DNA of 64,000 nt from positions 496,001 to 560,000 of the forward strand of contig NZ_FWFK01000002.1 in assembly GCF_900172265.1 (NCBI RefSeq), read 5' to 3'. Below are positions 1-64,000 of the stretch, in pieces. A program made the translations under genes and the position numbers. The stretch comes from Roseivivax jejudonensis (GTDB taxonomy: Bacteria > Pseudomonadota > Alphaproteobacteria > Rhodobacterales > Rhodobacteraceae). The notes below the pieces were generated by a model. That model did no database searches. It saw nothing but the letters and a program-made list of their open reading frames with translations, and was not told the DNA's origin. Position 1 is the first letter of the stretch. Each line of letters begins with the position of its first letter.

Positions 1-2
1 CG

Positions 3-3000
3 GAGCGCGATCTCGCGGAATACGCGCCGGTGTTTGCCGAGAACAGGATCGATCTCGACATCCTGCCGCACCTCGCGCTCGAAGACCTAAAGGACATGGG
101 CATCACTGCGGTCGGCGACCGTCGTCGCATCATGCGCGCGATCGAGGCGTTGCAAGGCGACGCGGACGCCACCCGCGAGCGGCCGGCCCCTGCGCCGGAG
201 CCTGCGCCGCAGCCGATGGCCGCAAAGCGGCAGGTCACCGTCATGTTCGTCGATCTTTCGGGGTTCACCCGGATGACCAGCGGTCTCGACGTCGAGGAAA
301 CTCACGCGGTCCTCAACCGGTTCTTTGCCGCGGCCGACAGCATCATCGAAAGATACGGCGGCACGATCGACAAGCATATCGGTGACGCCGTGATGGCGGT
401 GTTCGGCCGCGAGGTTTCGAGCACCAACGATACCGAGAGGGCGGCGCGCGCCGCGCTCGATATCCATGCGACGATGCCGTCGCTCGATCCACCGATGCGA
501 TGCCATATCGGGATCGCGTCCGGGCAAGTTATCGCGAGCGCCACGGGCAGCGACGTGCACACCGAAAGCACGGTCCTCGGGGATGGCGTCAACCTCGCCG
601 CCCGGATCACGGATCAGGCGACGGCCGGTGAGACGCTTGTTTCCGACGACATCCACCTCGCCCTCGGCACGCAGTTCGGCGGGGAGGATCGCGGCGAGGT
701 CGCGCTGGCCGGGATCCGGACGCCGCAGCGGCTCTGGTGCCTGACCGAGATCGCGTCTTACGGGACGGCGCCCAAGCACGCCTTCATCGGTCGCACGCGC
801 GAGATGTCGCTGCTGCGCGCGGCCTGCGAACGCTGCCGTGAACACAACACCGGAGAGGTTCACGTCGTGTTGGGCGAGCCCGGCATCGGCAAGACCCACC
901 TTGCCGAAGAGGTCGCGGCCGCGGCACACGACATGGGCTTTGCCGTTCACCGCGCCGCGGTGCTCGATTTCGGCGCCCTCGAAGGGCAATCCGCCCTCCA
1001 GAGCCTCGTGCGGAGCCTCCTCGGCGTTCAGCTGGCCGACGACGCCGGCACCGTCAGTGCGACCGCCGACCGGGCCGAGGCGTCCGGCTGGATCGCCGCT
1101 GCCAGCCGCGTGCACCTCAATGCCCTGCTCGAACTCGAGCAGGACGCCGGCATCGCCGAGGTCTATGCCAACATGGACAACGCCGCCCGGCAGCGCGGGC
1201 GCCGCGCGCTGATCGAGGAACTGATCCTTGCGCGCAGCGCCGCGGCGCCGCTCCTCATGCAGATCGAGGACATCCACTGGGCGACGCCGGAGATCCTGTC
1301 CGCGTTCGCGCATGTCGCGGCGTCGATCCGGGATCTGCCCTGCCTGCTCCTTATGACGAGCCGCATCGACGGCGATCCGCTCGACCTCGAGTGGCAGGCG
1401 CAGACCTTCGGCACCTACCTTGCCAAGATCGAGTTGTCGGGGCTGTCGGAAGAGCAATGCCGGCAACTGACGAAGTCGATCCTCGACGCCGGCGACGAAG
1501 ATGTGGGTCTCTTCATCGAACGCGCCGGCGGCAATCCCCTGTTTCTCGAACAGCTCTGGCGCAGCCGCGCTTCGATGGCGGACGACGAACTGCCGGGCAG
1601 CATCCAGGGTATCGTGCAATCGCGTCTCGACGCGATCGCCCCCGCGGCGCGCCGCACGATCCAGGCGGCCTCGGTCCTCGGGCAGCGGCTGTCGCCCGAG
1701 GCGCTGTCCCACCTTTTGGACCCAGAAGAGCCCGATCTGGTCGCGCTGACACGCTCCGGCCTCATGCGCGACAGAGGGTCGTATCTTGCCTTTGCGCACG
1801 CACTGATCCGCGACGGATCCTACAACAGCCTGTTTCGGACCGAGCGGAACGCGCTGCACGCGCGCGCGGCTGTATGGTTCGCCGATCACGACGCGACGCT
1901 GCGTGCCCAGCATCTGGACCGGGCGGGATCGCCCGAGGCGCCGGCGGCCTACCTCGATGCAGCCGCGAGCCTGATCCGCGCCTACCAGTTCGAAGCCGCG
2001 GAGCCTCTCCTGAAGCGCGCGCTCGCCCTCGATGTGACGCCCGAGGTTCGGGTCGACCTGCTCTGCATGCTCGGAGAAACGATCCGGTTGCAGGGTCGAC
2101 CGCTCGAGGCGCTCGAGCAATGCGACGCCGCGGCCGACCAGGCGGAGACCGATGCGCAACTCTGCCGTATCCACCTCGAACGCGCCCAGTCGGCACGCGA
2201 GACCAGCCGCTACCAGGAGGCACTGGACAGTCTCGGGATTGCCGAAGGCGCGGCGCGGCGAAGTGGCGACGACACGAGTCTGGCTCGGGTGTTCTACATC
2301 CGCGGCAACATCTATTTTCCACTCGGCCGGTTCGACGAGGCGCTGGCCAGCAACGAGAAGGCCTTGGAGGTCGCACGCGCGCTCGGCTCCGTAAGGCTCG
2401 AAGTCGGGGCGCTGAGCGGTTTCGGGGACGCGTATTTCATGAACGGCGCGATGAAGACGGCCGCCGGCTACTACAGTCAGGCGGTGGAGCGTGCCCGGCC
2501 AGACGGGCTCGTCCGCGACGTGGCGGCGAACCTGCATAATCTGAGCGTGGCCCGGACCTACAGCGGCGACGTGCGGCAGGGTCGCACAGACGGCATCGAG
2601 GCGGTCGAGATTTCCCGGACGTACTTCGCGCTGGTGCCCGAATGCGTGTCGCAGACATGCCTGGGCGTCGCGCTCACGCTGCTCGACGAGATCGATGACG
2701 CGCTGGAAGCCTTTGGCCAATCGGCGGAGGTTGGACGCCGAGTCGGGGCCAAGCGGCTGGAGGCGCAGGCACTCGAACATCTGGCGCGCACTCAGGTCTA
2801 TGCAGGTCAGTTCGACAGCGCGCGACGCACCGGCCGCGACGCCGTCGAGATGGCATTGGCGCACGGCCCCAATTTCGTGGGTCCGAAATCGCTGTCCGCC
2901 CTGGCCCTCGCGCTAGACGATCCGGCCGAACAGGACACGCTGTTGGCGCAAGGGGTCGAGATCATTGCGAAAGGCTGCGTCGGGCACAACCACCTGCATT

Positions 3001-3263
3001 TCTATCCCGATGCCTGCGCGGTCATGATCGCGCGCGCCGAGTGGGACCGCGCGATGGCCTACGCGGACGCGCTCGAGGCGATAAGCGGGAAGGAACGGCT
3101 GCCGCTCGTGGACCTGACGCTGCGCGAGGTCCGGCTGATCGTCGAATGCGGTCGGCAGCACCAGCCGGTCGCGGACACGGACGCGGCTGCTGCACTGCGC
3201 CGGGACTTCGTACAGCTGGGGATCCGGCGCAGCCTGCTGGGCGGCACCGATTTCGCCGGCTGA
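3..3263 (+). CDS. SAM domain / class III adenylate cyclase / AAA ATPase / TPR signalling protein (5' partial)
   Basis: Predicted to make cAMP under control of a STAND-type ATPase and TPR sensor. The frame is open to the left edge, and the first residues (ERDLAEYAPVF...) already lie inside a SAM-like domain, so the true start is outside the window; the GTG at 30 is not the real start. Next comes a class III cyclase catalytic domain beginning FVDLSGFT (first metal Asp), with IGDAVMAVFG (second metal Asp) and VNLAARI (transition-state Asn and Arg), so it looks catalytically competent. It is followed by an ATPase domain with Walker A GEPGIGKTHL and a Walker B-like stretch MQIEDIHWA, then about 500 residues of TPR-like helical repeats. 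Cyclase/AAA/TPR fusions are common in Alphaproteobacteria; the ligand is unknown. The next gene starts 95 bp downstream on the same strand and may be cotranscribed. Confidence 0.9.
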   Translation, partial: ERDLAEYAPVFAENRIDLDILPHLALEDLKDMGITAVGDRRRIMRAIEALQGDADATRERPAPAPEPAPQPMAAKRQVTVMFVDLSGFTRMTSGLDVEETHAVLNRFFAAADSIIERYGGTIDKHIGDAVMAVFGREVSSTNDTERAARAALDIHATMPSLDPPMRCHIGIASGQVIASATGSDVHTESTVLGDGVNLAARITDQATAGETLVSDDIHLALGTQFGGEDRGEVALAGIRTPQRLWCLTEIASYGTAPKHAFIGRTREMSLLRAACERCREHNTGEVHVVLGEPGIGKTHLAEEVAAAAHDMGFAVHRAAVLDFGALEGQSALQSLVRSLLGVQLADDAGTVSATADRAEASGWIAAASRVHLNALLELEQDAGIAEVYANMDNAARQRGRRALIEELILARSAAAPLLMQIEDIHWATPEILSAFAHVAASIRDLPCLLLMTSRIDGDPLDLEWQAQTFGTYLAKIELSGLSEEQCRQLTKSILDAGDEDVGLFIERAGGNPLFLEQLWRSRASMADDELPGSIQGIVQSRLDAIAPAARRTIQAASVLGQRLSPEALSHLLDPEEPDLVALTRSGLMRDRGSYLAFAHALIRDGSYNSLFRTERNALHARAAVWFADHDATLRAQHLDRAGSPEAPAAYLDAAASLIRAYQFEAAEPLLKRALALDVTPEVRVDLLCMLGETIRLQGRPLEALEQCDAAADQAETDAQLCRIHLERAQSARETSRYQEALDSLGIAEGAARRSGDDTSLARVFYIRGNIYFPLGRFDEALASNEKALEVARALGSVRLEVGALSGFGDAYFMNGAMKTAAGYYSQAVERARPDGLVRDVAANLHNLSVARTYSGDVRQGRTDGIEAVEISRTYFALVPECVSQTCLGVALTLLDEIDDALEAFGQSAEVGRRVGAKRLEAQALEHLARTQVYAGQFDSARRTGRDAVEMALAHGPNFVGPKSLSALALALDDPAEQDTLLAQGVEIIAKGCVGHNHLHFYPDACAVMIARAEWDRAMAYADALEAISGKERLPLVDLTLREVRLIVECGRQHQPVADTDAAAALRRDFVQLGIRRSLLGGTDFAG

Positions 3264-3358
3264 TGCGGGCGGGTCCGGGCATTCGGCCGGAAGAGCCGAC
3301 GGCACGGGCCGCACTGGGATGACGTACGAGATGCGCAAACGGGGAGCCAGGGGACGGG

Positions 3359-4486
3359 ATGAGTGCAGAAAGTAAGATCTGGATCGTAAGCGGACTGGTA
3401 TCCGCCGTGCTCGCCTGGATCCTGTTCACGCTGTGGTCGATCATGAACCAGTTCGAGGGCGATCCGACACAGCTGGCCGGGCCCGATGCGGTTCACGCCT
3501 ATTTCGACGAGATGAACGTGGCGCCCGCCTTCGAGATCGCGACCGGCGTCTACGTGCAGTCGCTCGAATTCGAGGGCGCGACGGACGTTCGTGCCAGCGG
3601 CTACATCTGGCAATTCTACCAAGACGGCGTCCACGACGAGGTCAAGCCGCCCCCGGGTGAGGCCGGTTTCATCCTTCCCGAACGGGTGAATGCCGGCGAC
3701 GGGGTGATCGAGGAGGCCTACCGCCTGCGCAGGAGCGACGGCGAGCTTATCGGCTGGTACTTCGAACAGACCTTGCGGCAGAGCTTTGACTACACCGCGT
3801 ATCCCTTTGATCACAAAACGGTCTGGATCCGGATGTGGCCCAACTCCTACGGCCGGCAGGTTGTCCTCACGCCCGACTTCGACGCCTACCCGGCCACGGG
3901 CGCGGAGGACATCTTCGGCATCGACGAGCGCATCGTTCTCGGCACGTGGGAGCGGGAGAACACCTATTTCGACTACAAGCCATCGGATCTGAACACGAGC
4001 CTCGGCCTCGATCGCTCGCCGATGCAGGCGGGCTTTCCGGAACTGCACTACAACGTCGTGGTCAAACGCAAGTTCGGCAACGCCTTCATCGTGCACATGG
4101 TGCCGCTCTTCGTTGTCGCGACGTTGCTCTTCGGCGCGCTCATGACCGTCACGCGAAAGGAAGACCTCGCCGCGCGGCACGATTTCAGCACGTCCACGGT
4201 GATCGAGACCGCCTCGGTGCTGTTCTTCGTCGTGCTGCTGGCGCACGTGCAGCTGAGGGAGTCCATTGCCGGTTCCGAGGTGATCTACATGGAGTACTTC
4301 TATTTCCTCATGTACTTCCTGCTGCTCGGCGTTTCGGTGAACACGTACTGGTTCGTGTCCGACATGCTGCCGTGGGCGCGGGTCATCCATTACCGCGACA
4401 ACCTGATCCCGAAGGCCGCGTTCTGGCCGGCGGTCCTCGCGGCGATGATCGCGATCACGCTCTACAACATGGCGATCCTGATATGA
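3359..4486 (+). CDS. Pentameric ligand-gated ion channel-like membrane protein
   Basis: 375 aa. Seen: one hydrophobic helix at residues 7-28 with no clear signal-peptidase site, a roughly 200-residue extracytoplasmic domain, then four hydrophobic helices at about 241-263, 280-301, 307-331 and 353-374. The extracytoplasmic part has features of the Cys-loop-family ligand-binding fold: a strand like GVYVQSLEF, an aromatic-rich YIWQFYQDG turn, and a YPFD motif at 148-151 followed by a strand. A YNVVVKRKFGNAF stretch then leads into the first channel helix, as in prokaryotic pLGICs such as GLIC. Inference: a homopentameric channel or receptor. The extra N-terminal helix is unusual; most prokaryotic members have a cleaved signal peptide. 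It follows the adenylate cyclase gene and is tail-to-tail (7 bp) with the giant fusion gene. It could instead be a non-conducting sensor of the same fold. Confidence 0.6.
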   Translation: MSAESKIWIVSGLVSAVLAWILFTLWSIMNQFEGDPTQLAGPDAVHAYFDEMNVAPAFEIATGVYVQSLEFEGATDVRASGYIWQFYQDGVHDEVKPPPGEAGFILPERVNAGDGVIEEAYRLRRSDGELIGWYFEQTLRQSFDYTAYPFDHKTVWIRMWPNSYGRQVVLTPDFDAYPATGAEDIFGIDERIVLGTWERENTYFDYKPSDLNTSLGLDRSPMQAGFPELHYNVVVKRKFGNAFIVHMVPLFVVATLLFGALMTVTRKEDLAARHDFSTSTVIETASVLFFVVLLAHVQLRESIAGSEVIYMEYFYFLMYFLLLGVSVNTYWFVSDMLPWARVIHYRDNLIPKAAFWPAVLAAMIAITLYNMAILI

Positions 4487-4493
4487 CGCCGCC

Positions 4494-7400
4494 TCACTCG
4501 GCGTGCTCGAAGCCCGGCTTGAGCGAACCTTGTGCCATTTCGAGCGTGTAGACCGACACTGTCTCGGCCGCCCCCTGCTCCAGCGCGGCGAGCGGCGAGG
4601 CAGGATCCGCGATGACGTACGCGTAGGCGTGCTCGACCCGGTCATTGACGACCACCGCGATCTTCTTGCGGACATAGACGTTGTCGGCTGCCGCGCGACC
4701 ATTGTAGCCCTCGAGCGCATCGAGTGTGCGCAGGCCAGATGCCGTCACGCAGTACACTTCGCCCTCGACCGGCGCGCCGCGGCCCTTCAGATCCACCAGC
4801 GTCGCCATCCGATGCAGGTACGGACACTTCCGGTTGTCGCAGGCGGCCTCCTTCTGAACGATCAACGGCATGGCCTGTCGGGTCCGTGCTGCGCCGACGA
4901 ACTGGCCCAGCGCGTCGGCATGTGCCTCATGGTTCGGAAATCCGCGCTTGAGCGAGCCGTAGGTGAAATAGAGATACGTGGGCTCGTCCTGCGGAGCGTC
5001 CGGCGGGCCGGGCTCCGGCTCCGGCGCGGTCTCGATCCGTGCGCCGGCTTGCGCGGCCCACGTCTTCAACCGGTCGCGGATCGGCTCGGGCACGTTCGGA
5101 TCCTGCGCATACCCCAGGCAGGGGCGCGCATCGATGCCCTCGGCACCGAGAAGGATATCCACCATCTCGGTCGAGCCGTTGGAAATCGCGACGTGCAAGG
5201 CGGTGAAACCCATGTCGTTCGTCGCGTTGACGTTGATGCCGCGCGCGATCAAGTCGCGCGACACCTCGAGATCCGGAACGCCGCGGGCGATTCCGTGCTC
5301 CGTCATCTCGCCCTCGCCGCCGGCGGCGAAATGCAACAGCGTGTCCCCGGTCAGCTCGTCGATGACATCGATGCCCACCACGCCCTCGTCGATCGTTCTG
5401 AAGATCCGCCGCCATTGGGCGTATTCGTCCGACGCGGCGGCATCGCGGGCCCAGGCGATCACCCGGCTGTCCTGATCGTCGAGCTGGTCGAACGCCTGGT
5501 CCAGCGCCATCATGATCTGGTCGGGCGTCGCCATCATGCCGATGCCCTGCGTCCCGTTCGACAGCGTGCCGGCGCGCGGCCCCACCAGATCCACACCCAG
5601 CTTCTTCAGGGCTGCGACGTTGTCCTGGGTGGTGATGTTGTTCCACATGTGCGTGTTGCACGCTGGGCAAAGCAGAGCCGGCTTGCGCTGGTACTGCCAC
5701 GCCACGAACACCGAAGAGATCAGGTTGTCGGCGAGTCCGCCGGCGATCTTGGCCATCGTGTTGCAGGTCACAGGCGCGACCACGACGCAATCCGCCCAGT
5801 CGCAAAGCGCCAGGTGCGACGCCCGCAACGGCATCCCGTATTCGATGTAGTGGAAGTTCCACTCGTGATCGTCTCGGTAGATGTCGTTGGGGCTGATCCG
5901 CGCGAGGATGCGCCCGGCCCCGTGATCCTTGAAGAACTTCTCCGCCGCGACGGAGGGAACGAGCTTCACGTTGTGCCCGGCATCGGTGATCCGTTCCACC
6001 AGCTCCGGGATCTTGTCGGCGGCCGACGACCCGCAGGCCGCGAGAAGCACGTTGCGCTTGCCGTCCGGCCGCTCGGTCAGTCCGCCTTTCGGATAGCCGA
6101 AGATGTTGCGGTCGAGACTCGGCGACTCGTGCCGCAGAAGGACCGGAAGCCCGGCCTCGTGGATTCGCGCCTGCAGGCTGCCATCCATGACCATGCCGAC
6201 GATGTCCTCGCGCCCGCCGAGGCACTCGCCGTTGAAGAACAGGTAGGGCACGGAGTCCTGACCGGTCATCGCAACCAGCTGACGGCGCATCTTGACGGCA
6301 CGGGCCTCGCCTCCCGACACGTCGATCGCGGACACCTCGGTCACACCGATGTTGTCGAGGATGTTGCGCAGCATGTTCGACCACGGATCCTCGTCGTCGT
6401 AGAACAGCACGATCGGCCTGTTTTCCACGAGGTCCGGAGCATCGTCCGGAACGCCGACCGGCGCGCTTTCCTTGAGCACCAGCATCCCCGGATTTCGCAG
6501 GTCGCGCAGCCCGCGGAAGATCTGCGCCCGCGGCGCCTGCCAGACCTGCGAGGTGGCCGGGCTCATGTCGACGAGCGTGACCGTGTCCTCGTCCGCGTCG
6601 TAATCGATGCACAGGCACCAGAACTCTTCCAAGAGCGCGGTTTCGCGATAGGCGCTGTCGGGCGCCTTGATCGCATCGAAGCCGAGCACCCGGTTGAGGT
6701 CGATGTTGATCATCAAGTGGCAGCCGTCCTGGTCCGCGACCTCGTGCAGCTGGGCGGTGAACCAGTCGTCGGGAGACAGATCGCGCTGCGCCTCGTCCCG
6801 TTCCGAATACCCGCGGAATTCGCTTCTGAGGTGCTTGTGCGCGGCCTGCGCCAGATACATCTGCGCGATGCGGTCCATCTCGCGCGCGTCTGCGGCCCGG
6901 CTAAGCGCCTCGCTGTAGCCGGCCGTCGAGAACAGAAGGAGCTTGTCCTCGTCGACATCGGTGTCGCCGAGAATGGCCAGGCTTTCGGACAGGACACCGA
7001 GACTGTTCAGGTTGGGGCTCGATCGGCGAAAAAGGTTGCGCTTGTTGCGGCGCCCTGCAGCCAGATAGCGCGTCGTGTCGACGTATCGGCAGGGCTGCTT
7101 GAGGCACTGCAGCCGCGTGGTCACCGCGTTGCGTGCCGAGAAGCGCAACAGCCCGCGCGAGCGCATCGAGGTCCCGTCGCGGTCGGACATCGCGGCGTAA
7201 AGCCGATCGACCGTCGTCACCCACAGCTTGCCGTACTTTTCCGGATGAACGTCGATCATGTGGATGAGGCCGGTGCTCGGGTTGCACTTGGCGATGATCG
7301 CGAAATGTCCGCCGGGCATCGTCGCCTTGCCGTGGGCCATCCCGACCTGGAAGTTCGCGACAAGAATGTCGTTGTCCCCACCGAGGCGGTTCGATTCATC

Positions 7401-8093
7401 GATCGCCTCGAGCAGCTTTTCGGTCGAGGTCGTCGCCTGATCCATGAAGTAGGCCTGCACCTGAACGGTTTCCCGCAGGCCCTGCTTGTGGATGAAGGTG
7501 CATGCCACGTCGAAGAGCTCGGCCAGGGAGATGCCGTCGTTGACGACGAAACTCGCGGGCAACTGGCACTCGCGAAAGATGTCGTTCACCTCGCAGGTGA
7601 AGCCGAGCGCCGACATGCTCAACGCGGCGGCCGTCACGCTGCAGCAGTTGATCGGCTGCTGAAAGTTCTGCATGTGAACCGCGACGAGATCCCCGAACAG
7701 GACCGAGAACACCGCCGCGCGCACGTCGTCAGGCAGTTCGAACCACTCCGCGCTCGACAGGTACGCGAGCCGCGTCCCGGACCGCGCACGCGCCTGCATC
7801 GTGACCGGGATGTTGAAGATTTCGAGGTGCTCTTCGTAGAAGAAATCGCCCGCATCCGCGGTGGCGAGCGTCGCTTCGCCCTGCAGCAGCTCCACCGCGC
7901 CGTCGAGGACCACGTACATACCCTTCGGTGCGAGGATGGCCTCGCCCGTCGCCTCGATCACCTGCAGGCGGGGCTTGATCGCCGCGGCGTCGAGCGGCCC
8001 CGCCTCCGCCTCGAATGCGGACAGGACAACCTCGAGATCCTGCTCCGACAGGGCATCGGAACTCGAGACTTGGATCGGTTCATTCGATGTCAT
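4494..8093 (-). CDS. Giant multidomain thiol-peptide protein: cNMP-like / phytochelatin synthase / Grx-like / PPC decarboxylase-like flavoprotein / ankyrin / GGCT
   Basis: 1199 aa from the ATG at 8093, chosen because AGGAG lies about 8 nt upstream; an in-frame start 33 nt earlier lacks this. Domains: cNMP-binding-like fold about 25-130; phytochelatin synthase about 145-325 with the papain-like triad Cys151 (NCCSVTAAA), His263 (GGHFAII) and Asp281 (MIDVHP); a second phytochelatin synthase-like unit about 350-545 in which the His position is Phe; glutaredoxin-like about 558-645 keeping SVPYLFFNGECLGG but with DPWS where CxxC/CGFS would be; HFCD flavoprotein about 678-870 with catalytic-type His760, a CNT motif and PACNTHMW; ankyrin-like repeats about 895-1000; AIG2/GGCT domain about 1038-1170 with YGSL and Glu1128. 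Inference: it processes glutathione-like gamma-glutamyl peptides. The cNMP cassette lacks the usual phosphate-binding Arg, so ligand binding is uncertain. Confidence 0.85.
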   Translation of the reverse strand: MTSNEPIQVSSSDALSEQDLEVVLSAFEAEAGPLDAAAIKPRLQVIEATGEAILAPKGMYVVLDGAVELLQGEATLATADAGDFFYEEHLEIFNIPVTMQARARSGTRLAYLSSAEWFELPDDVRAAVFSVLFGDLVAVHMQNFQQPINCCSVTAAALSMSALGFTCEVNDIFRECQLPASFVVNDGISLAELFDVACTFIHKQGLRETVQVQAYFMDQATTSTEKLLEAIDESNRLGGDNDILVANFQVGMAHGKATMPGGHFAIIAKCNPSTGLIHMIDVHPEKYGKLWVTTVDRLYAAMSDRDGTSMRSRGLLRFSARNAVTTRLQCLKQPCRYVDTTRYLAAGRRNKRNLFRRSSPNLNSLGVLSESLAILGDTDVDEDKLLLFSTAGYSEALSRAADAREMDRIAQMYLAQAAHKHLRSEFRGYSERDEAQRDLSPDDWFTAQLHEVADQDGCHLMINIDLNRVLGFDAIKAPDSAYRETALLEEFWCLCIDYDADEDTVTLVDMSPATSQVWQAPRAQIFRGLRDLRNPGMLVLKESAPVGVPDDAPDLVENRPIVLFYDDEDPWSNMLRNILDNIGVTEVSAIDVSGGEARAVKMRRQLVAMTGQDSVPYLFFNGECLGGREDIVGMVMDGSLQARIHEAGLPVLLRHESPSLDRNIFGYPKGGLTERPDGKRNVLLAACGSSAADKIPELVERITDAGHNVKLVPSVAAEKFFKDHGAGRILARISPNDIYRDDHEWNFHYIEYGMPLRASHLALCDWADCVVVAPVTCNTMAKIAGGLADNLISSVFVAWQYQRKPALLCPACNTHMWNNITTQDNVAALKKLGVDLVGPRAGTLSNGTQGIGMMATPDQIMMALDQAFDQLDDQDSRVIAWARDAAASDEYAQWRRIFRTIDEGVVGIDVIDELTGDTLLHFAAGGEGEMTEHGIARGVPDLEVSRDLIARGINVNATNDMGFTALHVAISNGSTEMVDILLGAEGIDARPCLGYAQDPNVPEPIRDRLKTWAAQAGARIETAPEPEPGPPDAPQDEPTYLYFTYGSLKRGFPNHEAHADALGQFVGAARTRQAMPLIVQKEAACDNRKCPYLHRMATLVDLKGRGAPVEGEVYCVTASGLRTLDALEGYNGRAAADNVYVRKKIAVVVNDRVEHAYAYVIADPASPLAALEQGAAETVSVYTLEMAQGSLKPGFEHAE

Positions 8094-8394
8094 GACGGAA
8101 ACTCCTGCAATACCCGAACACCCCACGGATCGGCGGCCGACAACCGCGGCGACACGCCAACGCTAGTTGCAATAGCGCGCTTCGGGCAACCTTTAGGGGC
8201 ATCGCGCGGCGTTCCGTCCCGGGGCCGTCACCGAGTGCCGATGGACCTTCGGTCGCATTCGGGATCCCTGCCGCCGCCTTGCATCGGACCGCGCTCGCAT
8301 GCAGGACTCGCATAACTCAGACAGTGTGGTTCGCAGGTCCAGGTCATTCGGTCCCGGTCGCGAGGCACAGCCCGCGGCCCAATCACGATCGCGA
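8094..8394. promoter_or_regulatory. Divergent intergenic region
   Basis: This 301-bp spacer separates the giant fusion gene (minus strand) from the membrane cNMP-domain gene (plus strand), so it should carry both promoters. I see no convincing CRP-type inverted repeat or strong -35/-10 pair by eye. Short in-frame codons continue upstream of 8395 on the plus strand but look unlike protein. Confidence 0.4.
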
Positions 8395-9108
8395 ATGACA
8401 CAGACGCTTTCTCCCTTTGCCGCCGATATCCTCGGAATCGTCGGGGCGGTCATCTACCTCGGCGCCTATGCAGCGCTGCAACTCGGCCTGATCCGGGGGA
8501 ACGGATATCTCTATGCCTCGCTGAACCTTGTGGCGGCCGGTTTCGTCCTGGCGGGAATGTCGCACCGGTTCTATCCGGCGGCCGCAATCATTCAGGTCGT
8601 TATCATCGCGATCAGCGTCATCGGCATGGCCCGGCTCTTGATCCTGTCGCGCGCTATCCGGTTCAGTCCCGAAGAACAGCAGATGCACGCGGCGAAGTTT
8701 CCCGAGTTGTCACGGATCGCGGCCCGGCGCCTGTTCGACTCCGGTCTCTGGCTCGATGCCGAGGCCGGCACCACCCTCATGCGCGAGGGCGAAACGCACG
8801 GCGTCCTGATCTACCTCGCGTCTGGTGCAGCCGACATCTATTCCGCCGGAAAACACGTCGGCACCGTGGAAGACGGGAATTTCCTGGGCGAAATGACTGT
8901 TCTGCAGAACGAGCCTGCCACCGCGACGGTGGTGCTGGCGCGGGACGCCGATTACTTCCGGATCGAGGGAGCCAAGCTGAGGCGCCTCGGCGCGCGAGAT
9001 CCGGAGGTTCGGGTGCAGATCGAGAACGCGCTGAGCCGCGACACGCGCCTCAAGCTCGTGAGCGCCAATTCCCGCCTCGGCCGGGGCAGTCCGGTCGATC
9101 CGTCCTGA
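8395..9108 (+). CDS. Membrane protein with C-terminal cNMP-binding domain (CBU_0592-like N-terminus)
   Basis: 237 aa from the ATG at 8395 (MTQTLSPFAADILG); the frame extends 32 codons further upstream but that stretch reads as noncoding. The N-terminal 75 residues hold about three hydrophobic helices and resemble the small CBU_0592-like membrane family (ILGIVGAVIYLGAY). Residues about 100-215 form a cyclic-nucleotide-binding-like jelly roll (ALIYLASGAADIYSAG-type strands, then GNFLGEMTVL). The cassette reads GNFLGE...EPATATV, where canonical domains have Arg before the small residues, so cAMP binding is not assured. Possible role: a membrane-tethered nucleotide sensor. It converges (17-bp gap) with a second membrane/cNMP gene and lies beside an adenylate cyclase, which supports a shared signalling role by context only. 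Confidence 0.7.
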   Translation: MTQTLSPFAADILGIVGAVIYLGAYAALQLGLIRGNGYLYASLNLVAAGFVLAGMSHRFYPAAAIIQVVIIAISVIGMARLLILSRAIRFSPEEQQMHAAKFPELSRIAARRLFDSGLWLDAEAGTTLMREGETHGVLIYLASGAADIYSAGKHVGTVEDGNFLGEMTVLQNEPATATVVLARDADYFRIEGAKLRRLGARDPEVRVQIENALSRDTRLKLVSANSRLGRGSPVDPS

Positions 9109-9125
9109 GGCCGGCGCCCGATCGC

Positions 9126-9776
9126 CTAATCCGGCGCGCGGCCCGGGGCTGACGGAGCTTCGGTGAAGCCGTCGTAAAGCTCGGGTCGACGCCTGCTGCC
9201 CTCGATCAGGCGACGCGCAATCGTTTTCAGTATATACATGCCGAAGACCGGGCTCTGGTGATAGAGGCGCGCGAATGCCTGTTCGTCGATCACCAGGATC
9301 CGGCAATCGCCCTGGCAAATTGCCGATGTGGTCCGCTGTCGCGCATTCGAGAAATACGCCATTTCGCCGAAGAGTTCGCCCTTCCCGAGACGGACGTCGA
9401 TCTCGGGCAGCGAGACCTGCCCGGCCTCGATGTAATATACCCGATCCGGCGCATCGCCACGGGTGAAAAGGACCGACCCGTCGGTGTGCGTTTCTGCCCG
9501 CATCAGCGGACCCAGGACCTCGATCGGATCACCTGTGCGACGCATGCGTTCGAGCCGCCGTTTCTGGACGAGGATCTGGGAGAGTCTGAAGATGTTCAGC
9601 GGCAAAAGCAGGGCGTGCAGAACAAGGGTCGGATAGATCTCGGCGAGCACACCGAAACCGACAAAGAACAGGTTCGCCGCGATGTTGATGATGCGAAGCG
9701 GCAGCATCGTCCGCATGGAGCTGGCCGAAAGCGTCAATACCGCCGCGACCCAGCCCAGGATTTCCGCCTCAATCAT
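9126..9776 (-). CDS. Membrane protein with C-terminal cNMP-binding domain (YgjV-like N-terminus)
   Basis: 216 aa, ATG at 9776. The N-terminal 75 residues carry two to three hydrophobic helices (ILGWVAAVLTLSASSM..., IINIAANLFFVGFGVL) resembling YgjV-type small membrane proteins. A cNMP-binding domain follows (VYYIEAGQVSLPEIDV, then GELFGEMAYFSNARQRTTSAI). This cassette keeps GE, GEMA and a following Arg, so of the three cNMP domains in the cluster it is the best candidate for real cyclic-nucleotide binding. There is no DNA-binding domain, so it is not a Crp/Fnr regulator. It is convergent with the neighbouring membrane/cNMP gene that uses a different membrane scaffold; the two may form a hetero-complex, which is inference. 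Confidence 0.72.
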   Translation of the reverse strand: MIEAEILGWVAAVLTLSASSMRTMLPLRIINIAANLFFVGFGVLAEIYPTLVLHALLLPLNIFRLSQILVQKRRLERMRRTGDPIEVLGPLMRAETHTDGSVLFTRGDAPDRVYYIEAGQVSLPEIDVRLGKGELFGEMAYFSNARQRTTSAICQGDCRILVIDEQAFARLYHQSPVFGMYILKTIARRLIEGSRRRPELYDGFTEAPSAPGRAPD

Positions 9777-10183
9777 CGATGCAGCCTCGCATGTCGATCA
9801 TCCCGATACATGGGATATCCGGGCGAGCAGAACGTGACCGGGTGCGGTCATGCAAGTCCCCAGTGCCGCTGTTCCGCGTCTTCGCCGGAATTGGCACGCG
9901 GTCGACGGCAGGATCTTCACTTCGGATTGCGCGATGACCGGCACCGGAATTTTCGGGTCCTATCGCCCGTGGCGGGGCCCGCTATCGAGCATCGGCCGCA
10001 CGGGGATCCACGCACGGTGCCAAAGCCCTTGGAGATTCATTTTCAAGTGCTTTATCGACCGCGATCAAGGCCTTGATCCTTGCGGTTTCGGCCCGATCAC
10101 CCAACACTGCGAAGACAGATACCGGGCCGGACCGCACGATCCGACCGAGGTCGCGAGATCAGACACACAGGGACGTATCGAAC
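9777..10183. other. Intergenic region with a 16-bp perfect palindrome
   Basis: About 400 bp between divergently transcribed genes. Open frames here show no recognisable protein. The one structure I can point to is GATCAAGGCCTTGATC at 10063-10078, a perfect palindrome 105 bp before the MBL hydrolase start; its half-site order (ATCAA-N4-TTGAT) is the reverse of an FNR box, so I do not name a regulator. Confidence 0.5.
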
Positions 10184-11107
10184 ATGGTCGCCATTCATCG
10201 AAGACTCGTCTGCAAATGGCTCATGGCGGCCGGTGGTGCGTCGGCCCTGACCACGCTTGCCACCAAGACGATCGCCGAGGTCGAACTCGGTCAAGGCGTC
10301 CTGCAGACGGTCTCGGACGGCCACCTGGTCCTCCCGGAAAGCTTCGTGATCGGAGATCTTCCGGCAGACGAAGCCCGCGAGATCGTCGAGACCGCCGGGC
10401 TGGCGACCGACGGCGGCTACCGTGCGCCGTGCAACCTCGCGCTGTGGCGCACCTCGGACGCGACAGTGCTGTTCGATGCCGGGTCAGGCTCCGGGTTCAT
10501 GCCGAGCGCGGGAGAGTTGCTGGCAAATCTGGACGCAGTCGGCGTCGCGCCGGGTGACGTGACCCACGTGATCTTCACCCACGGACACCCGGATCATTTC
10601 TGGGGCGTTCTAGACGATTTCGACGAACCGCTCTTTGCCAATGCCCGGCACGTCATGTCGGACACCGAAGTCGCCTACTGGTCGGACCCGGCCACCCTCG
10701 ACGCGTTGGGAGAGGCGCGCCAGAGCTTTGCGGTCGGCGCGGCGCGGCGGATCGAACTCCTCGGCGACCGGCTGGAGCGCGTCGCGGACGACGCATCGAT
10801 CCTGCCCGGCGTACAGTTGGTTCCGTTGCCCGGACATACGGCGGGACACGTGGGCGCACAGGTGACGAACGGGGACGCCTCCGCGCTGGTGGTCGGCGAC
10901 GCGATCGGGAACGGGCACCTGGCACTTGCTCGCCCCGAGTGGCCGAGCCCGGCCGACCACGACCCCGAGCGCGCGATCGCCACGCGGACCGCCCTGCTCG
11001 ACCGGCTTGCCGCCAGCGGCGAAACCGTTGTCGGGTTTCACCTGCCGGATGGCGGCCTCGGGTCCATCGCGCGGGACGGCGACGGCTACCTGTTCGAGAC
11101 CGCGTGA
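10184..11107 (+). CDS. soxH: MBL-fold hydrolase, SoxH-like
   Basis: 307 aa from the ATG at 10184 (MVAIHRRLVCKWLMAAGG). The metallo-beta-lactamase zinc motif THGHPDH is at residues 132-138, preceded by LFDAGSGSGFM and followed by a later LPGHTAGHVG, as in the SoxH/SoxG-like and lactonase-like branch. The N-terminus has an arginine pair followed by a hydrophobic run and may be an atypical Tat or Sec export signal. In Paracoccus pantotrophus soxG and soxH, both MBL genes, end the sox cluster; here a single copy lies at the same end but on the opposite strand, convergent with hemA (7-bp gap). Its role in sulfur oxidation is not essential in model strains. The symbol is given from context and is less certain than the fold. 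Confidence 0.72.
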   Translation: MVAIHRRLVCKWLMAAGGASALTTLATKTIAEVELGQGVLQTVSDGHLVLPESFVIGDLPADEAREIVETAGLATDGGYRAPCNLALWRTSDATVLFDAGSGSGFMPSAGELLANLDAVGVAPGDVTHVIFTHGHPDHFWGVLDDFDEPLFANARHVMSDTEVAYWSDPATLDALGEARQSFAVGAARRIELLGDRLERVADDASILPGVQLVPLPGHTAGHVGAQVTNGDASALVVGDAIGNGHLALARPEWPSPADHDPERAIATRTALLDRLAASGETVVGFHLPDGGLGSIARDGDGYLFETA

Positions 11108-11114
11108 TATCCGG

Positions 11115-12344
11115 TCACTGGGCGGCGCGTGGGAGCCGGGCCAACTGGCACTGTTCCCAGAGCGCGCCCAGCGCGTCGAGCAGAGCCGCCACGTCGGTCT
11201 CCGAGTGAACCGGCGACGGCGTGATGCGCAGACGCTCGGTCCCCTTGGGCACGGTGGGATAGTTGATCGGCTGGATGTAGATCCCGTGGTGCGCCATCAG
11301 CAGGTCGGAGATATAGCGACACTTCAAAGGGTCACCGACCATGACCGGAACGATGTGAGACGGGTTGTCGACATGCGGGATGCCCAGCCGGTCGAGCCCC
11401 GCCCGCACCGTGGCGACCCGAACGGCGTGCGCCTCCCGCTCCGCTGTCGAGGTCTTCAGGTGGCACACGCTGGCCAGCGCTCCGGCCGCCACGGCAGGTG
11501 GCAAGGCGGTCGTGAAGATGAACCCGCTGGCAAAGGACCGGACGAAGTCGATCAACGGCGCCGATGCGGCGATATAGCCGCCCATGACGCCGAAGGCCTT
11601 GCCGAGCGTGCCCTCGATGATCGTCAGGCGGTCCATGAGGCCCTCCCGCTCGGCGACACCGCCACCGCGTGCACCGTAGAGCCCGACGGCATGGACCTCG
11701 TCGAGATAGGTCATCGCGCCGTAGCGCTCGGCGAGATCGCAGATCTCGGCGATCGGGGCGATATCACCGTCCATCGAGTAGACACTCTCGAACGCGATGA
11801 GCTTCGGGGTTTCGTCGGGCAGCGCGGACAGCTGACGCTCCAGATCGGAAAGATCGTTGTGCGCCCAGATCCGCTTTTCGGCGCCCGAGTGGCGGATCCC
11901 CTCGATCATGCTGGCGTGGTTGAGCGCGTCCGACAGGATCACGAGACCGGGGATGCGCGCGCCGAGCGTACCGAGCGCGGACCAGTTCGCGACGTAGCCG
12001 CTCGTGAACAGCAGGGCCGCCGCCTTGCCGTGCAGTTCCGCCAGTTCGGCCTCGAGCGCGACATGCGCGTGCGTGGTGCCGGAGATGTTGCGCGTACCGC
12101 CGGCCCCTGCCCCCGCGGTGTCGAGCGCGTCTCGCATCGCCGCGAGCACGGCAGGATGCTGGCCCATGCCGAGGTAGTCGTTCGAGCACCAGACGGTGAC
12201 CTCGCGGTCGCCCTGCCCGCCCTCGTGGTGCGCCCGCGGAAACGCGCCGCAACGGCGTTCCAGGTCGGCAAAGCGGCGGTAGTTCCCCTCGTCCTTCAGG
12301 GCAGTCAGGGCGGCGTCGAAGAAGGCGTCCGGGGCAAACCTCAT
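11115..12344 (-). CDS. hemA: 5-aminolevulinate synthase
   Basis: 409 aa, the usual length. It condenses glycine and succinyl-CoA to 5-aminolevulinate, the first step of heme synthesis by the Shemin pathway of Alphaproteobacteria. Family signatures are clear: [23 protein letters not shown], the [10 protein letters not shown] substrate/cofactor stretch, [12 protein letters not shown], and the PLP-binding lysine region [13 protein letters not shown]. The start codon overlaps the stop of the upstream DUF302 gene (ATGA), so translation is coupled. Location directly after soxF suggests supply of heme for the many c-type Sox cytochromes; Rhodobacteraceae often have a second ALAS gene elsewhere, so this may be the sulfur-linked paralogue (inference). 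Confidence 0.95.
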
Positions 12345-12781
12345 GTGCCGCCGGCCTCTGCCACGATCTGCGACAGAAGATCCTCGACCTGCTGCATCGG
12401 CCCGTCGGGATAGTCGCGGTGCAGGATCATCACCTCGCCCTCCCGCTCGGCCACGGTGATGCCGTAGGGGCAGTGAACGATGTTCATCGGATCCGCGGCC
12501 ATCACCTCGCGGCTGACCACGGCGGAGCAGAAGATAAAGATGTCGGCCTCGGTGAACAGCATCTCCTCGCCGCCGACATCCTCGCTCGTGCGGTTGAGCA
12601 TCTCGCCCACGTGGCTGGTGTAGTCGATGACGAGACCGCGGTTCACGATGGCGTTCTCGACGGCGAAACTCGCGTCTCCGAAACTTCCGTCGAAGGAATA
12701 TGTGACCGCCTCCTGAGCGGTCGCGGATCCGGCCGCGCAGAGCGCGAGACCGAACGCGGCGGCGATGCAGCGCGTGACCAT
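12341..12781 (-). CDS. DUF302 family periplasmic protein
   Basis: 146 aa with an N-terminal signal peptide (about 22 residues, AGSATAQEA as likely cleavage region). The rest matches the DUF302 fold: a swapped-hairpin domain with [21 protein letters not shown] and a conserved central [13 protein letters not shown] and [13 protein letters not shown]302 proteins are often found in sox and other sulfur-oxidation loci and their function is not established. It follows soxF by 57 bp, which contains a hairpin, and overlaps hemA by 4 nt. A single Cys lies in FIFCSA and another in VHCPYG; whether they bind a ligand cannot be told from sequence. Confidence 0.8.
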
Positions 12782-12806
12782 GCGATTGGCTCCCTTTCTA
12801 GGTGAC

Positions 12807-12832
12807 CGCGGGCCGGAAGGCTCCGGCCCGCG
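12807..12832 (-). terminator. GC-rich hairpin between soxF and the DUF302-hemA pair
   Basis: An 11-bp perfect stem (CGCGGGCCGGA paired with TCCGGCCCGCG) with a 4-nt loop begins just after the soxF stop. There is no T-run on the minus strand, so it may be a weak terminator, an mRNA 3' stabiliser or an attenuating element that lowers hemA relative to sox. Confidence 0.5.
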
Positions 12833-12838
12833 ACGGCA

Positions 12839-14101
12839 TCAGCCGAACATGTCGGCCGTTATCGCGGCGTACCAGCCGACGCTTTCCTGGTAGGTCTGCG
12901 CGCGGGTCGCGTCGTCCTCGCCGGTTTCGCTGATGAACCCGCCGGAGGATGCGATCTTCTCCTCGGTCGCCTCGTAGGACGCGCCGACCTTCACCCCGTC
13001 CTCGGGCGCGATGAGCGACCAGCAGGTGTTCGAGAACCGCGCCGGGAACACGCGGCTGTCGGTCAACGCGCCGAGCACCGCATTGGCACAGACCTTGGCC
13101 TGGCTGTTGGCGGCATAGCCCGATTTCGGCATGTCGCCCTGGGCCGCCGCATCGCCGAGAATGTGAATCTCGGGATCCGACTTGGACGACATGTCCGCGG
13201 CGTTGACCGGGGCCCAGTCGCCGTCGGTCAGCCCGGCCTCGTGCACGATCCGTCCGGCGCGCTGCGCCGGGATCACGTTGCACACGTCGACGGACTCGAC
13301 CTGCCCATCGATGTCGACGGTCATCTCGGCCGGGTTCACCGACACGTTCTCGCCGCCGAAATCGGGGCCGATGCGTTCGATCATGCCGCCGTAGTGGCGC
13401 TGCCATCCTTCCTCGAACAGCGCCTGCTTCGAGAAGTTGGCCTTCGGATCGACGATCAGGATCTTCGCGGTCGGGTTCACCTCGGTCAGGGCGTGGGCGA
13501 CCATCGACACGCGCTCGTAGGGTCCGGGCGGGCAGCGGTACGGGTTGGGTGGCGCGACCATCGCGAAGGTGCCGCCCTCGGGCATCGCCAGGATCTGCGC
13601 CTTGAGCAACTCGGTCTGCGACCCGCCCTTGTAGGCGTGCGGCATCACGTTTTGCGCCGTTACGTCCCAGCCGGGCACGGCACCGTCCTTGAAATCGATC
13701 CCCGGCGACAGGATCAGCCGGTCGTAGGGAACCGACGCGCCCGAGGCGAGCTCGACGGTCTTGGCGTCACGGTCGACACCCACGGCCCAGTCGTGCACGA
13801 CGTTGATGCCGTATTCCGCGGCCAGCGCCCCGTAGTCGTGGCCGAGGCTCTCCATCTCGCGGAAGCCGCCGATATAGAGGTTCGAGAAGAAGCAGGTGTA
13901 ATACGTGCGCGTCGGCTCGATCAGGGTCACGTTGACCGCGCCGGCCGAATCCTTGGCGATGTAACGCGCCGCGGTCGCGCCGCCGGCGCCGCCTCCGACG
14001 ACCACCACCCGGGGGGCTCCCTGCGCCATGACCGTCGGCGCCGCGAGTGCCGCGCTGCTGGCGGCGATGCCGCCCAGCACGCTCCGTCTGTTGAAGTGCA
14101 T
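12839..14101 (-). CDS. soxF: SoxF, FAD-dependent sulfide dehydrogenase (flavocytochrome c flavoprotein subunit)
   Basis: 420 aa from the ATG at 14101, which has GGGAGGA about 6 nt upstream. A Tat signal (NRRSVLGGIAASSAAL) precedes a Rossmann FAD motif VVVVGGGAGGATAARYI, then ASVPYDRLILSPGIDFKDG and a C-terminal EDGVKVGASYEAT stretch, as in FccB/SoxF. It would oxidise sulfide in the periplasm and pass electrons to the heme subunit encoded just upstream (soxE). In P. pantotrophus SoxF also stimulates the core Sox system. The gene ends the sox run, 28 bp after soxE. Confidence 0.93.
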   Translation of the reverse strand: MHFNRRSVLGGIAASSAALAAPTVMAQGAPRVVVVGGGAGGATAARYIAKDSAGAVNVTLIEPTRTYYTCFFSNLYIGGFREMESLGHDYGALAAEYGINVVHDWAVGVDRDAKTVELASGASVPYDRLILSPGIDFKDGAVPGWDVTAQNVMPHAYKGGSQTELLKAQILAMPEGGTFAMVAPPNPYRCPPGPYERVSMVAHALTEVNPTAKILIVDPKANFSKQALFEEGWQRHYGGMIERIGPDFGGENVSVNPAEMTVDIDGQVESVDVCNVIPAQRAGRIVHEAGLTDGDWAPVNAADMSSKSDPEIHILGDAAAQGDMPKSGYAANSQAKVCANAVLGALTDSRVFPARFSNTCWSLIAPEDGVKVGASYEATEEKIASSGGFISETGEDDATRAQTYQESVGWYAAITADMFG

Positions 14102-14129
14102 GTCAGTCCTCCCTGGGTGCGCGGGCCCG

Positions 14130-14471
14130 CTATTCGGCCTCGCTGAAATACTTGGCGAGCGCGGCGATCTCCTCCTCGCCGAGCCGCTTCGCGATCTGCT
14201 CCATGACCTGATGCTCGCGTTCGCCGATCCGGTAATCGACCAGCGCGCCCACGATGTAGCTCTCCGGCAGCATGTGGATCTGCGGGATACCACCTTCCGG
14301 GTTGGGCGCGTGGCACGCCGTGCACTCGGACGCGAGGTAGGCGCCGTAGTCGCTGTCGGCCTCGATCGCCATGATCTGCGCGACCTCGGGATGGGTCAGA
14401 TCGTTCGCCGCGTGCGCGGCGCCGGCGAGGGCCAGCGCCGCACTGGCGGGGAAGAGGGCGCGTTGGATCAT
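14130..14471 (-). CDS. soxE: SoxE, c-type cytochrome subunit (short, single heme)
   Basis: 113 aa with a signal peptide (MIQRALFPASAALALAGAAHA) and one heme motif ECTACH at about residue 50, followed by a HMLPESYIVGALVDYR stretch that can supply the distal Met. Its start overlaps the soxD stop (ATGA). Position before soxF identifies it as the cytochrome partner of the flavoprotein. It is smaller than the diheme SoxE of P. pantotrophus and closer in size to a monoheme FccA, so the complex here may be a monoheme flavocytochrome c. Confidence 0.85.
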   Translation of the reverse strand: MIQRALFPASAALALAGAAHAANDLTHPEVAQIMAIEADSDYGAYLASECTACHAPNPEGGIPQIHMLPESYIVGALVDYRIGEREHQVMEQIAKRLGEEEIAALAKYFSEAE

Positions 14472-15820
14472 TCCGTGCCCTCGGCCTCGATATACGCAGT
14501 CACCGCGGCGATCTCGTCCGCGCTGCGCAAACCGGCGAACGACATCTTCGTGCCTTGGTAGGTGCCGCGCGGATCCGACAGGAACTCGGCCAGATGCGCC
14601 TCGGTCCAGACCACGCCCTCCGCGGCGGCATCCGCGAACACGCCGGAATAGCTGTACCCATCGAGACCGCCCACAGTCCGGCCGATCAGGCCATTGAGTT
14701 GCGGACCCACGCGGTTCGCCGCGCCGTCGCCGACCTGGTGGCAGGCCTGGCACTTGCGGAAGACGGCGGCCCCGGCCTCCACGAGGGCCGGGTCGGCCGC
14801 GGCGGTCTGTGTTGCCCCGGCATCCGGCGCCTCTGACGCGGCGTCCGCGGTTTCCGCCACCCCGGTCTCGGGCGCGGCGGCTGCTGGCGCGCTGGCGTCC
14901 TCTTGGCCGCCACCGTCCATGGCCTCGTCCATCGTCGGAGTTTGCGTCGGGTCGGTGCCCTCGCCCCCGCCCGCATCGGGTGTCACGTCGAGGACGCGGG
15001 CCCGCGCGGTGATCTGCACGTCCTCCTTGCAGTTCTCCATGCAGACTTCGCCCGAGAACGCAGTCAGCTCGGTGTCGGGCCGGTCGTCCATGAAGAAGTT
15101 GCCGGCGTTCGGCATTTCGACATCCGCGAAGCTGCTCGACGACAGGACAAAGTCGTCCTCCACCAATTCGTTGAGGTAGAGAATGTAGGCGGTGATGGCG
15201 TAGACTTCGTCGTCGGAGAGCGTCTGCGCGGCGCCGAACGGCATCGCGCGGTGCACGTAGTCCCAGACCGTCGAGAGGTAGGGCCAGTAGGAGCCGACCG
15301 TCTTGACCGGGTCGTCGCTCGTCAGCGTGCCCATGCCGAGCGCGAGCTGCGGCCAGCGGCCCGCGCCTTCGCCAAAGTCGCCGTGGCACGTGGCGCATTG
15401 CGCGACGTAGAGTTCTTCGCCGGTCCAGACGTCGCCTTCGCCTTCGGGCAGTCCCTGTCCGTCGGGCCGGATGTCGATGTCCCAGGCCGCGACCTCTTCC
15501 TCCAACGCCGCGCGTCCGAGGCCGTAGCCGCCATCGCGCGAAGGCGCCGCGGCCTGGTGACGCGATGCACCATCCGCCGCCTCCATCGCATCCGAACCGT
15601 CGGCGACCTTTTCCATGTCCGCGGGCTCGGGAACCGACGGCGCACCATCGGCGGCATCGACCGAGGCGCCGGCCGCGCTTTGGGCGTGGGCCGCGCTCAC
15701 CCCGAAGCCGACCGCCGGAGTTTCGGCAACGAACTGGTCGGCGAAGACGTATGCGCCGCCCAGCAGGACGGCGATGCCGCCGAAAGTGGGCGCATAGATC
15801 TTAAGAGGAGACTTCGACAT
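14468..15820 (-). CDS. soxD: SoxD, diheme cytochrome c subunit of sulfane dehydrogenase
   Basis: 450 aa. An uncleaved or signal-type hydrophobic segment (residues 11-28) is followed by an Ala/Asp-rich region, a first cytochrome domain with QCATCH at 141-146, a long low-complexity Ala/Glu/Thr linker (about 285-345), and a second class I cytochrome c domain with KCQACH at 356-361 and GPQLNGLIGRTVG. With SoxC it forms the sulfane dehydrogenase that removes six electrons from SoxY-bound sulfane sulfur, allowing complete thiosulfate oxidation without sulfur globules. The gene overlaps the end of soxC by 20 nt and the start of soxE by 4 nt. Confidence 0.93.
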   Translation of the reverse strand: MSKSPLKIYAPTFGGIAVLLGGAYVFADQFVAETPAVGFGVSAAHAQSAAGASVDAADGAPSVPEPADMEKVADGSDAMEAADGASRHQAAAPSRDGGYGLGRAALEEEVAAWDIDIRPDGQGLPEGEGDVWTGEELYVAQCATCHGDFGEGAGRWPQLALGMGTLTSDDPVKTVGSYWPYLSTVWDYVHRAMPFGAAQTLSDDEVYAITAYILYLNELVEDDFVLSSSSFADVEMPNAGNFFMDDRPDTELTAFSGEVCMENCKEDVQITARARVLDVTPDAGGGEGTDPTQTPTMDEAMDGGGQEDASAPAAAAPETGVAETADAASEAPDAGATQTAAADPALVEAGAAVFRKCQACHQVGDGAANRVGPQLNGLIGRTVGGLDGYSYSGVFADAAAEGVVWTEAHLAEFLSDPRGTYQGTKMSFAGLRSADEIAAVTAYIEAEGTE

Positions 15821-17060
15821 TCTCGGCGACCCCCTGCTCGTTCACGGCCCAGGTCTGGATGCCGTTGTTGTGGTAGATCGAGTTCTCGCCGCGGACCTCG
15901 CGCAGCATGTCCTTTGTCGGTTGAACATACCCGGTGCTGTCATGCGCGCGGCTCTGCAGCAGAAGCGGGCGGCCGTCCCAGTCGAACTCGTAGTAGAAAC
16001 GGTGCATCGACTTGTCGAAGCTCGGCCCGGACATGCGTGCCCGCGCCCATGTCGCGCCACCGTCGAGCGTGACGTCCACCCGAGGGATCGTGCCGCGGCC
16101 CGACCACGCGATCCCCGTGAGGACGGTCGGCCCCGGCCCATGAGTGATGGGCGCTTGCGGGCTGGGATTGGTGATGACGGATTTGGCGTCCATCTCCCAC
16201 GTGAAGCGACGCGCCTGCCCGTCGGGCAAGAGGTCGGTGTATTTCGATGTCTCCTCGCGGTGGTGCCAGGGCTGATCGCCGATCTCGATCCGGCGCAGCC
16301 ACTTCACCCACATGTTGCCTTCCCACCCCGGCACCACGAGCCGGACGGGGTAGCCTTGCTCTGGGCGGAGCGCTTCTCCGTTCATCTTGAAGGCGACGAG
16401 GCAGTCGTCGAGCGCCTTCTCGAGCGGGATGGACCGCGTCATGGCGGACGCGTCGGCGCCTTCCGGCAGGATCCACTTGCCTGCGGTCTTTATCCCCGCC
16501 TCTTCGAGAAGCAGGCGCAGCGGCACGCCGGTATACATCACATTGTGGATCATGCCGTGGGTGAACTGGCAGCCGTTGAGCTGCGCGCCACGCCATTCCA
16601 TGCCCGAGTTGGCCGCGCATTCGAGAAAGTACGCGTGGTTTTCGCGCGGGAAGCGCTTGAGATCATCCAGCGTGAAGACGAGCGGGGTGTCCACGAGGCC
16701 GTTGATCATCAGCCGGTAGGCGCCGGGATCGATCTCCGCGATGCCACCGTGGTGGCGCTCGAAACACAGCCCGTTCGGCGTGATGATCCCGTCCAGCTCG
16801 TGCAGCGGCGTGAAGTTGACCGACGAAACCGGGTCCGCGGTCAGCCACGGCACGTCGCGGCGCACCACGTGCGCCTCGTGCTCGGACGGCATGCCGTAGG
16901 GCCGCGCATCGACGCCCTCGCCGAGGTATTGCTGCCAGGGTTGCAACTCGGTGATCGCGGGATCGGGCGCGGCCTGGGCGGCCACCCGGCCGCCGACGAG
17001 AGCACCCGCCCCGGAGATCGCGGCGCCGCGCAGGAAGCTGCGTCGGGAGGTGTCGGTCAT
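15801..17060 (-). CDS. soxC: SoxC, molybdopterin subunit of sulfane dehydrogenase
   Basis: 419 aa. The N-terminus is a Tat signal (RRSFLRGAAISGAGALVGG). The body is a sulfite-oxidase-fold molybdenum cofactor protein: HGGIAEIDPGAYRLMINGLV, the FLECAANSGMEWRG region carrying the cofactor Cys in ECAANSG, GYPVRLVVPGWEGNMWVKWL, and a C-terminal dimerisation domain ending with GRGTIPRVDVTLDGG. Export by Tat fits cofactor insertion in the cytoplasm. The partner SoxD overlaps its 3' end. Presence of soxCD predicts that thiosulfate is oxidised fully to sulfate. Confidence 0.95.
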   Translation of the reverse strand: MTDTSRRSFLRGAAISGAGALVGGRVAAQAAPDPAITELQPWQQYLGEGVDARPYGMPSEHEAHVVRRDVPWLTADPVSSVNFTPLHELDGIITPNGLCFERHHGGIAEIDPGAYRLMINGLVDTPLVFTLDDLKRFPRENHAYFLECAANSGMEWRGAQLNGCQFTHGMIHNVMYTGVPLRLLLEEAGIKTAGKWILPEGADASAMTRSIPLEKALDDCLVAFKMNGEALRPEQGYPVRLVVPGWEGNMWVKWLRRIEIGDQPWHHREETSKYTDLLPDGQARRFTWEMDAKSVITNPSPQAPITHGPGPTVLTGIAWSGRGTIPRVDVTLDGGATWARARMSGPSFDKSMHRFYYEFDWDGRPLLLQSRAHDSTGYVQPTKDMLREVRGENSIYHNNGIQTWAVNEQGVAENVEVSS

Positions 17061-17157
17061 GTCTGGTCATCCTCCGTGTGTCGGGACCGCGCCTGTGCAC
17101 GGCTTGATTGGTGCGACGCCCGGGCCGAGGTGAATCGCGCGCTGTCCGTTTGACCGC

Positions 17158-18852
17158 TCATCCGGTCACCACATCGACGCTGTCGTTCGGCTCCAGGCTC
17201 ACGGTGCCGAGCCGCCTGATGTGGCTCTCGACCACCTCCCAGATCGGCGGCCCCTCGGTGCCTTCGTTCACGCTGGCCCACCCGGCCACGACGTAGGATG
17301 TCGCGGGGTCGATCGGCGCGCCGGTGCGCAGAAGCGTCATCTCCGAGATGCGCGCGCCCTGCGGTTTCGAGATATCGATCCGGTAGCCCAGCCCGCCCAC
17401 GCGAACCATGTCGCCGCCCTGCTGGTAATAGGGGTCGGGGTTGAAGAGATTGTCGGCGACGTCCTCCATCACCGTGTGCAGGAACTCGCCCGTCATCTCC
17501 GTGCGGTAGGCTTCGGGATAGCTCATCGCGGTGACGTTGAAGACGTCCTCGCGGGTGATCTGCTGACCCGGGATCAGCGAGGCGCCCCAGCGGAACCCCG
17601 GCGACAGTGCGATGTCTGCCTCGCGCTCGGAGATGAGCGCGTTGCAGATCAGGTCGTCCCACGTGCCGTTGAAATTGCCGCGGCGGTAAAGCAGCGACGA
17701 CGTCTCGCCGAGCACCTCGCTCATCTCTTCCGCGAACGGCGCGCGCGTTTCCTCGACGAGCGCGGCCATCTCGGGATCCGGTGCAATCACGTCCGAGAAG
17801 ATCGGGATCAGCCGGTGCTCGATCCCTTTCACACCCGAGCCGTCCAGATCGAGATCGACGCGGCTGACGAACTTGCCGTGGCTGCCGGACGCGATGAGGG
17901 CCGTCTTGCCCACCATCACCGGCTCGGGAATTGCGTCGTGCGTGTGCCCCGTCAGAATGACGTCGATCCCGGGAATGTCGGCCGCGAGCTTGCGGTCGAC
18001 ATCGAAGCCGTTGTGCGACAGAAGCACGACCGCGGCCGCGCCCTGATCGCGCGCGGACTGGACGACCTCGGCCATCCGCTCTTGCCGGATTCCGAAGGAC
18101 AGTTCGGGGAACATCCAGCCCGGGTTGGCGATCGGCATGTAGGGAAACGCCTGGCCGATCACGGCGATCTGGTGCCCGCCCCGCTCGAACATCTGCATCG
18201 GCTCGAACGCGGGCTCGTCCCATTCGGCGTCGAAGATGTTGGCGCCGAGGAAGGCGGGATCGAGCTCGCCTTCGACAATGTCTCGGACGCGCTCGGAGCC
18301 GAGGGTGAATTCCCAATGGGCCGTCATCGCGTCGGTCCCGAGCGCGTTGAAGAGGCGCACCATGTCCGCCCCTTGCGTGCGCAGGGCCGGGAGAGAGCCC
18401 TGCCACGTATCGCCGCCGTCGAGGACAAGCGCCTCGGGCCGGTCGCCCTTGATCGCCTTGACGACCGTGGCGATCCGGTCGAGCCCGCCCATCCGGCCGT
18501 AGGCCTTCGCGAGCGAGACGAAATCGTCGTGCGTCAGCGCGTAGTCCCGCGCGCTGCCGGCCTCGATCCCGAATGCCGAGCGAAACGCATCGCCGGTGAT
18601 ATGCGGCGGCTTGCCGTTTACCGCACCGACGCCGAGATTGATCTCGGGCTCGCGGAAGTAGATCGGCTGGGTCTGCGCGTGGATGTCCGTGATGTGGACC
18701 AGCGAGACGGTCCCGCTGCCCGGCCCTCCGATCAGGTCCTCCTGCGTCAGGCTCTGCTGTGCGGCGAGGCGGGCCCATTGGCCGAACCCGGACGCGCCGA
18801 CGAGCGCCGAAGCGGCCAGTCCGGCCTGGAGAAAGTGGCGGCGTGCGATCAT
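17158..18852 (-). CDS. soxB: SoxB, sulfate thiol esterase
   Basis: 564 aa, Tat signal (ARRHFLQAGLAASALVGAS). A calcineurin/5'-nucleotidase-type dinuclear metal site is visible: VHITDIHAQ near residue 53, LDGGDTWQGS, LSHNGFD and LTGHTHDAIPE. The 5'-nucleotidase C-terminal domain follows. SoxB hydrolyses the terminal sulfonate from SoxY-thiocysteine-S-sulfonate and releases sulfate. It starts 76 bp downstream of soxA; the gap contains an AT-rich inverted repeat resembling those at the soxSR/soxV promoter, so soxB-F may have its own regulated promoter. Confidence 0.95.
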   Translation of the reverse strand: MIARRHFLQAGLAASALVGASGFGQWARLAAQQSLTQEDLIGGPGSGTVSLVHITDIHAQTQPIYFREPEINLGVGAVNGKPPHITGDAFRSAFGIEAGSARDYALTHDDFVSLAKAYGRMGGLDRIATVVKAIKGDRPEALVLDGGDTWQGSLPALRTQGADMVRLFNALGTDAMTAHWEFTLGSERVRDIVEGELDPAFLGANIFDAEWDEPAFEPMQMFERGGHQIAVIGQAFPYMPIANPGWMFPELSFGIRQERMAEVVQSARDQGAAAVVLLSHNGFDVDRKLAADIPGIDVILTGHTHDAIPEPVMVGKTALIASGSHGKFVSRVDLDLDGSGVKGIEHRLIPIFSDVIAPDPEMAALVEETRAPFAEEMSEVLGETSSLLYRRGNFNGTWDDLICNALISEREADIALSPGFRWGASLIPGQQITREDVFNVTAMSYPEAYRTEMTGEFLHTVMEDVADNLFNPDPYYQQGGDMVRVGGLGYRIDISKPQGARISEMTLLRTGAPIDPATSYVVAGWASVNEGTEGPPIWEVVESHIRRLGTVSLEPNDSVDVVTG

Positions 18853-18859
18853 CGTCTCA

Positions 18860-18886
18860 TCACAATCATATTTGTGAATTATTAAG
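18860..18886. promoter_or_regulatory. Candidate SoxR operator before soxB
   Basis: An AT-rich island in a GC-rich locus with the inverted repeat TCACAA-N6-TTGTGA (18860-18877) and a TTTGTGAATTATTA core that resembles the site upstream of soxS. It lies 8 bp upstream of the soxB start, in the soxA-soxB spacer. Confidence 0.45.
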
Positions 18887-18927
18887 GCGACAGAGGCCCC
18901 CGCGCGTGTGCGGAGGCCGGGAAAGGT

Positions 18928-19788
18928 TCAGTTGCGGACGGCCGGGCCCTCGACCGAAAGGCCGTTGCCGCGCGAGGCGACGTAGAGTTCCAGCGCCACG
19001 AATTCGGGCGACCCGGGCGAGAACGTCTCGGCCATGGTATCGCGCACACAGCCTTTGAAGCGGCCATGCACCGAATTGAGCTTCGCATTCTTCAGGCGGT
19101 AGGTCGGGAAGCCGTTGACCTGACCCTGGCTGAGGTGATCGGCCCGGATCATGTTGTCGTAGTTGTCCTCGTGACAGTTCGCGCAGGACAGTTCGAGCAG
19201 ACCGTAGCGAGTGTAGTAGATTTCCTTGCCGCGCTCCCACGTCTCGGCGGCGGGTCCGTCGATGGCGACGTTGACCGCCTCCCCGCGCGATACGAAGGAC
19301 ATGAGCGCGGACATGTTGATCATGTCGGTCTTGTCGTAGTCCCAGGCCTCCGCACCGGCGCGATCGGTGATGCATTCGTTGATCTGCATCTCGATCGTCT
19401 GAACTTCGCCGGCGGACTCGTCGAACTTGGGATAGACCGCCCGGACGCCCGCCAGCTCTTCCGGCGCCTCGTGGCACGAGGCGCAGCTTTCGCCATTGCC
19501 GAGGTCGCTGGAGAACTTGGCGCGCGCCGCCTCGACGCCGAGTGTCGCGGGATTGTCGAAGTCGTCCATCTGCATGGTCTGCGTCTCGGGCGACCGGAAG
19601 GTCCATCCGGACCGGATCGTGGAGAGGTTCTCCAGATGCGCGGGGGCGTCGGCCTCGGTGACGATCTCGATCTCGCCGTTGATGACGAGGCTGCGCTCTG
19701 CAGGGTCTTCCTGCGCGGTCAGCATCGCCGGGCCGCAGATTATCAGGGCCGAGGCGGCGCAGCCGCCCAGCCAAAAGGATCTCGACAT
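18928..19788 (-). CDS. soxA: SoxA, diheme cytochrome c of the SoxAX complex
   Basis: 286 aa from the ATG at 19788, with GGGAGGAG upstream. A signal peptide is followed by two heme motifs, CASCH and CANCH, and by GRFKGCVRDT, whose Cys corresponds to the axial persulfide ligand of the active-site heme in SoxA. The pair of hemes marks the diheme SoxA subtype, as in Rhodovulum and Paracoccus. With SoxX it oxidatively conjugates thiosulfate to the SoxY carrier Cys. It follows soxZ closely in the soxXYZA order. Confidence 0.96.
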   Translation of the reverse strand: MSRSFWLGGCAASALIICGPAMLTAQEDPAERSLVINGEIEIVTEADAPAHLENLSTIRSGWTFRSPETQTMQMDDFDNPATLGVEAARAKFSSDLGNGESCASCHEAPEELAGVRAVYPKFDESAGEVQTIEMQINECITDRAGAEAWDYDKTDMINMSALMSFVSRGEAVNVAIDGPAAETWERGKEIYYTRYGLLELSCANCHEDNYDNMIRADHLSQGQVNGFPTYRLKNAKLNSVHGRFKGCVRDTMAETFSPGSPEFVALELYVASRGNGLSVEGPAVRN

Positions 19789-19822
19789 CGGTAGCTCCTC
19801 CCTTCGCTGCCGTGGATCGGGC

Positions 19823-20152
19823 TCAGCCCACCGTGATCTCTTTGGACTCCTCGTAGACGGAGCCGTCATCGTCGTACCAGGTGAAGGACATCGTCCCGCT
19901 TTCGGGGATCTTCGCCTGGAACTCGAAGTACGGGTTCGTGGAGATGGCGGGCTCCATCGTCACGTCGATCACCGTCTCGCCGTTGAAAGCGGCCACGAAG
20001 CGGTTGATGATCGAACGCGGGATCGTGTTGCCGGCGTCGTCCTTGCGCTGGCCGGATTCCATCTGGTGGCTGATCAGCGTCTTGATCGTCACGGTCTCGC
20101 CGGCCGAAGCGGACGAGGGGACGCGGACGCGGGGTGTCACATTCTCTGCCAT
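19823..20152 (-). CDS. soxZ: SoxZ, thiosulfate-carrier complex subunit
   Basis: 109 aa, no signal peptide (MAENVTPRVRVPSSASAGETVTIK), all-beta immunoglobulin-like protein of usual SoxZ length. Features include LISHQMESGQRKDD, VAAFNGETVIDVTMEPAIS and a C-terminal FTWYDDDGSVYEESKEI. It is exported bound to SoxY, whose Tat signal serves both. The gene sits 25 bp downstream of soxY. Confidence 0.96.
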   Translation of the reverse strand: MAENVTPRVRVPSSASAGETVTIKTLISHQMESGQRKDDAGNTIPRSIINRFVAAFNGETVIDVTMEPAISTNPYFEFQAKIPESGTMSFTWYDDDGSVYEESKEITVG

Positions 20153-20177
20153 GGTCTCTCTCCTCTGTTCGCTGGCG

Positions 20178-20597
20178 TCAGCCGCCGCAGCCGCCGATGG
20201 TGACCTTCACTTCCTGGCGGGCTTCCACGAAGGAGCCGTCGGACATCTTGGCCACCGCCACGACATCCTGCGTTCCGGCAAGCCGGATTCGGGTGGACGC
20301 GACATGCGATCCGGCCAGCGGTCCGAAGTGGAACGTGGCGACATCGGGGTTCGGGTTGCCGGCGGCGAGGATCAGCACGGCCTCCGCCCCCGGCGCATCG
20401 ATCTCGATCGGGACGGTGTTGCCGTTCTCCGCGATTTCGGGCGCGGTCAGGGTCAGATCGCCCTGCCCCGTGGCGGCACCGCCGGTGAATTCGGCGATCG
20501 CGTCCTCCGTCGCGGCGAACGCGAACTTGGGCAGCACGAAGGTTGCGGCAAAGGCGCCGAGCCCGATCGTCAGGGTCTCTCTGCGGGACAATGTCAT
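20178..20597 (-). CDS. soxY: SoxY, thiosulfate-carrier protein
   Basis: 139 aa from the ATG at 20597. Tat signal (SRRETLTIGLGAFAATF) and the diagnostic C-terminus GGCGG, whose Cys carries the sulfur intermediates as a covalent adduct on a flexible arm. The start was placed by the Tat motif; the frame stays open upstream inside soxX but is not used. It forms the SoxYZ heterodimer with the next gene, and is the substrate of SoxAX, SoxB and SoxCD. Confidence 0.97.
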   Translation of the reverse strand: MTLSRRETLTIGLGAFAATFVLPKFAFAATEDAIAEFTGGAATGQGDLTLTAPEIAENGNTVPIEIDAPGAEAVLILAAGNPNPDVATFHFGPLAGSHVASTRIRLAGTQDVVAVAKMSDGSFVEARQEVKVTIGGCGG

Positions 20598-20620
20598 CGG
20601 AGCGTGCTCCTTTCTGGGTA

Positions 20621-21118
20621 TCATTCTGGATAGGTGTCGAGCGTCATCAGGAACGCGACGAGATCCTCGACGTCCTGCGCGCTCAGGATCGGCGCAAGGT
20701 CGCCCGTGGCGGCCTCGCCGGTGTAGGCGTCGCCAGGCCGCACGTAAGGGCCGGTGTGATAGAAGGCCGGCATGATCGTGCCCGGGAACGTCTTCTTGGC
20801 ATTGGCGACGATCCCGCGGATCTGCGCCTCGTCCCAGCGCTCGGCCACACCATCGAGCGGCGGACCGACCTCGCCATGAAACGGCAATTCGCTGAGAGCG
20901 GACACCTGGTGGCAGGCGATGCAATTGCCGGAGCCCTTGTTCATCAGGGCCTTGCCGTTCTCGATGTCGCCCGGCGTATCGCTGAGCGGCTCGGCGATGC
21001 CACCCAATTCGGTGTAGCTGACGTCGGTCGGCGCAACGGCATCTGCGGCCCAGAGGGGCACTGCGGACGCGATGGCGAGAAGCGCCGCGCTTGCGGCGCG
21101 TCGTTCAATGCGGGTCAT
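20621..21118 (-). CDS. soxX: SoxX, monoheme cytochrome c of the SoxAX complex
   Basis: 165 aa from the ATG at 21118, with GGGAGGAG upstream. A signal peptide (ALLAIASAVPLWAADA) precedes one heme motif NCIACH and the distal Met region FPGTIMPAFYHTG, typical for SoxX, followed by a helix ending EDLVAFLMTLDT. It accepts electrons from SoxA. It is the first gene of the soxXYZABCDEF run and lies behind the soxW-soxX spacer, a known SoxR-controlled position in P. pantotrophus. Confidence 0.95.
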   Translation of the reverse strand: MTRIERRAASAALLAIASAVPLWAADAVAPTDVSYTELGGIAEPLSDTPGDIENGKALMNKGSGNCIACHQVSALSELPFHGEVGPPLDGVAERWDEAQIRGIVANAKKTFPGTIMPAFYHTGPYVRPGDAYTGEAATGDLAPILSAQDVEDLVAFLMTLDTYPE

Positions 21119-21216
21119 GTCTCCTCCCTTTGGGCCCTCCAAGCCCTGTAGACGATGGTAGACTCACCAATTCCGCGGAAGCAACATAATAATCATGGAT
21201 GTGAATATTTTTATTC
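21119..21216. promoter_or_regulatory. soxW-soxX spacer with AT-rich inverted repeats (candidate SoxR site)
   Basis: Between soxW and soxX the sequence turns AT-rich (AACATAATAATCATGGATG, then GTGAATATTTTTATTCG). It contains GAATA-N4-TATTC at 21203-21216, which overlaps the soxW stop, and the core TGTGAATATT shared with the sites at 18.87 and 22.60 kb. SoxR of P. pantotrophus binds the equivalent intergenic region. Confidence 0.5.
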
Positions 21217-21783
21217 GATGACCCCATCCTCGGCGAGACGGCGCGCGTGATACTTCTGGAACGGCTCGTCGCCGGCATAGGCGCCTTCGGATACGAACCG
21301 CAGGAGGTTACGCGTGGTGTGCGCGCCGAACGCCCCCGGCATCGTCGCCACCGACGCTTCCTGCGCCGTCGCGTCTGGGCCCGGCGCGTCGGGGAAGAAC
21401 ATGAGCGTCGGCGTGAACATCAGGCCCCACCGCCGCACCATGTCCTTTTCCGGCATCGCGGTGCCATCGAAATCGACCACTTCGCGATCGCCGAACATGT
21501 TCAGCTGAACCACGAAGAACTCTTCCCGAAGCGCCTGCTCGATTTCGGGCTCGGTAAACACGGTCTCGTGCATCCGGTCGCAGTAGATGCAGCCGCGCTG
21601 CTCCACGATGACCATGAGAGTGCGGTCGTCCGCAGCCGCCTCGGCCTGATCCTCCCGCATGTCGAGGAACGTGTCGCGGAGCCACGCGGGCTTGTGCAGG
21701 CCGTCGTCGCCGACCGGGACCTCGGCCGTCGCCGGAGCGGCGAGCGCCGCGGCGGTGAGAGCGAGAAACGTGCGTCGAAACAT
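21211..21783 (-). CDS. soxW: SoxW, periplasmic thioredoxin-like protein
   Basis: 190 aa from the ATG at 21783. Signal peptide (FLALTAAALAAPATA) and a thioredoxin fold with the redox motif RGCIYCDRMHE near residue 65, then the cis-Pro region FTPTLMFFP. SoxW is reduced by the membrane protein SoxV and helps keep Sox components, in particular SoxY, in the active reduced state. It starts 23 bp downstream of the soxV stop, so the two form an operon. Confidence 0.9.
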   Translation of the reverse strand: MFRRTFLALTAAALAAPATAEVPVGDDGLHKPAWLRDTFLDMREDQAEAAADDRTLMVIVEQRGCIYCDRMHETVFTEPEIEQALREEFFVVQLNMFGDREVVDFDGTAMPEKDMVRRWGLMFTPTLMFFPDAPGPDATAQEASVATMPGAFGAHTTRNLLRFVSEGAYAGDEPFQKYHARRLAEDGVIE

Positions 21784-21806
21784 CGGTTCGGTCCTTTCTG
21801 TCGGGG

Positions 21807-22559
21807 TCAGCCGTAGCGCGAGAAGACGGGAAACGTGTCCAGCATCCACTGCGCGATGAGGTTCACGGAGTTGGTCGCGATGAGCAGACCGAAGACCACG
21901 AGCATCCCGCCCGTGACCTTCTCGACGGTGCCGAGGTGGCGGCGGAACCGGGCCATGAAACGCTGGAATGGCCCGACGAACGCCGCCGCGAGCACAAAGG
22001 GCGCCGTCATCCCGATACCGTAGGCAAAGAGCAGCCACGCCCCCTGCCCTGCGGTCTCTGTTCCTGCCGCGGCAAAGAGGATCGCCGCGAGGACCGGCCC
22101 GACGCAGGGCGTCCAGCCGAACGCGAAGGCGAGCCCGAGCACGAAGGCCATCGGTAGCGATAGCGCGTTCACGTCACCGGGCTCCGCGCGAAACTGCCGA
22201 TAGAGGACACCGATCTTCAGCACGCCGAGGAAATGCAGGCCCATCGCGATGATCAGCGCCGCGGCGATCCAGCGGAGCACGTCGAACCACTCGCGGACCA
22301 CCTGCCCCGCAAAGCTCGCGGACGCGCCGAGCGCGACGAACACCACGATGATCCCGAGCGAGAAGAGGATCGCTGGCAGAACCGCCGGGCGCGCCGCGAC
22401 CGTTCCGCCGGGCGCGCCGCCGGGCGCGCCGGCCTCGGCGCGCTCTGCCCCGGCCCCTGCGAGATAGCCAAGATAGAACGGTACGATGGGCAGAATGCAG
22501 GGCGACAGGAATGACAGCAGACCGGCCAGCGCGGCGCCGCCGAGCGTGACTTCGAACAA
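21807..22559 (-). CDS. soxV: SoxV, CcdA/DsbD-type thiol transporter
   Basis: 250 aa. I place the start at the TTG at 22559 (LFEVTLGGAALAGLL), because AGGGAGGAG lies 7 nt upstream; a start 24 nt earlier would put this ribosome site inside the gene. Six hydrophobic helices; the two redox cysteines are in LSPCILPIVPFYLGY and GWTPCVGPVLAAI. It moves reductant from cytoplasmic thioredoxin to periplasmic SoxW and is specific to the Sox system in P. pantotrophus. A 35-residue Gly/Ala/Pro-rich insert follows the first helix. Confidence 0.92.
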   Translation of the reverse strand: MFEVTLGGAALAGLLSFLSPCILPIVPFYLGYLAGAGAERAEAGAPGGAPGGTVAARPAVLPAILFSLGIIVVFVALGASASFAGQVVREWFDVLRWIAAALIIAMGLHFLGVLKIGVLYRQFRAEPGDVNALSLPMAFVLGLAFAFGWTPCVGPVLAAILFAAAGTETAGQGAWLLFAYGIGMTAPFVLAAAFVGPFQRFMARFRRHLGTVEKVTGGMLVVFGLLIATNSVNLIAQWMLDTFPVFSRYG

Positions 22560-22596
22560 TTCGCGACTCCTCCCTTGCCGCAACGAGTTTATATAT

Positions 22597-22614
22597 TATT
22601 ATTCGTGAATAATA
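22597..22614. promoter_or_regulatory. Candidate SoxR operator between soxS and soxV
   Basis: TATTATTCGTGAATAATA is a near-perfect dyad (8-bp arms, 2-bp centre) in the soxV-soxS divergent spacer, 26 nt before the soxS start. SoxR represses from this spacer in P. pantotrophus. The GTGAAT core recurs in the soxW-soxX and soxA-soxB spacers. Confidence 0.6.
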
Positions 22615-22639
22615 CTTGGTCAATCGGGCCGTTCAAATC

Positions 22640-23053
22640 ATGCACACATCTCTCGCCGCCCTCGCCGCCGCCGTCGCGATCGCGTTTCCCGGTGCCGGCC
22701 TGGCGGACATATCGCTCGTCATGGTCGAGGAAGATGGTTGCATCTGGTGCGCGCGCTGGGATGCCGAGGTCGGTGACGCCTACGCCAAGACGGAGCTCGG
22801 CCGCCGCGCGCCGCTCCGCCGGATCGATATCCGAGATCCTTTGCCCGACGACCTCGAATTCGCATCGCCGCCGCGCCTGACACCGACGTTCGTGCTCGTG
22901 GACGACGGGCAGGAACTCCACAGGATCGAAGGTTATCCCGGCGAGCACTTTTTCTGGCCGATGCTCGAGCGTATGTTGACAGAGGCGGCGCCGTCGGGTC
23001 CTGACGGCGATACCGCGCACGGCGCGCCTCTGACCGAGGAAGCGACGCCGTAA
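22640..23053 (+). CDS. soxS: SoxS, periplasmic thioredoxin
   Basis: 137 aa from the ATG at 22640 (MHTSLAALAAAVAIAF, a signal peptide). A CxxC motif EDGCIWCARWD and the cis-Pro segment RLTPTFVLVDDG define a small periplasmic thioredoxin. In P. pantotrophus SoxS is needed for full sox expression and reactivates SoxYZ. It is divergent from soxV and followed 77 bp later by soxR on the same strand. Confidence 0.85.
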   Translation: MHTSLAALAAAVAIAFPGAGLADISLVMVEEDGCIWCARWDAEVGDAYAKTELGRRAPLRRIDIRDPLPDDLEFASPPRLTPTFVLVDDGQELHRIEGYPGEHFFWPMLERMLTEAAPSGPDGDTAHGAPLTEEATP

Positions 23054-23130
23054 ACCTGCAATGCCCGAACGGCGTCACGGAGACCACGTCCATCGCCCCC
23101 CCGAATTCCCTGCCACGGTTCGATGAGGAC

Positions 23131-23439
23131 ATGTCCGACGAGGATCTCGATCGGATGATGGCGCAGGCCCGCGAAGCGGCCGACTTCCTCAAGACGCTTG
23201 GCCACGAGGGCCGGCTGATGATCCTGTGCCACCTCGCCACGGGCGAGAAGTCGGTTGGCGAGCTCGAGCGCATGCTGTCGGCCCGGCAGGCCGCTGTGTC
23301 TCAGCAGCTGACCCGGCTCCGGCTCGAGGGGCTGGTCCAGCCCCGGCGCGAGGGCAAGACGATCTATTACAGCTTGACCGACGAAAGACCCCGCCGGATG
23401 ATGGAACTCGTCTACGAGCTGTTCTGCAAGGACGGCTGA
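23131..23439 (+). CDS. soxR: SoxR, ArsR-family repressor of sox genes
   Basis: 102 aa. ArsR-type winged helix: ADFLKTLGHEGRLMILCHL, GEKSVGELERMLSARQAAVSQQLTRLRLEGLV, and the wing QPRREGKTIYYSL. The Cys in the LMILCHLA helix corresponds to one of the conserved cysteines by which sulfur-responsive ArsR repressors such as SoxR and BigR-like proteins sense oxidised sulfur. Expected to bind the AT-rich dyads at the soxS-soxV and soxW-soxX spacers and be released by thiosulfate-derived sulfane sulfur. Confidence 0.85.
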   Translation: MSDEDLDRMMAQAREAADFLKTLGHEGRLMILCHLATGEKSVGELERMLSARQAAVSQQLTRLRLEGLVQPRREGKTIYYSLTDERPRRMMELVYELFCKDG

Positions 23440-23496
23440 GACGGGCCCGGAGCGTCCGGCAACGACCGGCGCAGCCTCTCCGGGCGGGGAGGAAAC

Positions 23497-24540
23497 ATGC
23501 TGGACTTCGTGTCAGGAAGCGCCGCGAGCGTTATCATCGGTGTGTTCGGCGGCCTGCTTTTGGGCCTTGCCACGCGCCTCGGCAGGTTTTGCACGCTCGG
23601 CGCAATCGAGGATCTTCACCTGGCCGGAGACACGACGCGCATACGCATGTGGGGCGTCGCACTCGGCGCGTCGATCCTGCTGGTGCACCTGTGCATGGCA
23701 CTTGGATGGCTCGATGCCGGCGCGTCGCAATACCTGACGCTTGCCCCGGACGTCGCCGCCGCGGCGATCGGCGGGCTCACCTTCGGGGTCGGCATGGCGC
23801 TGGCCGGGAATTGCGGACTCGGCGCGCTGGCGCGGCTCGGAAGCGGGGAAATCCGCTCCTTCGTCATCGTCGTCGTCATGGGCCTGGCCGCGCTCGCCAC
23901 CCTCTCGGGTCCGCTCGCGCCGGCTCGTGTCGCGCTCTTTCCGCAGGACGTCGCCAGCGAACCGGCAAGCCTTGCGCACGGCCTCGGTAGCGCGTTCGGC
24001 GTGCCAGCATCGGTCATCGGCGCTGGCCTCGGCCTCGCGCTCCTGGCCGTGTCGCTGCGCGGCGCGTCCCGCCGCGCGCTCTGGGGCCTGCCCGTCGCCC
24101 TTGCCATCGTGTCCGGCTTCGTGGGCACCACGCTCGTCGCCGCGCAGAGCTTCGATATCGTGCCCGTCCGGTCTCACACGTTCTCGGCTCCGCTCGGCGA
24201 AACGATGGTCTGGCTGATGCTGTCGAGCGGCGTCGCCCCCGGCTTCGGGGTAGGCTCGGTTCTCGGCGTTCTCGCGGGAGCCTGCGCCGGCAGCCTGATC
24301 CGCGGCGTCTTTCGGTGGGAAGCCTGCGACGATCACCGCGAGCTTCGCAGGCAGATCGGCGGCGCGGTCCTGATGGGGGTCGGCGCCGTCATCGCCGTGG
24401 GCTGCAGCGTCGGCCAGGGCCTGTCGGCCTTCGCGCTGCTCGCCTACACCGCCCCGATCACGCTGACCTGCATCTGGCTCGGCGGCGTCGTCGGCCTGAA
24501 GCTGATGATCGAGGGCCGCGCCGGTTTTTTCCGGGCCTGA
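23497..24540 (+). CDS. YeeE/YedE family transporter (thiosulfate uptake type, SoxT-like)
   Basis: 347 aa integral membrane protein with about ten hydrophobic segments and a strong ribosome site (GGGAGGAAAC) before the ATG. Three family Cys motifs are present: GRFCTLGA near residue 33, GNCGLGALARLGSGE, and GCSVGQGLSA. In the YeeE/TsuA family these cysteines form a relay that passes thiosulfate through the membrane. Position directly after soxSR matches the transporter genes (soxT type) found next to sox regulators, which may supply cytoplasmic sulfur or a regulatory signal. Exact substrate here is inferred. Confidence 0.85.
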   Translation: MLDFVSGSAASVIIGVFGGLLLGLATRLGRFCTLGAIEDLHLAGDTTRIRMWGVALGASILLVHLCMALGWLDAGASQYLTLAPDVAAAAIGGLTFGVGMALAGNCGLGALARLGSGEIRSFVIVVVMGLAALATLSGPLAPARVALFPQDVASEPASLAHGLGSAFGVPASVIGAGLGLALLAVSLRGASRRALWGLPVALAIVSGFVGTTLVAAQSFDIVPVRSHTFSAPLGETMVWLMLSSGVAPGFGVGSVLGVLAGACAGSLIRGVFRWEACDDHRELRRQIGGAVLMGVGAVIAVGCSVGQGLSAFALLAYTAPITLTCIWLGGVVGLKLMIEGRAGFFRA

Positions 24541-24846
24541 TCCCACGCAGGCCTACCGGCCCCTGGGAGCTCTGTCAGGGAGACGCGCGCGACATGCGAC
24601 GCCAGCATGTCTATGGTCACCCGAGTGGCGCGCCGATTTGACATGCCGCACCCGAGGGAGGCTGGCTGCGTGGCGATGACGCGAACGAAGACGCGCCTCC
24701 GCTGCGCGCCCCGGGATGGGTCACCGAGGGCGCGATCAGCCGCGAAGATGGGCGCGACCACGCCAGCACGCTACACTGAGGAAAAATTGGCCAAGATCGT
24801 CGCGGCCTGAGACGCTGCGCGCATCGAGAACACTGGGACAGACATC
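24541..24846. other. Intergenic region, no supported gene
   Basis: 306 bp between the YeeE transporter and the SDR gene. A 67-codon open frame (24607-24810) is rich in Arg and Ala, has no clear ribosome site and matches nothing I recognise, so I do not call it. No hairpin with a T-run seen. Confidence 0.5.
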
Positions 24847-25614
24847 ATGAGCAAGAGACTCGAGGATCGCGTCGCGATCGTCACCGGCGCCGGTCACGGG
24901 ATCGGCAAGGCCTACGCGCGCGAACTTGCCCTCAACGGCGCAAAGGTGGTGATCGCCGAACTCGACGAACGCGCAGCGCTCAAGGTGGCAGAGGATCTTG
25001 CTGCGGACGGCCACGAAACTCTGGGCCTCAAGGTCGATGTCAGTTCGGCTGCGGATCTCGATACCATGGCCACGCAGACGATCGAACGGTTTGGGCGCAT
25101 CGACATCCTCGTCAACAACGCAGCCATCTTCTCGACGGTGCCGATGTCTCGCGCGGGCTTCGACACGATCGAGGAGGACGAGTGGGACGCGATGATGCGT
25201 GTCAACGTGAAGGGCCCCTGGCTCGCCAGCCGGGCAGTCATTCCGCACATGCGCGCACGGAACTACGGCAAGATCATCAATATCAGTTCCGGAACTGCCC
25301 TGAAGGGCGCACCGACGCGGATCCACTACGTCACCTCGAAAGCCGGAATCCTGGGCTTCACCAAGACGCTCGCCAAAGAGGTCGGCGACGCGAATATCTG
25401 CGTCAACTGCGTCGCGCCGGGCAACACGCTGGCCGAGGAAAACCCCGACGATTCCGTCGTCGCGATGCGCGAAAAGGCAAAGGGGGCGCGCGCGTTGAAA
25501 CGCGTTCAGACGCCGGAAGACCTGACCGGAGCCATCGTGTTCTTCGCGTCGTCGGAAAGCGATTTCATCACCGGCCAGACACTGGTCGTCGACGGCGGAT
25601 CACACATGCACTGA
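24847..25614 (+). CDS. Short-chain dehydrogenase/reductase
   Basis: 255 aa classical SDR. NAD(P) glycine motif TGAGHGIG at about residue 14, NNAA near 92, catalytic Ser in NISSG, YxxxK as YVTSK, and a closing ITGQTLVVDGGSHMH. An acidic residue after the second strand (VVIAELDE) points to NAD rather than NADP. The substrate cannot be told. It is not part of the sox operon by spacing, and the downstream deacetylase is on the other strand. Confidence 0.85.
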   Translation: MSKRLEDRVAIVTGAGHGIGKAYARELALNGAKVVIAELDERAALKVAEDLAADGHETLGLKVDVSSAADLDTMATQTIERFGRIDILVNNAAIFSTVPMSRAGFDTIEEDEWDAMMRVNVKGPWLASRAVIPHMRARNYGKIINISSGTALKGAPTRIHYVTSKAGILGFTKTLAKEVGDANICVNCVAPGNTLAEENPDDSVVAMREKAKGARALKRVQTPEDLTGAIVFFASSESDFITGQTLVVDGGSHMH

Positions 25615-25729
25615 GCGAGCGCACCTGAATGTCCTGAATGCCCGCACCCCTGTAGAGAATGACGCTGACGGATCGCGCTCATCGGTGTGACCGCGATCTC
25701 GGCTCGGCCTTTCGTCACCTGACGGCAGC

Positions 25730-26626
25730 TCACTCACGAGCGGAGCTATTCACTTCGCAATGACGTCTCCACGCATCGGAGATTTCGCCACCCGTCGCCA
25801 TCCAGACATCGCTGTGACCGGAGATATGCGCGAGCGCTTCGGAGAGGGCCGTTATTCTGTGCGGCACCCCGGAAACATATGGATGAAGCGCGATCGCCAT
25901 GACCCGACCACTGTCCCCACCCTCTTCGTAGAGCACGTCGAACTGGCGGCAGATCATGTCGCGGAACGTGTCGGCCGTGTGGTGAAAACGCTCGAAGACG
26001 GGTTTGTCGTTGATCTGCGTCGAGTACGGGATCGATGTCATCCGGCGCCCCCTCGGGAGGGTCATGGTGTAGGGCTGGTCATCGTTGACCCAGTCGGCGA
26101 CATACTGCACCCCTTCGTCCGCCAGATGCTCGAGGGTCGACCACGTCTCCTGCAAGCCGGCCCCGAGCCAACCTTTCGGACGAATTCCGGTCGCCGCCGC
26201 GATCGTACTCAGCGTATCCGCGATGACCGTCCGTTCCGCGCCCGGCGGAACGGCGTTGAGGCGGGTCGTGTTCGACTGGTTGTGGCCCATGAATTCCCAG
26301 TTTCGCGCCAACGCTTCGCGGATGATGTGGGGATGGTTTTCGCAGACATCGCTGTTGAGCGCCGCGGTTGCCCGAACCCCGAAACGGTCGAGAACCTTCA
26401 TCAATCGGAAAATCCCGACGCGATTGCCGTAATCCCGTGCCGCCCACTCCGGAACGTTCGGAACCGGAGCTTTCCCACCCCTCTCGGACGGGATCGGGGC
26501 ATCGAGCGCGAAGAACTCGATGTTGGGGATCACCCAAAGCGCGACACGGGCGCCACCGGGCAGCGACCACCTTGGACGATCGAAGATCGGAGAATACTCG
26601 AACGGCCCGTAGGACGATGGTTGCAT
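25730..26626 (-). CDS. Polysaccharide deacetylase family protein (PuuE/allantoinase-like)
   Basis: 298 aa, no signal peptide. NodB-homology fold of the PuuE-type: an N-terminal WSLPGGARVALWVIPNIEFF strand, DYGNRVGIFRLMKVLDRFGVRATAALNSDVC with the metal-type Asp, EFMGHNQSNT, and a C-terminal IALHPYVSGVPHRI. This subgroup acts on small amides such as allantoin or uracil-derived compounds rather than on polysaccharide. Genomic context gives no pathway, so the substrate is open. It could also be a xylanase/chitin-deacetylase-like enzyme, though the lack of export argues against this. Confidence 0.75.
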   Translation of the reverse strand: MQPSSYGPFEYSPIFDRPRWSLPGGARVALWVIPNIEFFALDAPIPSERGGKAPVPNVPEWAARDYGNRVGIFRLMKVLDRFGVRATAALNSDVCENHPHIIREALARNWEFMGHNQSNTTRLNAVPPGAERTVIADTLSTIAAATGIRPKGWLGAGLQETWSTLEHLADEGVQYVADWVNDDQPYTMTLPRGRRMTSIPYSTQINDKPVFERFHHTADTFRDMICRQFDVLYEEGGDSGRVMAIALHPYVSGVPHRITALSEALAHISGHSDVWMATGGEISDAWRRHCEVNSSARE

Positions 26627-27394
26627 CGGTCATTCTCCCGCGTACCGCGCCGCCAGCGTCCCGCGACCTGAGCACCTCCGCAGCGTGTCTGGCACTCGGC
26701 AGCAGACACGTGCGTCAACCCACTGCTTCGGCGGCACGAGAGAGCCGGAACTCTGCTATGACATAATCTCGGCCCGGTGGCTGGCCAGCGTGTCTCGACC
26801 ACTCGGCCGCGCCGGGCGCTGCGAAATTGGCATGCGTTCATTCGTCGGATAGCCAAATGCGCGACCTTGAAAGGGTCATTGTGTTCGGCGGGTGAAATCG
26901 TGGCTGACCAATCGCTTGCGGACCGTAGGCAGATGGTTGGCGTCGTGCGGCTCTGCTGGGAGTACAGGATATTGGATAACGCGATGGCAGGCCTCGGCCG
27001 GCTGCCTCGGCAAGAGCGGGTCACGCCACGTCGTGATCGTGCGCCTCTGGCCACGCAGGCTCGGCGTCGGGTCCGGAGAACTCACATGGTCTGGTCGCAA
27101 ACGACCCAGCGACTGCTAGGTAAGTTTGCCTGAAGGACGGATCTTGGCCTCATGTCGATCCGCGGGGGACAGTGCGGAAGATGCCGGGCCTACGATCCGA
27201 GGCGGAGCTGGTTTGATGACCACCAGAAGAGCAAGCATTGGCACGGCGCGATGTGGATGTATCGCCGACGGCGTTCAGCCCGGTGGCATTCGTCAAGACG
27301 CGAACGCATGGAACGCGGCCGCTGGAATGACTGAAGCAACGCTGTGCAGACCGGAAGATGAAGCGACGATCATGACCCGGCACGGTCAGCGCGC
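26627..27394. other. 768-bp gap without a supported gene
   Basis: No frame here has recognisable motifs; the longest (118 codons from 26777) is dominated by Arg/Thr and lacks a ribosome site. No tRNA, no clear repeat or T-tailed hairpin. It may hold promoters for the deacetylase (minus strand) and for the YihY gene (plus strand), or decayed sequence. Confidence 0.5.
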
Positions 27395-28330
27395 ATGAAT
27401 GCCAAGTCGAGCCAAACGACACTCCGGGACACCGTTCTGACCCACGGCGTCGTCAGTGCCGACCCCGAGGATCTTCTCCGCGGCACAGGTTGGCGCGTTC
27501 CCTTGGCCATTTCTCGCGAGGCGGCATTGCGACTCTGGAGCGACGATGCGTTCGGACTGGCAGGCAACGTGGCCTTCCGCGCGCTGCTCGCGCTCTTCCC
27601 GTTCCTGATCTTCACCAGTTCGCTGACCGCTTTCATCGGTGACCGGACGATGGCCAACGACCTCATAGCATTCCTGATCGCGATCGTTCCGGCCGCACTC
27701 GTCGAACCCATCGTATCCGAGGTCGAACAGGTGATGACCGTCCAGCGCGGCGGCGTGCTCAGCATCGGTATCCTTCTCACGATCTGGTTCGCAATCGGCG
27801 GCGTCGACGGCGTGCGTGTTGGTCTCAACCGGGCCTACGGCATACGGGAGACGCGATCGGCTCTGGTGATGTACGGCACCGAGATCGTCGTGGTCGTCCT
27901 CGCCAGCATGGTGCTCGTGCTGGTCGGATACCTGCTCGTTCTCGCTCCGCGCGCGGGGTCGTGGCTCCACGTCCTCCTGCCCGGCTTTGACCCCTCGTCG
28001 GTGTCCGTCGATCTTGTCCGCTACCCCGCAGCGGCGTTCATACTGATCGCGGCGCTGTTCGCGGCACATGTCTTCCTGCCTGCGCGACGCACCCGCTTCT
28101 CCAGCATCTGGCCCGGCGTGGTGTTCACGGTTGCCGCTTGGTCGCTCCTCACGGCGCTTTTCTCCTTCTACCTTTCGAACATTGCCGACTACCGAAGCTA
28201 TTACGCCGGCTTGGCAGGAATTATCGCGGCACTTTACTTCATGTATCTTGCAGCACTCGTTCTGATCTTCGGCGGTGAACTCAATCGAGCCGTCCGCATC
28301 CGGCGCCTGGCTAGAGCCCTGCGCCAATAG
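27395..28330 (+). CDS. YihY/BrkB family inner membrane protein
   Basis: 311 aa with about six hydrophobic segments. The family pattern is clear: an amphipathic start, FGLAGNVAFRALLALFPFLIF, a long hydrophilic loop, then WFAIGGVDGVRVGLNRAYGI, FSSIWPGVVFTVAAWSLLTALFSFYL and YRSYYAGLAGIIAALYFMYLAALVLIFGGELN. YihY-family proteins (formerly annotated ribonuclease BN or virulence factor BrkB) are integral membrane proteins of unsettled function. It is a single gene with no obvious operon partners. Confidence 0.88.
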   Translation: MNAKSSQTTLRDTVLTHGVVSADPEDLLRGTGWRVPLAISREAALRLWSDDAFGLAGNVAFRALLALFPFLIFTSSLTAFIGDRTMANDLIAFLIAIVPAALVEPIVSEVEQVMTVQRGGVLSIGILLTIWFAIGGVDGVRVGLNRAYGIRETRSALVMYGTEIVVVVLASMVLVLVGYLLVLAPRAGSWLHVLLPGFDPSSVSVDLVRYPAAAFILIAALFAAHVFLPARRTRFSSIWPGVVFTVAAWSLLTALFSFYLSNIADYRSYYAGLAGIIAALYFMYLAALVLIFGGELNRAVRIRRLARALRQ

Positions 28331-28851
28331 ATGCGTTTCTTGTCGGCCGGACACTGCGCTTAGATGCAGCCTATTCCGCTTCAACCGGGCGAAGTCGGGA
28401 AACGGGCCTGCTTCGGACACCATGCGCCTCCAGCAAGCTCGGAAACCCCGCACGGTGGCACATCGCGGCGCTGCCTGTCCCGACAGCACCGCTGAGGAAG
28501 TGCTCTGCGCGAAGCCGCTCCCAGCGACGTGGATCAATTTGGGCGACCGGCCCTGACCGGATCTTCAGGTCCGTTTCAGTTTGCTGCAGCGCGGCCAGCA
28601 AAAAATCGGCCGCTCGCTGCGTTTTGGAGCCCGGGTAGCGGTTGCAGGCCAGCTATGCGCACGAAGCACCAATTCGCTGATCCGAGTGTTCTGGGACCCG
28701 TTTCTTCCCCCGGTTCGAGGTCGGGTCCGCGCCAACCGTCGCTGCGGACGTATCGCATCGCTTGCAGCAATGTCGCCATCCTTTTGGGGGACGCCCGTGT
28801 CCACTCCGAAACATGACGACAATTCAGACCGTTACGGCCAACTGGCGAGGT
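28331..28851. other. 521-bp gap before the tRNA gene
   Basis: Nothing I can support: short open frames on both strands lack motifs and ribosome sites. It contains no integrase remnant and no second copy of the tRNA 3' end that would mark an attachment site. Confidence 0.45.
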
Positions 28852-28941
28852 TGGCGGAGGCTGAGGGATTCGAACCCTCGGACCCCGTGAAGGGTCAACG
28901 GTTTTCAAGACCGCCGCATTCGACCGCTCTGCCAAGCCTCC
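28852..28941 (-). tRNA. tRNA-Ser (anticodon TGA)
   Basis: 90-nt cloverleaf on the minus strand with 5' GGAGGCT paired to 3' AGCCTCC, discriminator G and encoded CCA. The anticodon arm reads CGGTCTTGAAAACCG (anticodon TGA, reading UCA/UCN), the variable arm is long (TTGACCCTTCACGGGGTC), and the T arm is GAGGGTTCGAATCCCTC. The long variable arm confirms a serine class II tRNA. Confidence 0.95.
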
Positions 28942-29145
28942 AATCCGGACGGGGTAGTCGGCTGCGCGCGATTCGGGAAGACGGTCGCGAAAATGCACGG
29001 CCGCCGCGCAACGGGCTTCCCTTGATGCCGGGTTCCCGCTACCATCGCCGCAGCGTCAAGAGGCAGGCGCACCCGCGCGCGACCAGCAGACCGGACAACC
29101 GGCAGTGCGAGCGGACCGAGAGACAGGCAAGGGCGAGCAGATCAG

Positions 29146-30078
29146 ATGCATTCTTGGGACCGATCCCGTCGGACACGCGGCCGCGCAGGCGTTGCAGTCC
29201 TCGCGCTCACGCTCGGGCTCGCAGGCTGCGACAGCGCCTCGATGCCGGGCTTCCTTAAACCAAAGGCCGGCAACGGGGACGAGGCGGCAACGCTCGACGC
29301 CGGCGGCGCACGCGGCGGCCGGCTGGTCGAACGCGACATCGAGGCCCCGGAGGTCTTCCAGGCGACGACGCGCGGGCTCTGGGACGGGCGGCCGTCGCTC
29401 GGCGGCGTCTGGGTCGCCCACCCGGAGGTCAAGGAGCCCGAACGCGTCATCATCCGCAACCAGGAGAACGGCCAGTTCGTGATTGGCGCGCTGTTCAAGC
29501 GCGAGCGCGAAACGCCGGGCCCGGCGCTGCAGGTGTCCTCAGACGCCGCCGCGGCGATCGGGATGCTGGCTGGCCAGCCGGCCGAGCTCAACGTCGTGGC
29601 GTTGCGGCGCGAAGAGGTGAGCGCCCCGGGCGAGAGCATGCCGATCGCCGCGAGCGATGCGGGCACGGCGGGCCTCGACGGCGCGGAGGATGTCGAGACC
29701 AGCGCGCTCGACCCGGTCGCCGCGTCGGCCGAAGCCGCCCTCGCCCCCGCCCCCCAGACGCCGCAGGCCGACGCGCCCGAGCAGGTGGCGGCCGCGTCGC
29801 CGGCGCCGGAGACGATCGAGGTCGCACCGCGCCCGAGTGGCGGCCTCGACAAGCCGTATCTGCAGATCGGCATCTTCAGTGTCGAACAGAACGCCGAGAA
29901 CACGGCCGAGGCGATGCGGCAGGCCGGCATGGTCCCGACCGTCAAGAAGCAGAGCTCGAGCGGCAAGACGTTCTGGCGCGTGGTCGTGGGACCGGCGCAG
30001 TCCGCCTCCGAACGCGCGACGCTACTGAGCACGATCAAGGACAGCGGCTTCACCGACGCCTACGCCGTGACGAACTGA
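29146..30078 (+). CDS. SPOR-domain lipoprotein
   Basis: 310 aa. A positively charged start and hydrophobic run end in the lipobox LGLAGC, so it is predicted to be an outer- or inner-membrane lipoprotein. A middle region rich in Ala, Glu and Pro links to a C-terminal SPOR domain (about 233-310: YLQIGIFSVEQNAENTAEAM, then FWRVVVGPAQSASE) that binds denuded peptidoglycan at division sites. The neighbouring D-Ala-D-Ala carboxypeptidase supports a role in cell-wall remodelling; the pair is conserved next to tmk and holB in many Rhodobacteraceae to my knowledge. Confidence 0.85.
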   Translation: MHSWDRSRRTRGRAGVAVLALTLGLAGCDSASMPGFLKPKAGNGDEAATLDAGGARGGRLVERDIEAPEVFQATTRGLWDGRPSLGGVWVAHPEVKEPERVIIRNQENGQFVIGALFKRERETPGPALQVSSDAAAAIGMLAGQPAELNVVALRREEVSAPGESMPIAASDAGTAGLDGAEDVETSALDPVAASAEAALAPAPQTPQADAPEQVAAASPAPETIEVAPRPSGGLDKPYLQIGIFSVEQNAENTAEAMRQAGMVPTVKKQSSSGKTFWRVVVGPAQSASERATLLSTIKDSGFTDAYAVTN

Positions 30079-30107
30079 GCGGGCGCGCGATCGTGATGCC
30101 CCGAACC

Positions 30108-30138
30108 GGCGGGCGCGGACTCCCGGTCCGCGCCCGCC
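30108..30138 (+). terminator. Strong hairpin after the SPOR gene
   Basis: A 13-bp perfect GC-rich stem (GGCGGGCGCGGAC with GTCCGCGCCCGCC) and a 5-nt loop TCCCG, 30 bp after the stop of the SPOR gene and before the next ribosome site. There is no T-run, so a terminator in the loose sense. Confidence 0.55.
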
Positions 30139-30175
30139 TGCGTTAGACGATAGGGTGCTGCCCGAAGGAGGAGCC

Positions 30176-31342
30176 ATGCCGATTCTCAGATCCCTCGCCG
30201 CCGTGCTCATCGCCGGTCTCGCCTTCGCCCAGCCCGCGCAGGCCTTCGATACCAGCGCCCGGGCCGCCTACGTGCTCGACCAGAAGACCGGGACGGTGCT
30301 TCTGTCGAAAAACGCCGACGAGGCGTTGCCGCCGGCCTCGATGTCCAAGCTGATGACGCTCTACATGGCGTTCGAAGCCATCCGCGAGGGCCGGCTGTCG
30401 CTCGACGAGACCCTGCCGGTATCGAGCCACGCCGCCAGCTACGGCGGATCGACCATGTTCCTCGACACGACCGACCGCGTGAGCGTCGAGGACCTGCTGC
30501 GCGGGATCGTCGTGCTGTCGGGTAACGACGCCTGCGCCGTTCTCGCCGAGGCGCTGTCGCCCGACGGGACCGAGCGCGGCTTCGCCGAACTCATGACCCG
30601 GCGGGGGCAACAACTCGGTTTGACCAACTCGGTTTTCAAGAACTCGAACGGCTGGCCGGCCGAGGGGCACGTCATGTCGATGCGCGATCTCGCGCTGCTG
30701 GCGAACCACCTGATCGAGGATTTCCCCGACTTCTACCCGATGTTCGCCGAGCAGCGCTTCGAATTCGACGGACGCGCCCCGGCGAACGTGAATAACCGCA
30801 ACCCGCTTCTCGGGCTCGGCATCGGCGCCGACGGCCTCAAGACGGGTCACACGCAGGCCGCCGGCTATGGCCTCGTGGGCTCGGCCCAGCAGGGCGATCG
30901 CCGGGTGATCTTCGCGTTGACCGGCCTCGACTCGACGCGCGCCCGTGCCGAGGAAAGCGAGGCGATCGTCAACTGGGCCTTCCGCCAGTTCGCGGAGAAG
31001 ACGATCACCGAGGCCGGCAGCCGGATCGCCACTGCCGACGTCTTCATGGGCGCAAGCGAGTCCGTGGGGCTGGTCGCGCAGGAGGACGTGGCGCTTCTGG
31101 TGCCCGTCCTGACCGGCGCACCGCTCGAGGCCGAAGTCGTCTATACCGGCCCGCTGCAGGCGCCGATCGCCGAGGGCCAGCGCCTTGCCGAGCTCATCAT
31201 CCGTCCCGAGGGCTTGCCAGAGCACCGTGTGCCGCTCGTCGCCGAAAGCGCGGTGTCTGGCGCGGGTTTCGTTAACCGGGTGATGACGGTCGCCGGCGTA
31301 CTCCTGCGGAGGTTCGGGCCTTCTCCGCAGGACGTGATGTAA
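30176..31342 (+). CDS. D-alanyl-D-alanine carboxypeptidase (DacA/DacC type, PBP5 family)
   Basis: 388 aa from the ATG at 30176, with GAAGGAGG just upstream. Signal peptide (AAVLIAGLAFAQPAQA), then the serine-peptidase S11 motifs: active-site SxxK as SMSK, SxN as SGN, and KTG in LKTGHT. A C-terminal beta domain follows (about 285-388). It trims the terminal D-Ala from peptidoglycan stem peptides in the periplasm. Its last base overlaps the tmk start codon, so the two are cotranscribed. Confidence 0.92.
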   Translation: MPILRSLAAVLIAGLAFAQPAQAFDTSARAAYVLDQKTGTVLLSKNADEALPPASMSKLMTLYMAFEAIREGRLSLDETLPVSSHAASYGGSTMFLDTTDRVSVEDLLRGIVVLSGNDACAVLAEALSPDGTERGFAELMTRRGQQLGLTNSVFKNSNGWPAEGHVMSMRDLALLANHLIEDFPDFYPMFAEQRFEFDGRAPANVNNRNPLLGLGIGADGLKTGHTQAAGYGLVGSAQQGDRRVIFALTGLDSTRARAEESEAIVNWAFRQFAEKTITEAGSRIATADVFMGASESVGLVAQEDVALLVPVLTGAPLEAEVVYTGPLQAPIAEGQRLAELIIRPEGLPEHRVPLVAESAVSGAGFVNRVMTVAGVLLRRFGPSPQDVM

Positions 31343-31980
31343 TGAGCGATGGAAAGTACGGGGCATTCCTGACGTTCGAGGGTATCGACGGCAGCGGCAA
31401 GTCCACGCAGGCAAGACGGCTCGCTGACGCGCTGCGCCAATCCGGTCACGACGTCCTGCTGACGCGCGAACCGGGCGGCAGCCCCGGGGCGGAGGAGATC
31501 CGCTCCCTGCTTCTCCACGGCGAACCGGACCGCTGGTCGGCCGAAACCGAACTCCTGATGTTCACCGCCGCGCGCCGCGACCACGTGGAGCGGACGATCC
31601 AGCCCGCGCTCGAGGCCGGGAAGGTGGTCATTTGCGACCGGTTCGTCGATTCCACCCGCGTCTACCAGGGGATCACGCGCGGCGATCTGCGTGCGAAGGT
31701 CGACACCCTGCACGCGCTGATGATCGGGCTCGAGGCCGATCTGAGCTTCCTGATCGACATCAATCCCAATATCGCGCTGGCCCGCGCCACCCGTCGCATC
31801 GGCGCCGAGGCCCGGTTCGAGAGCTTCGGGATCGAACTGCAGGCGACCCTGCGTGCCGGATTCCTGAACCTTGCGAACCGCAGCCGGCGGTTTCGCGTCA
31901 TCGCCGGCAACCGCTCGGAGGACGAAGTCCATGCCGACGTGGCGCGCATCGCCGAGACATGGCTGGGCCCGAACGGATGA
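31342..31980 (+). CDS. tmk: Thymidylate kinase
   Basis: 212 aa. Phosphorylates dTMP to dTDP. P-loop EGIDGSGKSTQ near residue 12, TREPGGSPGAEEIRSLLL, DRFVDSTRVYQG, and the LID-proximal RRIGAEARFESFG region. The ATG shares a base with the carboxypeptidase stop and the gene overlaps holB by 4 nt (ATGA), giving a coupled dac-tmk-holB string that is common in this family. Confidence 0.95.
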   Translation: MSDGKYGAFLTFEGIDGSGKSTQARRLADALRQSGHDVLLTREPGGSPGAEEIRSLLLHGEPDRWSAETELLMFTAARRDHVERTIQPALEAGKVVICDRFVDSTRVYQGITRGDLRAKVDTLHALMIGLEADLSFLIDINPNIALARATRRIGAEARFESFGIELQATLRAGFLNLANRSRRFRVIAGNRSEDEVHADVARIAETWLGPNG

Positions 31981-33110
31981 GCGACAGCGCCCTGCCCGAG
32001 CCAGACCGCGTCGAAGGCGCCCCGCATCCGCGCGAGACCGAGCGGCTGATCGGCCAGGAGACGGCAGAGGCCGCGTTCCTGCGCGCAGTCGCCGGCGACC
32101 GCCTGCATCACGCGTGGCTGCTCATCGGGCCGGAGGGCGTGGGAAAGGCGACGCTGGCGTGGCGCATCGCGCGCTGGCTGATCGCGACGCCGCCGGAGAC
32201 GGGCAACGGGCTGTTCGGCGCTCCGCCCCCGCCCGCGACGCTGGATGTCGACGCCGACCATCCCGTCGCGCGGCGGCTCCGCGCGATGTCCGAGCCGGGC
32301 CTGTTCCTTTTGCGCCGAGGCGCCAACGAGAAGGGCGACCGCCTCGCATCCGAGATCCGGGTTGCCGAGGTGCGCGAGCTGAAACGCCGCATGTCGCTGA
32401 GCGCCGCGGACGGCGGACGCAGGGTCATCCTCGTGGATTCCGCAGACGAGATGAATACGAACGCGGCGAACGCGCTGCTGAAGCTTCTGGAGGAGCCGCC
32501 GGCGAACACGGTGCTGCTGCTCGTCTGCCATCGACCGGCGCGGCTTCTGCCCACGATCCGGTCGCGGTGCAGAGAGGTGCGGCTGTCTCCGCTCGGCCCC
32601 GAAGACATGGCCGACGCGCTGGCGCAGGCCGGCGCCGCGGTGTCACCGCAGGACAGTGCGGCGCTGACCGAGCTGTCGGGCGGCTCTGTCGGCGCGGCGA
32701 TGCGCCTGCTGACGCTTGGCGGACTCGACCTCTACGGCGCGCTCATGCAGGTGTTGGCCTCCCTGCCCGATCTCGATCGGCCGCGGGCCCTCGCGCTCGC
32801 GGATCGGGTGGCGGCGCGCGGACACGAGAGCGAGCTGGAACTGCTGCTGTCGTTGACCGATCTCGCGCTCGCCCGCCTCGCGCGGACCGGGGTCACGGGC
32901 ACACCGCCCGACCGCCCCGCGCATCCGGAGGAACCGCGGCTGCTCGCCCGCCTCGCGCCCGACCCGCGCGCCGGCCGCGCCTGGGCCGAGATCGCGCAGA
33001 GCGCCGGAGAGCGCGCGCGCCGCGGCAGGGCAGTCAACATCGACGGGGCGGCGCTGGTCTTCGACATGCTCGCACGGATCCGCGAAACCGCGGCCGGGAT
33101 CGCGGCCTGA
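31977..33110 (+). CDS. holB: DNA polymerase III delta' subunit
   Basis: 377 aa clamp-loader subunit. Walker A-like GPEGVGKATLAWRIARWL, then EIRVAEVRELKRRMSLSAADGG, the VILVDSADEMNTNAANALLKLLEEPP segment and IRSRCREVRLSPL with the SRC motif. The zinc-binding Cys cluster of the E. coli protein is not present; an acidic/Pro-rich insert replaces it, as usual in Alphaproteobacteria. Start overlaps tmk; an earlier in-frame start would lie inside tmk. Confidence 0.93.
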   Translation: MSDSALPEPDRVEGAPHPRETERLIGQETAEAAFLRAVAGDRLHHAWLLIGPEGVGKATLAWRIARWLIATPPETGNGLFGAPPPPATLDVDADHPVARRLRAMSEPGLFLLRRGANEKGDRLASEIRVAEVRELKRRMSLSAADGGRRVILVDSADEMNTNAANALLKLLEEPPANTVLLLVCHRPARLLPTIRSRCREVRLSPLGPEDMADALAQAGAAVSPQDSAALTELSGGSVGAAMRLLTLGGLDLYGALMQVLASLPDLDRPRALALADRVAARGHESELELLLSLTDLALARLARTGVTGTPPDRPAHPEEPRLLARLAPDPRAGRAWAEIAQSAGERARRGRAVNIDGAALVFDMLARIRETAAGIAA

Positions 33111-33198
33111 GGCCCCGCGCAGCGGCGCGCCGCCTTGACCCTTTCCCAGCGATCCTAGATACCCGCTCCGACCCCGTGCGAGAGAGAGGACGCGGCCC

Positions 33199-34002
33199 GT
33201 GAGCGACGCTCTCATCACCGACAGCCATTGCCATCTCGACTTTCCCGACTTCGCCGATACGCGCGACGAGGTGATCGCCCGCGCACTCGACGCTGGCGTG
33301 CACCGGATGGTCACGATCTGCACGCGTCTGCGGAACGAACCCGCCGTGCGCGCGATCGCCGAGGCCAACGACCCCGTCTTCTACGCGGCCGGCACGCATC
33401 CTATGTCCGCTGCCGAGGAACCGATGGCGACCGTCGATGAGCTGGTCGCGCTGACGCAGCACCCGAAATTCGTGGCTATCGGCGAGACCGGGCTCGACTA
33501 CCACTACACCGCCGAAAGCGCGGATGTTCAGAAACGCAGCCTCGAGATCCACATCGCCGCGGCGCAGGAAACCCAGCTGCCGCTCGTCATTCATGCGCGC
33601 GACGCGGATGACGACATGGCCGAAATCCTTGCGCGAAACTTCAAGTCGCGCCCCTATCCCTGCGTCATGCATTGCTTTTCATCAGGCGCGGCGCTGGCGC
33701 GGACGGCGCTCGACTGCGGCTTCTACCTGTCGATGTCGGGGATCGCGGCGTTCCCGAAATCGACAGAGCTTCGCGAGATCTTCGCCCTCGCGCCGCGCGA
33801 CCGCATCCTCGTCGAGACGGACAGTCCGTACCTCGCGCCGCCGCCCTACCGCGGCAAGCGCAACGAGCCCTCCTACACCGTGCAAACCGCGCGTGTCGGC
33901 GCCGATCTGTTCGAGATGAGCTACGAGGCTTTCGCCGCGCAGACCGAGGCCAATTTCGATCGGCTCTTCGCCAAGGCCGCCCGCTGGGCCGAGGCCGCAT
34001 GA
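33199..34002 (+). CDS. TatD family metal-dependent hydrolase
   Basis: 267 aa from a GTG at 33199 preceded by GAGAGAGGA. TIM-barrel hydrolase with DSHCHLDFPDF, AIGETGLDYHY, LPLVIHARDADDD, MHCFSSG and the closing ETDSPYLAP metal ligands. TatD proteins are 3'-5' exonucleases acting in DNA repair or quality control. This is the usual gene after holB in Alphaproteobacteria. It overlaps the following MBL gene by 4 nt. Confidence 0.93.
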   Translation: MSDALITDSHCHLDFPDFADTRDEVIARALDAGVHRMVTICTRLRNEPAVRAIAEANDPVFYAAGTHPMSAAEEPMATVDELVALTQHPKFVAIGETGLDYHYTAESADVQKRSLEIHIAAAQETQLPLVIHARDADDDMAEILARNFKSRPYPCVMHCFSSGAALARTALDCGFYLSMSGIAAFPKSTELREIFALAPRDRILVETDSPYLAPPPYRGKRNEPSYTVQTARVGADLFEMSYEAFAAQTEANFDRLFAKAARWAEAA

Positions 34003-34799
34003 GCGGGGAACTGCGATTCACCATTCTCGGCTGCGGCTCCTCCGGAGGCGTTCCGCGGCTCGGCGGCCTGTGGGGCGCGTGCGATCCGGACAACCCGCGC
34101 AACGCCCGCCGGCGCTGTTCCATCCTGATCGAGCGGGAGACCGAGGCAGGCACCACCACCGTGCTGATCGACACCTCGCCCGACTTGCGCGCGCAACTGC
34201 TCGACGCCGGCATCGGGCGGCTCGACGGCGTGGTCTACACCCACGCCCACGCCGACCACGTGCACGGGATCGACGACCTGCGGATGATCGTCTTCAACAT
34301 GCGCCAGCGGCTTCGCGTCTGGGCGGACGAGCCGACGCGCGACGCGCTGTTCGAGCGGTTCGGCTACGCCTTCACCCAGCCCGAAGGCAGCCACTATCCG
34401 CCGATCCTCGACATGCACGAGATCGACGGCCCTGTCACGGTCGATGGCGCCGGTGGTGACGTCACGCTGACCCCGTTCCTTGTCCATCACGGCAGCATCG
34501 ACGCGCTCGGGTTTCGGGTGAACGATGTCGCCTATCTCCCTGATGTAGCCGAGATTCCCGATGCCGCGTGGCCCACGCTGAAGGACCTTGACTGCTGGAT
34601 CCTCGATGCGCTCCGGCGCGATCCGCACCCGACGCATGCGCACCTCGCGAAGTCGCTGGACTGGATCGAGGCCGCGGCCCCGCGTCGCGCAGTGCTGACC
34701 AACATGCACATCGATCTGGACTACGCGACGCTGGAGGCCGAGACGCCCGCACACGTGACGCCCGCCTATGACGGGCTGACGCTGCGGTTCCCGTTGTGA
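33999..34799 (+). CDS. MBL-fold hydrolase, PhnP-like
   Basis: 266 aa; the start overlaps the tatD stop. A metallo-beta-lactamase fold of the PhnP/phosphodiesterase group: FTILGCGSSGGVPRLGG at the N-terminus, then VYTHAHADHVHGIDDLR as the zinc motif, and VLTNMHIDLDY near the end carrying a further ligand His. PhnP hydrolyses cyclic phosphates, but no phn genes are near; the holB-tatD-MBL string is conserved in Alphaproteobacteria and the enzyme there has no settled substrate. Confidence 0.9.
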   Translation: MSGELRFTILGCGSSGGVPRLGGLWGACDPDNPRNARRRCSILIERETEAGTTTVLIDTSPDLRAQLLDAGIGRLDGVVYTHAHADHVHGIDDLRMIVFNMRQRLRVWADEPTRDALFERFGYAFTQPEGSHYPPILDMHEIDGPVTVDGAGGDVTLTPFLVHHGSIDALGFRVNDVAYLPDVAEIPDAAWPTLKDLDCWILDALRRDPHPTHAHLAKSLDWIEAAAPRRAVLTNMHIDLDYATLEAETPAHVTPAYDGLTLRFPL

Positions 34800-34827
34800 G
34801 CGGCGCCGCGACCGTCCGGCGGTCCTG

Positions 34828-35757
34828 ATGCAGTCGCTTCTCGAGGTCATTCTCCCGGTCTTTCTGCTGATTGGTGCGGGCTACGCCGCGGTCTGGCGCG
34901 GGCTCTTTTCTCAGTCGGGGGTGGACGGCCTGATGGTCTTCACCCAGAATTTCGCGATCCCCTGCCTGCTGTTTCGCGCGATCTGGACTCTCGACCTCGG
35001 AACGAGCTTTCATCCTGCGCTTCTGACGAGCTACTACACGGGCTCGCTCGTCGGGTTCTCGCTCGGGCTTCTGGTCGCGCGCTACGCCTTCGCGCGGGAC
35101 TGGGAGGACGCCGTCGCGGTCGGGTTCTGCTGTCTTTTTGCCAACTCGCTGCTGCTCGGCCTGCCCATCACAGAACGCGCCTACGGCACGGACGCGCTCG
35201 AGCCGAACTACGCGATCATCGCGATCCACTCGCCCATCTGCTACGGCATCGGGATCACCGCGATGGAGATCGCCCGGGCCCGCGGCACCGGCGCACGCGC
35301 GCTGCCCGGCAAGGTTCTGCGCGCGGTGTTCTCGAACGCGCTGGTGATCGGCATCGCACTCGGGGCGGCGTTCAACCTGCTGTCGCTCGGGCTGCCGGGC
35401 CCGGTCGAGGATGCGCTCGACATGCTGATCCGCACGGCACTGCCGGCTGCGCTGTTCGGATTGGGCGGCGTGCTCTACCGATACCGTCCCGACGGCGATT
35501 TTCGCATCATCTTCTTCGTCTGCGCCGTGACCCTCCTGTTGCACCCGGCGATCGCCTGGAGCCTCGGCACGGTCTTCGGCCTGTCGATCGGAGAGCTGCG
35601 CTCGGCCACGGTGACTGCCGCTATGGCGCCGGGCGTCAACGCGTATGTCTTCGCCAACATGTACGGGCGCGCGCGGCGGGTCGCCGCGTCCTCGGTTCTG
35701 CTGGCGACGGCGCTGTCGGTGGTAACGGTCTGGGGCTGGCTCTCGATCCTGCCCTGA
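34828..35757 (+). CDS. AEC (auxin efflux carrier) family transporter
   Basis: 309 aa with about ten hydrophobic helices in two halves. Family traits are VILPVFLLIGAGYAAVWRGLF at the start, NFAIPCLLFRAIW in helix 2, and MAPGVNAYVFANMYGRARRVAASSVLLATALSV near the end. AEC proteins export organic anions such as malate or malonate. It starts 28 bp after the MBL hydrolase, so it may be part of the same transcript. Substrate unknown. Confidence 0.9.
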   Translation: MQSLLEVILPVFLLIGAGYAAVWRGLFSQSGVDGLMVFTQNFAIPCLLFRAIWTLDLGTSFHPALLTSYYTGSLVGFSLGLLVARYAFARDWEDAVAVGFCCLFANSLLLGLPITERAYGTDALEPNYAIIAIHSPICYGIGITAMEIARARGTGARALPGKVLRAVFSNALVIGIALGAAFNLLSLGLPGPVEDALDMLIRTALPAALFGLGGVLYRYRPDGDFRIIFFVCAVTLLLHPAIAWSLGTVFGLSIGELRSATVTAAMAPGVNAYVFANMYGRARRVAASSVLLATALSVVTVWGWLSILP

Positions 35758-35861
35758 GGGGCGTGACACGCGACACGACCCGCCTATCTGTCCTGCAACC
35801 CGCGGATCAGCGCGGACGGCCCCTCACCCAGTGACCAAGCCAGGTACGAAGGACCCTGACC

Positions 35862-36335
35862 ATGTCGATCTACGAGGCCATCAAGGCCGACCACAAGACC
35901 CACCGAGACCTGCTCGCCCAGATCGCCGATACCGAAGGCGACTCCGAAGAACGCAGGAAGGCCTGGGCCGAGTTCTTCCGCGACGTGAAGAGCCACGCCG
36001 CCGCCGAGGAAGAGACCTTCTACTCTAAGCTCATGTCCAAGACCTGGGGTCAGGACGCGGCGCGCCACTCTGTCGAGGAGCACGCCGAGATGGACGACCT
36101 GATGGAGGAGCTGCAGGAGATGGACATGTCGAGCCCCGGCTGGCTCAACAAGTTCAACAAGCTCAAGCACGACTACGAACACCACATGGACGAGGAAGAG
36201 GACGAGGTGTTCGGCCGTGCCCGGGAAGTGATCCCCGAAGACGAGATTGACGGCTACGGGACGCGCTTCAAGGACCGCAAGGCCGAGGAACTGAAGCTCG
36301 TCGACAAGAAGCGTGCCGACCAGCTCGAGGACTGA
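35862..36335 (+). CDS. Hemerythrin HHE-domain protein
   Basis: 157 aa, highly charged and helical. Diiron-type ligands of the HHE cation-binding domain are visible: IKADHKTHRDLL, VKSHAAAEEETFY, SVEEHAEMDDLM and HDYEHHMDEEEDEVF. Bacterial HHE proteins sense or bind O2 or NO, or store iron. Start chosen at MSIYEAIKADHK. It is a monocistronic gene in front of the broken GNAT gene. Confidence 0.88.
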   Translation: MSIYEAIKADHKTHRDLLAQIADTEGDSEERRKAWAEFFRDVKSHAAAEEETFYSKLMSKTWGQDAARHSVEEHAEMDDLMEELQEMDMSSPGWLNKFNKLKHDYEHHMDEEEDEVFGRAREVIPEDEIDGYGTRFKDRKAEELKLVDKKRADQLED

Positions 36336-36368
36336 CACGGACTGTCCGGGCCGGGTGATCGGCAATCA

Positions 36369-36539
36369 ATGATGAACGCGATCCGCCCTGCCGGCCCGGA
36401 CGACGCCGACGAGATCGCCGCGCTGCACATGCAGGCGTGGCGCGAAACCGATACCGGCATCCTTCCCCCTGACGAGATCGCGCGCAATGGACTGAGCGCG
36501 CGCCGCGCCCTGTGGCGCCGTGTCCTCGGCGCAGGATAA
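36369..36539 (+). pseudogene. GNAT acetyltransferase, truncated at IS element
   Basis: 56 codons from the ATG at 36369 encode IRPAGPDDADEIAALHMQAW and DTGILPPDEIARNG, the N-terminal strand and helix of a GNAT-family N-acetyltransferase that normally runs about 150-170 residues. The acetyl-CoA-binding motif is missing. A stop lies 4 bp before the IS inverted repeat. No continuation of the gene is present on the far side of the element, so the rest was lost, not just displaced. Confidence 0.7.
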
Positions 36540-36599
36540 CGCGTGAACTGGCCCCCGTTTCGACAGGACACTTGGGCATAGCCATGGAGGCTTAGGCAT

Positions 36600-36995
36600 A
36601 TGCCTGAGCACGTGCTTATGTCTGAGATTGAGATCATCACCGATGGCGGCCGCCGACGCCGCTGGCCTGCCACGGAGAAGCTGCGGATCGTCGAGGAGAC
36701 GTTGGAGGAGGGCGCCAGCATCTCGGTCGTCGCGCGCCGGAATGGCGTGGCTCCCAACCTGCTGTATCGTTGGCGTCGTCTGATGCTGGACGGAGGAGCA
36801 GTGGCCGTGTCCGAGGATGACGACGTGACCAGCAATCGTGCCGTGCGGCAGATGGAGGATCGCATCCGCGAGCTCGAGCGCCAGCTCGGCCGCAAGACGC
36901 TCGAGGTCGAGATACTGAAGGAGGCCCTCGACAAGACGCGCTCAAAAAAACGGACGTGGCTCGCGCAGTCGCAGCCGAAGGGCGGTTCCCGGTGA
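36600..36995 (+). CDS. IS3-family transposase OrfA
   Basis: 131 aa. Helix-turn-helix of the IS3/IS911 OrfA type (KLRIVEETLEEGASISVVARRNGV, NLLYRWRRLM) followed by a leucine-zipper-like coiled coil (MEDRIRELERQLGRKTLEVEIL). It binds the element's ends. Codons near the end cross the A7 slippery run at 36944-36950, where ribosomes can shift to the orfB frame. Confidence 0.9.
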   Translation: MPEHVLMSEIEIITDGGRRRRWPATEKLRIVEETLEEGASISVVARRNGVAPNLLYRWRRLMLDGGAVAVSEDDDVTSNRAVRQMEDRIRELERQLGRKTLEVEILKEALDKTRSKKRTWLAQSQPKGGSR

Positions 36996-37825
36996 AGGCC
37001 GTGGCCGAGACCCTGGGCGTCTCCCGGTCGAACCTGCACGCCCGGATGAACGGGAGCGCAAAGCCGCGGCGGCGCTACCACAAGGCGCAAGACGCGGCGC
37101 TGCTGCCGATGATCGAGGCGCTGGTGGCGGCGCGGCCGACCTATGGCTATCGACGCATCACCGCGCTTCTGAACCGGCGACTGCGGGTGGACGGCGCGGC
37201 GCCTGCGAACCACAAGCGGGTGTATCGCATCATGCAGGCCCATGGCCTTCTGCTGGCACGAACACATGCCGAGCGGCCCGAGCGCGCCCACGACGGAAAG
37301 GTCGTGACGATACGCTCAAACCTTCGCTGGTGCTCCGACGGGTTCGAGTTCACCTGCTGGAACAAGGAGATCATCCGCGGCGCGTTCATCATCGACGCGC
37401 ATGACCGCGAGATCATCTCCTGGCGCGCCGTGGCAGGCGCCGGCATCAGCGGCTCGGACATTCGCGACATGATGTTGGAGGCCGTTGAGGCCCGGTTCGG
37501 AGGCTACCGCGCGCCGCATCCCGTCGAGATGCTGAGCGACAATGGCTCGCCCTACACCGCGCACGACACACGCATCTTTGCGCGCCAGCTCGGGCTGAAG
37601 CCATGCTTCACGCCGGTGAGGAGCCCGGAGAGCAACGGCGTCTCGGAGGCGTTCGTGAAGACCCTGAAGCGTGACTACGTGCAGGTCACGCCGCTGCCTG
37701 ACGCTGCCACCGTCCTCGAATTGATTGCCGGGTGGTTCGAGGACTACAACACAAGTCACCCGCACTCAGCGCTGAAGATGCGCTCGCCTCGCGAGTTCAT
37801 CCAAGTTCAAATCGCAACCGCCTGA
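36956..37825 (+). CDS. IS3-family transposase OrfB (DDE integrase core)
   Basis: 289 aa if started at the ATG shown, though it is most likely made as the C-terminal part of a frameshifted OrfAB. HTH_21-type region PTYGYRRITALLNRRL, then the rve catalytic core with DDE residues in WCSDGFEF, MLSDNGSPY and SNGVSEAFVKTLKRDY, and the closing NTSHPHSALKMRSPREF. The frame is intact, so the copy may be active. Confidence 0.92.
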   Translation: MARAVAAEGRFPVKAVAETLGVSRSNLHARMNGSAKPRRRYHKAQDAALLPMIEALVAARPTYGYRRITALLNRRLRVDGAAPANHKRVYRIMQAHGLLLARTHAERPERAHDGKVVTIRSNLRWCSDGFEFTCWNKEIIRGAFIIDAHDREIISWRAVAGAGISGSDIRDMMLEAVEARFGGYRAPHPVEMLSDNGSPYTAHDTRIFARQLGLKPCFTPVRSPESNGVSEAFVKTLKRDYVQVTPLPDAATVLELIAGWFEDYNTSHPHSALKMRSPREFIQVQIATA

Positions 37826-37943
37826 GTGTCCGATGAAACGGGGGCAAGACCAGCCTAGAGCCCCTGTGAACTGTGAACCGCGCCGGTTCTCAAAGGCCAG
37901 AGCAATATCTTCGGAGCAATGCGAGCAGGCGTTTTGCACGCAG

Positions 37944-37958
37944 TTAGGTCAGACCTAA
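37944..37958. promoter_or_regulatory. Palindrome TTAGGTC-A-GACCTAA
   Basis: A 15-bp dyad with 7-bp arms and one central base just after the IS element and 15 bp beyond the stop of the ATP-grasp gene. The spacing and GGTC/GACC arms resemble GntR/FadR-type operators, but no such regulator is nearby. A hairpin is impossible with a 1-nt loop, so a protein site is more likely if it is functional. Confidence 0.3.
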
Positions 37959-37972
37959 TCTTGGTTACCAAT

Positions 37973-38998
37973 TTACTCCGCCACCGAGCGTGGCCGCGTG
38001 CTTTGCCCGGCCGCGTCGCGCCACAGACGGCCGGTGATCTCGGTCGGGTCGTGACCGGCGCCGGCGAGCATCTTCGAGATCGCGCTGAGCGCGCTGAACG
38101 ACCAGAAGAGCCCCGCCTCGAGCAGGTGGGGCTCGCCGGTCTCGGCGTGGATGCGGAAATCGAAGAGCGAGTAGTGCCGCGCGCCGAGCGCCCGGTGCGC
38201 GGCCCGGGCGGCCCCGCCGAGCGCGCGGCCGAGATCGGGATCGACCGGCGCGGGACAGACCGGCTGGGCGTCGGCGCGGCGCGACTGGCGCAGACCCGCC
38301 CTGCCCTCGCCGTCCCCGGGTTCGAGCTTGTCGGCGACCTCGCGGATCGGGCGCGCCGCGCTCACCGGGTACTCGAGGAAGGCCGGGACCAGCGTCTCGC
38401 CGTCGAGCTCGACCACGGCGACGCGGATCTCGCGGCCGGGCACGAAGGCCTCGGCGAAGACCTCGGCGTCGAAGCGGCGGGCATGGGCCACCGCCGCGGC
38501 CGCCTCCGCGGAATCGTGCACCACCGAGATGCCGAGCGAGTTGTCCTCGCTGTCGGGCTTGACCACGTAGGGCGGCGCCAGGCCGGGCAGCGCGCCGGGG
38601 GAGAGCCGCTCGGCCGCGGACACGCGCACGCCGGCGGCGGCGACCACGTCGCGGGTTCGGGTCTTGCTCTGGGCCAGTGCCGCGGTGCCGGCGGCGGCCC
38701 CGACGAGCGGCAGGCCCAGCACCTCCTCGACGAGCGCGCGATAGGCGGTCATGCCCCGGCGGCAGAACATGTGCGGCACCACGAGGTCGGGCCGGCCGAT
38801 CTCGGCCAGCGCCGCAGGCAGCGCCATCGGCGCGCCGAGCGCGTCCGGGGCCGGGCCGAAGCGCCAATGCCCGTCGGGGGCCACCGCGGCATAGCGCGCC
38901 CGCGTCCCCGCGGGCGAAAGCGCGGTCTCGGCGTACATCCGCGACAGGTCGTAGTAGAACGCGTCATGCGTCGATCCAAACAGGTGCAGGACATCCAT
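37973..38998 (-). CDS. ATP-grasp protein, D-alanine-D-alanine ligase-like
   Basis: 341 aa from the ATG at 38998. D-Ala-D-Ala ligase-type ATP-grasp fold: YVVKPDSEDNSLGISVV as the ATP-binding strand/loop, VFAEAFVPGREIRVAVVELDG, ARHYSLFDFRIHAETGEPHLLEAG, and a C-terminal ISKMLAGAGHDP. The N-terminal domain (MDVLHLFGSTHDAFYYDLSRMYA) differs from the true Ddl, so the substrate may be another amino acid or peptide. It lies next to repA, in the plasmid-type region, not in a cell-wall cluster; chromosomal ddl is expected elsewhere. A surface-polymer modification role is possible but unproven. Confidence 0.7.
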   Translation of the reverse strand: MDVLHLFGSTHDAFYYDLSRMYAETALSPAGTRARYAAVAPDGHWRFGPAPDALGAPMALPAALAEIGRPDLVVPHMFCRRGMTAYRALVEEVLGLPLVGAAAGTAALAQSKTRTRDVVAAAGVRVSAAERLSPGALPGLAPPYVVKPDSEDNSLGISVVHDSAEAAAAVAHARRFDAEVFAEAFVPGREIRVAVVELDGETLVPAFLEYPVSAARPIREVADKLEPGDGEGRAGLRQSRRADAQPVCPAPVDPDLGRALGGAARAAHRALGARHYSLFDFRIHAETGEPHLLEAGLFWSFSALSAISKMLAGAGHDPTEITGRLWRDAAGQSTRPRSVAE

Positions 38999-39083
38999 GG
39001 CGCGCGCCTCCGGTCGCGGTCGGTTTCCGGCGACAGAGATGGCGCGCGCGCCAACGACGACGAGCGCGGCCCGATGCCGCGGG

Positions 39084-39105
39084 GCCGTTTCGCGCGCGAA
39101 ACGGC
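39084..39105. other. Putative parS site 1 (repA-proximal)
   Basis: GCCGTTTCGCGCGCGAAACGGC, a 22-bp perfect palindrome in the spacer between the ATP-grasp gene and the 3' end of repA. Its 16-bp core GTTTCGCGCGCGAAAC recurs inside parB and just after parB. The GTTTC...GAAAC arms match the general parS form of ParB-binding sites. Confidence 0.75.
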
Positions 39106-39128
39106 GGCCGGCGGAAGGGCTGGCGGGA

Positions 39129-40172
39129 TCAGCGCGCGGCGCGGGCGCGGGCAAAACCGAGGAAGGCCGCGTCGGCCGAGCGCAGCCGCGGCCGGCCCGA
39201 GGCCGCCCAGTAGGCGCGCCATTCCGCCTCGAGCGCGTAGACGTCCCGGCCCGGCAGCGCCGCGCGGGCGGCCTCGCGCGCGGCGTCCGACACCGGCGGC
39301 GCATCGCGGCCGTCGTCGCGCAGGGCGGCGCGGCGGGTGACGCGCAGGATGTCGCCCTCCTCCTCGGCCAGCGCGTAATCCGGCAGGTGGTCCGAGGCGA
39401 TCATCCGGCGCACCGCGGCGCGGAAGACCCGCAGCGGCGCCGCGCTGCCGGATTTCTTGTGCAGCACCGCCACCGACACCCGCCAAGACGGCTGGCGCCC
39501 GCAATGCTTCCGCGCGATCTCGTAGATCCGCCGCTCGAGCGGCTTGCGCAGCCGGAAGTAGTCGCGGCTGAGGGTGAGCACCGATTTCGCCATCACCGCG
39601 CGGAAGAGCCAGTCCGACAGCGTCACCGAGACCGAGATCATCCGCCCGCCCCGGCTCTTGCGCAGGATCTCCCAGCGCTCGATCAGGCCGAAACCTGAGG
39701 TCGTCTCGGTCTCGCCGGTGACGATGTTGGTCGTGATCCGGGTGCCGGCGAGACGCTCGAAGGCCTCGCGCAGACGGCGGTAGGCATCGCCGCTCGTCTC
39801 GCGGTTGGTGGCCACGAGCAGATCGTGGGCGCGCAGCGTCAGCGTCCGCCCGACCGCGCGGCCGGCATTGAGCGCGGCGACGAGCTGGCTGATGCAGAAG
39901 ATCAGGATGTCCTTGTCATGGATCGTGGCGAGGCCCTTCACCGAGGGCGTGACCTCGATCTCCGCGCCGTTGTGGGCGTAGCGCAGGATCCGCCGGTCGG
40001 GCCGCGTGGCGAGGCTGAAGACCGGGTGCTCCATCGTCGCCAGATCGTCCTTGGGGATCGCGTCGAAGATGTCGCAGATGAAAAAGTCCATCTGCCCGTG
40101 GCGGTCCGGCAGAAGCCGCCCTGCCCCGCCGCCGACCGCACCCGGCCCGGTTCCCGTGATGTCGCCTGTCAT
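39129..40172 (-). CDS. repA: RepA, plasmid replication initiator protein A
   Basis: 347 aa. Matches the RPA family of replication initiators that defines RepA-type Rhodobacterales plasmids: QMDFFICDIFDAIPKDDLATMEHPVFSL, IHDKDILIFCISQLVAALN, ETSGDAYRRLREAFERLAGTRITTNI, then a winged-helix-like RDYFRLRKPLERRIYEIARKHCG. It would bind the iterons at 40.32-40.38 kb upstream of its start and open the origin. Divergent from parA, with the origin between them; this repA-ori-parAB order is typical of Roseobacter-group replicons. Confidence 0.88.
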   Translation of the reverse strand: MTGDITGTGPGAVGGGAGRLLPDRHGQMDFFICDIFDAIPKDDLATMEHPVFSLATRPDRRILRYAHNGAEIEVTPSVKGLATIHDKDILIFCISQLVAALNAGRAVGRTLTLRAHDLLVATNRETSGDAYRRLREAFERLAGTRITTNIVTGETETTSGFGLIERWEILRKSRGGRMISVSVTLSDWLFRAVMAKSVLTLSRDYFRLRKPLERRIYEIARKHCGRQPSWRVSVAVLHKKSGSAAPLRVFRAAVRRMIASDHLPDYALAEEEGDILRVTRRAALRDDGRDAPPVSDAAREAARAALPGRDVYALEAEWRAYWAASGRPRLRSADAAFLGFARARAAR

Positions 40173-40685
40173 CGCCCGTCCCGTCCTGCCCGGCGCGCCT
40201 GCGCCCGCCGGGATCCACTGCTCGCCCGACCCCGCGCTGCCGGATCTGGAGCGTCCGGCTTATCGTGGTTTCGGTGACGCCAGCCTAGGCAGCCCGGCCG
40301 TGCCGGTCCAGCGCGGGATTCGGGGGTTCGGAATCGCCGCCTCGGGGGTTCGGAGTCGCATCATCGTGGGTTCGGAGTCGCCGGCATCTCCGGCAAGCGC
40401 CAAAACGCCAGCAGGCACAAGGACTTTGCCGATCCGTCCCGATCCCGTAACACTAAAAATAACACGACTCTAACACCGGCAGAAAAATCGCAGCCCCCTG
40501 CCCCGGCGTCGTGCCCGGCCCCGAGCCCCCGGATTTCCTGAGAAAAATCGAATCGGATGCCGTCTTCGCTTCCATGTTCGCGGTTTTCGCGTATCCTGGG
40601 CAAAACGCGGCACATGGCGAGGTGTCCCGGTCACTCGGGGGCTTCGAACGAGACCCGCGGTCAGGCAGGATGCAGGAGGCGAGCG
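40173..40685. other. Putative replication origin and divergent repA-parA promoters
   Basis: 513-bp spacer between repA and parA. It contains three iterons at 22-bp spacing (see 40324-40382), an isolated similar stretch at 40264-40281, and an AT-rich patch CACTAAAAATAACACG near 40450 that stands out from the surrounding GC-rich sequence and could be the unwinding element. The in-frame codons upstream of parA (40557 on) show no protein features. Confidence 0.65.
40324..40382 (+). repeat. Three 15-bp iterons on a 22-bp period
   Basis: GGGTTCGGAATCGCC at 40324, GGGTTCGGAGTCGCA at 40346 and GGGTTCGGAGTCGCC at 40368 differ at only two positions and start exactly 22 bp (two helix turns) apart, so all face the same side of the DNA, as expected for initiator binding. 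A diverged copy GGTTTCGGTGACGCC lies at 40267. Confidence 0.8.
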
Positions 40686-42065
40686 ATGAGCGGCGAGGAC
40701 GTTCCCTATCACAACATCGATCCCGACCGGGCCCTGCGCGAGCTCGGGGCGCCGTTCTCGACCGGGCGCTTCGCCGAGATCGCCGAGGCCTGTGCGCGGG
40801 GGCGCCACGACCTCGCCTCGCGGGGGATGGACGAGAGCGGCGAGAAGACGCTGCGCCTGTTCTCCACCTGGGAGATCACGCGCTACATGATCCCCGTCGC
40901 CACGCCGCATTTCCGGCGCGTGCTGAAGGCCAATCCCGAGCTGCCCCAGGGCCGGTCGGACACCGCCGGCGGGGCCAAGTGGTTCACCCTCGACGAAGTG
41001 CTGCGGCTGCGCGCGCACTTCGCCGCCGAGGGATCGCGCACGAAATCCTACCTGCCCTACCGCCCCGAGGGGCTGCCGGCGAAGATCGCCGCGGTGGCGA
41101 ACTTCAAGGGCGGCGTCGGCAAGACCTCCACCGCCGCGCACCTGGCGATGTCTGCCGCGCTCGACGGCTACCGCGTGCTGGTGGTGGACCTCGACAGCCA
41201 GGGCTCGATGACCTCGATCTTCGACGGCCGCGTCGCCGACGAATGGGGCACGGTCTTTCCGCTTCTCGCGCGGCACTACGCCCGGCACCTGCGGCGCGAG
41301 AACCAGTCCCGGCTCGACCGGGGCGAGGCGCCGCTGCCGCTCGACGACACGCTGTCCGAGGCGCTGGAGATCACCGCACAGGAGCTGATCCGGCCGACCC
41401 ACTGGCCCAACATCGATCTCGTCGGCGCGCAGCTCAACCTCTACTGGTCGGAGTTCCAGATCCCGGTCTGGCGCATGCAGGGCCGCACCTGGAAGCTCTG
41501 GGACGCGCTCACCGACTCGCTGGCCGAGGACGGGGTGCTCGACGCCTACGACCTGGTAATCCTCGATACGCCGCCGGCGCTCGGCTACCTGACGATCAAC
41601 GGGCTCGCCGCGGCCGACATCCTGCTGGTGCCGCTCGGCGCGTCGTTCCTCGAGTTCGACTCGACGGGCCGCTTCTTCGACATGCTGCACTCCACCTTCG
41701 CCTCCATCGAGGAGGGCGAGAACATGGCCGCGCGCGCGCTCGGCCGCGAGGGGCTGGCCTTCGAATGGGACGCGGTGCGTGCGGTGCTGACCCGGTACGA
41801 CGGCGCGCAGCAGGGCGAGCTCGCTTCGCTGATGCAGGCCTATCTCGGCGCCACTCTGGCGCCCGAGCGGCAGGACTACACCGCGCTGATCGGCCAGGCG
41901 GGCGAGCAGGTCTCCGGCATCTACGAGGCCGATTACCGCGACTTCAACCGCGAGACCTATGCCCGCGGGCGCGCCACCTTCGATGCCACCTACGCCGCTT
42001 TCAAGCGTCTCCTCGTCGCCACGTGGCGGCGCGACGAACTGGCCGCGCAGGCGGCGGCGGAGTGA
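40686..42065 (+). CDS. parA: ParA-type partition ATPase
   Basis: 459 aa from the ATG at 40686 with AGGAGG 8 nt upstream. An N-terminal helix-turn-helix region (about 60-120: TWEITRYMI, WFTLDEVLRLRAHF) precedes a deviant Walker A motif FKGGVGKTST near residue 141, then VVDLDSQGSM and LVILDTPPALGYL. The N-terminal extension marks a type Ia ParA that also represses its own operon. Works with ParB and parS to segregate the replicon. Confidence 0.92.
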   Translation: MSGEDVPYHNIDPDRALRELGAPFSTGRFAEIAEACARGRHDLASRGMDESGEKTLRLFSTWEITRYMIPVATPHFRRVLKANPELPQGRSDTAGGAKWFTLDEVLRLRAHFAAEGSRTKSYLPYRPEGLPAKIAAVANFKGGVGKTSTAAHLAMSAALDGYRVLVVDLDSQGSMTSIFDGRVADEWGTVFPLLARHYARHLRRENQSRLDRGEAPLPLDDTLSEALEITAQELIRPTHWPNIDLVGAQLNLYWSEFQIPVWRMQGRTWKLWDALTDSLAEDGVLDAYDLVILDTPPALGYLTINGLAAADILLVPLGASFLEFDSTGRFFDMLHSTFASIEEGENMAARALGREGLAFEWDAVRAVLTRYDGAQQGELASLMQAYLGATLAPERQDYTALIGQAGEQVSGIYEADYRDFNRETYARGRATFDATYAAFKRLLVATWRRDELAAQAAAE

Positions 42066-42177
42066 GCGCACCGCGCCTCCTCCCGGCCACCCCGGCCCGC
42101 TGCGTGAAGGCGTGGTTAACCATGCCGCGCGCATCCTCATCCGGCCCCGTCCGGCCCGCTTCACGGAGATCCGCCCC

Positions 42178-43212
42178 ATGGCCAAGCGCAAGCGGCTGAG
42201 CCCCGCCAACCCGCATTACATCGACGCCGACACGCCGCCCGAGGCCGATCCCGGCGACGTCCGCCCCCTCGGGCGCCGCCCGGCCCGCGCGCCGATCGCC
42301 GAGATCGCCGGCGAGACCGCCTCGGCCGCCGCGCTCGGCGAGCTCAGCCGCAGCGTCGAGGCGGCGCGCGCGGCGGGCCGGATGATCCTCGCCCTGCCCC
42401 TCGAGGCGGTCGAGGCCGAGCACCTCGTGCGCGACCGGCTCGGCGCCGAGGACGAGGAGCTCTTCGCGCTGATGGAGAGCCTCGCCACCCGCGGGCAGCA
42501 GACCCCGGTCGAGGTGGTCGACCGCGGCGCCGAGGCCGAGCCGCGCTACGGGCTCATCTCGGGCTGGCGCCGGCTCCGGGCGCTGCGCCGGCTGGCCGCG
42601 GAGGATCGCGGCCCGAACGAGGTGCTGGCGGTGATCCGTGCGCCCAAGGCCGCCTCGGACGCCTACATCGCCATGGTCGAGGAGAACGAGATCCGCGTCG
42701 GGCTGAGCTACTACGAGCGCGCGCGGATCGTGGTGAAATCGGTCGAGGCCGGCGTCTTCGAGGATCGCGAGGCGGCGCTGCGGGCGCTCTTCGGGGCCGT
42801 TTCGCGCGCGAAACGCTCGAAGATCCGCAGCTTCACCGAGATCGTGTCCGCGCTCGACGGCGCGCTGTCCTTCCCCACCCGGCTGGCCGAGCGCGGCGGG
42901 CTCGAACTCGCCCGGCGCCTGTCCGATGACCCCGACCTCGCCGCGCGGCTCCGCGCCGATCTCGCCGCCGCGCCGCCGGAGAGCGCGGAGGCGGAACTGG
43001 CCCGCCTGTCCGGCCCGCGCCGCGCCGCGCGCCCGGCCACGCCAGATCCTGAGACGGCGCCGCCCGACACGGCGGTGCCCCCTGCCCCGGCGGATCCGCC
43101 GCGCGTCGTCACCGCCTACAATCCCGAGCGCGGCGAGATCACGCTCTCGGGCCCCGGCGTCACCGCCGCGCTCCGCGCCGCGCTCGATCGCTGGCTCGCC
43201 GACCGCGGCTGA
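42178..43212 (+). CDS. parB: ParB-type partition protein
   Basis: 344 aa from the ATG at 42178. N-terminal basic KRKRLSP, a ParB/Srx nuclease-like domain (about 78-160: QTPVEVVDRG, YGLISGWRRLRALRRL, VIRAPKAASDAYIAMVEENEIRVGLSYYERARI), and a predicted HTH with SRAKRSKIRSF. The C-terminal third is Pro/Ala-rich and less conserved. A parS-like palindrome lies inside the gene and encodes part of the SRAKR helix region; another follows immediately after the stop. 112 bp separate it from parA. Confidence 0.9.
   Translation: MAKRKRLSPANPHYIDADTPPEADPGDVRPLGRRPARAPIAEIAGETASAAALGELSRSVEAARAAGRMILALPLEAVEAEHLVRDRLGAEDEELFALMESLATRGQQTPVEVVDRGAEAEPRYGLISGWRRLRALRRLAAEDRGPNEVLAVIRAPKAASDAYIAMVEENEIRVGLSYYERARIVVKSVEAGVFEDREAALRALFGAVSRAKRSKIRSFTEIVSALDGALSFPTRLAERGGLELARRLSDDPDLAARLRADLAAAPPESAEAELARLSGPRRAARPATPDPETAPPDTAVPPAPADPPRVVTAYNPERGEITLSGPGVTAALRAALDRWLADRG
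42798..42815. other. Putative parS site 2 (inside parB)
   Basis: CGTTTCGCGCGCGAAACG, a perfect 18-bp palindrome within the parB coding sequence, sharing the 16-bp core with the copies near repA and after parB. The identical 23-bp stretch GGGGCCGTTTCGC... continues leftward at both this site and site 1. Confidence 0.7.
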
Positions 43213-43213
43213 G

Positions 43214-43231
43214 CGTTTCGCGCGCGAAACG
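43214..43231. other. Putative parS site 3 (after parB)
   Basis: CGTTTCGCGCGCGAAACG, perfect palindrome 2 bp after the parB stop codon. Its location straight downstream of parB is the common place for centromere sites in Rhodobacterales replicons. Confidence 0.8.
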
Positions 43232-43239
43232 GGTCGGCC

Positions 43240-43644
43240 TCACTCCGGCGCGGGCTTCACCACGAGACCGTCCGCGAGGACGAAAAGGATGGGCCAGGGC
43301 CGGGGCGGCCCGAAGGTGAAGCCGGTCATGTCGTAGTCGAGGTTCAGCGCGGCCCGGATGTCCGGCCGCGCGAGCCGCGCGGCGGCCACGAGTCGCCCGC
43401 CCGCATCGATGCCGAGGATCGCGGCGACCGGCGCCCGCATCTCCGTCGCCACGGCCCAGCCCGACAGCTTGCCATCGGGGGCAGGCGGCGACAGGTCCGC
43501 GCGCAGCGCCGCGTCCGGCAGGCGGGGCCAGACCTGGGGCGGGCCCGCCCCCTCGAGCCGGACCTGCGCCGACTCCAGAGCGGTGAGCCGCCAGTCCGCG
43601 GGCGCGGCGAGCAGCGCGGCGATCTCGGGGGCGCGATCGGTCAT
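43240..43644 (-). CDS. Hypothetical protein in polysaccharide cluster
   Basis: 134 aa, no recognised family, no signal peptide or transmembrane helix. Small soluble alpha/beta-looking protein with WRLTALESAQVRLEG and LNLDYDMTGFTFGPPRPWPILFVL. Its start overlaps the stop of the upstream capsule gene by 4 nt, which is good evidence that it is a real gene of that operon. Codon and GC pattern agree with the neighbours. No function can be given. Confidence 0.65.
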   Translation of the reverse strand: MTDRAPEIAALLAAPADWRLTALESAQVRLEGAGPPQVWPRLPDAALRADLSPPAPDGKLSGWAVATEMRAPVAAILGIDAGGRLVAAARLARPDIRAALNLDYDMTGFTFGPPRPWPILFVLADGLVVKPAPE

Positions 43645-44906
43645 GGTGCCGTCTCCGGATCGTCCGGCCAGTCCTGCCAGGCGAGCGCATCGAGCGCGGC
43701 ACGCGGGCCTCGCGCGCCGGGGTCACGCCAGAGCGCCAGCCGGCGGAGCAGGGCCGGGACCAGGGCCTCCTCCGGCACGAAGGCGGTGGCGAGAAGGATC
43801 TCCGCCACGCCTGCGGCCCGCGCGTGCCAGGCCGCGCGCCACGCCGGGTCGGCGTATGCCTCGAGCGCCTCGTCGAGATCCGGATGCGCGCCGGGCGGTG
43901 CGAAACAGGCCGCGCCGAGCGGCACCGCGATTCCGCCCAGAAGCGTCGTCTCGAACAGGACGGAGCTGTTCAGTCCGACCACCAGGTCGGCTGTCGCGAG
44001 CCGTGCCGGGAGCGCCTCGGCCGGTTCGGGGTCGGGCAGGATCGTCACGCCGGGCGCGGTGCGCCAGCGGGCGAGGGCGCGGGTCTGCGTGTCCCAGACC
44101 TCGCCGCCGCGGATGCGCGCGCCGGGATGCGGCTTCAGATCCACGGCGAAACCGGCGCCGAGAAGCCGCGGCAGAACCGCGTCGAGCATGGCCTCCGGGC
44201 CGGAATAGGGACTGTAGAGCAGGACGTTCGCATCGTCCGAGAGCTGCAGCGGCACCAGCGCCACGGGGGCGGGGCCGTGCGCGGCCGGGGGCGACGGGGC
44301 CGGGCGCAGGGCCGGCGGCCGCACCCGCGCGGCGGCCCGGTCCGGCGCGCCGAGCGCAGGATGGGGCTGAAACGCGTCCGCGCCGAGCCGGGCGGTCGAC
44401 GCGCCGCCGTTGACGCCCTCGGGATCGATCAGAAGCGCCGGGGCGAAGGGGGCGCGGAAGCTCGCGAGTTCGAGATGCGCGCGCGGCAGGCCGGCCCGCG
44501 TGCAGACCGCCCGCACCGCGGCGTTGTCGCCCCAGAGAACCACCGCGTCGAAGGCGAACCGCTCCGCCCGCACGAGCTCCAGGAGCGCGACATAGGCCCG
44601 CGTCAGCGGCGCTTCGGGATCCTGCATCAGGGCCGTCCACGCGCTCTGGCCGGCCGCGTCCCAGGCGATGGCGTCGCGCTGCAGCGCCCGGCGGGTGTCC
44701 GGATCTGGCTGCAGCACCAGCGGCCAGAGATGCGGCGCCTCGGCCAGCACGAGATCGGCCATGAGCGGGTTGCACAGCAGCCGCCCCTCCCAGCCCGGGC
44801 GCCGGTTCAGCGCCTCGAGCACCGGCAGGAACCGGCGGAGCGGGGCTTCGAACTCGGCGAAGCCGTCGCGCAGCCCGTGCGGCTCCACGTGGATCAGCAC
44901 CTTCAT
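43641..44906 (-). CDS. Capsule polysaccharide synthesis-type glycosyltransferase (KpsS/KpsC-like)
   Basis: 421 aa from the ATG at 44906 ([19 protein letters not shown]). It has a GT-B-like layout: N-terminal half with LLCNPLMADLVLAEAP and VVLWGDNAAVRAVC, C-terminal half with NVLLYSPYSGPEAMLDAVL, FAVDLKPHPGARI and ADLVVGLNSSVLFETTLLGGIAVPLG. These resemble the capsule synthesis family (PF05159-type) that adds Kdo or other sugars. The start overlaps the preceding gene by 4 nt (ATGA), and that gene in turn overlaps kdsA, so a Kdo-related role fits. Donor and acceptor unknown. Confidence 0.7.
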   Translation of the reverse strand: MKVLIHVEPHGLRDGFAEFEAPLRRFLPVLEALNRRPGWEGRLLCNPLMADLVLAEAPHLWPLVLQPDPDTRRALQRDAIAWDAAGQSAWTALMQDPEAPLTRAYVALLELVRAERFAFDAVVLWGDNAAVRAVCTRAGLPRAHLELASFRAPFAPALLIDPEGVNGGASTARLGADAFQPHPALGAPDRAAARVRPPALRPAPSPPAAHGPAPVALVPLQLSDDANVLLYSPYSGPEAMLDAVLPRLLGAGFAVDLKPHPGARIRGGEVWDTQTRALARWRTAPGVTILPDPEPAEALPARLATADLVVGLNSSVLFETTLLGGIAVPLGAACFAPPGAHPDLDEALEAYADPAWRAAWHARAAGVAEILLATAFVPEEALVPALLRRLALWRDPGARGPRAALDALAWQDWPDDPETAP

Positions 44907-45979
44907 CGCGGCGCTCCGTCCGCCGGGAGGATCTGCGCGAGCATCCCGGCGAGCGCCGCGTCCTGTCGCGCGGGCGAAAGGCTCTGACGCCAGCGATATT
45001 CGTCTCTGATCCGGCGCGGCCAGTCCTGTCGCAGCGGCGCGGTGAAGATCTCGTGCAGGTCCTCGCCCCAGTCGTCGCGCAGCGGAACGCAGCGATGCGC
45101 CGGTGCGGCGGAGGCGGCGATCTGCTCGGGAACGGCGCCCCAGCCGGTGGCCCCGGCGACGAGCGCGCGCGCCATCGCCGCACCGCTGCGGGCGGCGGTC
45201 CAGTCGGCCGCGCCGTCGCTCGGCCAGACGGCGACGGTGCCCGGCGCCATCGGGAGGGGCCGGCCGGCCGGCACGATGTCGAGCGCGGGATGGTCGCGCA
45301 GCGCGTCGGGCAGGATCACGTCGGCGCCGATCACCAGCCGGGCGCCGGTGCGTTCGGCCGCCAGCGCGAGCCGCGCGGCCTGCGGCAGAAGCGCGGTGCG
45401 ATCGGTGGCATCCGTGGCCTCGACGACGATCCGTCGCGCGCCGGGCGGCGGAGCCCAGCCGGGGCGCAGGCCGGGCAGGGGCGGGCGCCCGGCCGCCTCG
45501 GGTACGAGCGGCAGGGCGAGGCAGGTCGTGCCCGGCGCGCGGGCCGCCAGCCGCGCGGCCATCGCCGGGCCGGTCACCAGGAAGGCGTCGCAAAGCGCCA
45601 CCGCCCGCGCGAGGTCGCGCACATGCCGCAACAGCGCCCCCTGCGTGGCGTCGGGATGGCCGCGCAGGCGTCCGTCGGCCCAGAGGCCGAGGTCGAAATC
45701 CGCGCTCTCGTAGGCGCCGACGATCCGCGTGCCGCGGGCCCGCGCGGTCTCGACCAGCGCGGCCAGATCCGGCGTGTAGGCGGGGTTCGACAGGATCACC
45801 GCGCGGGCGTCGCCCGGCGCCTCTGTCGGGGGCGCGTCCTCCGCCGCGCCCGGGGGCAGCCAGCGCGCCCGCCCGGTGCGGACCAGCCGCCGCATCCAGG
45901 CCGGCGGGCGCCGGTCGAGCGCCGCCGGCGCCGGCGCGTGGTGCAGGTAGAGGCCCGCCGGAGCGCGGGCCGCGCTCAC
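44903..45979 (-). CDS. Probable surface-polysaccharide glycosyltransferase, unassigned
   Basis: 358 aa from a GTG at 45979 that overlaps the kdsA stop (GTGA). No clear family by eye; a GT-B-like arrangement is suggested by [54 protein letters not shown] in the first half and [53 protein letters not shown], plus a C-terminal REYRWRQSL-like tail. No membrane helix. Tight coupling between kdsA and the capsule gene suggests it takes part in the same polymer. Confidence 0.6.
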
Positions 45980-46815
45980 CCGCGGCCTTTCCTCAGGTCG
46001 TCGAAGGCGCGCAGCTCGGCGATGAGACCCGCCATGCGGTCCACCGGGATCATGTTCGGCCCGTCCGAGGGGGCGGTGTCGGGATCCTGGTGCGTCTCGA
46101 TGAAAAGCGCCGAGACGCCGACCGCCACCGCCGCGCGGGCGAGGACCGGGGCGAACTCGCGCTGGCCGCCCGAGGTCGCGCCCTGGCCGCCCGGCTGCTG
46201 CACCGAATGGGTCGCGTCGAACACGATCGGATGCCCCGTGCGTTCCATGATCGGCAGGCCGCGGAAATCCGACACCAGCGCGTTGTAGCCGAAGCTCGTG
46301 CCGCGCTCGCACAGCAGGATGCGGTCGTTGCCGGTGGAGGCGATCTTGGCGGCGACGTTCGCCATGTCCCACGGCGCGAGGAACTGGCCCTTCTTGACGT
46401 TGATCGCCGCGCCGGTCTCGCCGGCGGCGAGCAGCAGGTCGGTCTGCCGGCAGAGGAAGGCGGGGATCTGCAGCACGTCGCAGATCTCGGCCGCCGGCGC
46501 GCAATGGCCCGGCTCGTGCACGTCGGTCAGGACCGGCACGCCGAACTCCTCGCGGATGCGGCCGAGGATCTCGAGCCCGGCCTCCATTCCGAGTCCGCGC
46601 GCTGTGCCCAGCGAGGAGCGGTTGGCCTTGTCGTAGCTCGCCTTGAAGACGAAGCGCGTGCCGGTGGGCGCGCAGGCCTCGGCGATCTTCTCGGCCATCA
46701 TCCTTGCGTGGTCGAGGCTCTCGAGCTGGCAGGGGCCGGTGATCAGCGCGACGGGGGCGTCGCCGCCGATCCCGATATCGCCCACGGTGACCGTTTTCGT
46801 CTCGATCGCGTCCAA
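45976..46815 (-). CDS. kdsA: 2-dehydro-3-deoxyphosphooctonate aldolase (Kdo-8-P synthase)
   Basis: 279 aa, usual length. Condenses arabinose 5-phosphate with phosphoenolpyruvate. Signatures: [67 protein letters not shown], and [30 protein letters not shown]. The Cys in ITGPCQ marks the metal-dependent class. It starts 1 bp downstream of kdsB; a second copy besides the chromosomal lipid A-core genes is likely, as this lies in the plasmid-type region. Confidence 0.96.
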
Positions 46816-46816
46816 A

Positions 46817-47605
46817 TCACTGCTCCTTCAGGGCGGCTTCGATGCGGGGGATGTCCTCGGGGTTGTTGAGCTCCCAGAACACGCGGCCGCGGGCCTCGAC
46901 CTCGACGCAGGCGACCGCGGCGCCGTTCTCCACGAACCGCAGCTGCTCGAGCCCCTCGAGCCGTTCGAGCGTGCCCTCGGGCCAGCCGGTATAGGCCCGC
47001 AGTGCGGCCGGGCGGTAGGCGTAGACGCCGACATGGTGAAAGACCGGGATCGGGTCGGGCAGGGCGCCCGGGGCGATCCAGGGGATCACCTCCTTGGAGA
47101 AGTAGAGCGCCCGCCCGGCGGTATCGAAGACCGCGGTGGTGCCGCCGACGCGGCCGGCGCGGCGGTCCTCGGTGAAATGGCCGTAGGTCACCGGGTCGCA
47201 GCGCAACACCGGGGTCGCCACCTGCGCCGCGGGATCGGCCGCCATCGCCTCGATCAGCGCGGTCAGGAACCACGGCGGGGTGAGCGGCGCGTCGCCCTGC
47301 AGGTTGACCACGAGATCGGTCTCCAGCCCCGCGCGCGCCAGCGCGTCGGCGCAGCGTTCGGTGCCGTTGCGGCAGCCCTCGGCGGTCATCGCGACCTCGG
47401 CACCGAAGCCCCGCGCGGCGTCGGCGATACGGTCGTCGTCGGTCGCCACCAGCACCCTTGCGGTGCCGGGCACCTGCATCGCCGCCTCCCAGGTCAGGCG
47501 GATCAGGCTCTTGCGCGTGCCGTCGGGCAGGGTCAGCTCGGCCAGCGGCTTGCCCGGGTAGCGGGTCGAGGCGTAGCGCGCGGGAATGACGACGGTGACG
47601 TCCAT
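46817..47605 (-). CDS. kdsB: 3-deoxy-manno-octulosonate cytidylyltransferase
   Basis: 262 aa from the ATG at 47605. Activates Kdo as CMP-Kdo. N-terminal nucleotide motif [65 protein letters not shown] and [21 protein letters not shown] are diagnostic. The start overlaps the last base of kdsD. With kdsA and kdsD it provides a complete CMP-Kdo supply for the adjacent polymer genes. Confidence 0.96.
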
Positions 47606-48591
47606 CACACCACGCCCGCGCGCAACAGGTCGTGGACGTGGATCACGCCCTCGGGCCGGCCCTCGGCATCGACCACGACGAGCGCGTTGATCTTGCGCGC
47701 GTTCATCAGCGCCAGCGCCTGCGCCGCCAGCATGTCGGGCGGCACGGTGACCGGGTCGGGATTGGCGACCTCGCCGGCGGTGTGGGTCATCAGCTCCTCC
47801 ATCTTGCGCCGCAGGTCGCCGTCGGAGATCACCCCGGCGAGCCGGTCGCCGGTGACCACCGCGGCGATGCCCAGCCCCTTCGAGGTCATCTCGATCAGCG
47901 TCTCGCTCATCGGGGTGGCGGCATCCACGAGCGGCAGTTCGGCGCCCACGTGCATCAGCTGCGCCACCGTCGCCATCTGCGCCCCGAGCTTGCCGCCGGG
48001 ATGGAAGATTCGGAAATCCTCGGCCAGAAAGCCGCGCTGCTCCATCAGCGCCACGGCGAGCGCGTCGCCGAGCGCCATGGTCAGCGTCGTCGAGGTGGTG
48101 GGCGCCATGCCGATGGCGCAGGCCTCGGGCGCGGCCGGCAGCGTCAGGCGGTGATCGGCCGCCTTCATCAGCGTGCTCGCCGGTTTCGAGGAGATCGCCA
48201 CCATCGGGATCGAGAAGCGCCGGGTATGGGCGACGAGGTCGCGCAGCTCGGAGGTCTCGCCGGAGTTCGAGATCAGCAGGCAGATGTCCTCGCGGGTGAT
48301 CATGCCGAGATCGCCGTGGCTCGCCTCGGCCGCGTGCACGAAATGCGAGGGCGTGCCGGTGGAGGCCAGCGTGGCCGAGATCTTGCGCCCGACATGGCCC
48401 GACTTGCCGATGCCGGACACCACCACCCGGCCCTGCGCGCGCAGGATCAGCTCGACCACCGCGGCGAAGTCCATCGGCATCTGCTCGGCCAGGAGCTGCA
48501 GCGCATCGGCTTCGGTGCGAAGCACCCGGCGGGCGGCGTCGAGCGCGGGGTCGGTTTGCGTGGTGTCGGAAAGTGAAGCCATGTCGTCCAT
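47605..48591 (-). CDS. kdsD: Arabinose-5-phosphate isomerase (KdsD/KpsF)
   Basis: 328 aa from the ATG at 48591; a second ATG nine bases in is an alternative. SIS domain with VVVSGIGKSGHVGRKISATLASTG, HGDLGMI and ISNSGETSEL, followed by two CBS domains (LMHVGAELPLVDAATPM..., GDRLAGVISDGDLRR..., NARKINALVVVDAEGRPEGVIHVHDLLR). Converts ribulose 5-phosphate to arabinose 5-phosphate, the first step to Kdo. KpsF is the capsule-linked paralogue of this enzyme, which suits the context here. Confidence 0.93.
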   Translation of the reverse strand: MDDMASLSDTTQTDPALDAARRVLRTEADALQLLAEQMPMDFAAVVELILRAQGRVVVSGIGKSGHVGRKISATLASTGTPSHFVHAAEASHGDLGMITREDICLLISNSGETSELRDLVAHTRRFSIPMVAISSKPASTLMKAADHRLTLPAAPEACAIGMAPTTSTTLTMALGDALAVALMEQRGFLAEDFRIFHPGGKLGAQMATVAQLMHVGAELPLVDAATPMSETLIEMTSKGLGIAAVVTGDRLAGVISDGDLRRKMEELMTHTAGEVANPDPVTVPPDMLAAQALALMNARKINALVVVDAEGRPEGVIHVHDLLRAGVV

Positions 48592-48818
48592 GCGGAAGGA
48601 TCCCGTGATCAGGCGGCGCGGGCGGCACCGGCCGCGCCTCCCGATAGCAAGCCGGGCGGCGCGGAGAAAGCGCATTTCCGGGCCGTATGCCGGTTCCGCC
48701 GGGCGCCCGGCGGGGCGGCGCCGGCGCGCGCGTGGCGGTTGAGTCCGGTCCGGGCGGCGGCTAGGACACGCAGCAGCGCGGGCAGGTCGCCCGCCGCGCA
48801 CGCGCCCGAGGAGCCCCG

Positions 48819-49748
48819 ATGACCGACGACACAGCGCCCGCAGACTCCCCGGCGCCGCGTCCGGGCGACGCCGCGCGCGAGCATGGCGCGGCGCCGGGGC
48901 GGCCGGAGGGGCGGGATCCCGATCTCGCCGCGCTGGCGGACCGCGTCGTCACGCTCCTGATGGCCGAGCGGCTGGGGCCCACGCTCGATCTGCGCGAGAT
49001 CGAGGGCAGCTCCGAGATCGTCGCCGCGCTGCGCCGGCTGTTCGAGGCGCCCTACGCGCCGCTCCTGGCGGCGGATAACGCGGAGAACGCGGAGGGCACG
49101 GAAGACGGAAGCGCAGCGACGGATCCCGCGCGCCAGGCCCTGCGCCGGCTCGTGGCCGACACGGCGGCGGCGCGCACCGACCTGTTCCTGATCAAGGCCG
49201 CGCTCGAGCGCGACAACCGTTACGTCGCGGGCCGCGGCACGGCCTACGAGGATCCGCTGATGCTGGCGCGGCAGCTGATGGCGGAGGCGCCGGACCCCGC
49301 GGCGCATCCCGCCGCCGAGCTGGTCCTGCCCTTCGACGCGCGGCTGCTCGGCTCGGGCTGGCATCCGCCGGAGACCGCGCCGGACGGCCGCGTCTTCCGC
49401 TGGTCGAGCCGGGCGCGCAACCTTTCGGTCGTGCTGCCGGTCCTCGGCCCCGGTCGCCACGCGGTGGCGATGGATTACGAGGTGCTGCTGCCCGAGCAGA
49501 TGTCGGAGGTCACGGTCGCGGTCGACGGCACGCCGGTCGCGCCCGCGCTCGAGGCCGGCCCGGACGGCAAGCGCGGCACGTTGCGCTTCGAGACCGACGT
49601 CGCGCCCGAGGGCGCGGCCGGGTTCCAGGTGCTCGAGCTGTCGATCGCGGGGCCGGTGCGCCCGGCCGATTACGGGCTCGACGATGCCCGCGTGCTGGGG
49701 CTGAAGAGCTGGGGCTTCGAGATGTCCTATGCCGGCCATCCGGGCTGA
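48819..49748 (+). CDS. Hypothetical protein in polysaccharide cluster
   Basis: 309 aa, not recognised. The first 45 residues are disordered (Pro/Ala/Asp rich); 46-150 is helical (DLAALADRVVTLLMAERLG); the rest looks like a beta sandwich (GSGWHPPETAPDGRVFRWSSRARNLSVVLPVLG, AGFQVLELSIAGPVRP). The GSGWH...E and FRW pieces recall accessory beta domains attached to glycosyltransferases in surface-polymer loci. The next glycosyltransferase begins 3 bp downstream, so it belongs to that operon. Not secreted by any signal I can see. Confidence 0.65.
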   Translation: MTDDTAPADSPAPRPGDAAREHGAAPGRPEGRDPDLAALADRVVTLLMAERLGPTLDLREIEGSSEIVAALRRLFEAPYAPLLAADNAENAEGTEDGSAATDPARQALRRLVADTAAARTDLFLIKAALERDNRYVAGRGTAYEDPLMLARQLMAEAPDPAAHPAAELVLPFDARLLGSGWHPPETAPDGRVFRWSSRARNLSVVLPVLGPGRHAVAMDYEVLLPEQMSEVTVAVDGTPVAPALEAGPDGKRGTLRFETDVAPEGAAGFQVLELSIAGPVRPADYGLDDARVLGLKSWGFEMSYAGHPG

Positions 49749-49751
49749 GCG

Positions 49752-51026
49752 GTGAGCGGCGGACGCGGCCTTCTCGGACGGCTCCGGCGCCGGTCCGGCC
49801 CCGCCGCGACCGGCGCCGTGGACGGGGCAGTGGATCCCGGCACCGCGGCCGAGGTCGCGGCCGGCCGCCGCGGCCGGGTCACCGTGCTGACCGACATCCC
49901 GTTCTGGGAGGGCGTCTACGGCAGCCACGCGCGGCTGCAGGCGCTCTTTGCCGCGCTGGCCGGCGCGGTCGATCTCGAGGTGCTGGTCTTCCGCCGGCTC
50001 GACGACCGCGCCGCGGCGCGGCTGGCCACGCTCGGCGTGGACTACGCCGTGGTCCCGGCCCTGTCCGGGACGCCGGAAGCGGAGCCCGGCGAGGACGTGC
50101 CGGCGCCGCCGGCGACAGGGCTCTCCGCCGATCCGCTCCTGGCCGGACGGGCGCGCGCCGACTGGCTCGCGGCGGCCTCGGCGCGACTCGCCGAGACCCG
50201 GCCCGACGCGGTGATCGTGGAGTACATCGACCGGTCGTGGCTGCTTGACGCGGTGCCGGCGGGCACCGCGCGGATCCTCGACGCGCACGACGTGATGTCG
50301 GCGCGGATGGGCAGCTTCGCGCGGTTCGGGCAGGAGACTTCGATCCAGATTCCGGCGCGCGACGAGGCCCGGCTGATGGGGCTCTACGACGCGGTGCTGG
50401 CGATCTCGCGCAGCGACGCCGCCGACATCGCCGGCCGGCTCGGGCAGCGGCGGGTGCTGACGGTGCCGCACGCGATCCCCGCGCGACCGCTCTACCGTCA
50501 CCGGGAGGCCGCGCGGACGCTGCTCTTCATGGGCGCGGGATCGACGGCGAACGTCGCCGGGCTGAAGTGGTTTCTCGATCAGGTCTGGCCGGTGCTCTCG
50601 GACCGGTTCACGCTGAAGGTGGTGGGCACCGTCTGCGGCCAGCTCGGCCGCCGGCCGCCGAACGTGGAGCTCCTGGGCCGGGTCGAGGACCTCGACGCGG
50701 TGCTGGGCGAGATCGACATCGCGGTGAACCCGGTCTTCATCGGCGGCGGGCTGAAGATCAAGACGCTGGACGCGCTCGCCGCCGGGCTGCCCTCGGTGAA
50801 CTGCGCCGAGGCGGTGCGCGGGATCGAGCACCTCGCCGGCGACGCGCTCGCCGTGGCCGACAGCCGCGCCGCCTTCGTGGCCGAGATCCTGCGGCTGGCG
50901 GCAGACGGGCCGCGCCGGCAGGCGATGTCGCGCGCCGCGCAGGCTGCCGTCGCGGCGGAGTTCGCGCCCGACCGGGCCTTCGCGGAGCTCCTGCGCTGGC
51001 TCGCCCACGTGCGGAGGCCGGCATGA
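49752..51026 (+). CDS. Glycosyltransferase family 4-like
   Basis: 424 aa from a GTG at 49752. A GT-B enzyme: N-terminal RVTVLTDIPFWEGVYGSHARL, central ILDAHDVMSARM, C-terminal Rossmann domain TLLFMGAGSTANVAGLKWFLDQVWP, VELLGRVEDLDAVLGEIDIAVNPVFIGGGLKIKTLDALAAGLPSV, the latter being the nucleotide-sugar binding E/G-x7-E type region. It transfers an activated sugar during surface-glycan assembly. It overlaps the next gene by 4 nt. Confidence 0.85.
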   Translation: MSGGRGLLGRLRRRSGPAATGAVDGAVDPGTAAEVAAGRRGRVTVLTDIPFWEGVYGSHARLQALFAALAGAVDLEVLVFRRLDDRAAARLATLGVDYAVVPALSGTPEAEPGEDVPAPPATGLSADPLLAGRARADWLAAASARLAETRPDAVIVEYIDRSWLLDAVPAGTARILDAHDVMSARMGSFARFGQETSIQIPARDEARLMGLYDAVLAISRSDAADIAGRLGQRRVLTVPHAIPARPLYRHREAARTLLFMGAGSTANVAGLKWFLDQVWPVLSDRFTLKVVGTVCGQLGRRPPNVELLGRVEDLDAVLGEIDIAVNPVFIGGGLKIKTLDALAAGLPSVNCAEAVRGIEHLAGDALAVADSRAAFVAEILRLAADGPRRQAMSRAAQAAVAAEFAPDRAFAELLRWLAHVRRPA

Positions 51027-52207
51027 CCGGGCCCGCTGCCGCCGCCGATCGCGTGCCGGTGCCGGCCCGGCCGCCCCGGCGCATCGTCTTCACCGCGGAT
51101 TTCCTGCGCGCCTCGCCCTATCACTGGCGGCCGACCCAGCATTTCAACGCGCTCTGGCTGAAGCAGCTCTTCGGCGAGTCGCTGCGCCAGGCCACCGGCC
51201 TGCCCTCCGAGCTGATGATGTGGGACCACGACAGCGTCGCGGGCGGCGGGTTCGATGCCGGGCTCGTGGCTCAGATCTACGACGCCTTCGGCGTGCCGCG
51301 GAACATTCACGGCTGGGTGCGGATCTTCAACGCCGACCGGATGCCGCCGCAGGTGGAGGCGCTGATCCTCTCGCGGGTCCGCGACGCGCTGGTCGTGGGC
51401 TTCGAGATGCCGCCCTTCCTCGAGGCGCTGCTGACCCGGCACGGCATCCCCTTCGTCGATGTCATCAACCACCCTGTGCGGTTTCTCGACGACATCATGT
51501 TCGGGCTGCGCGGCAACCTCGCCCCCATCGACCGGGCGCTGGCGCAAGAGGCGGTGTCCGAGGACTGGCTGCGGCTCATGGCCGGGATCCAGGCGGCGGC
51601 GGCGCAGCGGCTGTTCCGCCGCGAGATCCCCGACGACAGCGCGCTGTTCCTGATGCAGATGGAGCACGACCGCAGCCAGGTGGACGGCCGCCGCTTCGTC
51701 AAGGCGGTCGAGTTCATGGACCGCATCGCCGGGCTCGCGGCGCGGCACGAGCGGCTCTTCGTGAAGACCCATCCGCTGCAGCCGCGCGCGCCGCAGGCGA
51801 TGGCGATCCTCGGGGCCTTCCCGAACGCCGAGGCGATCGACGCGAACTTCTACACGCTCGCGGCCACGTCGCAGGTCCGCACCGTGGCCGCGCTGAGCTC
51901 CAGCACGATCACCGAGGCGGCCTATTTCGGCAAGGCGGCGGAGTATCTGTTCCGCCCGCCCTACCGCTTCGCCCGGGGCGGGGACATGCCGTCGGGCGGA
52001 GACTATGTCGGTGTATACCACAAGTATCTCGAGCCGGACTTCTGGCGCCGGCTGCTGCGCGAGGTGGTCGAGACCACGCCCGAGGACGGGATGCGCGTGG
52101 CCGAGAAGCCCAACCGCCTGCGGCTGTCGCTGCGCGAGTTCTGGAACTTCAACGAGATCGACACCGACTTCGCCGTCGAGGCCTATCTCAGGGCGCATCC
52201 GCGCTGA
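51023..52207 (+). CDS. Capsule synthesis-like glycosyltransferase
   Basis: 394 aa from the ATG at 51023, overlapping the previous stop. Sequence starts with RRIVFTADFLRASPYHWRPTQHFNALWLKQLF, contains HGIPFVDVINHPVRFLDDIMFG and RLFVKTHPLQPRAPQ, and ends with VAALSSSTITEAAYFGKAAEYLF. The VKTHP and SSSTITEAAYFGK elements parallel the VKTHPD and TSQIGLEALLAGK motifs of KpsC-like proteins, so a Kdo- or related transferase of the capsule type is inferred. It converges with the large trimodular gene, overlapping its 3' end by 20 nt. Confidence 0.65.
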   Translation: MTGPAAAADRVPVPARPPRRIVFTADFLRASPYHWRPTQHFNALWLKQLFGESLRQATGLPSELMMWDHDSVAGGGFDAGLVAQIYDAFGVPRNIHGWVRIFNADRMPPQVEALILSRVRDALVVGFEMPPFLEALLTRHGIPFVDVINHPVRFLDDIMFGLRGNLAPIDRALAQEAVSEDWLRLMAGIQAAAAQRLFRREIPDDSALFLMQMEHDRSQVDGRRFVKAVEFMDRIAGLAARHERLFVKTHPLQPRAPQAMAILGAFPNAEAIDANFYTLAATSQVRTVAALSSSTITEAAYFGKAAEYLFRPPYRFARGGDMPSGGDYVGVYHKYLEPDFWRRLLREVVETTPEDGMRVAEKPNRLRLSLREFWNFNEIDTDFAVEAYLRAHPR

Positions 52208-55200
52208 GCCGCGGCGCGGCGTCCGCGTCGGTTTCTGTGTCGGGGCCGCGCCCCTCGGCCAGGAAGGCCATGAGCAGGTTCTGACCGCGCGCCAGCAGGT
52301 CGGGCCGGGCGCGGTAGGTGGCGAGGGTGTCGATCGCAGGATGCGGATCGCGCCCCTCGGCGCAGCCCGAGCGCAGGAAATGCGCCAGCGGATCGATCCC
52401 GGCAGCGGCCACGTCGGGATACCGCGCGCGGTAGAACGCCGGATCGAAGAGCCCCGCGGCGGCGAGGCGCGGCGCCGCGGCGGCGATCGCCGCCTCCGGC
52501 AGCGGCGCGAGGCGCGCGGCCATCTCCGCGCGCAGTTGCGCGATCTCCGGCGGATCGGGCTCGAGGTCGCCGGCATGGCGCCGTCGGGCGGCGGCGATCT
52601 CGGCGCGCTCGGCCGCCGACAGCGGCGGGGCAGGGGGCGCCGCCGCCCCGGCCGGGGCCGCGGGCAGGTCGGGAAGCCCGAAGCGGCGGGCGAGCCGGGC
52701 GTTGCCGGGCGCGCAGGCGGCCATCAGCGCCTCGCGCGCGGCGGCGGACAGCACCTGCGGCGGCGCCGCGTCCGGGCGGTGCCGCCGGGCGATGCCGTGC
52801 ACCGCCTCGACGAAGGCGAGATAGGCCGTGGTCGAGGGCCAGGGCCGCGCGTTCATCTCGCGCATCGCCTCGAGATAGGCGCCGTCCAGCACCGCCTCGT
52901 TGCCGAGCCCGGCCGCGGGCGGCACGAGATCCGGCCCCGGCGCGAGGCCCGCCGCGTCCAGGAACCCCGCGATCAGCCCGTCCGGATCGGGATAGCGGCG
53001 CAGCCGCAGCGCCCCCTCCGGCAGGCGCGCGGCCCACTCGGCGACGAAGCTCTCGTGATCGAGCCGCGCCCGCGTTTCGGGCCGGGCGAGCCAGTCCTCG
53101 GGCGTGTCGGCGACCGGGAAGGTGGCGCCGCCGCCCACGTATTCGCGATATTGCGAGGCGGCCCAGTCGTCCTGGCGGCGCAGCCAGATCAGTACCTTCG
53201 GCTGCATACCCGAAAAATACTCGAGGACGCGCCACGGCGCGGGCCCGAGATGGAAGCCCTCGGAGGACACCAGCACCGTGTGCAGGCCCGGATCGGCGGC
53301 GAGCGCGGCCTCCACATGCGTGCGCAATTCGGGCGCGCCGGTCTCGGCCGCGGCGAGGAAGGGCGCGTGCCCGCCGGTCTTGTGCGGTCGTCCGGGCTGC
53401 ACCCAGATCCCGCGCTCGGGCACGTAGACGCCGCGCGCCAGGAGCGCGGCGCGGTTCGCCTCGAGCCAGTGCTGCAGCGCCGTGGTGCCGGTCTTCGACA
53501 GCCCGGCATGGACCAGCAGCCGAACCTCTTGCCGCGGCGCTTGCGGCGGCGCGGCAGAGGTGCTGCCGGTGTGCCGCGCATAGGCCACGATCGCGCGGGC
53601 GAGCGCGCTGCCGGGTGCGCCGCGCGCCGTGCGCACCATGTCGGCCACGTCCACCGGCGTGCCGGCCACGGCGCAGTCGACGAGATCCGCGCGCCCCGCC
53701 CGCAGCGCGGCGAGCGCGAGGCCGTAGCGGCCGCCGGCCAGTGCGCCGGGATCGACCACGCCGGGGGCGGGGCGCAGGTCCTCGGGGTCGAGGTCGGCGG
53801 CGTCGAAGGCGGCGGCGAGCCGCGCCGCCCAGTCGCGGCGCGTCGCCGGTCCGGCCGCTGCCGCCACCGCGCGGAAGAAGCCGAAGAGCACGACGTGCAG
53901 GAACTGCGACAACGTCGTCTCGAGCAGTGGGCGCAGCGGGCTCGTCCGCGCCACCGCGCCGTGCCGGGCGAGGCGCGCGACCACCGCCTCGAGATTGCCG
54001 AGCATGTCGGCGGCGTCCACCTCCGTCTTGTCCCGCCGCGCGACCGATCCGGGCCGCAGCGTGTAGCGCGTCGCCGCCCGGTCGAGCACGGTGATCCGCC
54101 GCGCCGCGAGAAGCGCGGCGAGGGCGAAGGCGCGCTCTTCCCAGAACCCGGTGGCGAAGCGGATGCGCGCCTGCTCCAGCATCTCGCGGCGGTAGAGCAG
54201 CAGCCAGCAATGCCGGTTGTGGGCCAGCTCCGGCAGGTCGGCGAGCGCCGCGCCCCGCGCCGCGCGCGGGATCAGCCGCTCGGCCGGGTCGGGCCGGTCG
54301 GCCAGCACGGTGCCGTCGGGCGCCAGCACCCGCTCGGCGGCCTTGCGGGCGCGCACCACGTCGGCGCCGTCGGCGCGCGCGGCTGCCACGAGGTCGGCCA
54401 GCACCCCGGGATCGGCGAGCACGTCGTCGCTGTCGAGCAGCCAGACATAGGTGCCGCGCGCGGCGTCGAGGCCGGTGTTGCGGGCCCGGCCGGGGCCGCC
54501 GGCCGTGTCCTGTCGCACGAGCCGGATGCGCGGATCGGCGGCGGCGCGGTCGGCGACGATGTCGGCGGTGGCGTCGCCGCTCGCGTCGTCGACGACGAGG
54601 ATCTCGAGCCCGGTCAGGGTCTGGTTCTGCACCGAGGCGAGCGCCGTGCCGATCCAGCCCGCGCCGTCGCGCACGGGCACGATCACCGACACCTCGGGCG
54701 GGGTGCGCGGCGCGGGCCGGGGCGGGGCGACGGGACGGTTGGCCTCGATGAAATCCACAACCGTCTCGACCTCGGCCGGGCCGTCCCGGCCGGGCACGTG
54801 GTAGAGCGGTGCGCGGATGTAGGCGGCGTGGACCAGCGTCTCGAGATCGCGCGCGCGGTGCCGGTGCGGGATTGCCTGGCGGTCGTCGGTCAGCCCCCAG
54901 CCGGCGTAGAAGGGCGCGCCGAAGGTGACCACCCGCTTGCCCGCGAGGAGCGCCTCGAGCCCGATCTGGCTGGTGCCCGCGTAGACGGTGTCGACCGCCT
55001 CGATCAGGCAGTAGGGGTTGATCGGCGCGCGCAGAAGCGTGACGCCGTCGGCCGCGGTCAGATGATCGAAATAGCCCGCCCGCGCGCCGTCGCTCCAGGC
55101 GGTGTCGGGATGGGTCTTGACCAGGATCTCGGCGTCGGGGGCCTCGGCCCGGGCGGCGGCGAGCATCGCCGCGAAGTCCGCCGGGCCCATCCGTCCGTAG

Positions 55201-55916
55201 CGGATCGAGGCGTCGGCGAAGGACTGGTCGCAGACCAGCACGCGCCGGTGCGCCGCGGGCGGCAGCGGCCGGATCGGCTGGGCGTTGTATTTCGACACCC
55301 GGCTCGCCACCAGCCGGTCGATCAGCGCGCGGGCGCGGGCGCGGTCCGCGGCGGTGATCTCCTCGGGCCCGTTCAGCCAGCGGATCATCCGGCTCGGGTA
55401 GTCGGCCATGTAGTACTGCGCGAGATCGTCGTGGATGTAGCCGAGGCAGGCCGCCTCGGGCCGCGTCCGGTCGGGCGCGAGCCACGAGAAGGCGGAGCCG
55501 AGAAACGCCTGCTCGGTGAAGATCTTGCGCGTGTCGGGCCCGTCGAGCGCGACCATCTCGGCGGTGCCGCGCTGGCGCCCCGGCGCGTCGTCGAGCACCG
55601 CGCCCAGCATCAGCAGGCGCTCGGGCGCGGCCGGGTCCGCGCGGACCGCCTCGCGCGGGCGCAGATGCGGAAAGAGCGCGGCGAGCCCGCGCGGATACTC
55701 GTGCGCCAGCACCGGCGCCGAGAAGCTCGTGCCGAGTACGCGGTTGCGCAGCGCGAGGATCTCCGCCCGCGGATCGCGCGTCGCCGCCGCCGGCCCCTCG
55801 GCCGCGGCGGCGCGGGCGCGCCGGCGCAGCAACGCGCGGAAGGCCGCCTCCGGCGAGCGCCGGAGGAGCGCCGCGCCCGGAACGGCGCGGAGAAAACGCG
55901 GAAGTCGACCCGTCAT
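52188..55916 (-). CDS. Trimodular KpsC-like / GT2 / sulfotransferase fusion protein
   Basis: 1242 aa from the ATG at 55916. Module 1 (about 100-395) is a KpsC/capsule-synthesis glycosyltransferase: CLGYIHDDLAQYYMADYPSR, RVLVCDQSFADASIRYGR, EILVKTHPDTAWS and YAGTSQIGLEALLAGK. Module 2 (about 408-700) is a family 2 glycosyltransferase: VSVIVPVRDGAGWIGTALAS, VVDDASGD, and the DxD-like LLDSDD. Module 3 (about 796-1000) is sulfotransferase-like with a PAPS-loop motif HAGLSKTGTTALQHWL and LIWLRRQDDWAASQY. A C-terminal segment FDPAFYRARYPDVAAAGIDPLAHFL is the repeat often attached to glycosyltransferases. It may elongate and sulfate one polymer. Confidence 0.82.
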   Translation of the reverse strand: MTGRLPRFLRAVPGAALLRRSPEAAFRALLRRRARAAAAEGPAAATRDPRAEILALRNRVLGTSFSAPVLAHEYPRGLAALFPHLRPREAVRADPAAPERLLMLGAVLDDAPGRQRGTAEMVALDGPDTRKIFTEQAFLGSAFSWLAPDRTRPEAACLGYIHDDLAQYYMADYPSRMIRWLNGPEEITAADRARARALIDRLVASRVSKYNAQPIRPLPPAAHRRVLVCDQSFADASIRYGRMGPADFAAMLAAARAEAPDAEILVKTHPDTAWSDGARAGYFDHLTAADGVTLLRAPINPYCLIEAVDTVYAGTSQIGLEALLAGKRVVTFGAPFYAGWGLTDDRQAIPHRHRARDLETLVHAAYIRAPLYHVPGRDGPAEVETVVDFIEANRPVAPPRPAPRTPPEVSVIVPVRDGAGWIGTALASVQNQTLTGLEILVVDDASGDATADIVADRAAADPRIRLVRQDTAGGPGRARNTGLDAARGTYVWLLDSDDVLADPGVLADLVAAARADGADVVRARKAAERVLAPDGTVLADRPDPAERLIPRAARGAALADLPELAHNRHCWLLLYRREMLEQARIRFATGFWEERAFALAALLAARRITVLDRAATRYTLRPGSVARRDKTEVDAADMLGNLEAVVARLARHGAVARTSPLRPLLETTLSQFLHVVLFGFFRAVAAAAGPATRRDWAARLAAAFDAADLDPEDLRPAPGVVDPGALAGGRYGLALAALRAGRADLVDCAVAGTPVDVADMVRTARGAPGSALARAIVAYARHTGSTSAAPPQAPRQEVRLLVHAGLSKTGTTALQHWLEANRAALLARGVYVPERGIWVQPGRPHKTGGHAPFLAAAETGAPELRTHVEAALAADPGLHTVLVSSEGFHLGPAPWRVLEYFSGMQPKVLIWLRRQDDWAASQYREYVGGGATFPVADTPEDWLARPETRARLDHESFVAEWAARLPEGALRLRRYPDPDGLIAGFLDAAGLAPGPDLVPPAAGLGNEAVLDGAYLEAMREMNARPWPSTTAYLAFVEAVHGIARRHRPDAAPPQVLSAAAREALMAACAPGNARLARRFGLPDLPAAPAGAAAPPAPPLSAAERAEIAAARRRHAGDLEPDPPEIAQLRAEMAARLAPLPEAAIAAAAPRLAAAGLFDPAFYRARYPDVAAAGIDPLAHFLRSGCAEGRDPHPAIDTLATYRARPDLLARGQNLLMAFLAEGRGPDTETDADAAPRLSADAP

Positions 55917-56042
55917 GGACGCGGCTATGCACCCTCGGCGGGGCCGGGAAAAGCGGTTTGCCCGCCGGGGGCATCCTGCTAGACCACGCCGGCAGTCACG
56001 ACCGCGCGGCCCGGCGGGTCGTGCCGAAGCGGGAACGGCAAG

Positions 56043-56843
56043 ATGTCCGACCATCCGATCTTCCACATGGCGAGCTTCTCGCGCTCGGGCGAGACGCTGC
56101 TGCTGCGCTGTCTCGACGCGCATCCCGACATCGCCGTCGTGCACCAGATCCGCGAGCCCGACACGCCCGAGGATCTCGCGCTCTTCCGCCACCTGAAGGA
56201 TCTCCGCGAGACAACGATTGCCGCCGATCATCCGGCGCTCGCGCATCGCGGTCTCCGGCCCGGGGCGGCGCTGGTCCTGAAGAACGCGGTCTGGACCCAC
56301 GGCCACCCGCGGCGGGGCTTCACCCTCGTGCGCAACCCGTTCTCGGTGGTGGTGAGCGCCTATCGCCACGTCGCGCCGAAGGATCCCGCCCACCAGCGCA
56401 ACCAGCAGATCCGCTGGTGCCGCGCCATCGACCCGGTGATGCTGCCTTTCATCGAGCAGTGCGACATCATGGACGGCTTCCTCGCGCTCTACGCGCGCAA
56501 GATGCTGCAGGACCGCCGCGACGGGCTGCCGTTCCTGCGCTACGAGGATTTCGTGGCCGATCCCGAGACCTGGCTCCGGCGCATCGTCGCGCATATGGGG
56601 CTCGACTGGTCCGACCGGGTGCTGAAGAGCCACGAGGACTATGCCGAGGGCGAGACCGGGCATGGCCGGATCAAGCTCTGGCAGCCGATCCATGCCGGCT
56701 CCACCGACAGGTTCAAGGCGGCGCTCTCGGCCGGGCAGGCGGCGCGGATCCACGCGCTGACGCACGAGGTCCTGGCAGCACACGGGTACGATTGGGACGG
56801 AACGGACCTTACGGTTCGTGCGGACGTCCCTGGAATACTCTGA
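56043..56843 (+). CDS. Sulfotransferase family protein
   Basis: 266 aa, cytoplasmic. PAPS 5'-phosphosulfate loop region SFSRSGETLLLRCL near the N-terminus (a variant of the PxSGTT loop), a 3'-phosphate-type segment TLVRNPFSVVVSAYRHV, and YEDFVADPETWLRRIVAHMGL typical of carbohydrate sulfotransferases. The gene is divergent from the trimodular protein, which carries its own sulfotransferase module; both suggest a sulfated surface polymer. It converges with a GT8-like gene. Confidence 0.78.
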   Translation: MSDHPIFHMASFSRSGETLLLRCLDAHPDIAVVHQIREPDTPEDLALFRHLKDLRETTIAADHPALAHRGLRPGAALVLKNAVWTHGHPRRGFTLVRNPFSVVVSAYRHVAPKDPAHQRNQQIRWCRAIDPVMLPFIEQCDIMDGFLALYARKMLQDRRDGLPFLRYEDFVADPETWLRRIVAHMGLDWSDRVLKSHEDYAEGETGHGRIKLWQPIHAGSTDRFKAALSAGQAARIHALTHEVLAAHGYDWDGTDLTVRADVPGIL

Positions 56844-56865
56844 GGCGCGCCGCCCGGGTCCGGTC

Positions 56866-57663
56866 TTAGAGCGGCTTGAACCGCGTCTGAGAGATATCGT
56901 TGGTCTTTCGATACATGCGGGTCTTAGAATTCGCGTTAATCATCTCGATACGGGCGAGAAAATGATCTATCTGCGCTACTCCGAGGCCTTGGCGGCCCAG
57001 TTCGCGAGCGACAGAGCGGAAATGGCCGTGGACCACAAAGCATTTGCCACTCAGAATCCCGCCGAAATTGGTGCGAAAGTTGTAGTTGACCGGAAGCTGA
57101 AATACCTCCGGATTTAGTAAGGCAAGTGCTTGCTCAAGTGAAGGTTGATCCGCAGCAGCGGGACCAAACTGCCCAAACGCCGTACGGTATTCCTTTGCCC
57201 ATGCGGTGGCGAGCGGTTCGACTGTGTTGCGCCGAACGAAAAGAAGGCCGGAATTGAGCATGAAGCGCCGCCGCTGCTCTCGTTCTACCGCCCGTTCTAT
57301 CGAAGTGATACCTTCACGCCAGATTGCTTGAACCGCCGCAATATCGAACATTCCGAAGTCGAAAACTCGCGAGATGTCGTCGAGAATCACCGTGTCGCTG
57401 TCGACGAAGACGGCGTCTTGGTCGGCCATGCCGCGCAACGCCTCGATCTTCTGCAACTTCGGGGGCGTGTCCGCCCCGGCTGCGACGAGGTCGGTGAACG
57501 GGTTGTAATCGAGTGCGCGCACTCGGTCGAGAAAGTCGGTGTTGTTCGTCACAAGCCGGATCGGAAGGTTTGTGTGACGCCGCAGCGAGGTTGCTGAGAT
57601 CAGCGCCTCAAGGCTGTAGACCGGATCCGAGGCATCCTTATCGTGGGTGCTGTAGACAAACAT
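56866..57663 (-). CDS. GT-A fold glycosyltransferase (GT8-like)
   Basis: 265 aa. N-terminal FVYSTHDKDASDPVYSLEALISATSL, a DxD-type metal motif in AVFVDSDTVILDDI near residue 90, and FMLNSGLLFVRRNTVEPLATAW, features of glycogenin/GT8-like or nucleotide-diphospho-sugar transferases. Its codon use is less GC-biased than the flanking genes; together with the next gene it forms a 2-kb lower-GC block, a sign of separate origin. Acceptor unknown. Confidence 0.7.
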   Translation of the reverse strand: MFVYSTHDKDASDPVYSLEALISATSLRRHTNLPIRLVTNNTDFLDRVRALDYNPFTDLVAAGADTPPKLQKIEALRGMADQDAVFVDSDTVILDDISRVFDFGMFDIAAVQAIWREGITSIERAVEREQRRRFMLNSGLLFVRRNTVEPLATAWAKEYRTAFGQFGPAAADQPSLEQALALLNPEVFQLPVNYNFRTNFGGILSGKCFVVHGHFRSVARELGRQGLGVAQIDHFLARIEMINANSKTRMYRKTNDISQTRFKPL

Positions 57664-57854
57664 TTCGATCTTTCGGGGTTAGGCTCTGCCAGTCTTGTTT
57701 CGTCTGACCAGAGTCGTGTCAATCGACCGGAGCGCGGAGGACAGCCGGGTTGTCGCGCGGGATGCGCTCTCTATCCTGCGTGCGATGCGAACACTGTCCG
57801 ATGGCGGGCCCGGACAACTTTGAGAGATGCGACTAATTTAAATGCGAAAATGTG

Positions 57855-58889
57855 ATGCTTCTGAAAACTGAGACGTTCGACGCCTATAGCCATCTTGCAC
57901 ACATGCAGGTTCTGGCGGACAGAAAATTTGAAGGAATTGATTGGGCAAGGCGCAGGACGCGGACATCCGAGTTTCGCATCGTCATGGTCGAAAACGGAGT
58001 CACCAATTCGGCCTTTCACCTGATCGACCTCGAGCGCCGCCTCTATGTCAGTGACCAGCAGAACAAACGCTTTTCCAATCCCTTGGCGGAGTGGGGAGGG
58101 GCGGTTCCTGTGCTGTCGGACGTCGTCCACGACCATGATGAGACCGCATTGCTGATCGGCGGCATGCGCAATCACTGGCACTTCCTGATCAACTTTCTTC
58201 CGCGGCTTCTCATGGCCCGTGCGCTTCTCGGGCCTGAACTCGATGGAGTCGACAGCGTAATCATCAACACACCGACGCCCGCGCAGAGGAAATTCCTTGC
58301 AAGGGTCTTTCCGGATGTGCGGTTCAGGGAATTGCCGGAGGACCGCACGCAGGGTCACCGGTTCCGGCGGCTTCTGTATCCCTCCTTTCTGCCCAATACG
58401 GTGCTGGTGCCCGAGGCCCTGCATGCCACGCGCGCGGCCATCGGTGCCGCGTTCGATACGGCACCGATCCCGGACACGCCCGATCGAATCTTCGTGGATC
58501 GAGATCCGAAGATCCCGCGCCGTCGGCTTGCCGTGCGACATGTCGGGATGCGTATCCTGGAACGGCACGGCGTCGTGCCGATCATTTGCGAGAAGCACGA
58601 TCTTCGAAGTCAGATTGCCCTGTTCAGCCGAGCGCAGTTTGTTGCCGGGCTTCACGGGGCCGGACTTGCAAACATACTGTTCTGCGCGCCTAATACGCCG
58701 GTGTTGATCCTCGATTACAAATGGCCGTCGGAAATGCACGGGCTGGCGCAGGCAATGGGATTGCGCCCGTTCACTCTGCTGGCGCAGCCCCAGCCGGATC
58801 CGGATCGCGAACCCCGGCTGCGAGACCTCAAGGTGCCCGGAAAACAGCTGGATGCAGCCCTCACGGCCTTCCTAGGATCGCTCGGCTGA
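57855..58889 (+). CDS. GT61-type glycosyltransferase (DUF563)
   Basis: 344 aa from the ATG at 57855; a GTG one codon earlier is possible. The DUF563/GT61 hallmarks are present: NHWHFLINFLPRLLMA, DRIFVDRDPKIPRRRLAVRH, and VAGLHGAGLANILFC. The family includes xylosyl- and other pentosyltransferases of plants and many bacterial capsule enzymes. Lower GC than surrounding genes. Divergent from the GT8-like gene, with 190 bp of AT-richer spacer that must carry both promoters. Confidence 0.82.
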   Translation: MLLKTETFDAYSHLAHMQVLADRKFEGIDWARRRTRTSEFRIVMVENGVTNSAFHLIDLERRLYVSDQQNKRFSNPLAEWGGAVPVLSDVVHDHDETALLIGGMRNHWHFLINFLPRLLMARALLGPELDGVDSVIINTPTPAQRKFLARVFPDVRFRELPEDRTQGHRFRRLLYPSFLPNTVLVPEALHATRAAIGAAFDTAPIPDTPDRIFVDRDPKIPRRRLAVRHVGMRILERHGVVPIICEKHDLRSQIALFSRAQFVAGLHGAGLANILFCAPNTPVLILDYKWPSEMHGLAQAMGLRPFTLLAQPQPDPDREPRLRDLKVPGKQLDAALTAFLGSLG

Positions 58890-58939
58890 GACCCTGCCAT
58901 TGCCTCGGGGGCCCGTCATGATGTTGGACGACTTCGCAG

Positions 58940-59917
58940 ATGAGTGAAGGCTTCGTCCATCGTGCCGCCGCTGCGCGCACGGCTCTGGAGCGTCACGGGT
59001 CGGGGCTGGACCAAAGTCCCCAGATTCGCGTGCTTCTCGACAACGCGCGCCATGCCCGCGGCGCGCGCACCGTGTTCCGCGTCGAGGCCGGGGATCCGCG
59101 CCACTGGATGGTGCTCAAGGTCTACGCCGAGCCCGGGCGCGCGCAGGCGCAGCACGATTTCCTCGCCGCGCTGTCGGCGCGCACCGACCGGGTGGTCGCG
59201 CCGGTCTTCGTCGACGCCGCGCTCGGCGTGGTCGGCACGCGCTTCGTGGGCGCGCGCACCGCGCTCGCGATCGTGCAGGATGCGGGCCAGCGCGCCGCGC
59301 TCCGGGCCGTGGCCGGCTGGCTCGACGGGTACGGCGCCGATCTCGGCGTGGAGGCCCGGCGCTTCGACGGCACCGTCGCCATCGACGCCATCCTCGCCCG
59401 CGTGGGGCAGGCGCCGGCGATCGCCGCGACCGTGCGGCTCGCGGCGGAACGCCTGCGCGCGGCCTTCGCCCGCCGTGCCGGCACCGTCGTGCCGCAGCTG
59501 GAGGCCTTCGGCGATCTCAAGCCCGGCAATCTCTGCCTTGACGCGGCGGACCGGCTTGTCGGGATCGACGGCAACCCGGGCGTCGGTACCGTGCCGCTGG
59601 CGCGCGAGCTGTCGAGCCTCGTGCACTGGAGCCGGATGCGGCGCTGGCGGATCCTGCTGCGCGACGGCGCTGCCTCCGGGGCGCCCGGGGGCGCCGACGC
59701 GGCGCGGCGCGCGGCCGTGGACCGGGCCGATCGCGACGCCGTGCTCGGGGCGATGCGGGCGCCGCCCGATCCCGGGCTGCTGGAGCTGTTCTGCGCCGAG
59801 AGCCTCCTGCGCGACTGGATCCGCCTCCTGCGGCAGGGCGCGGCGCCCCAGCTGCGGGAGATCATCGCGGCGGACATTGCGGCCGCGGTGACGCGCGCCG
59901 AAGGAGGGATGCCATGA
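58940..59917 (+). CDS. Kinase-like phosphotransferase (APH fold)
   Basis: 325 aa. An aminoglycoside-phosphotransferase/choline-kinase-like fold is suggested by WMVLKVYAEPGRAQAQHDF (ATP-lysine strand), FGDLKPGNLCLD (catalytic D...N loop, Brenner-type) and LVGIDGNPG (metal-binding DxG-like). In surface-glycan loci such kinases phosphorylate sugars or lipid-linked intermediates; here the substrate is not known. It overlaps the beta-helix gene by 4 nt, so the two are translationally coupled. Confidence 0.65.
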   Translation: MSEGFVHRAAAARTALERHGSGLDQSPQIRVLLDNARHARGARTVFRVEAGDPRHWMVLKVYAEPGRAQAQHDFLAALSARTDRVVAPVFVDAALGVVGTRFVGARTALAIVQDAGQRAALRAVAGWLDGYGADLGVEARRFDGTVAIDAILARVGQAPAIAATVRLAAERLRAAFARRAGTVVPQLEAFGDLKPGNLCLDAADRLVGIDGNPGVGTVPLARELSSLVHWSRMRRWRILLRDGAASGAPGGADAARRAAVDRADRDAVLGAMRAPPDPGLLELFCAESLLRDWIRLLRQGAAPQLREIIAADIAAAVTRAEGGMP

Positions 59918-61986
59918 GCACGGACCGTCGCGGATTTCTCAGGCTCACGGCCGGCGCGCCGCTCGTCGCGACCGGGACCGCCGCCGCGGCCGCGGGCGGG
60001 GCGGCGACCTCGCGGGCCGCGCTCGCCCGGCACGTCGCGGCCGAGGGCGCGGCGCCCGGGGCGCCCTATTTCGACGGCCGGCTCTTCTATGCCGGGCAGG
60101 AGGGCGCCGCGGCGATCCCGGACCTGCCGGGCCTCGTGCCGCAGGGCGACGTGTCGGCGTCGCATTTCGGCGTGGTGGCGGACGACCGCGCGGCCGGCGC
60201 GGAGAACGTGGCGCGGATGCGCGCGGCGGCCGAGTGGTGCCGCACGGCGGGCGAGCCGCTGCACCTGCCGGCGGGATCGGTCTTTCTCGACGACCGGGTC
60301 GACGTGACCGGGCTCACCGTGATCGGCAAGGGCGTGCGCGCGGTGCCGCACCTGCCGATGGCGCGGGGCGGGGAGGCGATCGCGCCCGCGCCCTCGCAGC
60401 TGGTGCTGACCGGGCGCGCGGCGACGCCGCTGCGGATCCACGGCATCTCGTCGATGCGGGCCTGCGGTGCGGCGCGGGCCTTCTCGGCGCGGGCGGGGCT
60501 GGCCGAGGCGGTCTGGGCGCCGGTGTCGCTGATGAACGCCGATGCCGGGGAGGGCGCGGCGACGCCCGCCGCGCTCGTCGTGGGGCTGGTGATCGAGAAC
60601 GGCACCGGCACGCGGCTGCGCGATTTCCGCGTCGTGGCCGATGGCGGCGGGGCGCATGGGCTCGACACCTACAACGACGCCGGCGCCGCGCGGATGGCGG
60701 GGGCGATCGACATCGGCATCCTGCAGCTCGGCGGTCGCGACACCACGCTCGAGAACGTGCAGTGCACCGGGCATTTCCGCCGTTACGGCTATCTCGTCGC
60801 CGCCGTGGACCGCGACGGCGACTTCGACGACTACTCGGCGCCCTACGAGACCTCGGTGATCCGCTGCAGCTTCCAGGGGATGCGGGCCGTCGGCATCCGC
60901 GGCCCCGACAAGTTCGCCATCCTCGGGCACACCGGCGACAGCGTCGACCTGCCCTGGGCGGAGGACCATCCCTTCACTCTCGATCCCGGGCACGACGCGA
61001 TCCGCCTCGCCGCGGTCGGGACCGGCACCGCGGGCGGCGCGGTCTTCCGCTACGCGCGGGTCGAGAAGGTCCCGGTCGACGGCACGCCGCGGCTCCGGCT
61101 GTCGGGGATCGACGGCTTCGACCCCGGGCGGTGGGGCGCGGTGGTCGCGGCGCGGGCCGGCGGGGCGAACTCGCACGTCGTGCTGCGCGATTGTCAGATC
61201 GGCGGGCTGGTGATTCCCTCGGGCCACGCCGCCAACGACACCGACCATGTCGAGGGCGCAGTGGAGAACGGCGCCGTGGGCGGGTTCGAGATCAGCGGCT
61301 GGCGCGCCGCCGAGGCCGACATCCAGGGCCGGATCCAGCATCCCGGCACGCTGATGGGGCTGATCCACGAGGCCCGCGAGACGGTGCTCGACGTGATGTG
61401 CGAGGCGAACCCGGCGCGCGGCCGCGGCGCCGGCGCCACCTGGATCGTGTCGCCCCAGCACAACGAGAACGACCACGCCGCGCACCCGACCGGCGGCCCG
61501 CGCTGGATCGAGTGGCGCTACGCCATGGTGACCGAGCGCAGCGCCTCGAACACCGACTTCGCGCCGTTTCTCGATTTCGTGCCGCGGCCGGAGGCCTTCG
61601 CGGACGGGCCGGGCTGGTTCCAGGGCTACTGGGTGCTGCGCGCGCCGCAGGTGCGCTACCGCCACGACCGCGACGGCGCGCAGCGCTACCTCGCGGCCCC
61701 GGCGCTGAGCCTCGGGCCCGGGGCCGAGGGCTACGGCGGCGGCCCGCCGGGCGCGCGCGCGGCGGTCGACGGCGCCGCGGTGGTTGGGGCGGGGGGTGCG
61801 CTGCGCGTGCTGCCGGTCGCGCCCGGCGCGCTCGCCGATGCCGCCCACGCAATCAACCGCGCGGGCAAGGATGCCGGCACGATGGTGCTCGAGACCGACG
61901 GCTTCCGGCTCCTGCTCGCGGCGGGGTCGTCGCCGGACGATCCCTGGCGGACCCCCGACGGCCAGGTGGCGATCCGGCCGCGCTGA
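59914..61986 (+). CDS. Tat-exported beta-helix protein, possible polysaccharide lyase
   Basis: 690 aa. Tat signal with TDRRGFLRLTAGAPLV and an alanine run. Residues about 83-135 (HFGVVADDRAAGAENVARM, then PLHLPAGSVFLDDRVDVTG) match the start of pectate-lyase-superfamily right-handed beta helices, and repeated short strands follow to about 480. A C-terminal domain (about 500-690) has an HNENDHAAHP and WRYAMV stretch. Likely a periplasmic or surface enzyme that cleaves or modifies the polymer made by this locus, or trims chain length. No catalytic residues can be assigned. Confidence 0.68.
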   Translation: MSTDRRGFLRLTAGAPLVATGTAAAAAGGAATSRAALARHVAAEGAAPGAPYFDGRLFYAGQEGAAAIPDLPGLVPQGDVSASHFGVVADDRAAGAENVARMRAAAEWCRTAGEPLHLPAGSVFLDDRVDVTGLTVIGKGVRAVPHLPMARGGEAIAPAPSQLVLTGRAATPLRIHGISSMRACGAARAFSARAGLAEAVWAPVSLMNADAGEGAATPAALVVGLVIENGTGTRLRDFRVVADGGGAHGLDTYNDAGAARMAGAIDIGILQLGGRDTTLENVQCTGHFRRYGYLVAAVDRDGDFDDYSAPYETSVIRCSFQGMRAVGIRGPDKFAILGHTGDSVDLPWAEDHPFTLDPGHDAIRLAAVGTGTAGGAVFRYARVEKVPVDGTPRLRLSGIDGFDPGRWGAVVAARAGGANSHVVLRDCQIGGLVIPSGHAANDTDHVEGAVENGAVGGFEISGWRAAEADIQGRIQHPGTLMGLIHEARETVLDVMCEANPARGRGAGATWIVSPQHNENDHAAHPTGGPRWIEWRYAMVTERSASNTDFAPFLDFVPRPEAFADGPGWFQGYWVLRAPQVRYRHDRDGAQRYLAAPALSLGPGAEGYGGGPPGARAAVDGAAVVGAGGALRVLPVAPGALADAAHAINRAGKDAGTMVLETDGFRLLLAAGSSPDDPWRTPDGQVAIRPR

Positions 61987-62139
61987 GCGTCACCCGCCGC
62001 GCACGCTTCCGCCCGCAACCCGGCCGCCCGAGCGGGGAGCCTTGACCCGCCCCGCGCGCGCCGACTATCGCGACATCGTGATGCCCGCCGGGTCTGCGCC
62101 GGGGGCATCCATGTCGTGCCACGAAGGGATCCCGGGTCC

Positions 62140-63300
62140 GTGAAACTCTGCGTCATCGTTCCCTGGATCACCCAGAGCCGCGGGGGCACCGAGAATGTCG
62201 GCCACGCGATGGCCAACGCGATGGCCGGGCGCGGCCACGAGGTGCACGTGCTGACCTTCGACCCCGAGCGGCAGCCGGCGCGCTGGCCGCTGGCCGCAGA
62301 CATCCGCCTGCACCACGTCACCGCGACCGAGCCCGGGCGCCAGGACGACGCGCTGATGCTGCTCCTGGCCTCGATCGGTCCCGATCTGGTGGTCGGGCTG
62401 CACATGAACCGCACCTTCCTGCAATACGTGCGCGCTGCCCGCCGCGTCGGCATCCCGGTGGTTTTGTCGGAACATATCGACCCGCATTTCCCGCGCCGCA
62501 TCGGCACCTTCACCGAGCCGGAGCGCTGGGCCGCGTTCCAGGGCGCGACGCGGATCCACCTTCTGGTCGATGCCTTCCGCGAGACGCTGCCGGCCCACCT
62601 GCAGCCGCGCATCCGGGTGGTGCCCAACACCGTGCCCGAGGCGCCCGTGCAGGCCGATCCGGATGGGCCGGAGGACGGTCGCTGCACGCTGGTTACCGTC
62701 GCGCGGCTGGTGCCGCGCAAGAACATGCGGCGGCTGTTGCAGGAGTTCGCCTCGGTCGCGCCGGCCCATCCCGACTGGGTGCTGCGGGTGGTTGGCGACG
62801 GCCCCCTGCGCGGGACGCTGGAGAGGGACGCGGCGGCGCTCGGGCTCGAGACGCGGGTGGAGTTCGCGGGCGAGCTCGACGACGTCTATCCCGAGCTCGC
62901 CCGCGCCCAGGCCTTCGTGCTGCCTTCGCTCTTCGAGGGCTTCCCGATGGTCAGCCTCGAGGCGATGGCGCACGGACTACCGGTGGTGGGCTATCGGCTG
63001 TGCAACGGCATCAACGTGCAGGTCCTGCACGAGGAGACCGGCCTTCTGGCGGAACGCCCCACCGAGGCCGGCGGGCTGGCCCGGACGCTCGACCGGCTGA
63101 TGGGCGACGCCGCGCTGCGCCGGCGGCTGGGCGCGGCGGGGCGCGCGCGCTACCGCGCGGACTACGCCCCCGACGTCGTCGCCGCGCGCTGGGAGGAGCT
63201 CTTCACCGAGGCGGTGGCGGCGGGCCCGGCGCCGCGGCCGGAACTCGAGACCCGGCTCGAGGCGGCGCTCGACCGGCTGGTGCACACGGAAACGCCCTGA
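62140..63300 (+). CDS. Glycosyltransferase family 4
   Basis: 386 aa. I use the GTG at 62140 (VKLCVIVPWITQSRGGTENV), which fits the family N-terminus and has AAGGGA upstream; another GTG lies 24 nt earlier. Classical GT4: SRGGTENVGHAMANAM acceptor loop, CTLVTVARLVPRKNMRRLLQEF, VLRVVGDGPLRGTLE and the donor-binding FVLPSLFEGFPMVSLEAMAHGLPVVGY (E-x7-E). Adds a sugar in the surface polymer pathway. Confidence 0.92.
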   Translation: MKLCVIVPWITQSRGGTENVGHAMANAMAGRGHEVHVLTFDPERQPARWPLAADIRLHHVTATEPGRQDDALMLLLASIGPDLVVGLHMNRTFLQYVRAARRVGIPVVLSEHIDPHFPRRIGTFTEPERWAAFQGATRIHLLVDAFRETLPAHLQPRIRVVPNTVPEAPVQADPDGPEDGRCTLVTVARLVPRKNMRRLLQEFASVAPAHPDWVLRVVGDGPLRGTLERDAAALGLETRVEFAGELDDVYPELARAQAFVLPSLFEGFPMVSLEAMAHGLPVVGYRLCNGINVQVLHEETGLLAERPTEAGGLARTLDRLMGDAALRRRLGAAGRARYRADYAPDVVAARWEELFTEAVAAGPAPRPELETRLEAALDRLVHTETP

Positions 63301-63337
63301 CCCGGACCGGGTCGCGGGGAAAGGAGAGCGCCGGATC

Positions 63338-64000
63338 ATGTCGGCAGACCGGGACAAGCTGAACCAGCGGGCCTTCCAGAGGTTCGACGACTTCCTCAAC
63401 CTGCGCCGCAAGGAGGTGACGGGCGAGGACGGGACCGACATCCGCGCGCATGTCCTGTCGCTCCGCGACGCGCCCTGGGTGGCGGGCTACGCGGCCTTCA
63501 ACCTCGAGACCGCCTACGCCGCCAACATGCGGCTGTTCTGGTCCGACCTGCGCGCCTTCGACGATCCCGGCGCGCTGCCCGACAACCGGCTGCTGATGGG
63601 CACCGTCTACGCCGACGCCGCCAAGTCGCACCAGGGCGCGGTGGAGATCCTGCAGGAACAGGGCGCGGCGCACCGGCTGCTGATGGGCGAGCAGGGCTTT
63701 CTCGCCTCCACCCACAGCTGGTCGCAGGCCTTTCGCGCCCGCGATCCCGCGATGGGCTGTCTCGGCTACGTCTACGACGACATCGCGCACTACTTCATGT
63801 CGGACTATCCCAACCGGCTGATCCACCGCCTCAACAGCGACCAGGTGCCCGAGCCGCGCGCGCTGGAGCGGGCGCGCGGGCTGATCCGGCGGATCGTCTC
63901 GCAGCGGATTTCGAAGTACAATTCGCAACCCATCCACCCGCCGACGATGAGCCGCGGCTACTCCCGCCGGGTGCTCGTCTGCGACCAGTCCTTCGCCGAT
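63338..64000 (+). CDS. KpsC-like capsule synthesis protein (3' partial)
   Basis: 221 codons to the window edge from the ATG at 63338, with GAAAGGAGAG upstream; the frame remains open. The visible part includes CLGYVYDDIAHYFMSDYPNRLIHRLN, SQRISKYNSQPIHPP and RRVLVCDQSFAD, closely matching the first module of the trimodular protein at 52-56 kb (CLGYIHDDLAQYY, SRVSKYNAQPI, RRVLVCDQSFAD). The remaining KpsC-type catalytic half should follow outside the window. Confidence 0.82.
   Translation, partial: MSADRDKLNQRAFQRFDDFLNLRRKEVTGEDGTDIRAHVLSLRDAPWVAGYAAFNLETAYAANMRLFWSDLRAFDDPGALPDNRLLMGTVYADAAKSHQGAVEILQEQGAAHRLLMGEQGFLASTHSWSQAFRARDPAMGCLGYVYDDIAHYFMSDYPNRLIHRLNSDQVPEPRALERARGLIRRIVSQRISKYNSQPIHPPTMSRGYSRRVLVCDQSFAD

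Follow-up and report, generated by a model that had tools for sequence, protein, structure and literature searches.

Gene organization of the locus

We analyzed a 64-kb stretch of DNA from the marine bacterium Roseivivax jejudonensis (64,000 nucleotides, hereafter the window), at the start of which a large multidomain protein is encoded beside a predicted ion channel and a nucleotide cyclase. The genes and the modules of the large protein are listed with their supporting evidence in brackets.

1..3263, plus strand: class III nucleotide cyclase with SAM, AAA_16 and TPR (Pfam; likely ATG 28 bases before the window)
3359..4486, plus strand: predicted pentameric ligand-gated ion channel (pLGIC) gene, 375 aa (AF2 and Foldseek, diagnostic residues)
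4494..8093, minus strand: seven-module protein gene, 1199 aa plus stop (single open frame)
7719..8051, minus strand: cNMP-binding-like domain, residues 15-125 (Pfam 3.2e-4, under cut-off)
7119..7712, minus strand: catalytic phytochelatin synthase (PCS) unit 1, residues 128-325 (Pfam, phmmer, fold, triad)
6450..7118, minus strand: second, degenerate PCS-fold unit, residues 326-548 (AF2 element order; hhalign not significant)
6099..6437, minus strand: glutaredoxin-fold domain without active-site Cys, DPWS instead (phmmer 2.2e-7 to glutaredoxin structures)
5478..6080, minus strand: FMN cysteine-decarboxylase (HFCD) domain (Pfam, profile, fold, residues)
5094..5381, minus strand: ankyrin repeats, about residues 905-1000 (Pfam)
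4524..4982, minus strand: gamma-glutamylamine cyclotransferase (GGACT) domain (Pfam, structure matches, motif)

The reading frame of the large protein (the megaprotein) runs uninterrupted from an ATG at 8093 to a stop codon at 4494-4496, and its gene is convergent, tail to tail, with the channel gene, from which it is separated by 7 bases. A preliminary description of this DNA had proposed one chain of 1199 aa, and this was borne out. We found 37 homologous frames in other records, all spanning the modules without a stop; removal of three same-locus duplicates left 34 distinct relatives (35 loci with that of Roseivivax) that are 50-81% identical to the Roseivivax protein, and the whole chain lies in one frame in all 34. 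Because homologous frames elsewhere cover the same modules without a stop, an assembly fusion or frameshift can be ruled out. One named strain, Ruegeria (Silicibacter) lacuscaerulensis ITI-1157, has a relative (locus L014). In our tree, which carries a long-branch warning for L032, L033, L035 and L040, the 35 loci trace back to shared ancestry rather than to independent events, which counts against the interpretation preferred below. Conservation was assessed in an alignment of the Roseivivax protein with two cyanobacterial pieces and 23 of the 28 frames that are less than 93% identical (from the 37; L010, L011, L020, L026 and L027 are omitted). The AF2 model of the whole chain is of medium confidence (pLDDT 67.6, pTM 0.38), too weak to judge substrate passage between sites.

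Modules of the megaprotein

Each module is a member of a known family. The earlier module list was right overall, except that the glutaredoxin-like domain lacks its active-site Cys, the flavoprotein lacks Cys175 and the last domain is of the GGACT type. Domain searches found both the phytochelatin synthase and the flavoprotein modules, as well as the ankyrin and GGACT matches, whereas Glutaredoxin and cNMP_binding scored under their curated cut-offs.

The intact PCS unit that had been described was confirmed by a Phytochelatin Pfam match (residues 145-314, 4.9e-10) and by the Cys151/His263/Asp281 triad, present in 24/24 aligned rows; its activity on glutathione is predicted. Cys150 and Cys151 are both invariant, and from motif spacing we take the latter to be the catalytic residue. 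Unit 1 matched Alr0975 by phmmer (2e-4, His/Asp part only) and by fold (2bu3, the Alr0975 acyl-enzyme with glutathione; 5e-7, rank 17), and it shares the fold, the GGH...D region and the Cys-His-Asp triad with Alr0975 and primitive PCS (PDB 2bu3, 6th5). While Alr0975 stands alone, the Roseivivax unit has a degenerate copy behind it and shares its chain with five further modules. That copy had been called an inactive second PCS unit, and the catalytic Cys and His are indeed gone (Ser/Gly at 364, Phe/Trp at 491/492, as placed by matching structural elements); Phe491, Trp492 and a retained Asp509 occur in 24/24 rows. Its sequence homology to PCS was not detected by hhalign (P 0.06-0.08), however, and the PCS fold is tentatively predicted from AF2: in a medium-confidence model, the helices and strands of the first unit, 12 in all, recur in unchanged order, with one additional short helix.

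The glutaredoxin-like domain held up as a fold, with the phmmer match given above and a Pfam match at residues 570-624 that falls just short (22.6 versus a curated 22.9 bits), but not as a thiol-disulfide enzyme. The positions of the CPYC motif read D-P-W-S in 23 rows, with D-S-W-S and D-P-D-S once each, so that Cys occurs in 0/25, unlike in glutaredoxins, which have an active-site Cys. The fold region and the cis-Pro (Pro616, which is kept) are common to glutaredoxins (3uiw, 5zvl), and a GG loop is present in Roseivivax's own sequence.

At the N-terminus, the cNMP-like module is likewise only partly as described: a weak Pfam match exists (residues 56-120) and Glu87 is kept in 24/24 rows, but the score is 21 bits against a curated cut-off of 27.5 and Val97 replaces, in 24/24 rows, the usual phosphate-binding Arg. 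These residues suggest that nucleotide binding has likely been lost, and only likely, because of the two above-cut-off cNMP proteins in the window one has the Arg and the other also lacks it. The ankyrin repeats were confirmed by PF12796 (910-988, 5.4e-7) and PF00023 (962-988, 5.8e-9).

The PPC-decarboxylase-type flavoprotein was supported by its Pfam match (residues 681-861, 1.4e-25) and by His760 and Asn813, the catalytic His and the active-site Asn, which occur in 25/25 rows. Its first-ranking fold match is 1mvn, PPC decarboxylase C175S with pantothenoylaminoethenethiol, and it shares 32% identity and the catalytic His and Asn with AtHAL3a (1mvl, 1mvn, 1e20) and CoaC. In contrast, Cys175 of HAL3 aligns to Asn846, which is Asn in 25/25 rows, and the domain scored far under the cut-offs of the CoaBC and CoaC equivalog models. 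Elsewhere in the Roseivivax genome, a frame of 410 aa, comparable in size to CoaBC, gave a separate match.

The last module had been described as a gamma-glutamylcyclotransferase. Such a module is present (Pfam, residues 1042-1163, 2.1e-14), but the type needs correction to gamma-glutamylamine cyclotransferase, as it matched 3jub (9.4e-7), 1vkb (9.8e-7) and 3juc (1.7e-6; rank 47 in the fold list), the last of these being the enzyme with 5-oxoproline. The YGSL motif of GGACT (PMC7022552) and the catalytic Glu1128 are present in 25/25 rows. The YG(S/T)LKRG.PNH motif and the catalytic Glu are common to GGACT/A2LD1 (3jub, 3juc, 1vkb), from which the Roseivivax domain differs in an 11-residue insert with two invariant Cys and in being fused to a flavoprotein, or, in a cyanobacterial bin, encoded by a gene that overlaps the flavoprotein gene. 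This bin carries three genes, corresponding to PCS1-PCS2, Grx-Flavo-Ank and GGACT, of which the last two overlap by 4 bases. The PCS gene is on a different contig of the metagenome bin, aligned only from residue 63 and had no cNMP match.

A linked cyclase and predicted channel

The preliminary description was confined to the megaprotein and missed its two partners: the cyclase gene is linked to the megaprotein gene at 34/35 loci and the channel gene at 32/35. In L033 and L066 the cyclase is immediately upstream of the megaprotein gene on the same strand. Asp75, Asp119, Asn188 and Arg192 of the cyclase occur in 34/34 readable rows. Within the flanks compared, no other gene is shared between Roseivivax, Seohaeicola (L003) or Roseovarius (L023) and any locus. 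The Halieaceae locus has neither partner in its 8-kb flanks and such a channel is absent from its genome; the cyanobacterial bin also lacks it and has a cyclase of different make-up.

The neighboring gene is predicted to encode a pLGIC-type protein with gated ion flow. This assignment rests on the predicted fold and diagnostic residues, because sequence searches were empty (Pfam, NCBIfam, and a profile search against PDB sequences) and the best of nine single-sequence phmmer matches was a chimeric GABAA receptor at E 0.18. The AF2 model (pLDDT 63) has a beta-sandwich and four-helix fold, and the 50/50 Foldseek matches listed were pLGICs (best 7.5e-11), with modest TM-scores to the query of 0.40-0.50 and identities of 11-18%. 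In an alignment of the Roseivivax protein with 17 of the channel frames found, a YPFD loop (Y148-P149-F150-D151), Arg237 and Pro249 were invariant in 18/18 rows. These correspond to the [F/Y]PxD loop, pre-M1 Arg and M1 Pro given as pLGIC hallmarks in Table 1 of PMC4795631, and the R-to-P spacing of 12 is as in GLIC (192-204). The M2-M3 loop Pro, present in 88% of the family, is Glu307 in Roseivivax and the two nearest rows and Pro in the other 15/18. The predicted fold, YPxD loop, pre-M1 Arg and M1 Pro are common to GLIC and ELIC, while the Roseivivax channel differs from these in having no PDB profile match and in the constant proximity of its gene to those of an enzyme and a cyclase. A distant channel subfamily in four genomes had no cyclase or megaprotein gene within 4.5 kb (G133) or 17.5-18 kb (G146, G187, G188), which indicates that the wider channel family also occurs alone.

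The three genes could form a phage-defense-like cassette, in which AAA/TPR regions of the cyclase sense infection and its nucleotide activates a glutathione-depleting effector along with the channel. The cyclase, carrying AAA_16 and TPR, matched Pycsar cyclase models (best 4.1e-19), the spread of the locus is patchy, and IS240-type transposase genes flank the copy in G141. PycC models are, however, expected to match class III cyclases generally. Against a defense role, PADLOC was empty for the megaprotein and the channel. Nor did a defense island find support among the ten neighboring frames tested (five of them without a Pfam match and perhaps spurious): eight had no match, one with a strong match is an ABC transporter by Pfam, and one with a weak SspA/DndA match is a class V aminotransferase. 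We consider this explanation very improbable. A phage origin was rejected, as six peptide patterns matched no viral-contig stretch, and so was a plasmid origin, with no place in the plasmid collection covering 80% of the query. In that collection, the 20 records listed, of 48, all matched the flavoprotein region only, and one Salipiger gene with a PCS-family annotation matched residues 42-548.

A candidate pathway from glutathione to an aminothiol

Our preferred reading, to which we assign a probability of roughly 0.45, is that the megaprotein is a single-chain pathway from glutathione to a free aminothiol whose gene is tied to a signaling or stress circuit. The modules with their active-site residues, the split version and the linkage of the genes were established by computation, and from these we infer all reactions, the product and the circuit. 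The pathway would probably be cytosolic and would run from glutathione through gamma-Glu-Cys and a gamma-Glu-aminothiol to the free aminothiol and 5-oxoproline. In the first step, PCS unit 1 would remove glycine from glutathione through an acyl-enzyme on Cys151 to give gamma-Glu-Cys, and the glutaredoxin-fold domain, with its cis-proline and no Cys, may hold or hand on the gamma-glutamyl thiol together with the dead PCS unit.

Alternatively, the PCS and GGACT modules may serve plain glutathione breakdown or sulfur salvage, with the flavoprotein unrelated or minor and the neighbors mere stress regulators. The PCS, flavoprotein and GGACT families all act on glutathione-type or cysteine compounds, and glutathione synthetase (TIGR01380) scored above cut-off in 7/7 genomes tested. 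Salvage would nevertheless be at odds with the amine-specific type of the last domain, since gamma-glutamylamines are described as substrates of GGACT and alpha-amino acid conjugates as those of GGCT (PMC7022552), which does not suit gamma-Glu-Cys. Neither does it fit a flavoprotein whose conservation, at 62-91% identity in six rows compared, is matched among the modules only by that of PCS unit 1, and we regard salvage as rather unlikely.

In the single-chain pathway, the FMN domain would oxidatively decarboxylate the now C-terminal Cys of gamma-Glu-Cys. With the Cys175 equivalent missing, the reaction should stop at the ene-thiol, and Asn846 in its place argues against cysteamine itself as the product; a conserved Cys of the FMN domain may instead substitute for Cys175 and yield gamma-Glu-cysteamine, so cysteamine is a possible product. 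GGACT would then act on the resulting gamma-glutamylamine, its substrate class, to release the aminothiol and 5-oxoproline. The preliminary description had proposed that a glutathione-like peptide is trimmed at both ends and its Cys decarboxylated. These predicted reactions are chemically coherent, and the idea is partly supported, gaining from the strict conservation of three active sites, the GGACT type and the overlapping cyanobacterial genes.

Counting against the pathway, the FMN domain could have a different cysteine compound as its substrate, or it could lack catalytic activity. The former would hold if the substrate were the C-terminal Cys of some other peptide, a glutathione conjugate or a thiol natural product and were presented by the ankyrin repeats for a lantibiotic/CypD-type decarboxylation. 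MrsD, SpaF and EpiD were among the fold matches, a CypD profile matched very weakly (E 0.13) and ankyrin repeats are present in the chain. These peptidyl-cysteine decarboxylases share the fold and presumably the oxidative outcome, but they are only 17-22% identical to the domain, PPC-type sequence matches are far stronger, and no precursor peptide is known at the Roseivivax locus. No extra gene was conserved among frames of at least 80-100 aa; a shorter precursor gene would be missed. We find such a substrate distinctly improbable. Flavoproteins can also moonlight as scaffolds or regulators, as with Hal3, and the flavoprotein and other parts might do so here, leaving only PCS and/or GGACT at work. 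The lack of catalytic residues in the glutaredoxin domain and PCS unit 2 and the replacement of HAL3 Cys175 are consistent with this, whereas the retention of His760 and Asn813 in every row makes it as doubtful as the peptide substrate.

The glutathione-to-aminothiol reading extends to the neighboring genes, since a gene that is a fixed partner of a cyclase, and in most lineages of a channel, most likely belongs to a signaling or stress circuit. Cysteamine falls within the product class predicted for the enzyme whose gene lies 7 bases from that of the channel; among the ELIC ligands described in PMC3119659, it gave the strongest low-concentration response. We hypothesize that the channel senses the product of the megaprotein. 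A complete signaling unit, in which the enzyme makes cysteamine or the ene-thiol from glutathione, exported aminothiol opens the channel and a cyclic nucleotide is tied to the response through the cyclase, is in our estimate unlikely. If true, a relative of neurotransmitter receptors in bacteria would be matched with a biosynthetic enzyme, and a bacterial pLGIC would gain a native ligand. Among the matches listed in open-licence literature, we found no account of the chain, of such a glutathione-to-aminothiol pathway or of a bacterial pLGIC gene with an enzyme gene and a cyclase gene as fixed neighbors. According to a passage of PMC4795631 (2016), a biological role was known for none of the pLGICs of unicellular organisms; with relatives in named strains such as R. 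lacuscaerulensis ITI-1157, the role of such bacterial channels becomes directly testable.

A cassette of enzyme, channel and cyclase

What is new here is a cassette that unites a seven-module enzyme with a hidden pentameric ligand-gated ion channel (pLGIC) and a cyclase:

4494-8093, minus strand: seven-module gene, ATG at 8093, stop at 4494-4496, 1199 residues
3359-4486, convergent: predicted pLGIC gene, stop codon 7 bases from that of the seven-module gene
Adjoining the channel gene, same strand as it: class III cyclase gene with SAM, AAA_16 and TPR, start likely 28 bases ahead of the window

The preliminary description had read the enzyme as a single chain of a cNMP-like domain, two phytochelatin synthase (PCS) units, a glutaredoxin (Grx)-like domain, a flavoprotein, ankyrin repeats (Ank) and GGACT, and this stands, with one 1199-residue frame and 35 distinct full-length loci including the window. 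Phytochelatin, Flavoprotein, Ank and GGACT score above the Pfam cut-offs, but Glutaredoxin falls just below and cNMP_binding well below. An AF2 model (26 rows, pLDDT 67.6) made the domains readable but not their arrangement (pTM 0.38). Searches of PDB sequences matched the flavoprotein to the PPC decarboxylase AtHAL3a (6e-27), the Grx fold to glutaredoxins (2.2e-7), the last module to human GGACT (9.4e-7) and PCS unit 1, across its His/Asp part only, to Alr0975 PCS (2e-4); among the Foldseek matches listed were 1mvn, 2bu3, 1vkb and 3juc, each with probability 1.00. In the model, residues 363-543 appear to repeat, in order, the 12 helices and strands seen between residues 150 and 320, and they contain one additional short helix. 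The genome holds one other match to the protein, at the flavoprotein region and within a 410-aa frame, which we take to be of CoaBC size; the flavoprotein module is therefore probably not the coenzyme A enzyme.

Distribution

Because our scan of 84,980 species genomes started from six peptide patterns, its count of at least 34 loci is a lower bound. The 35 full-length loci comprise 33 of these, genome G141 and the window; three further matches had figures identical to loci already included, and each was counted once. Most hosts belong to Ruegeria or to other Roseobacteraceae or Paracoccaceae; one is a Halieaceae bin (50% identity). Few genomes carry the gene: within the family sample it occurred in 5 of 295 (own included), in the own genome only among 385 of the class and 289 of the phylum, and in 1 of 120 of the Halieaceae bin's family, that bin itself.

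Conserved residues and a split version

Active-site roles are those usual for each family unless a paper or structure title is named. PCS unit 1 keeps Cys151, His263 and Asp281 in 24/24 rows of the alignment. By matching secondary-structure elements, the Cys position of unit 2 was placed at a Ser (21 rows) or Gly (3) and its His position at Phe491/Trp492, with Asp509 kept in 24 rows. The following are present in 25/25 rows: flavoprotein His760 and Asn813, Cys 687, 764, 769, 777 and 812 (Cys809 in 24), Grx-fold Pro616, and the GGACT Y-G-S and Glu1128. Aligned with AtHAL3a, the HAL3 Cys175 position is Asn846, also Asn in 25/25, and at the Grx CPYC position Cys occurs in 0/25. Compared with human GGACT, an 11-residue insert in the last domain (window 4812-4841) contributes Cys1085 and Cys1090; His1094, which aligns with a human His, follows it. 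All three are invariant (25/25), and they may form a metal or redox site.

Glu87 is retained in the cNMP-like domain, and Val97 occupies the position at which one window protein above the cNMP_binding cut-off has Arg; the second such protein also lacks that Arg. Both adjoin the gene (8299-9108, plus; 9126-9776, minus) and were not found in the examined flanks of relatives.

In one cyanobacterial metagenome bin the modules are spread over three genes:

L048, a separate contig: PCS1-PCS2 gene that also includes the tail of the cNMP-like domain, 42% identical across 488 columns starting at residue 63, Phytochelatin the sole Pfam match
L035:7977-9443: Grx-Flavoprotein-Ank gene
L035:9440-9928: GGACT gene, overlapping the preceding gene by four bases

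The split shows the functional seams of the protein and supports joint work of its parts. Among cyanobacteria, only this bin matched a Grx-Flavo-Ank query (1/386 genomes) or a PCS query (1/201); a PCS of the usual kind (1e-58) is present in it as well. Upstream of the L035 genes, on the same strand, are genes for OsmC-like, FIST and GAF-cyclase proteins (L035:4015-7229).

Proposed chemistry

The PF05023 search was positive in 7/7 genomes tested versus 0/14 controls. Glutathione synthetase was above cut-off in the same proportion of tested genomes (7/7); in controls that search matched 8/14, 3 above cut-off. HFCD flavoproteins, the FMN cysteine decarboxylases, act on C-terminal cysteine. The title of 2bu3 names a PCS acyl-enzyme with glutathione, that of 1mvn a PPC decarboxylase C175S mutant captured with the ene-thiol, and an excerpt of PMC7022552 gives gamma-glutamyl alkylamines as GGACT substrates and alpha-amino acid conjugates as those of GGCT. 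The PCS unit would thus act on glutathione via an acyl-enzyme to give gamma-Glu-Cys, the flavoprotein would decarboxylate this to a gamma-glutamylamine, and GGACT would cleave the latter last. Since gamma-Glu-Cys becomes a gamma-glutamylamine only once decarboxylated, the three steps fit best in this order, to which we give a probability of about 0.45. The earlier idea of trimming at both ends with decarboxylation of the exposed cysteine is plausible and is sharpened here as a proposal. As Cys175 is missing, the expected flavoprotein product is the ene-thiol; cysteamine would require a substitute donor, for which Cys812, beside Asn813, is a candidate. The Grx-fold domain may serve as a binding module for the gamma-glutamyl thiol.

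Predicted channel gene

Gene 3359-4486 matches nothing in Pfam or NCBIfam, and a profile search of the PDB found no match either. Its AF2 model (pLDDT 63.3, pTM 0.52; 63 to 36 across five models) retrieved pLGICs in all 50 of the Foldseek matches listed, of 920 at E <= 0.001, the best being GLIC (7.5e-11), with query TM-scores of 0.40-0.50 among those listed. Of seven diagnostic positions in Table 1 of PMC4795631, six were located in the window's protein (Y148, P149, D151, R237, P249 and, with less certainty, W197), none of which varies among 18 channel rows; at the M2-M3 proline position the window has Glu, and 15/18 rows have Pro. In Ruegeria intermedia, an in-frame stop interrupts the channel gene (L021:11549-12745, minus).

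Linkage

The channel is tail-to-tail with the big gene in 32/35 full-length loci (gap 59 to -22 bases), L021 being counted although its frame is broken by one stop. The cyclase is present in 34/35, split into two frames in L023; its Asp75, Asp119, Asn188 and Arg192, which we take to be metal and transition-state residues, are kept in 34/34 readable rows, and Lys115 is Arg in two. Flanks were compared up to 8 kb (window: right side only, to 20 kb) for frames of at least 80 aa. No further gene there was common to any locus for the window, L023, L033, the Halieaceae locus L032 or L003, whose contig is almost all cassette. Loci L005, L006 and L066 had single stretches common to one locus each, transposase genes among them, and the aldehyde dehydrogenase gene of L004 was also in 21 other loci. 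The tree groups the 32 loci with a channel into a single clade (support 95/95); the channel therefore probably entered the cassette once and was retained, and the 32 are not independent events.

In L033 and G141 (L066) the cyclase gene immediately precedes the big gene in the same orientation, and neither genome yielded a channel from the family of the window's channel. In G141 two IS240-type transposase genes, 84-85% alike in aligned DNA pieces, flank this pair and a downstream MscS-type channel gene (L066:2004-13358), which suggests a mobile form of the cassette. The Halieaceae flanks showed neither channel nor cyclase; FGE-sulfatase/DinB_2 and histidine-specific methyltransferase genes, a pair characteristic of ergothioneine synthesis, lie about 2.7 kb from the big gene (L032:14265-16509). 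In the family sample, all four genomes with the close channel subfamily have the big protein, and G141 has the protein without the channel.

Does the enzyme product gate the channel?

In an excerpt of PMC3119659, cysteamine drew the strongest low-concentration response from ELIC, which makes a cysteamine-like product of the neighbouring enzyme a ligand candidate. We nonetheless consider an aminothiol-gated circuit unlikely. Asn846 points to an ene-thiol, which counts against a cysteamine-like ligand, and no signal peptide was seen by eye on the enzyme, so its product would need to leave the cell. Also against it, the wider channel family has members in genomes that lack the enzyme: four further genomes of the family sample (G146, G187, G188, G133; loci L058-L061, E 1e-84 to 1e-99) carry a distant subfamily and no big protein. 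The distant channel tested, L063:8439-9593, had no Pfam match. Near the cassette, the window also holds a flavocytochrome c sulfide dehydrogenase flavoprotein gene (12839-14293, minus).
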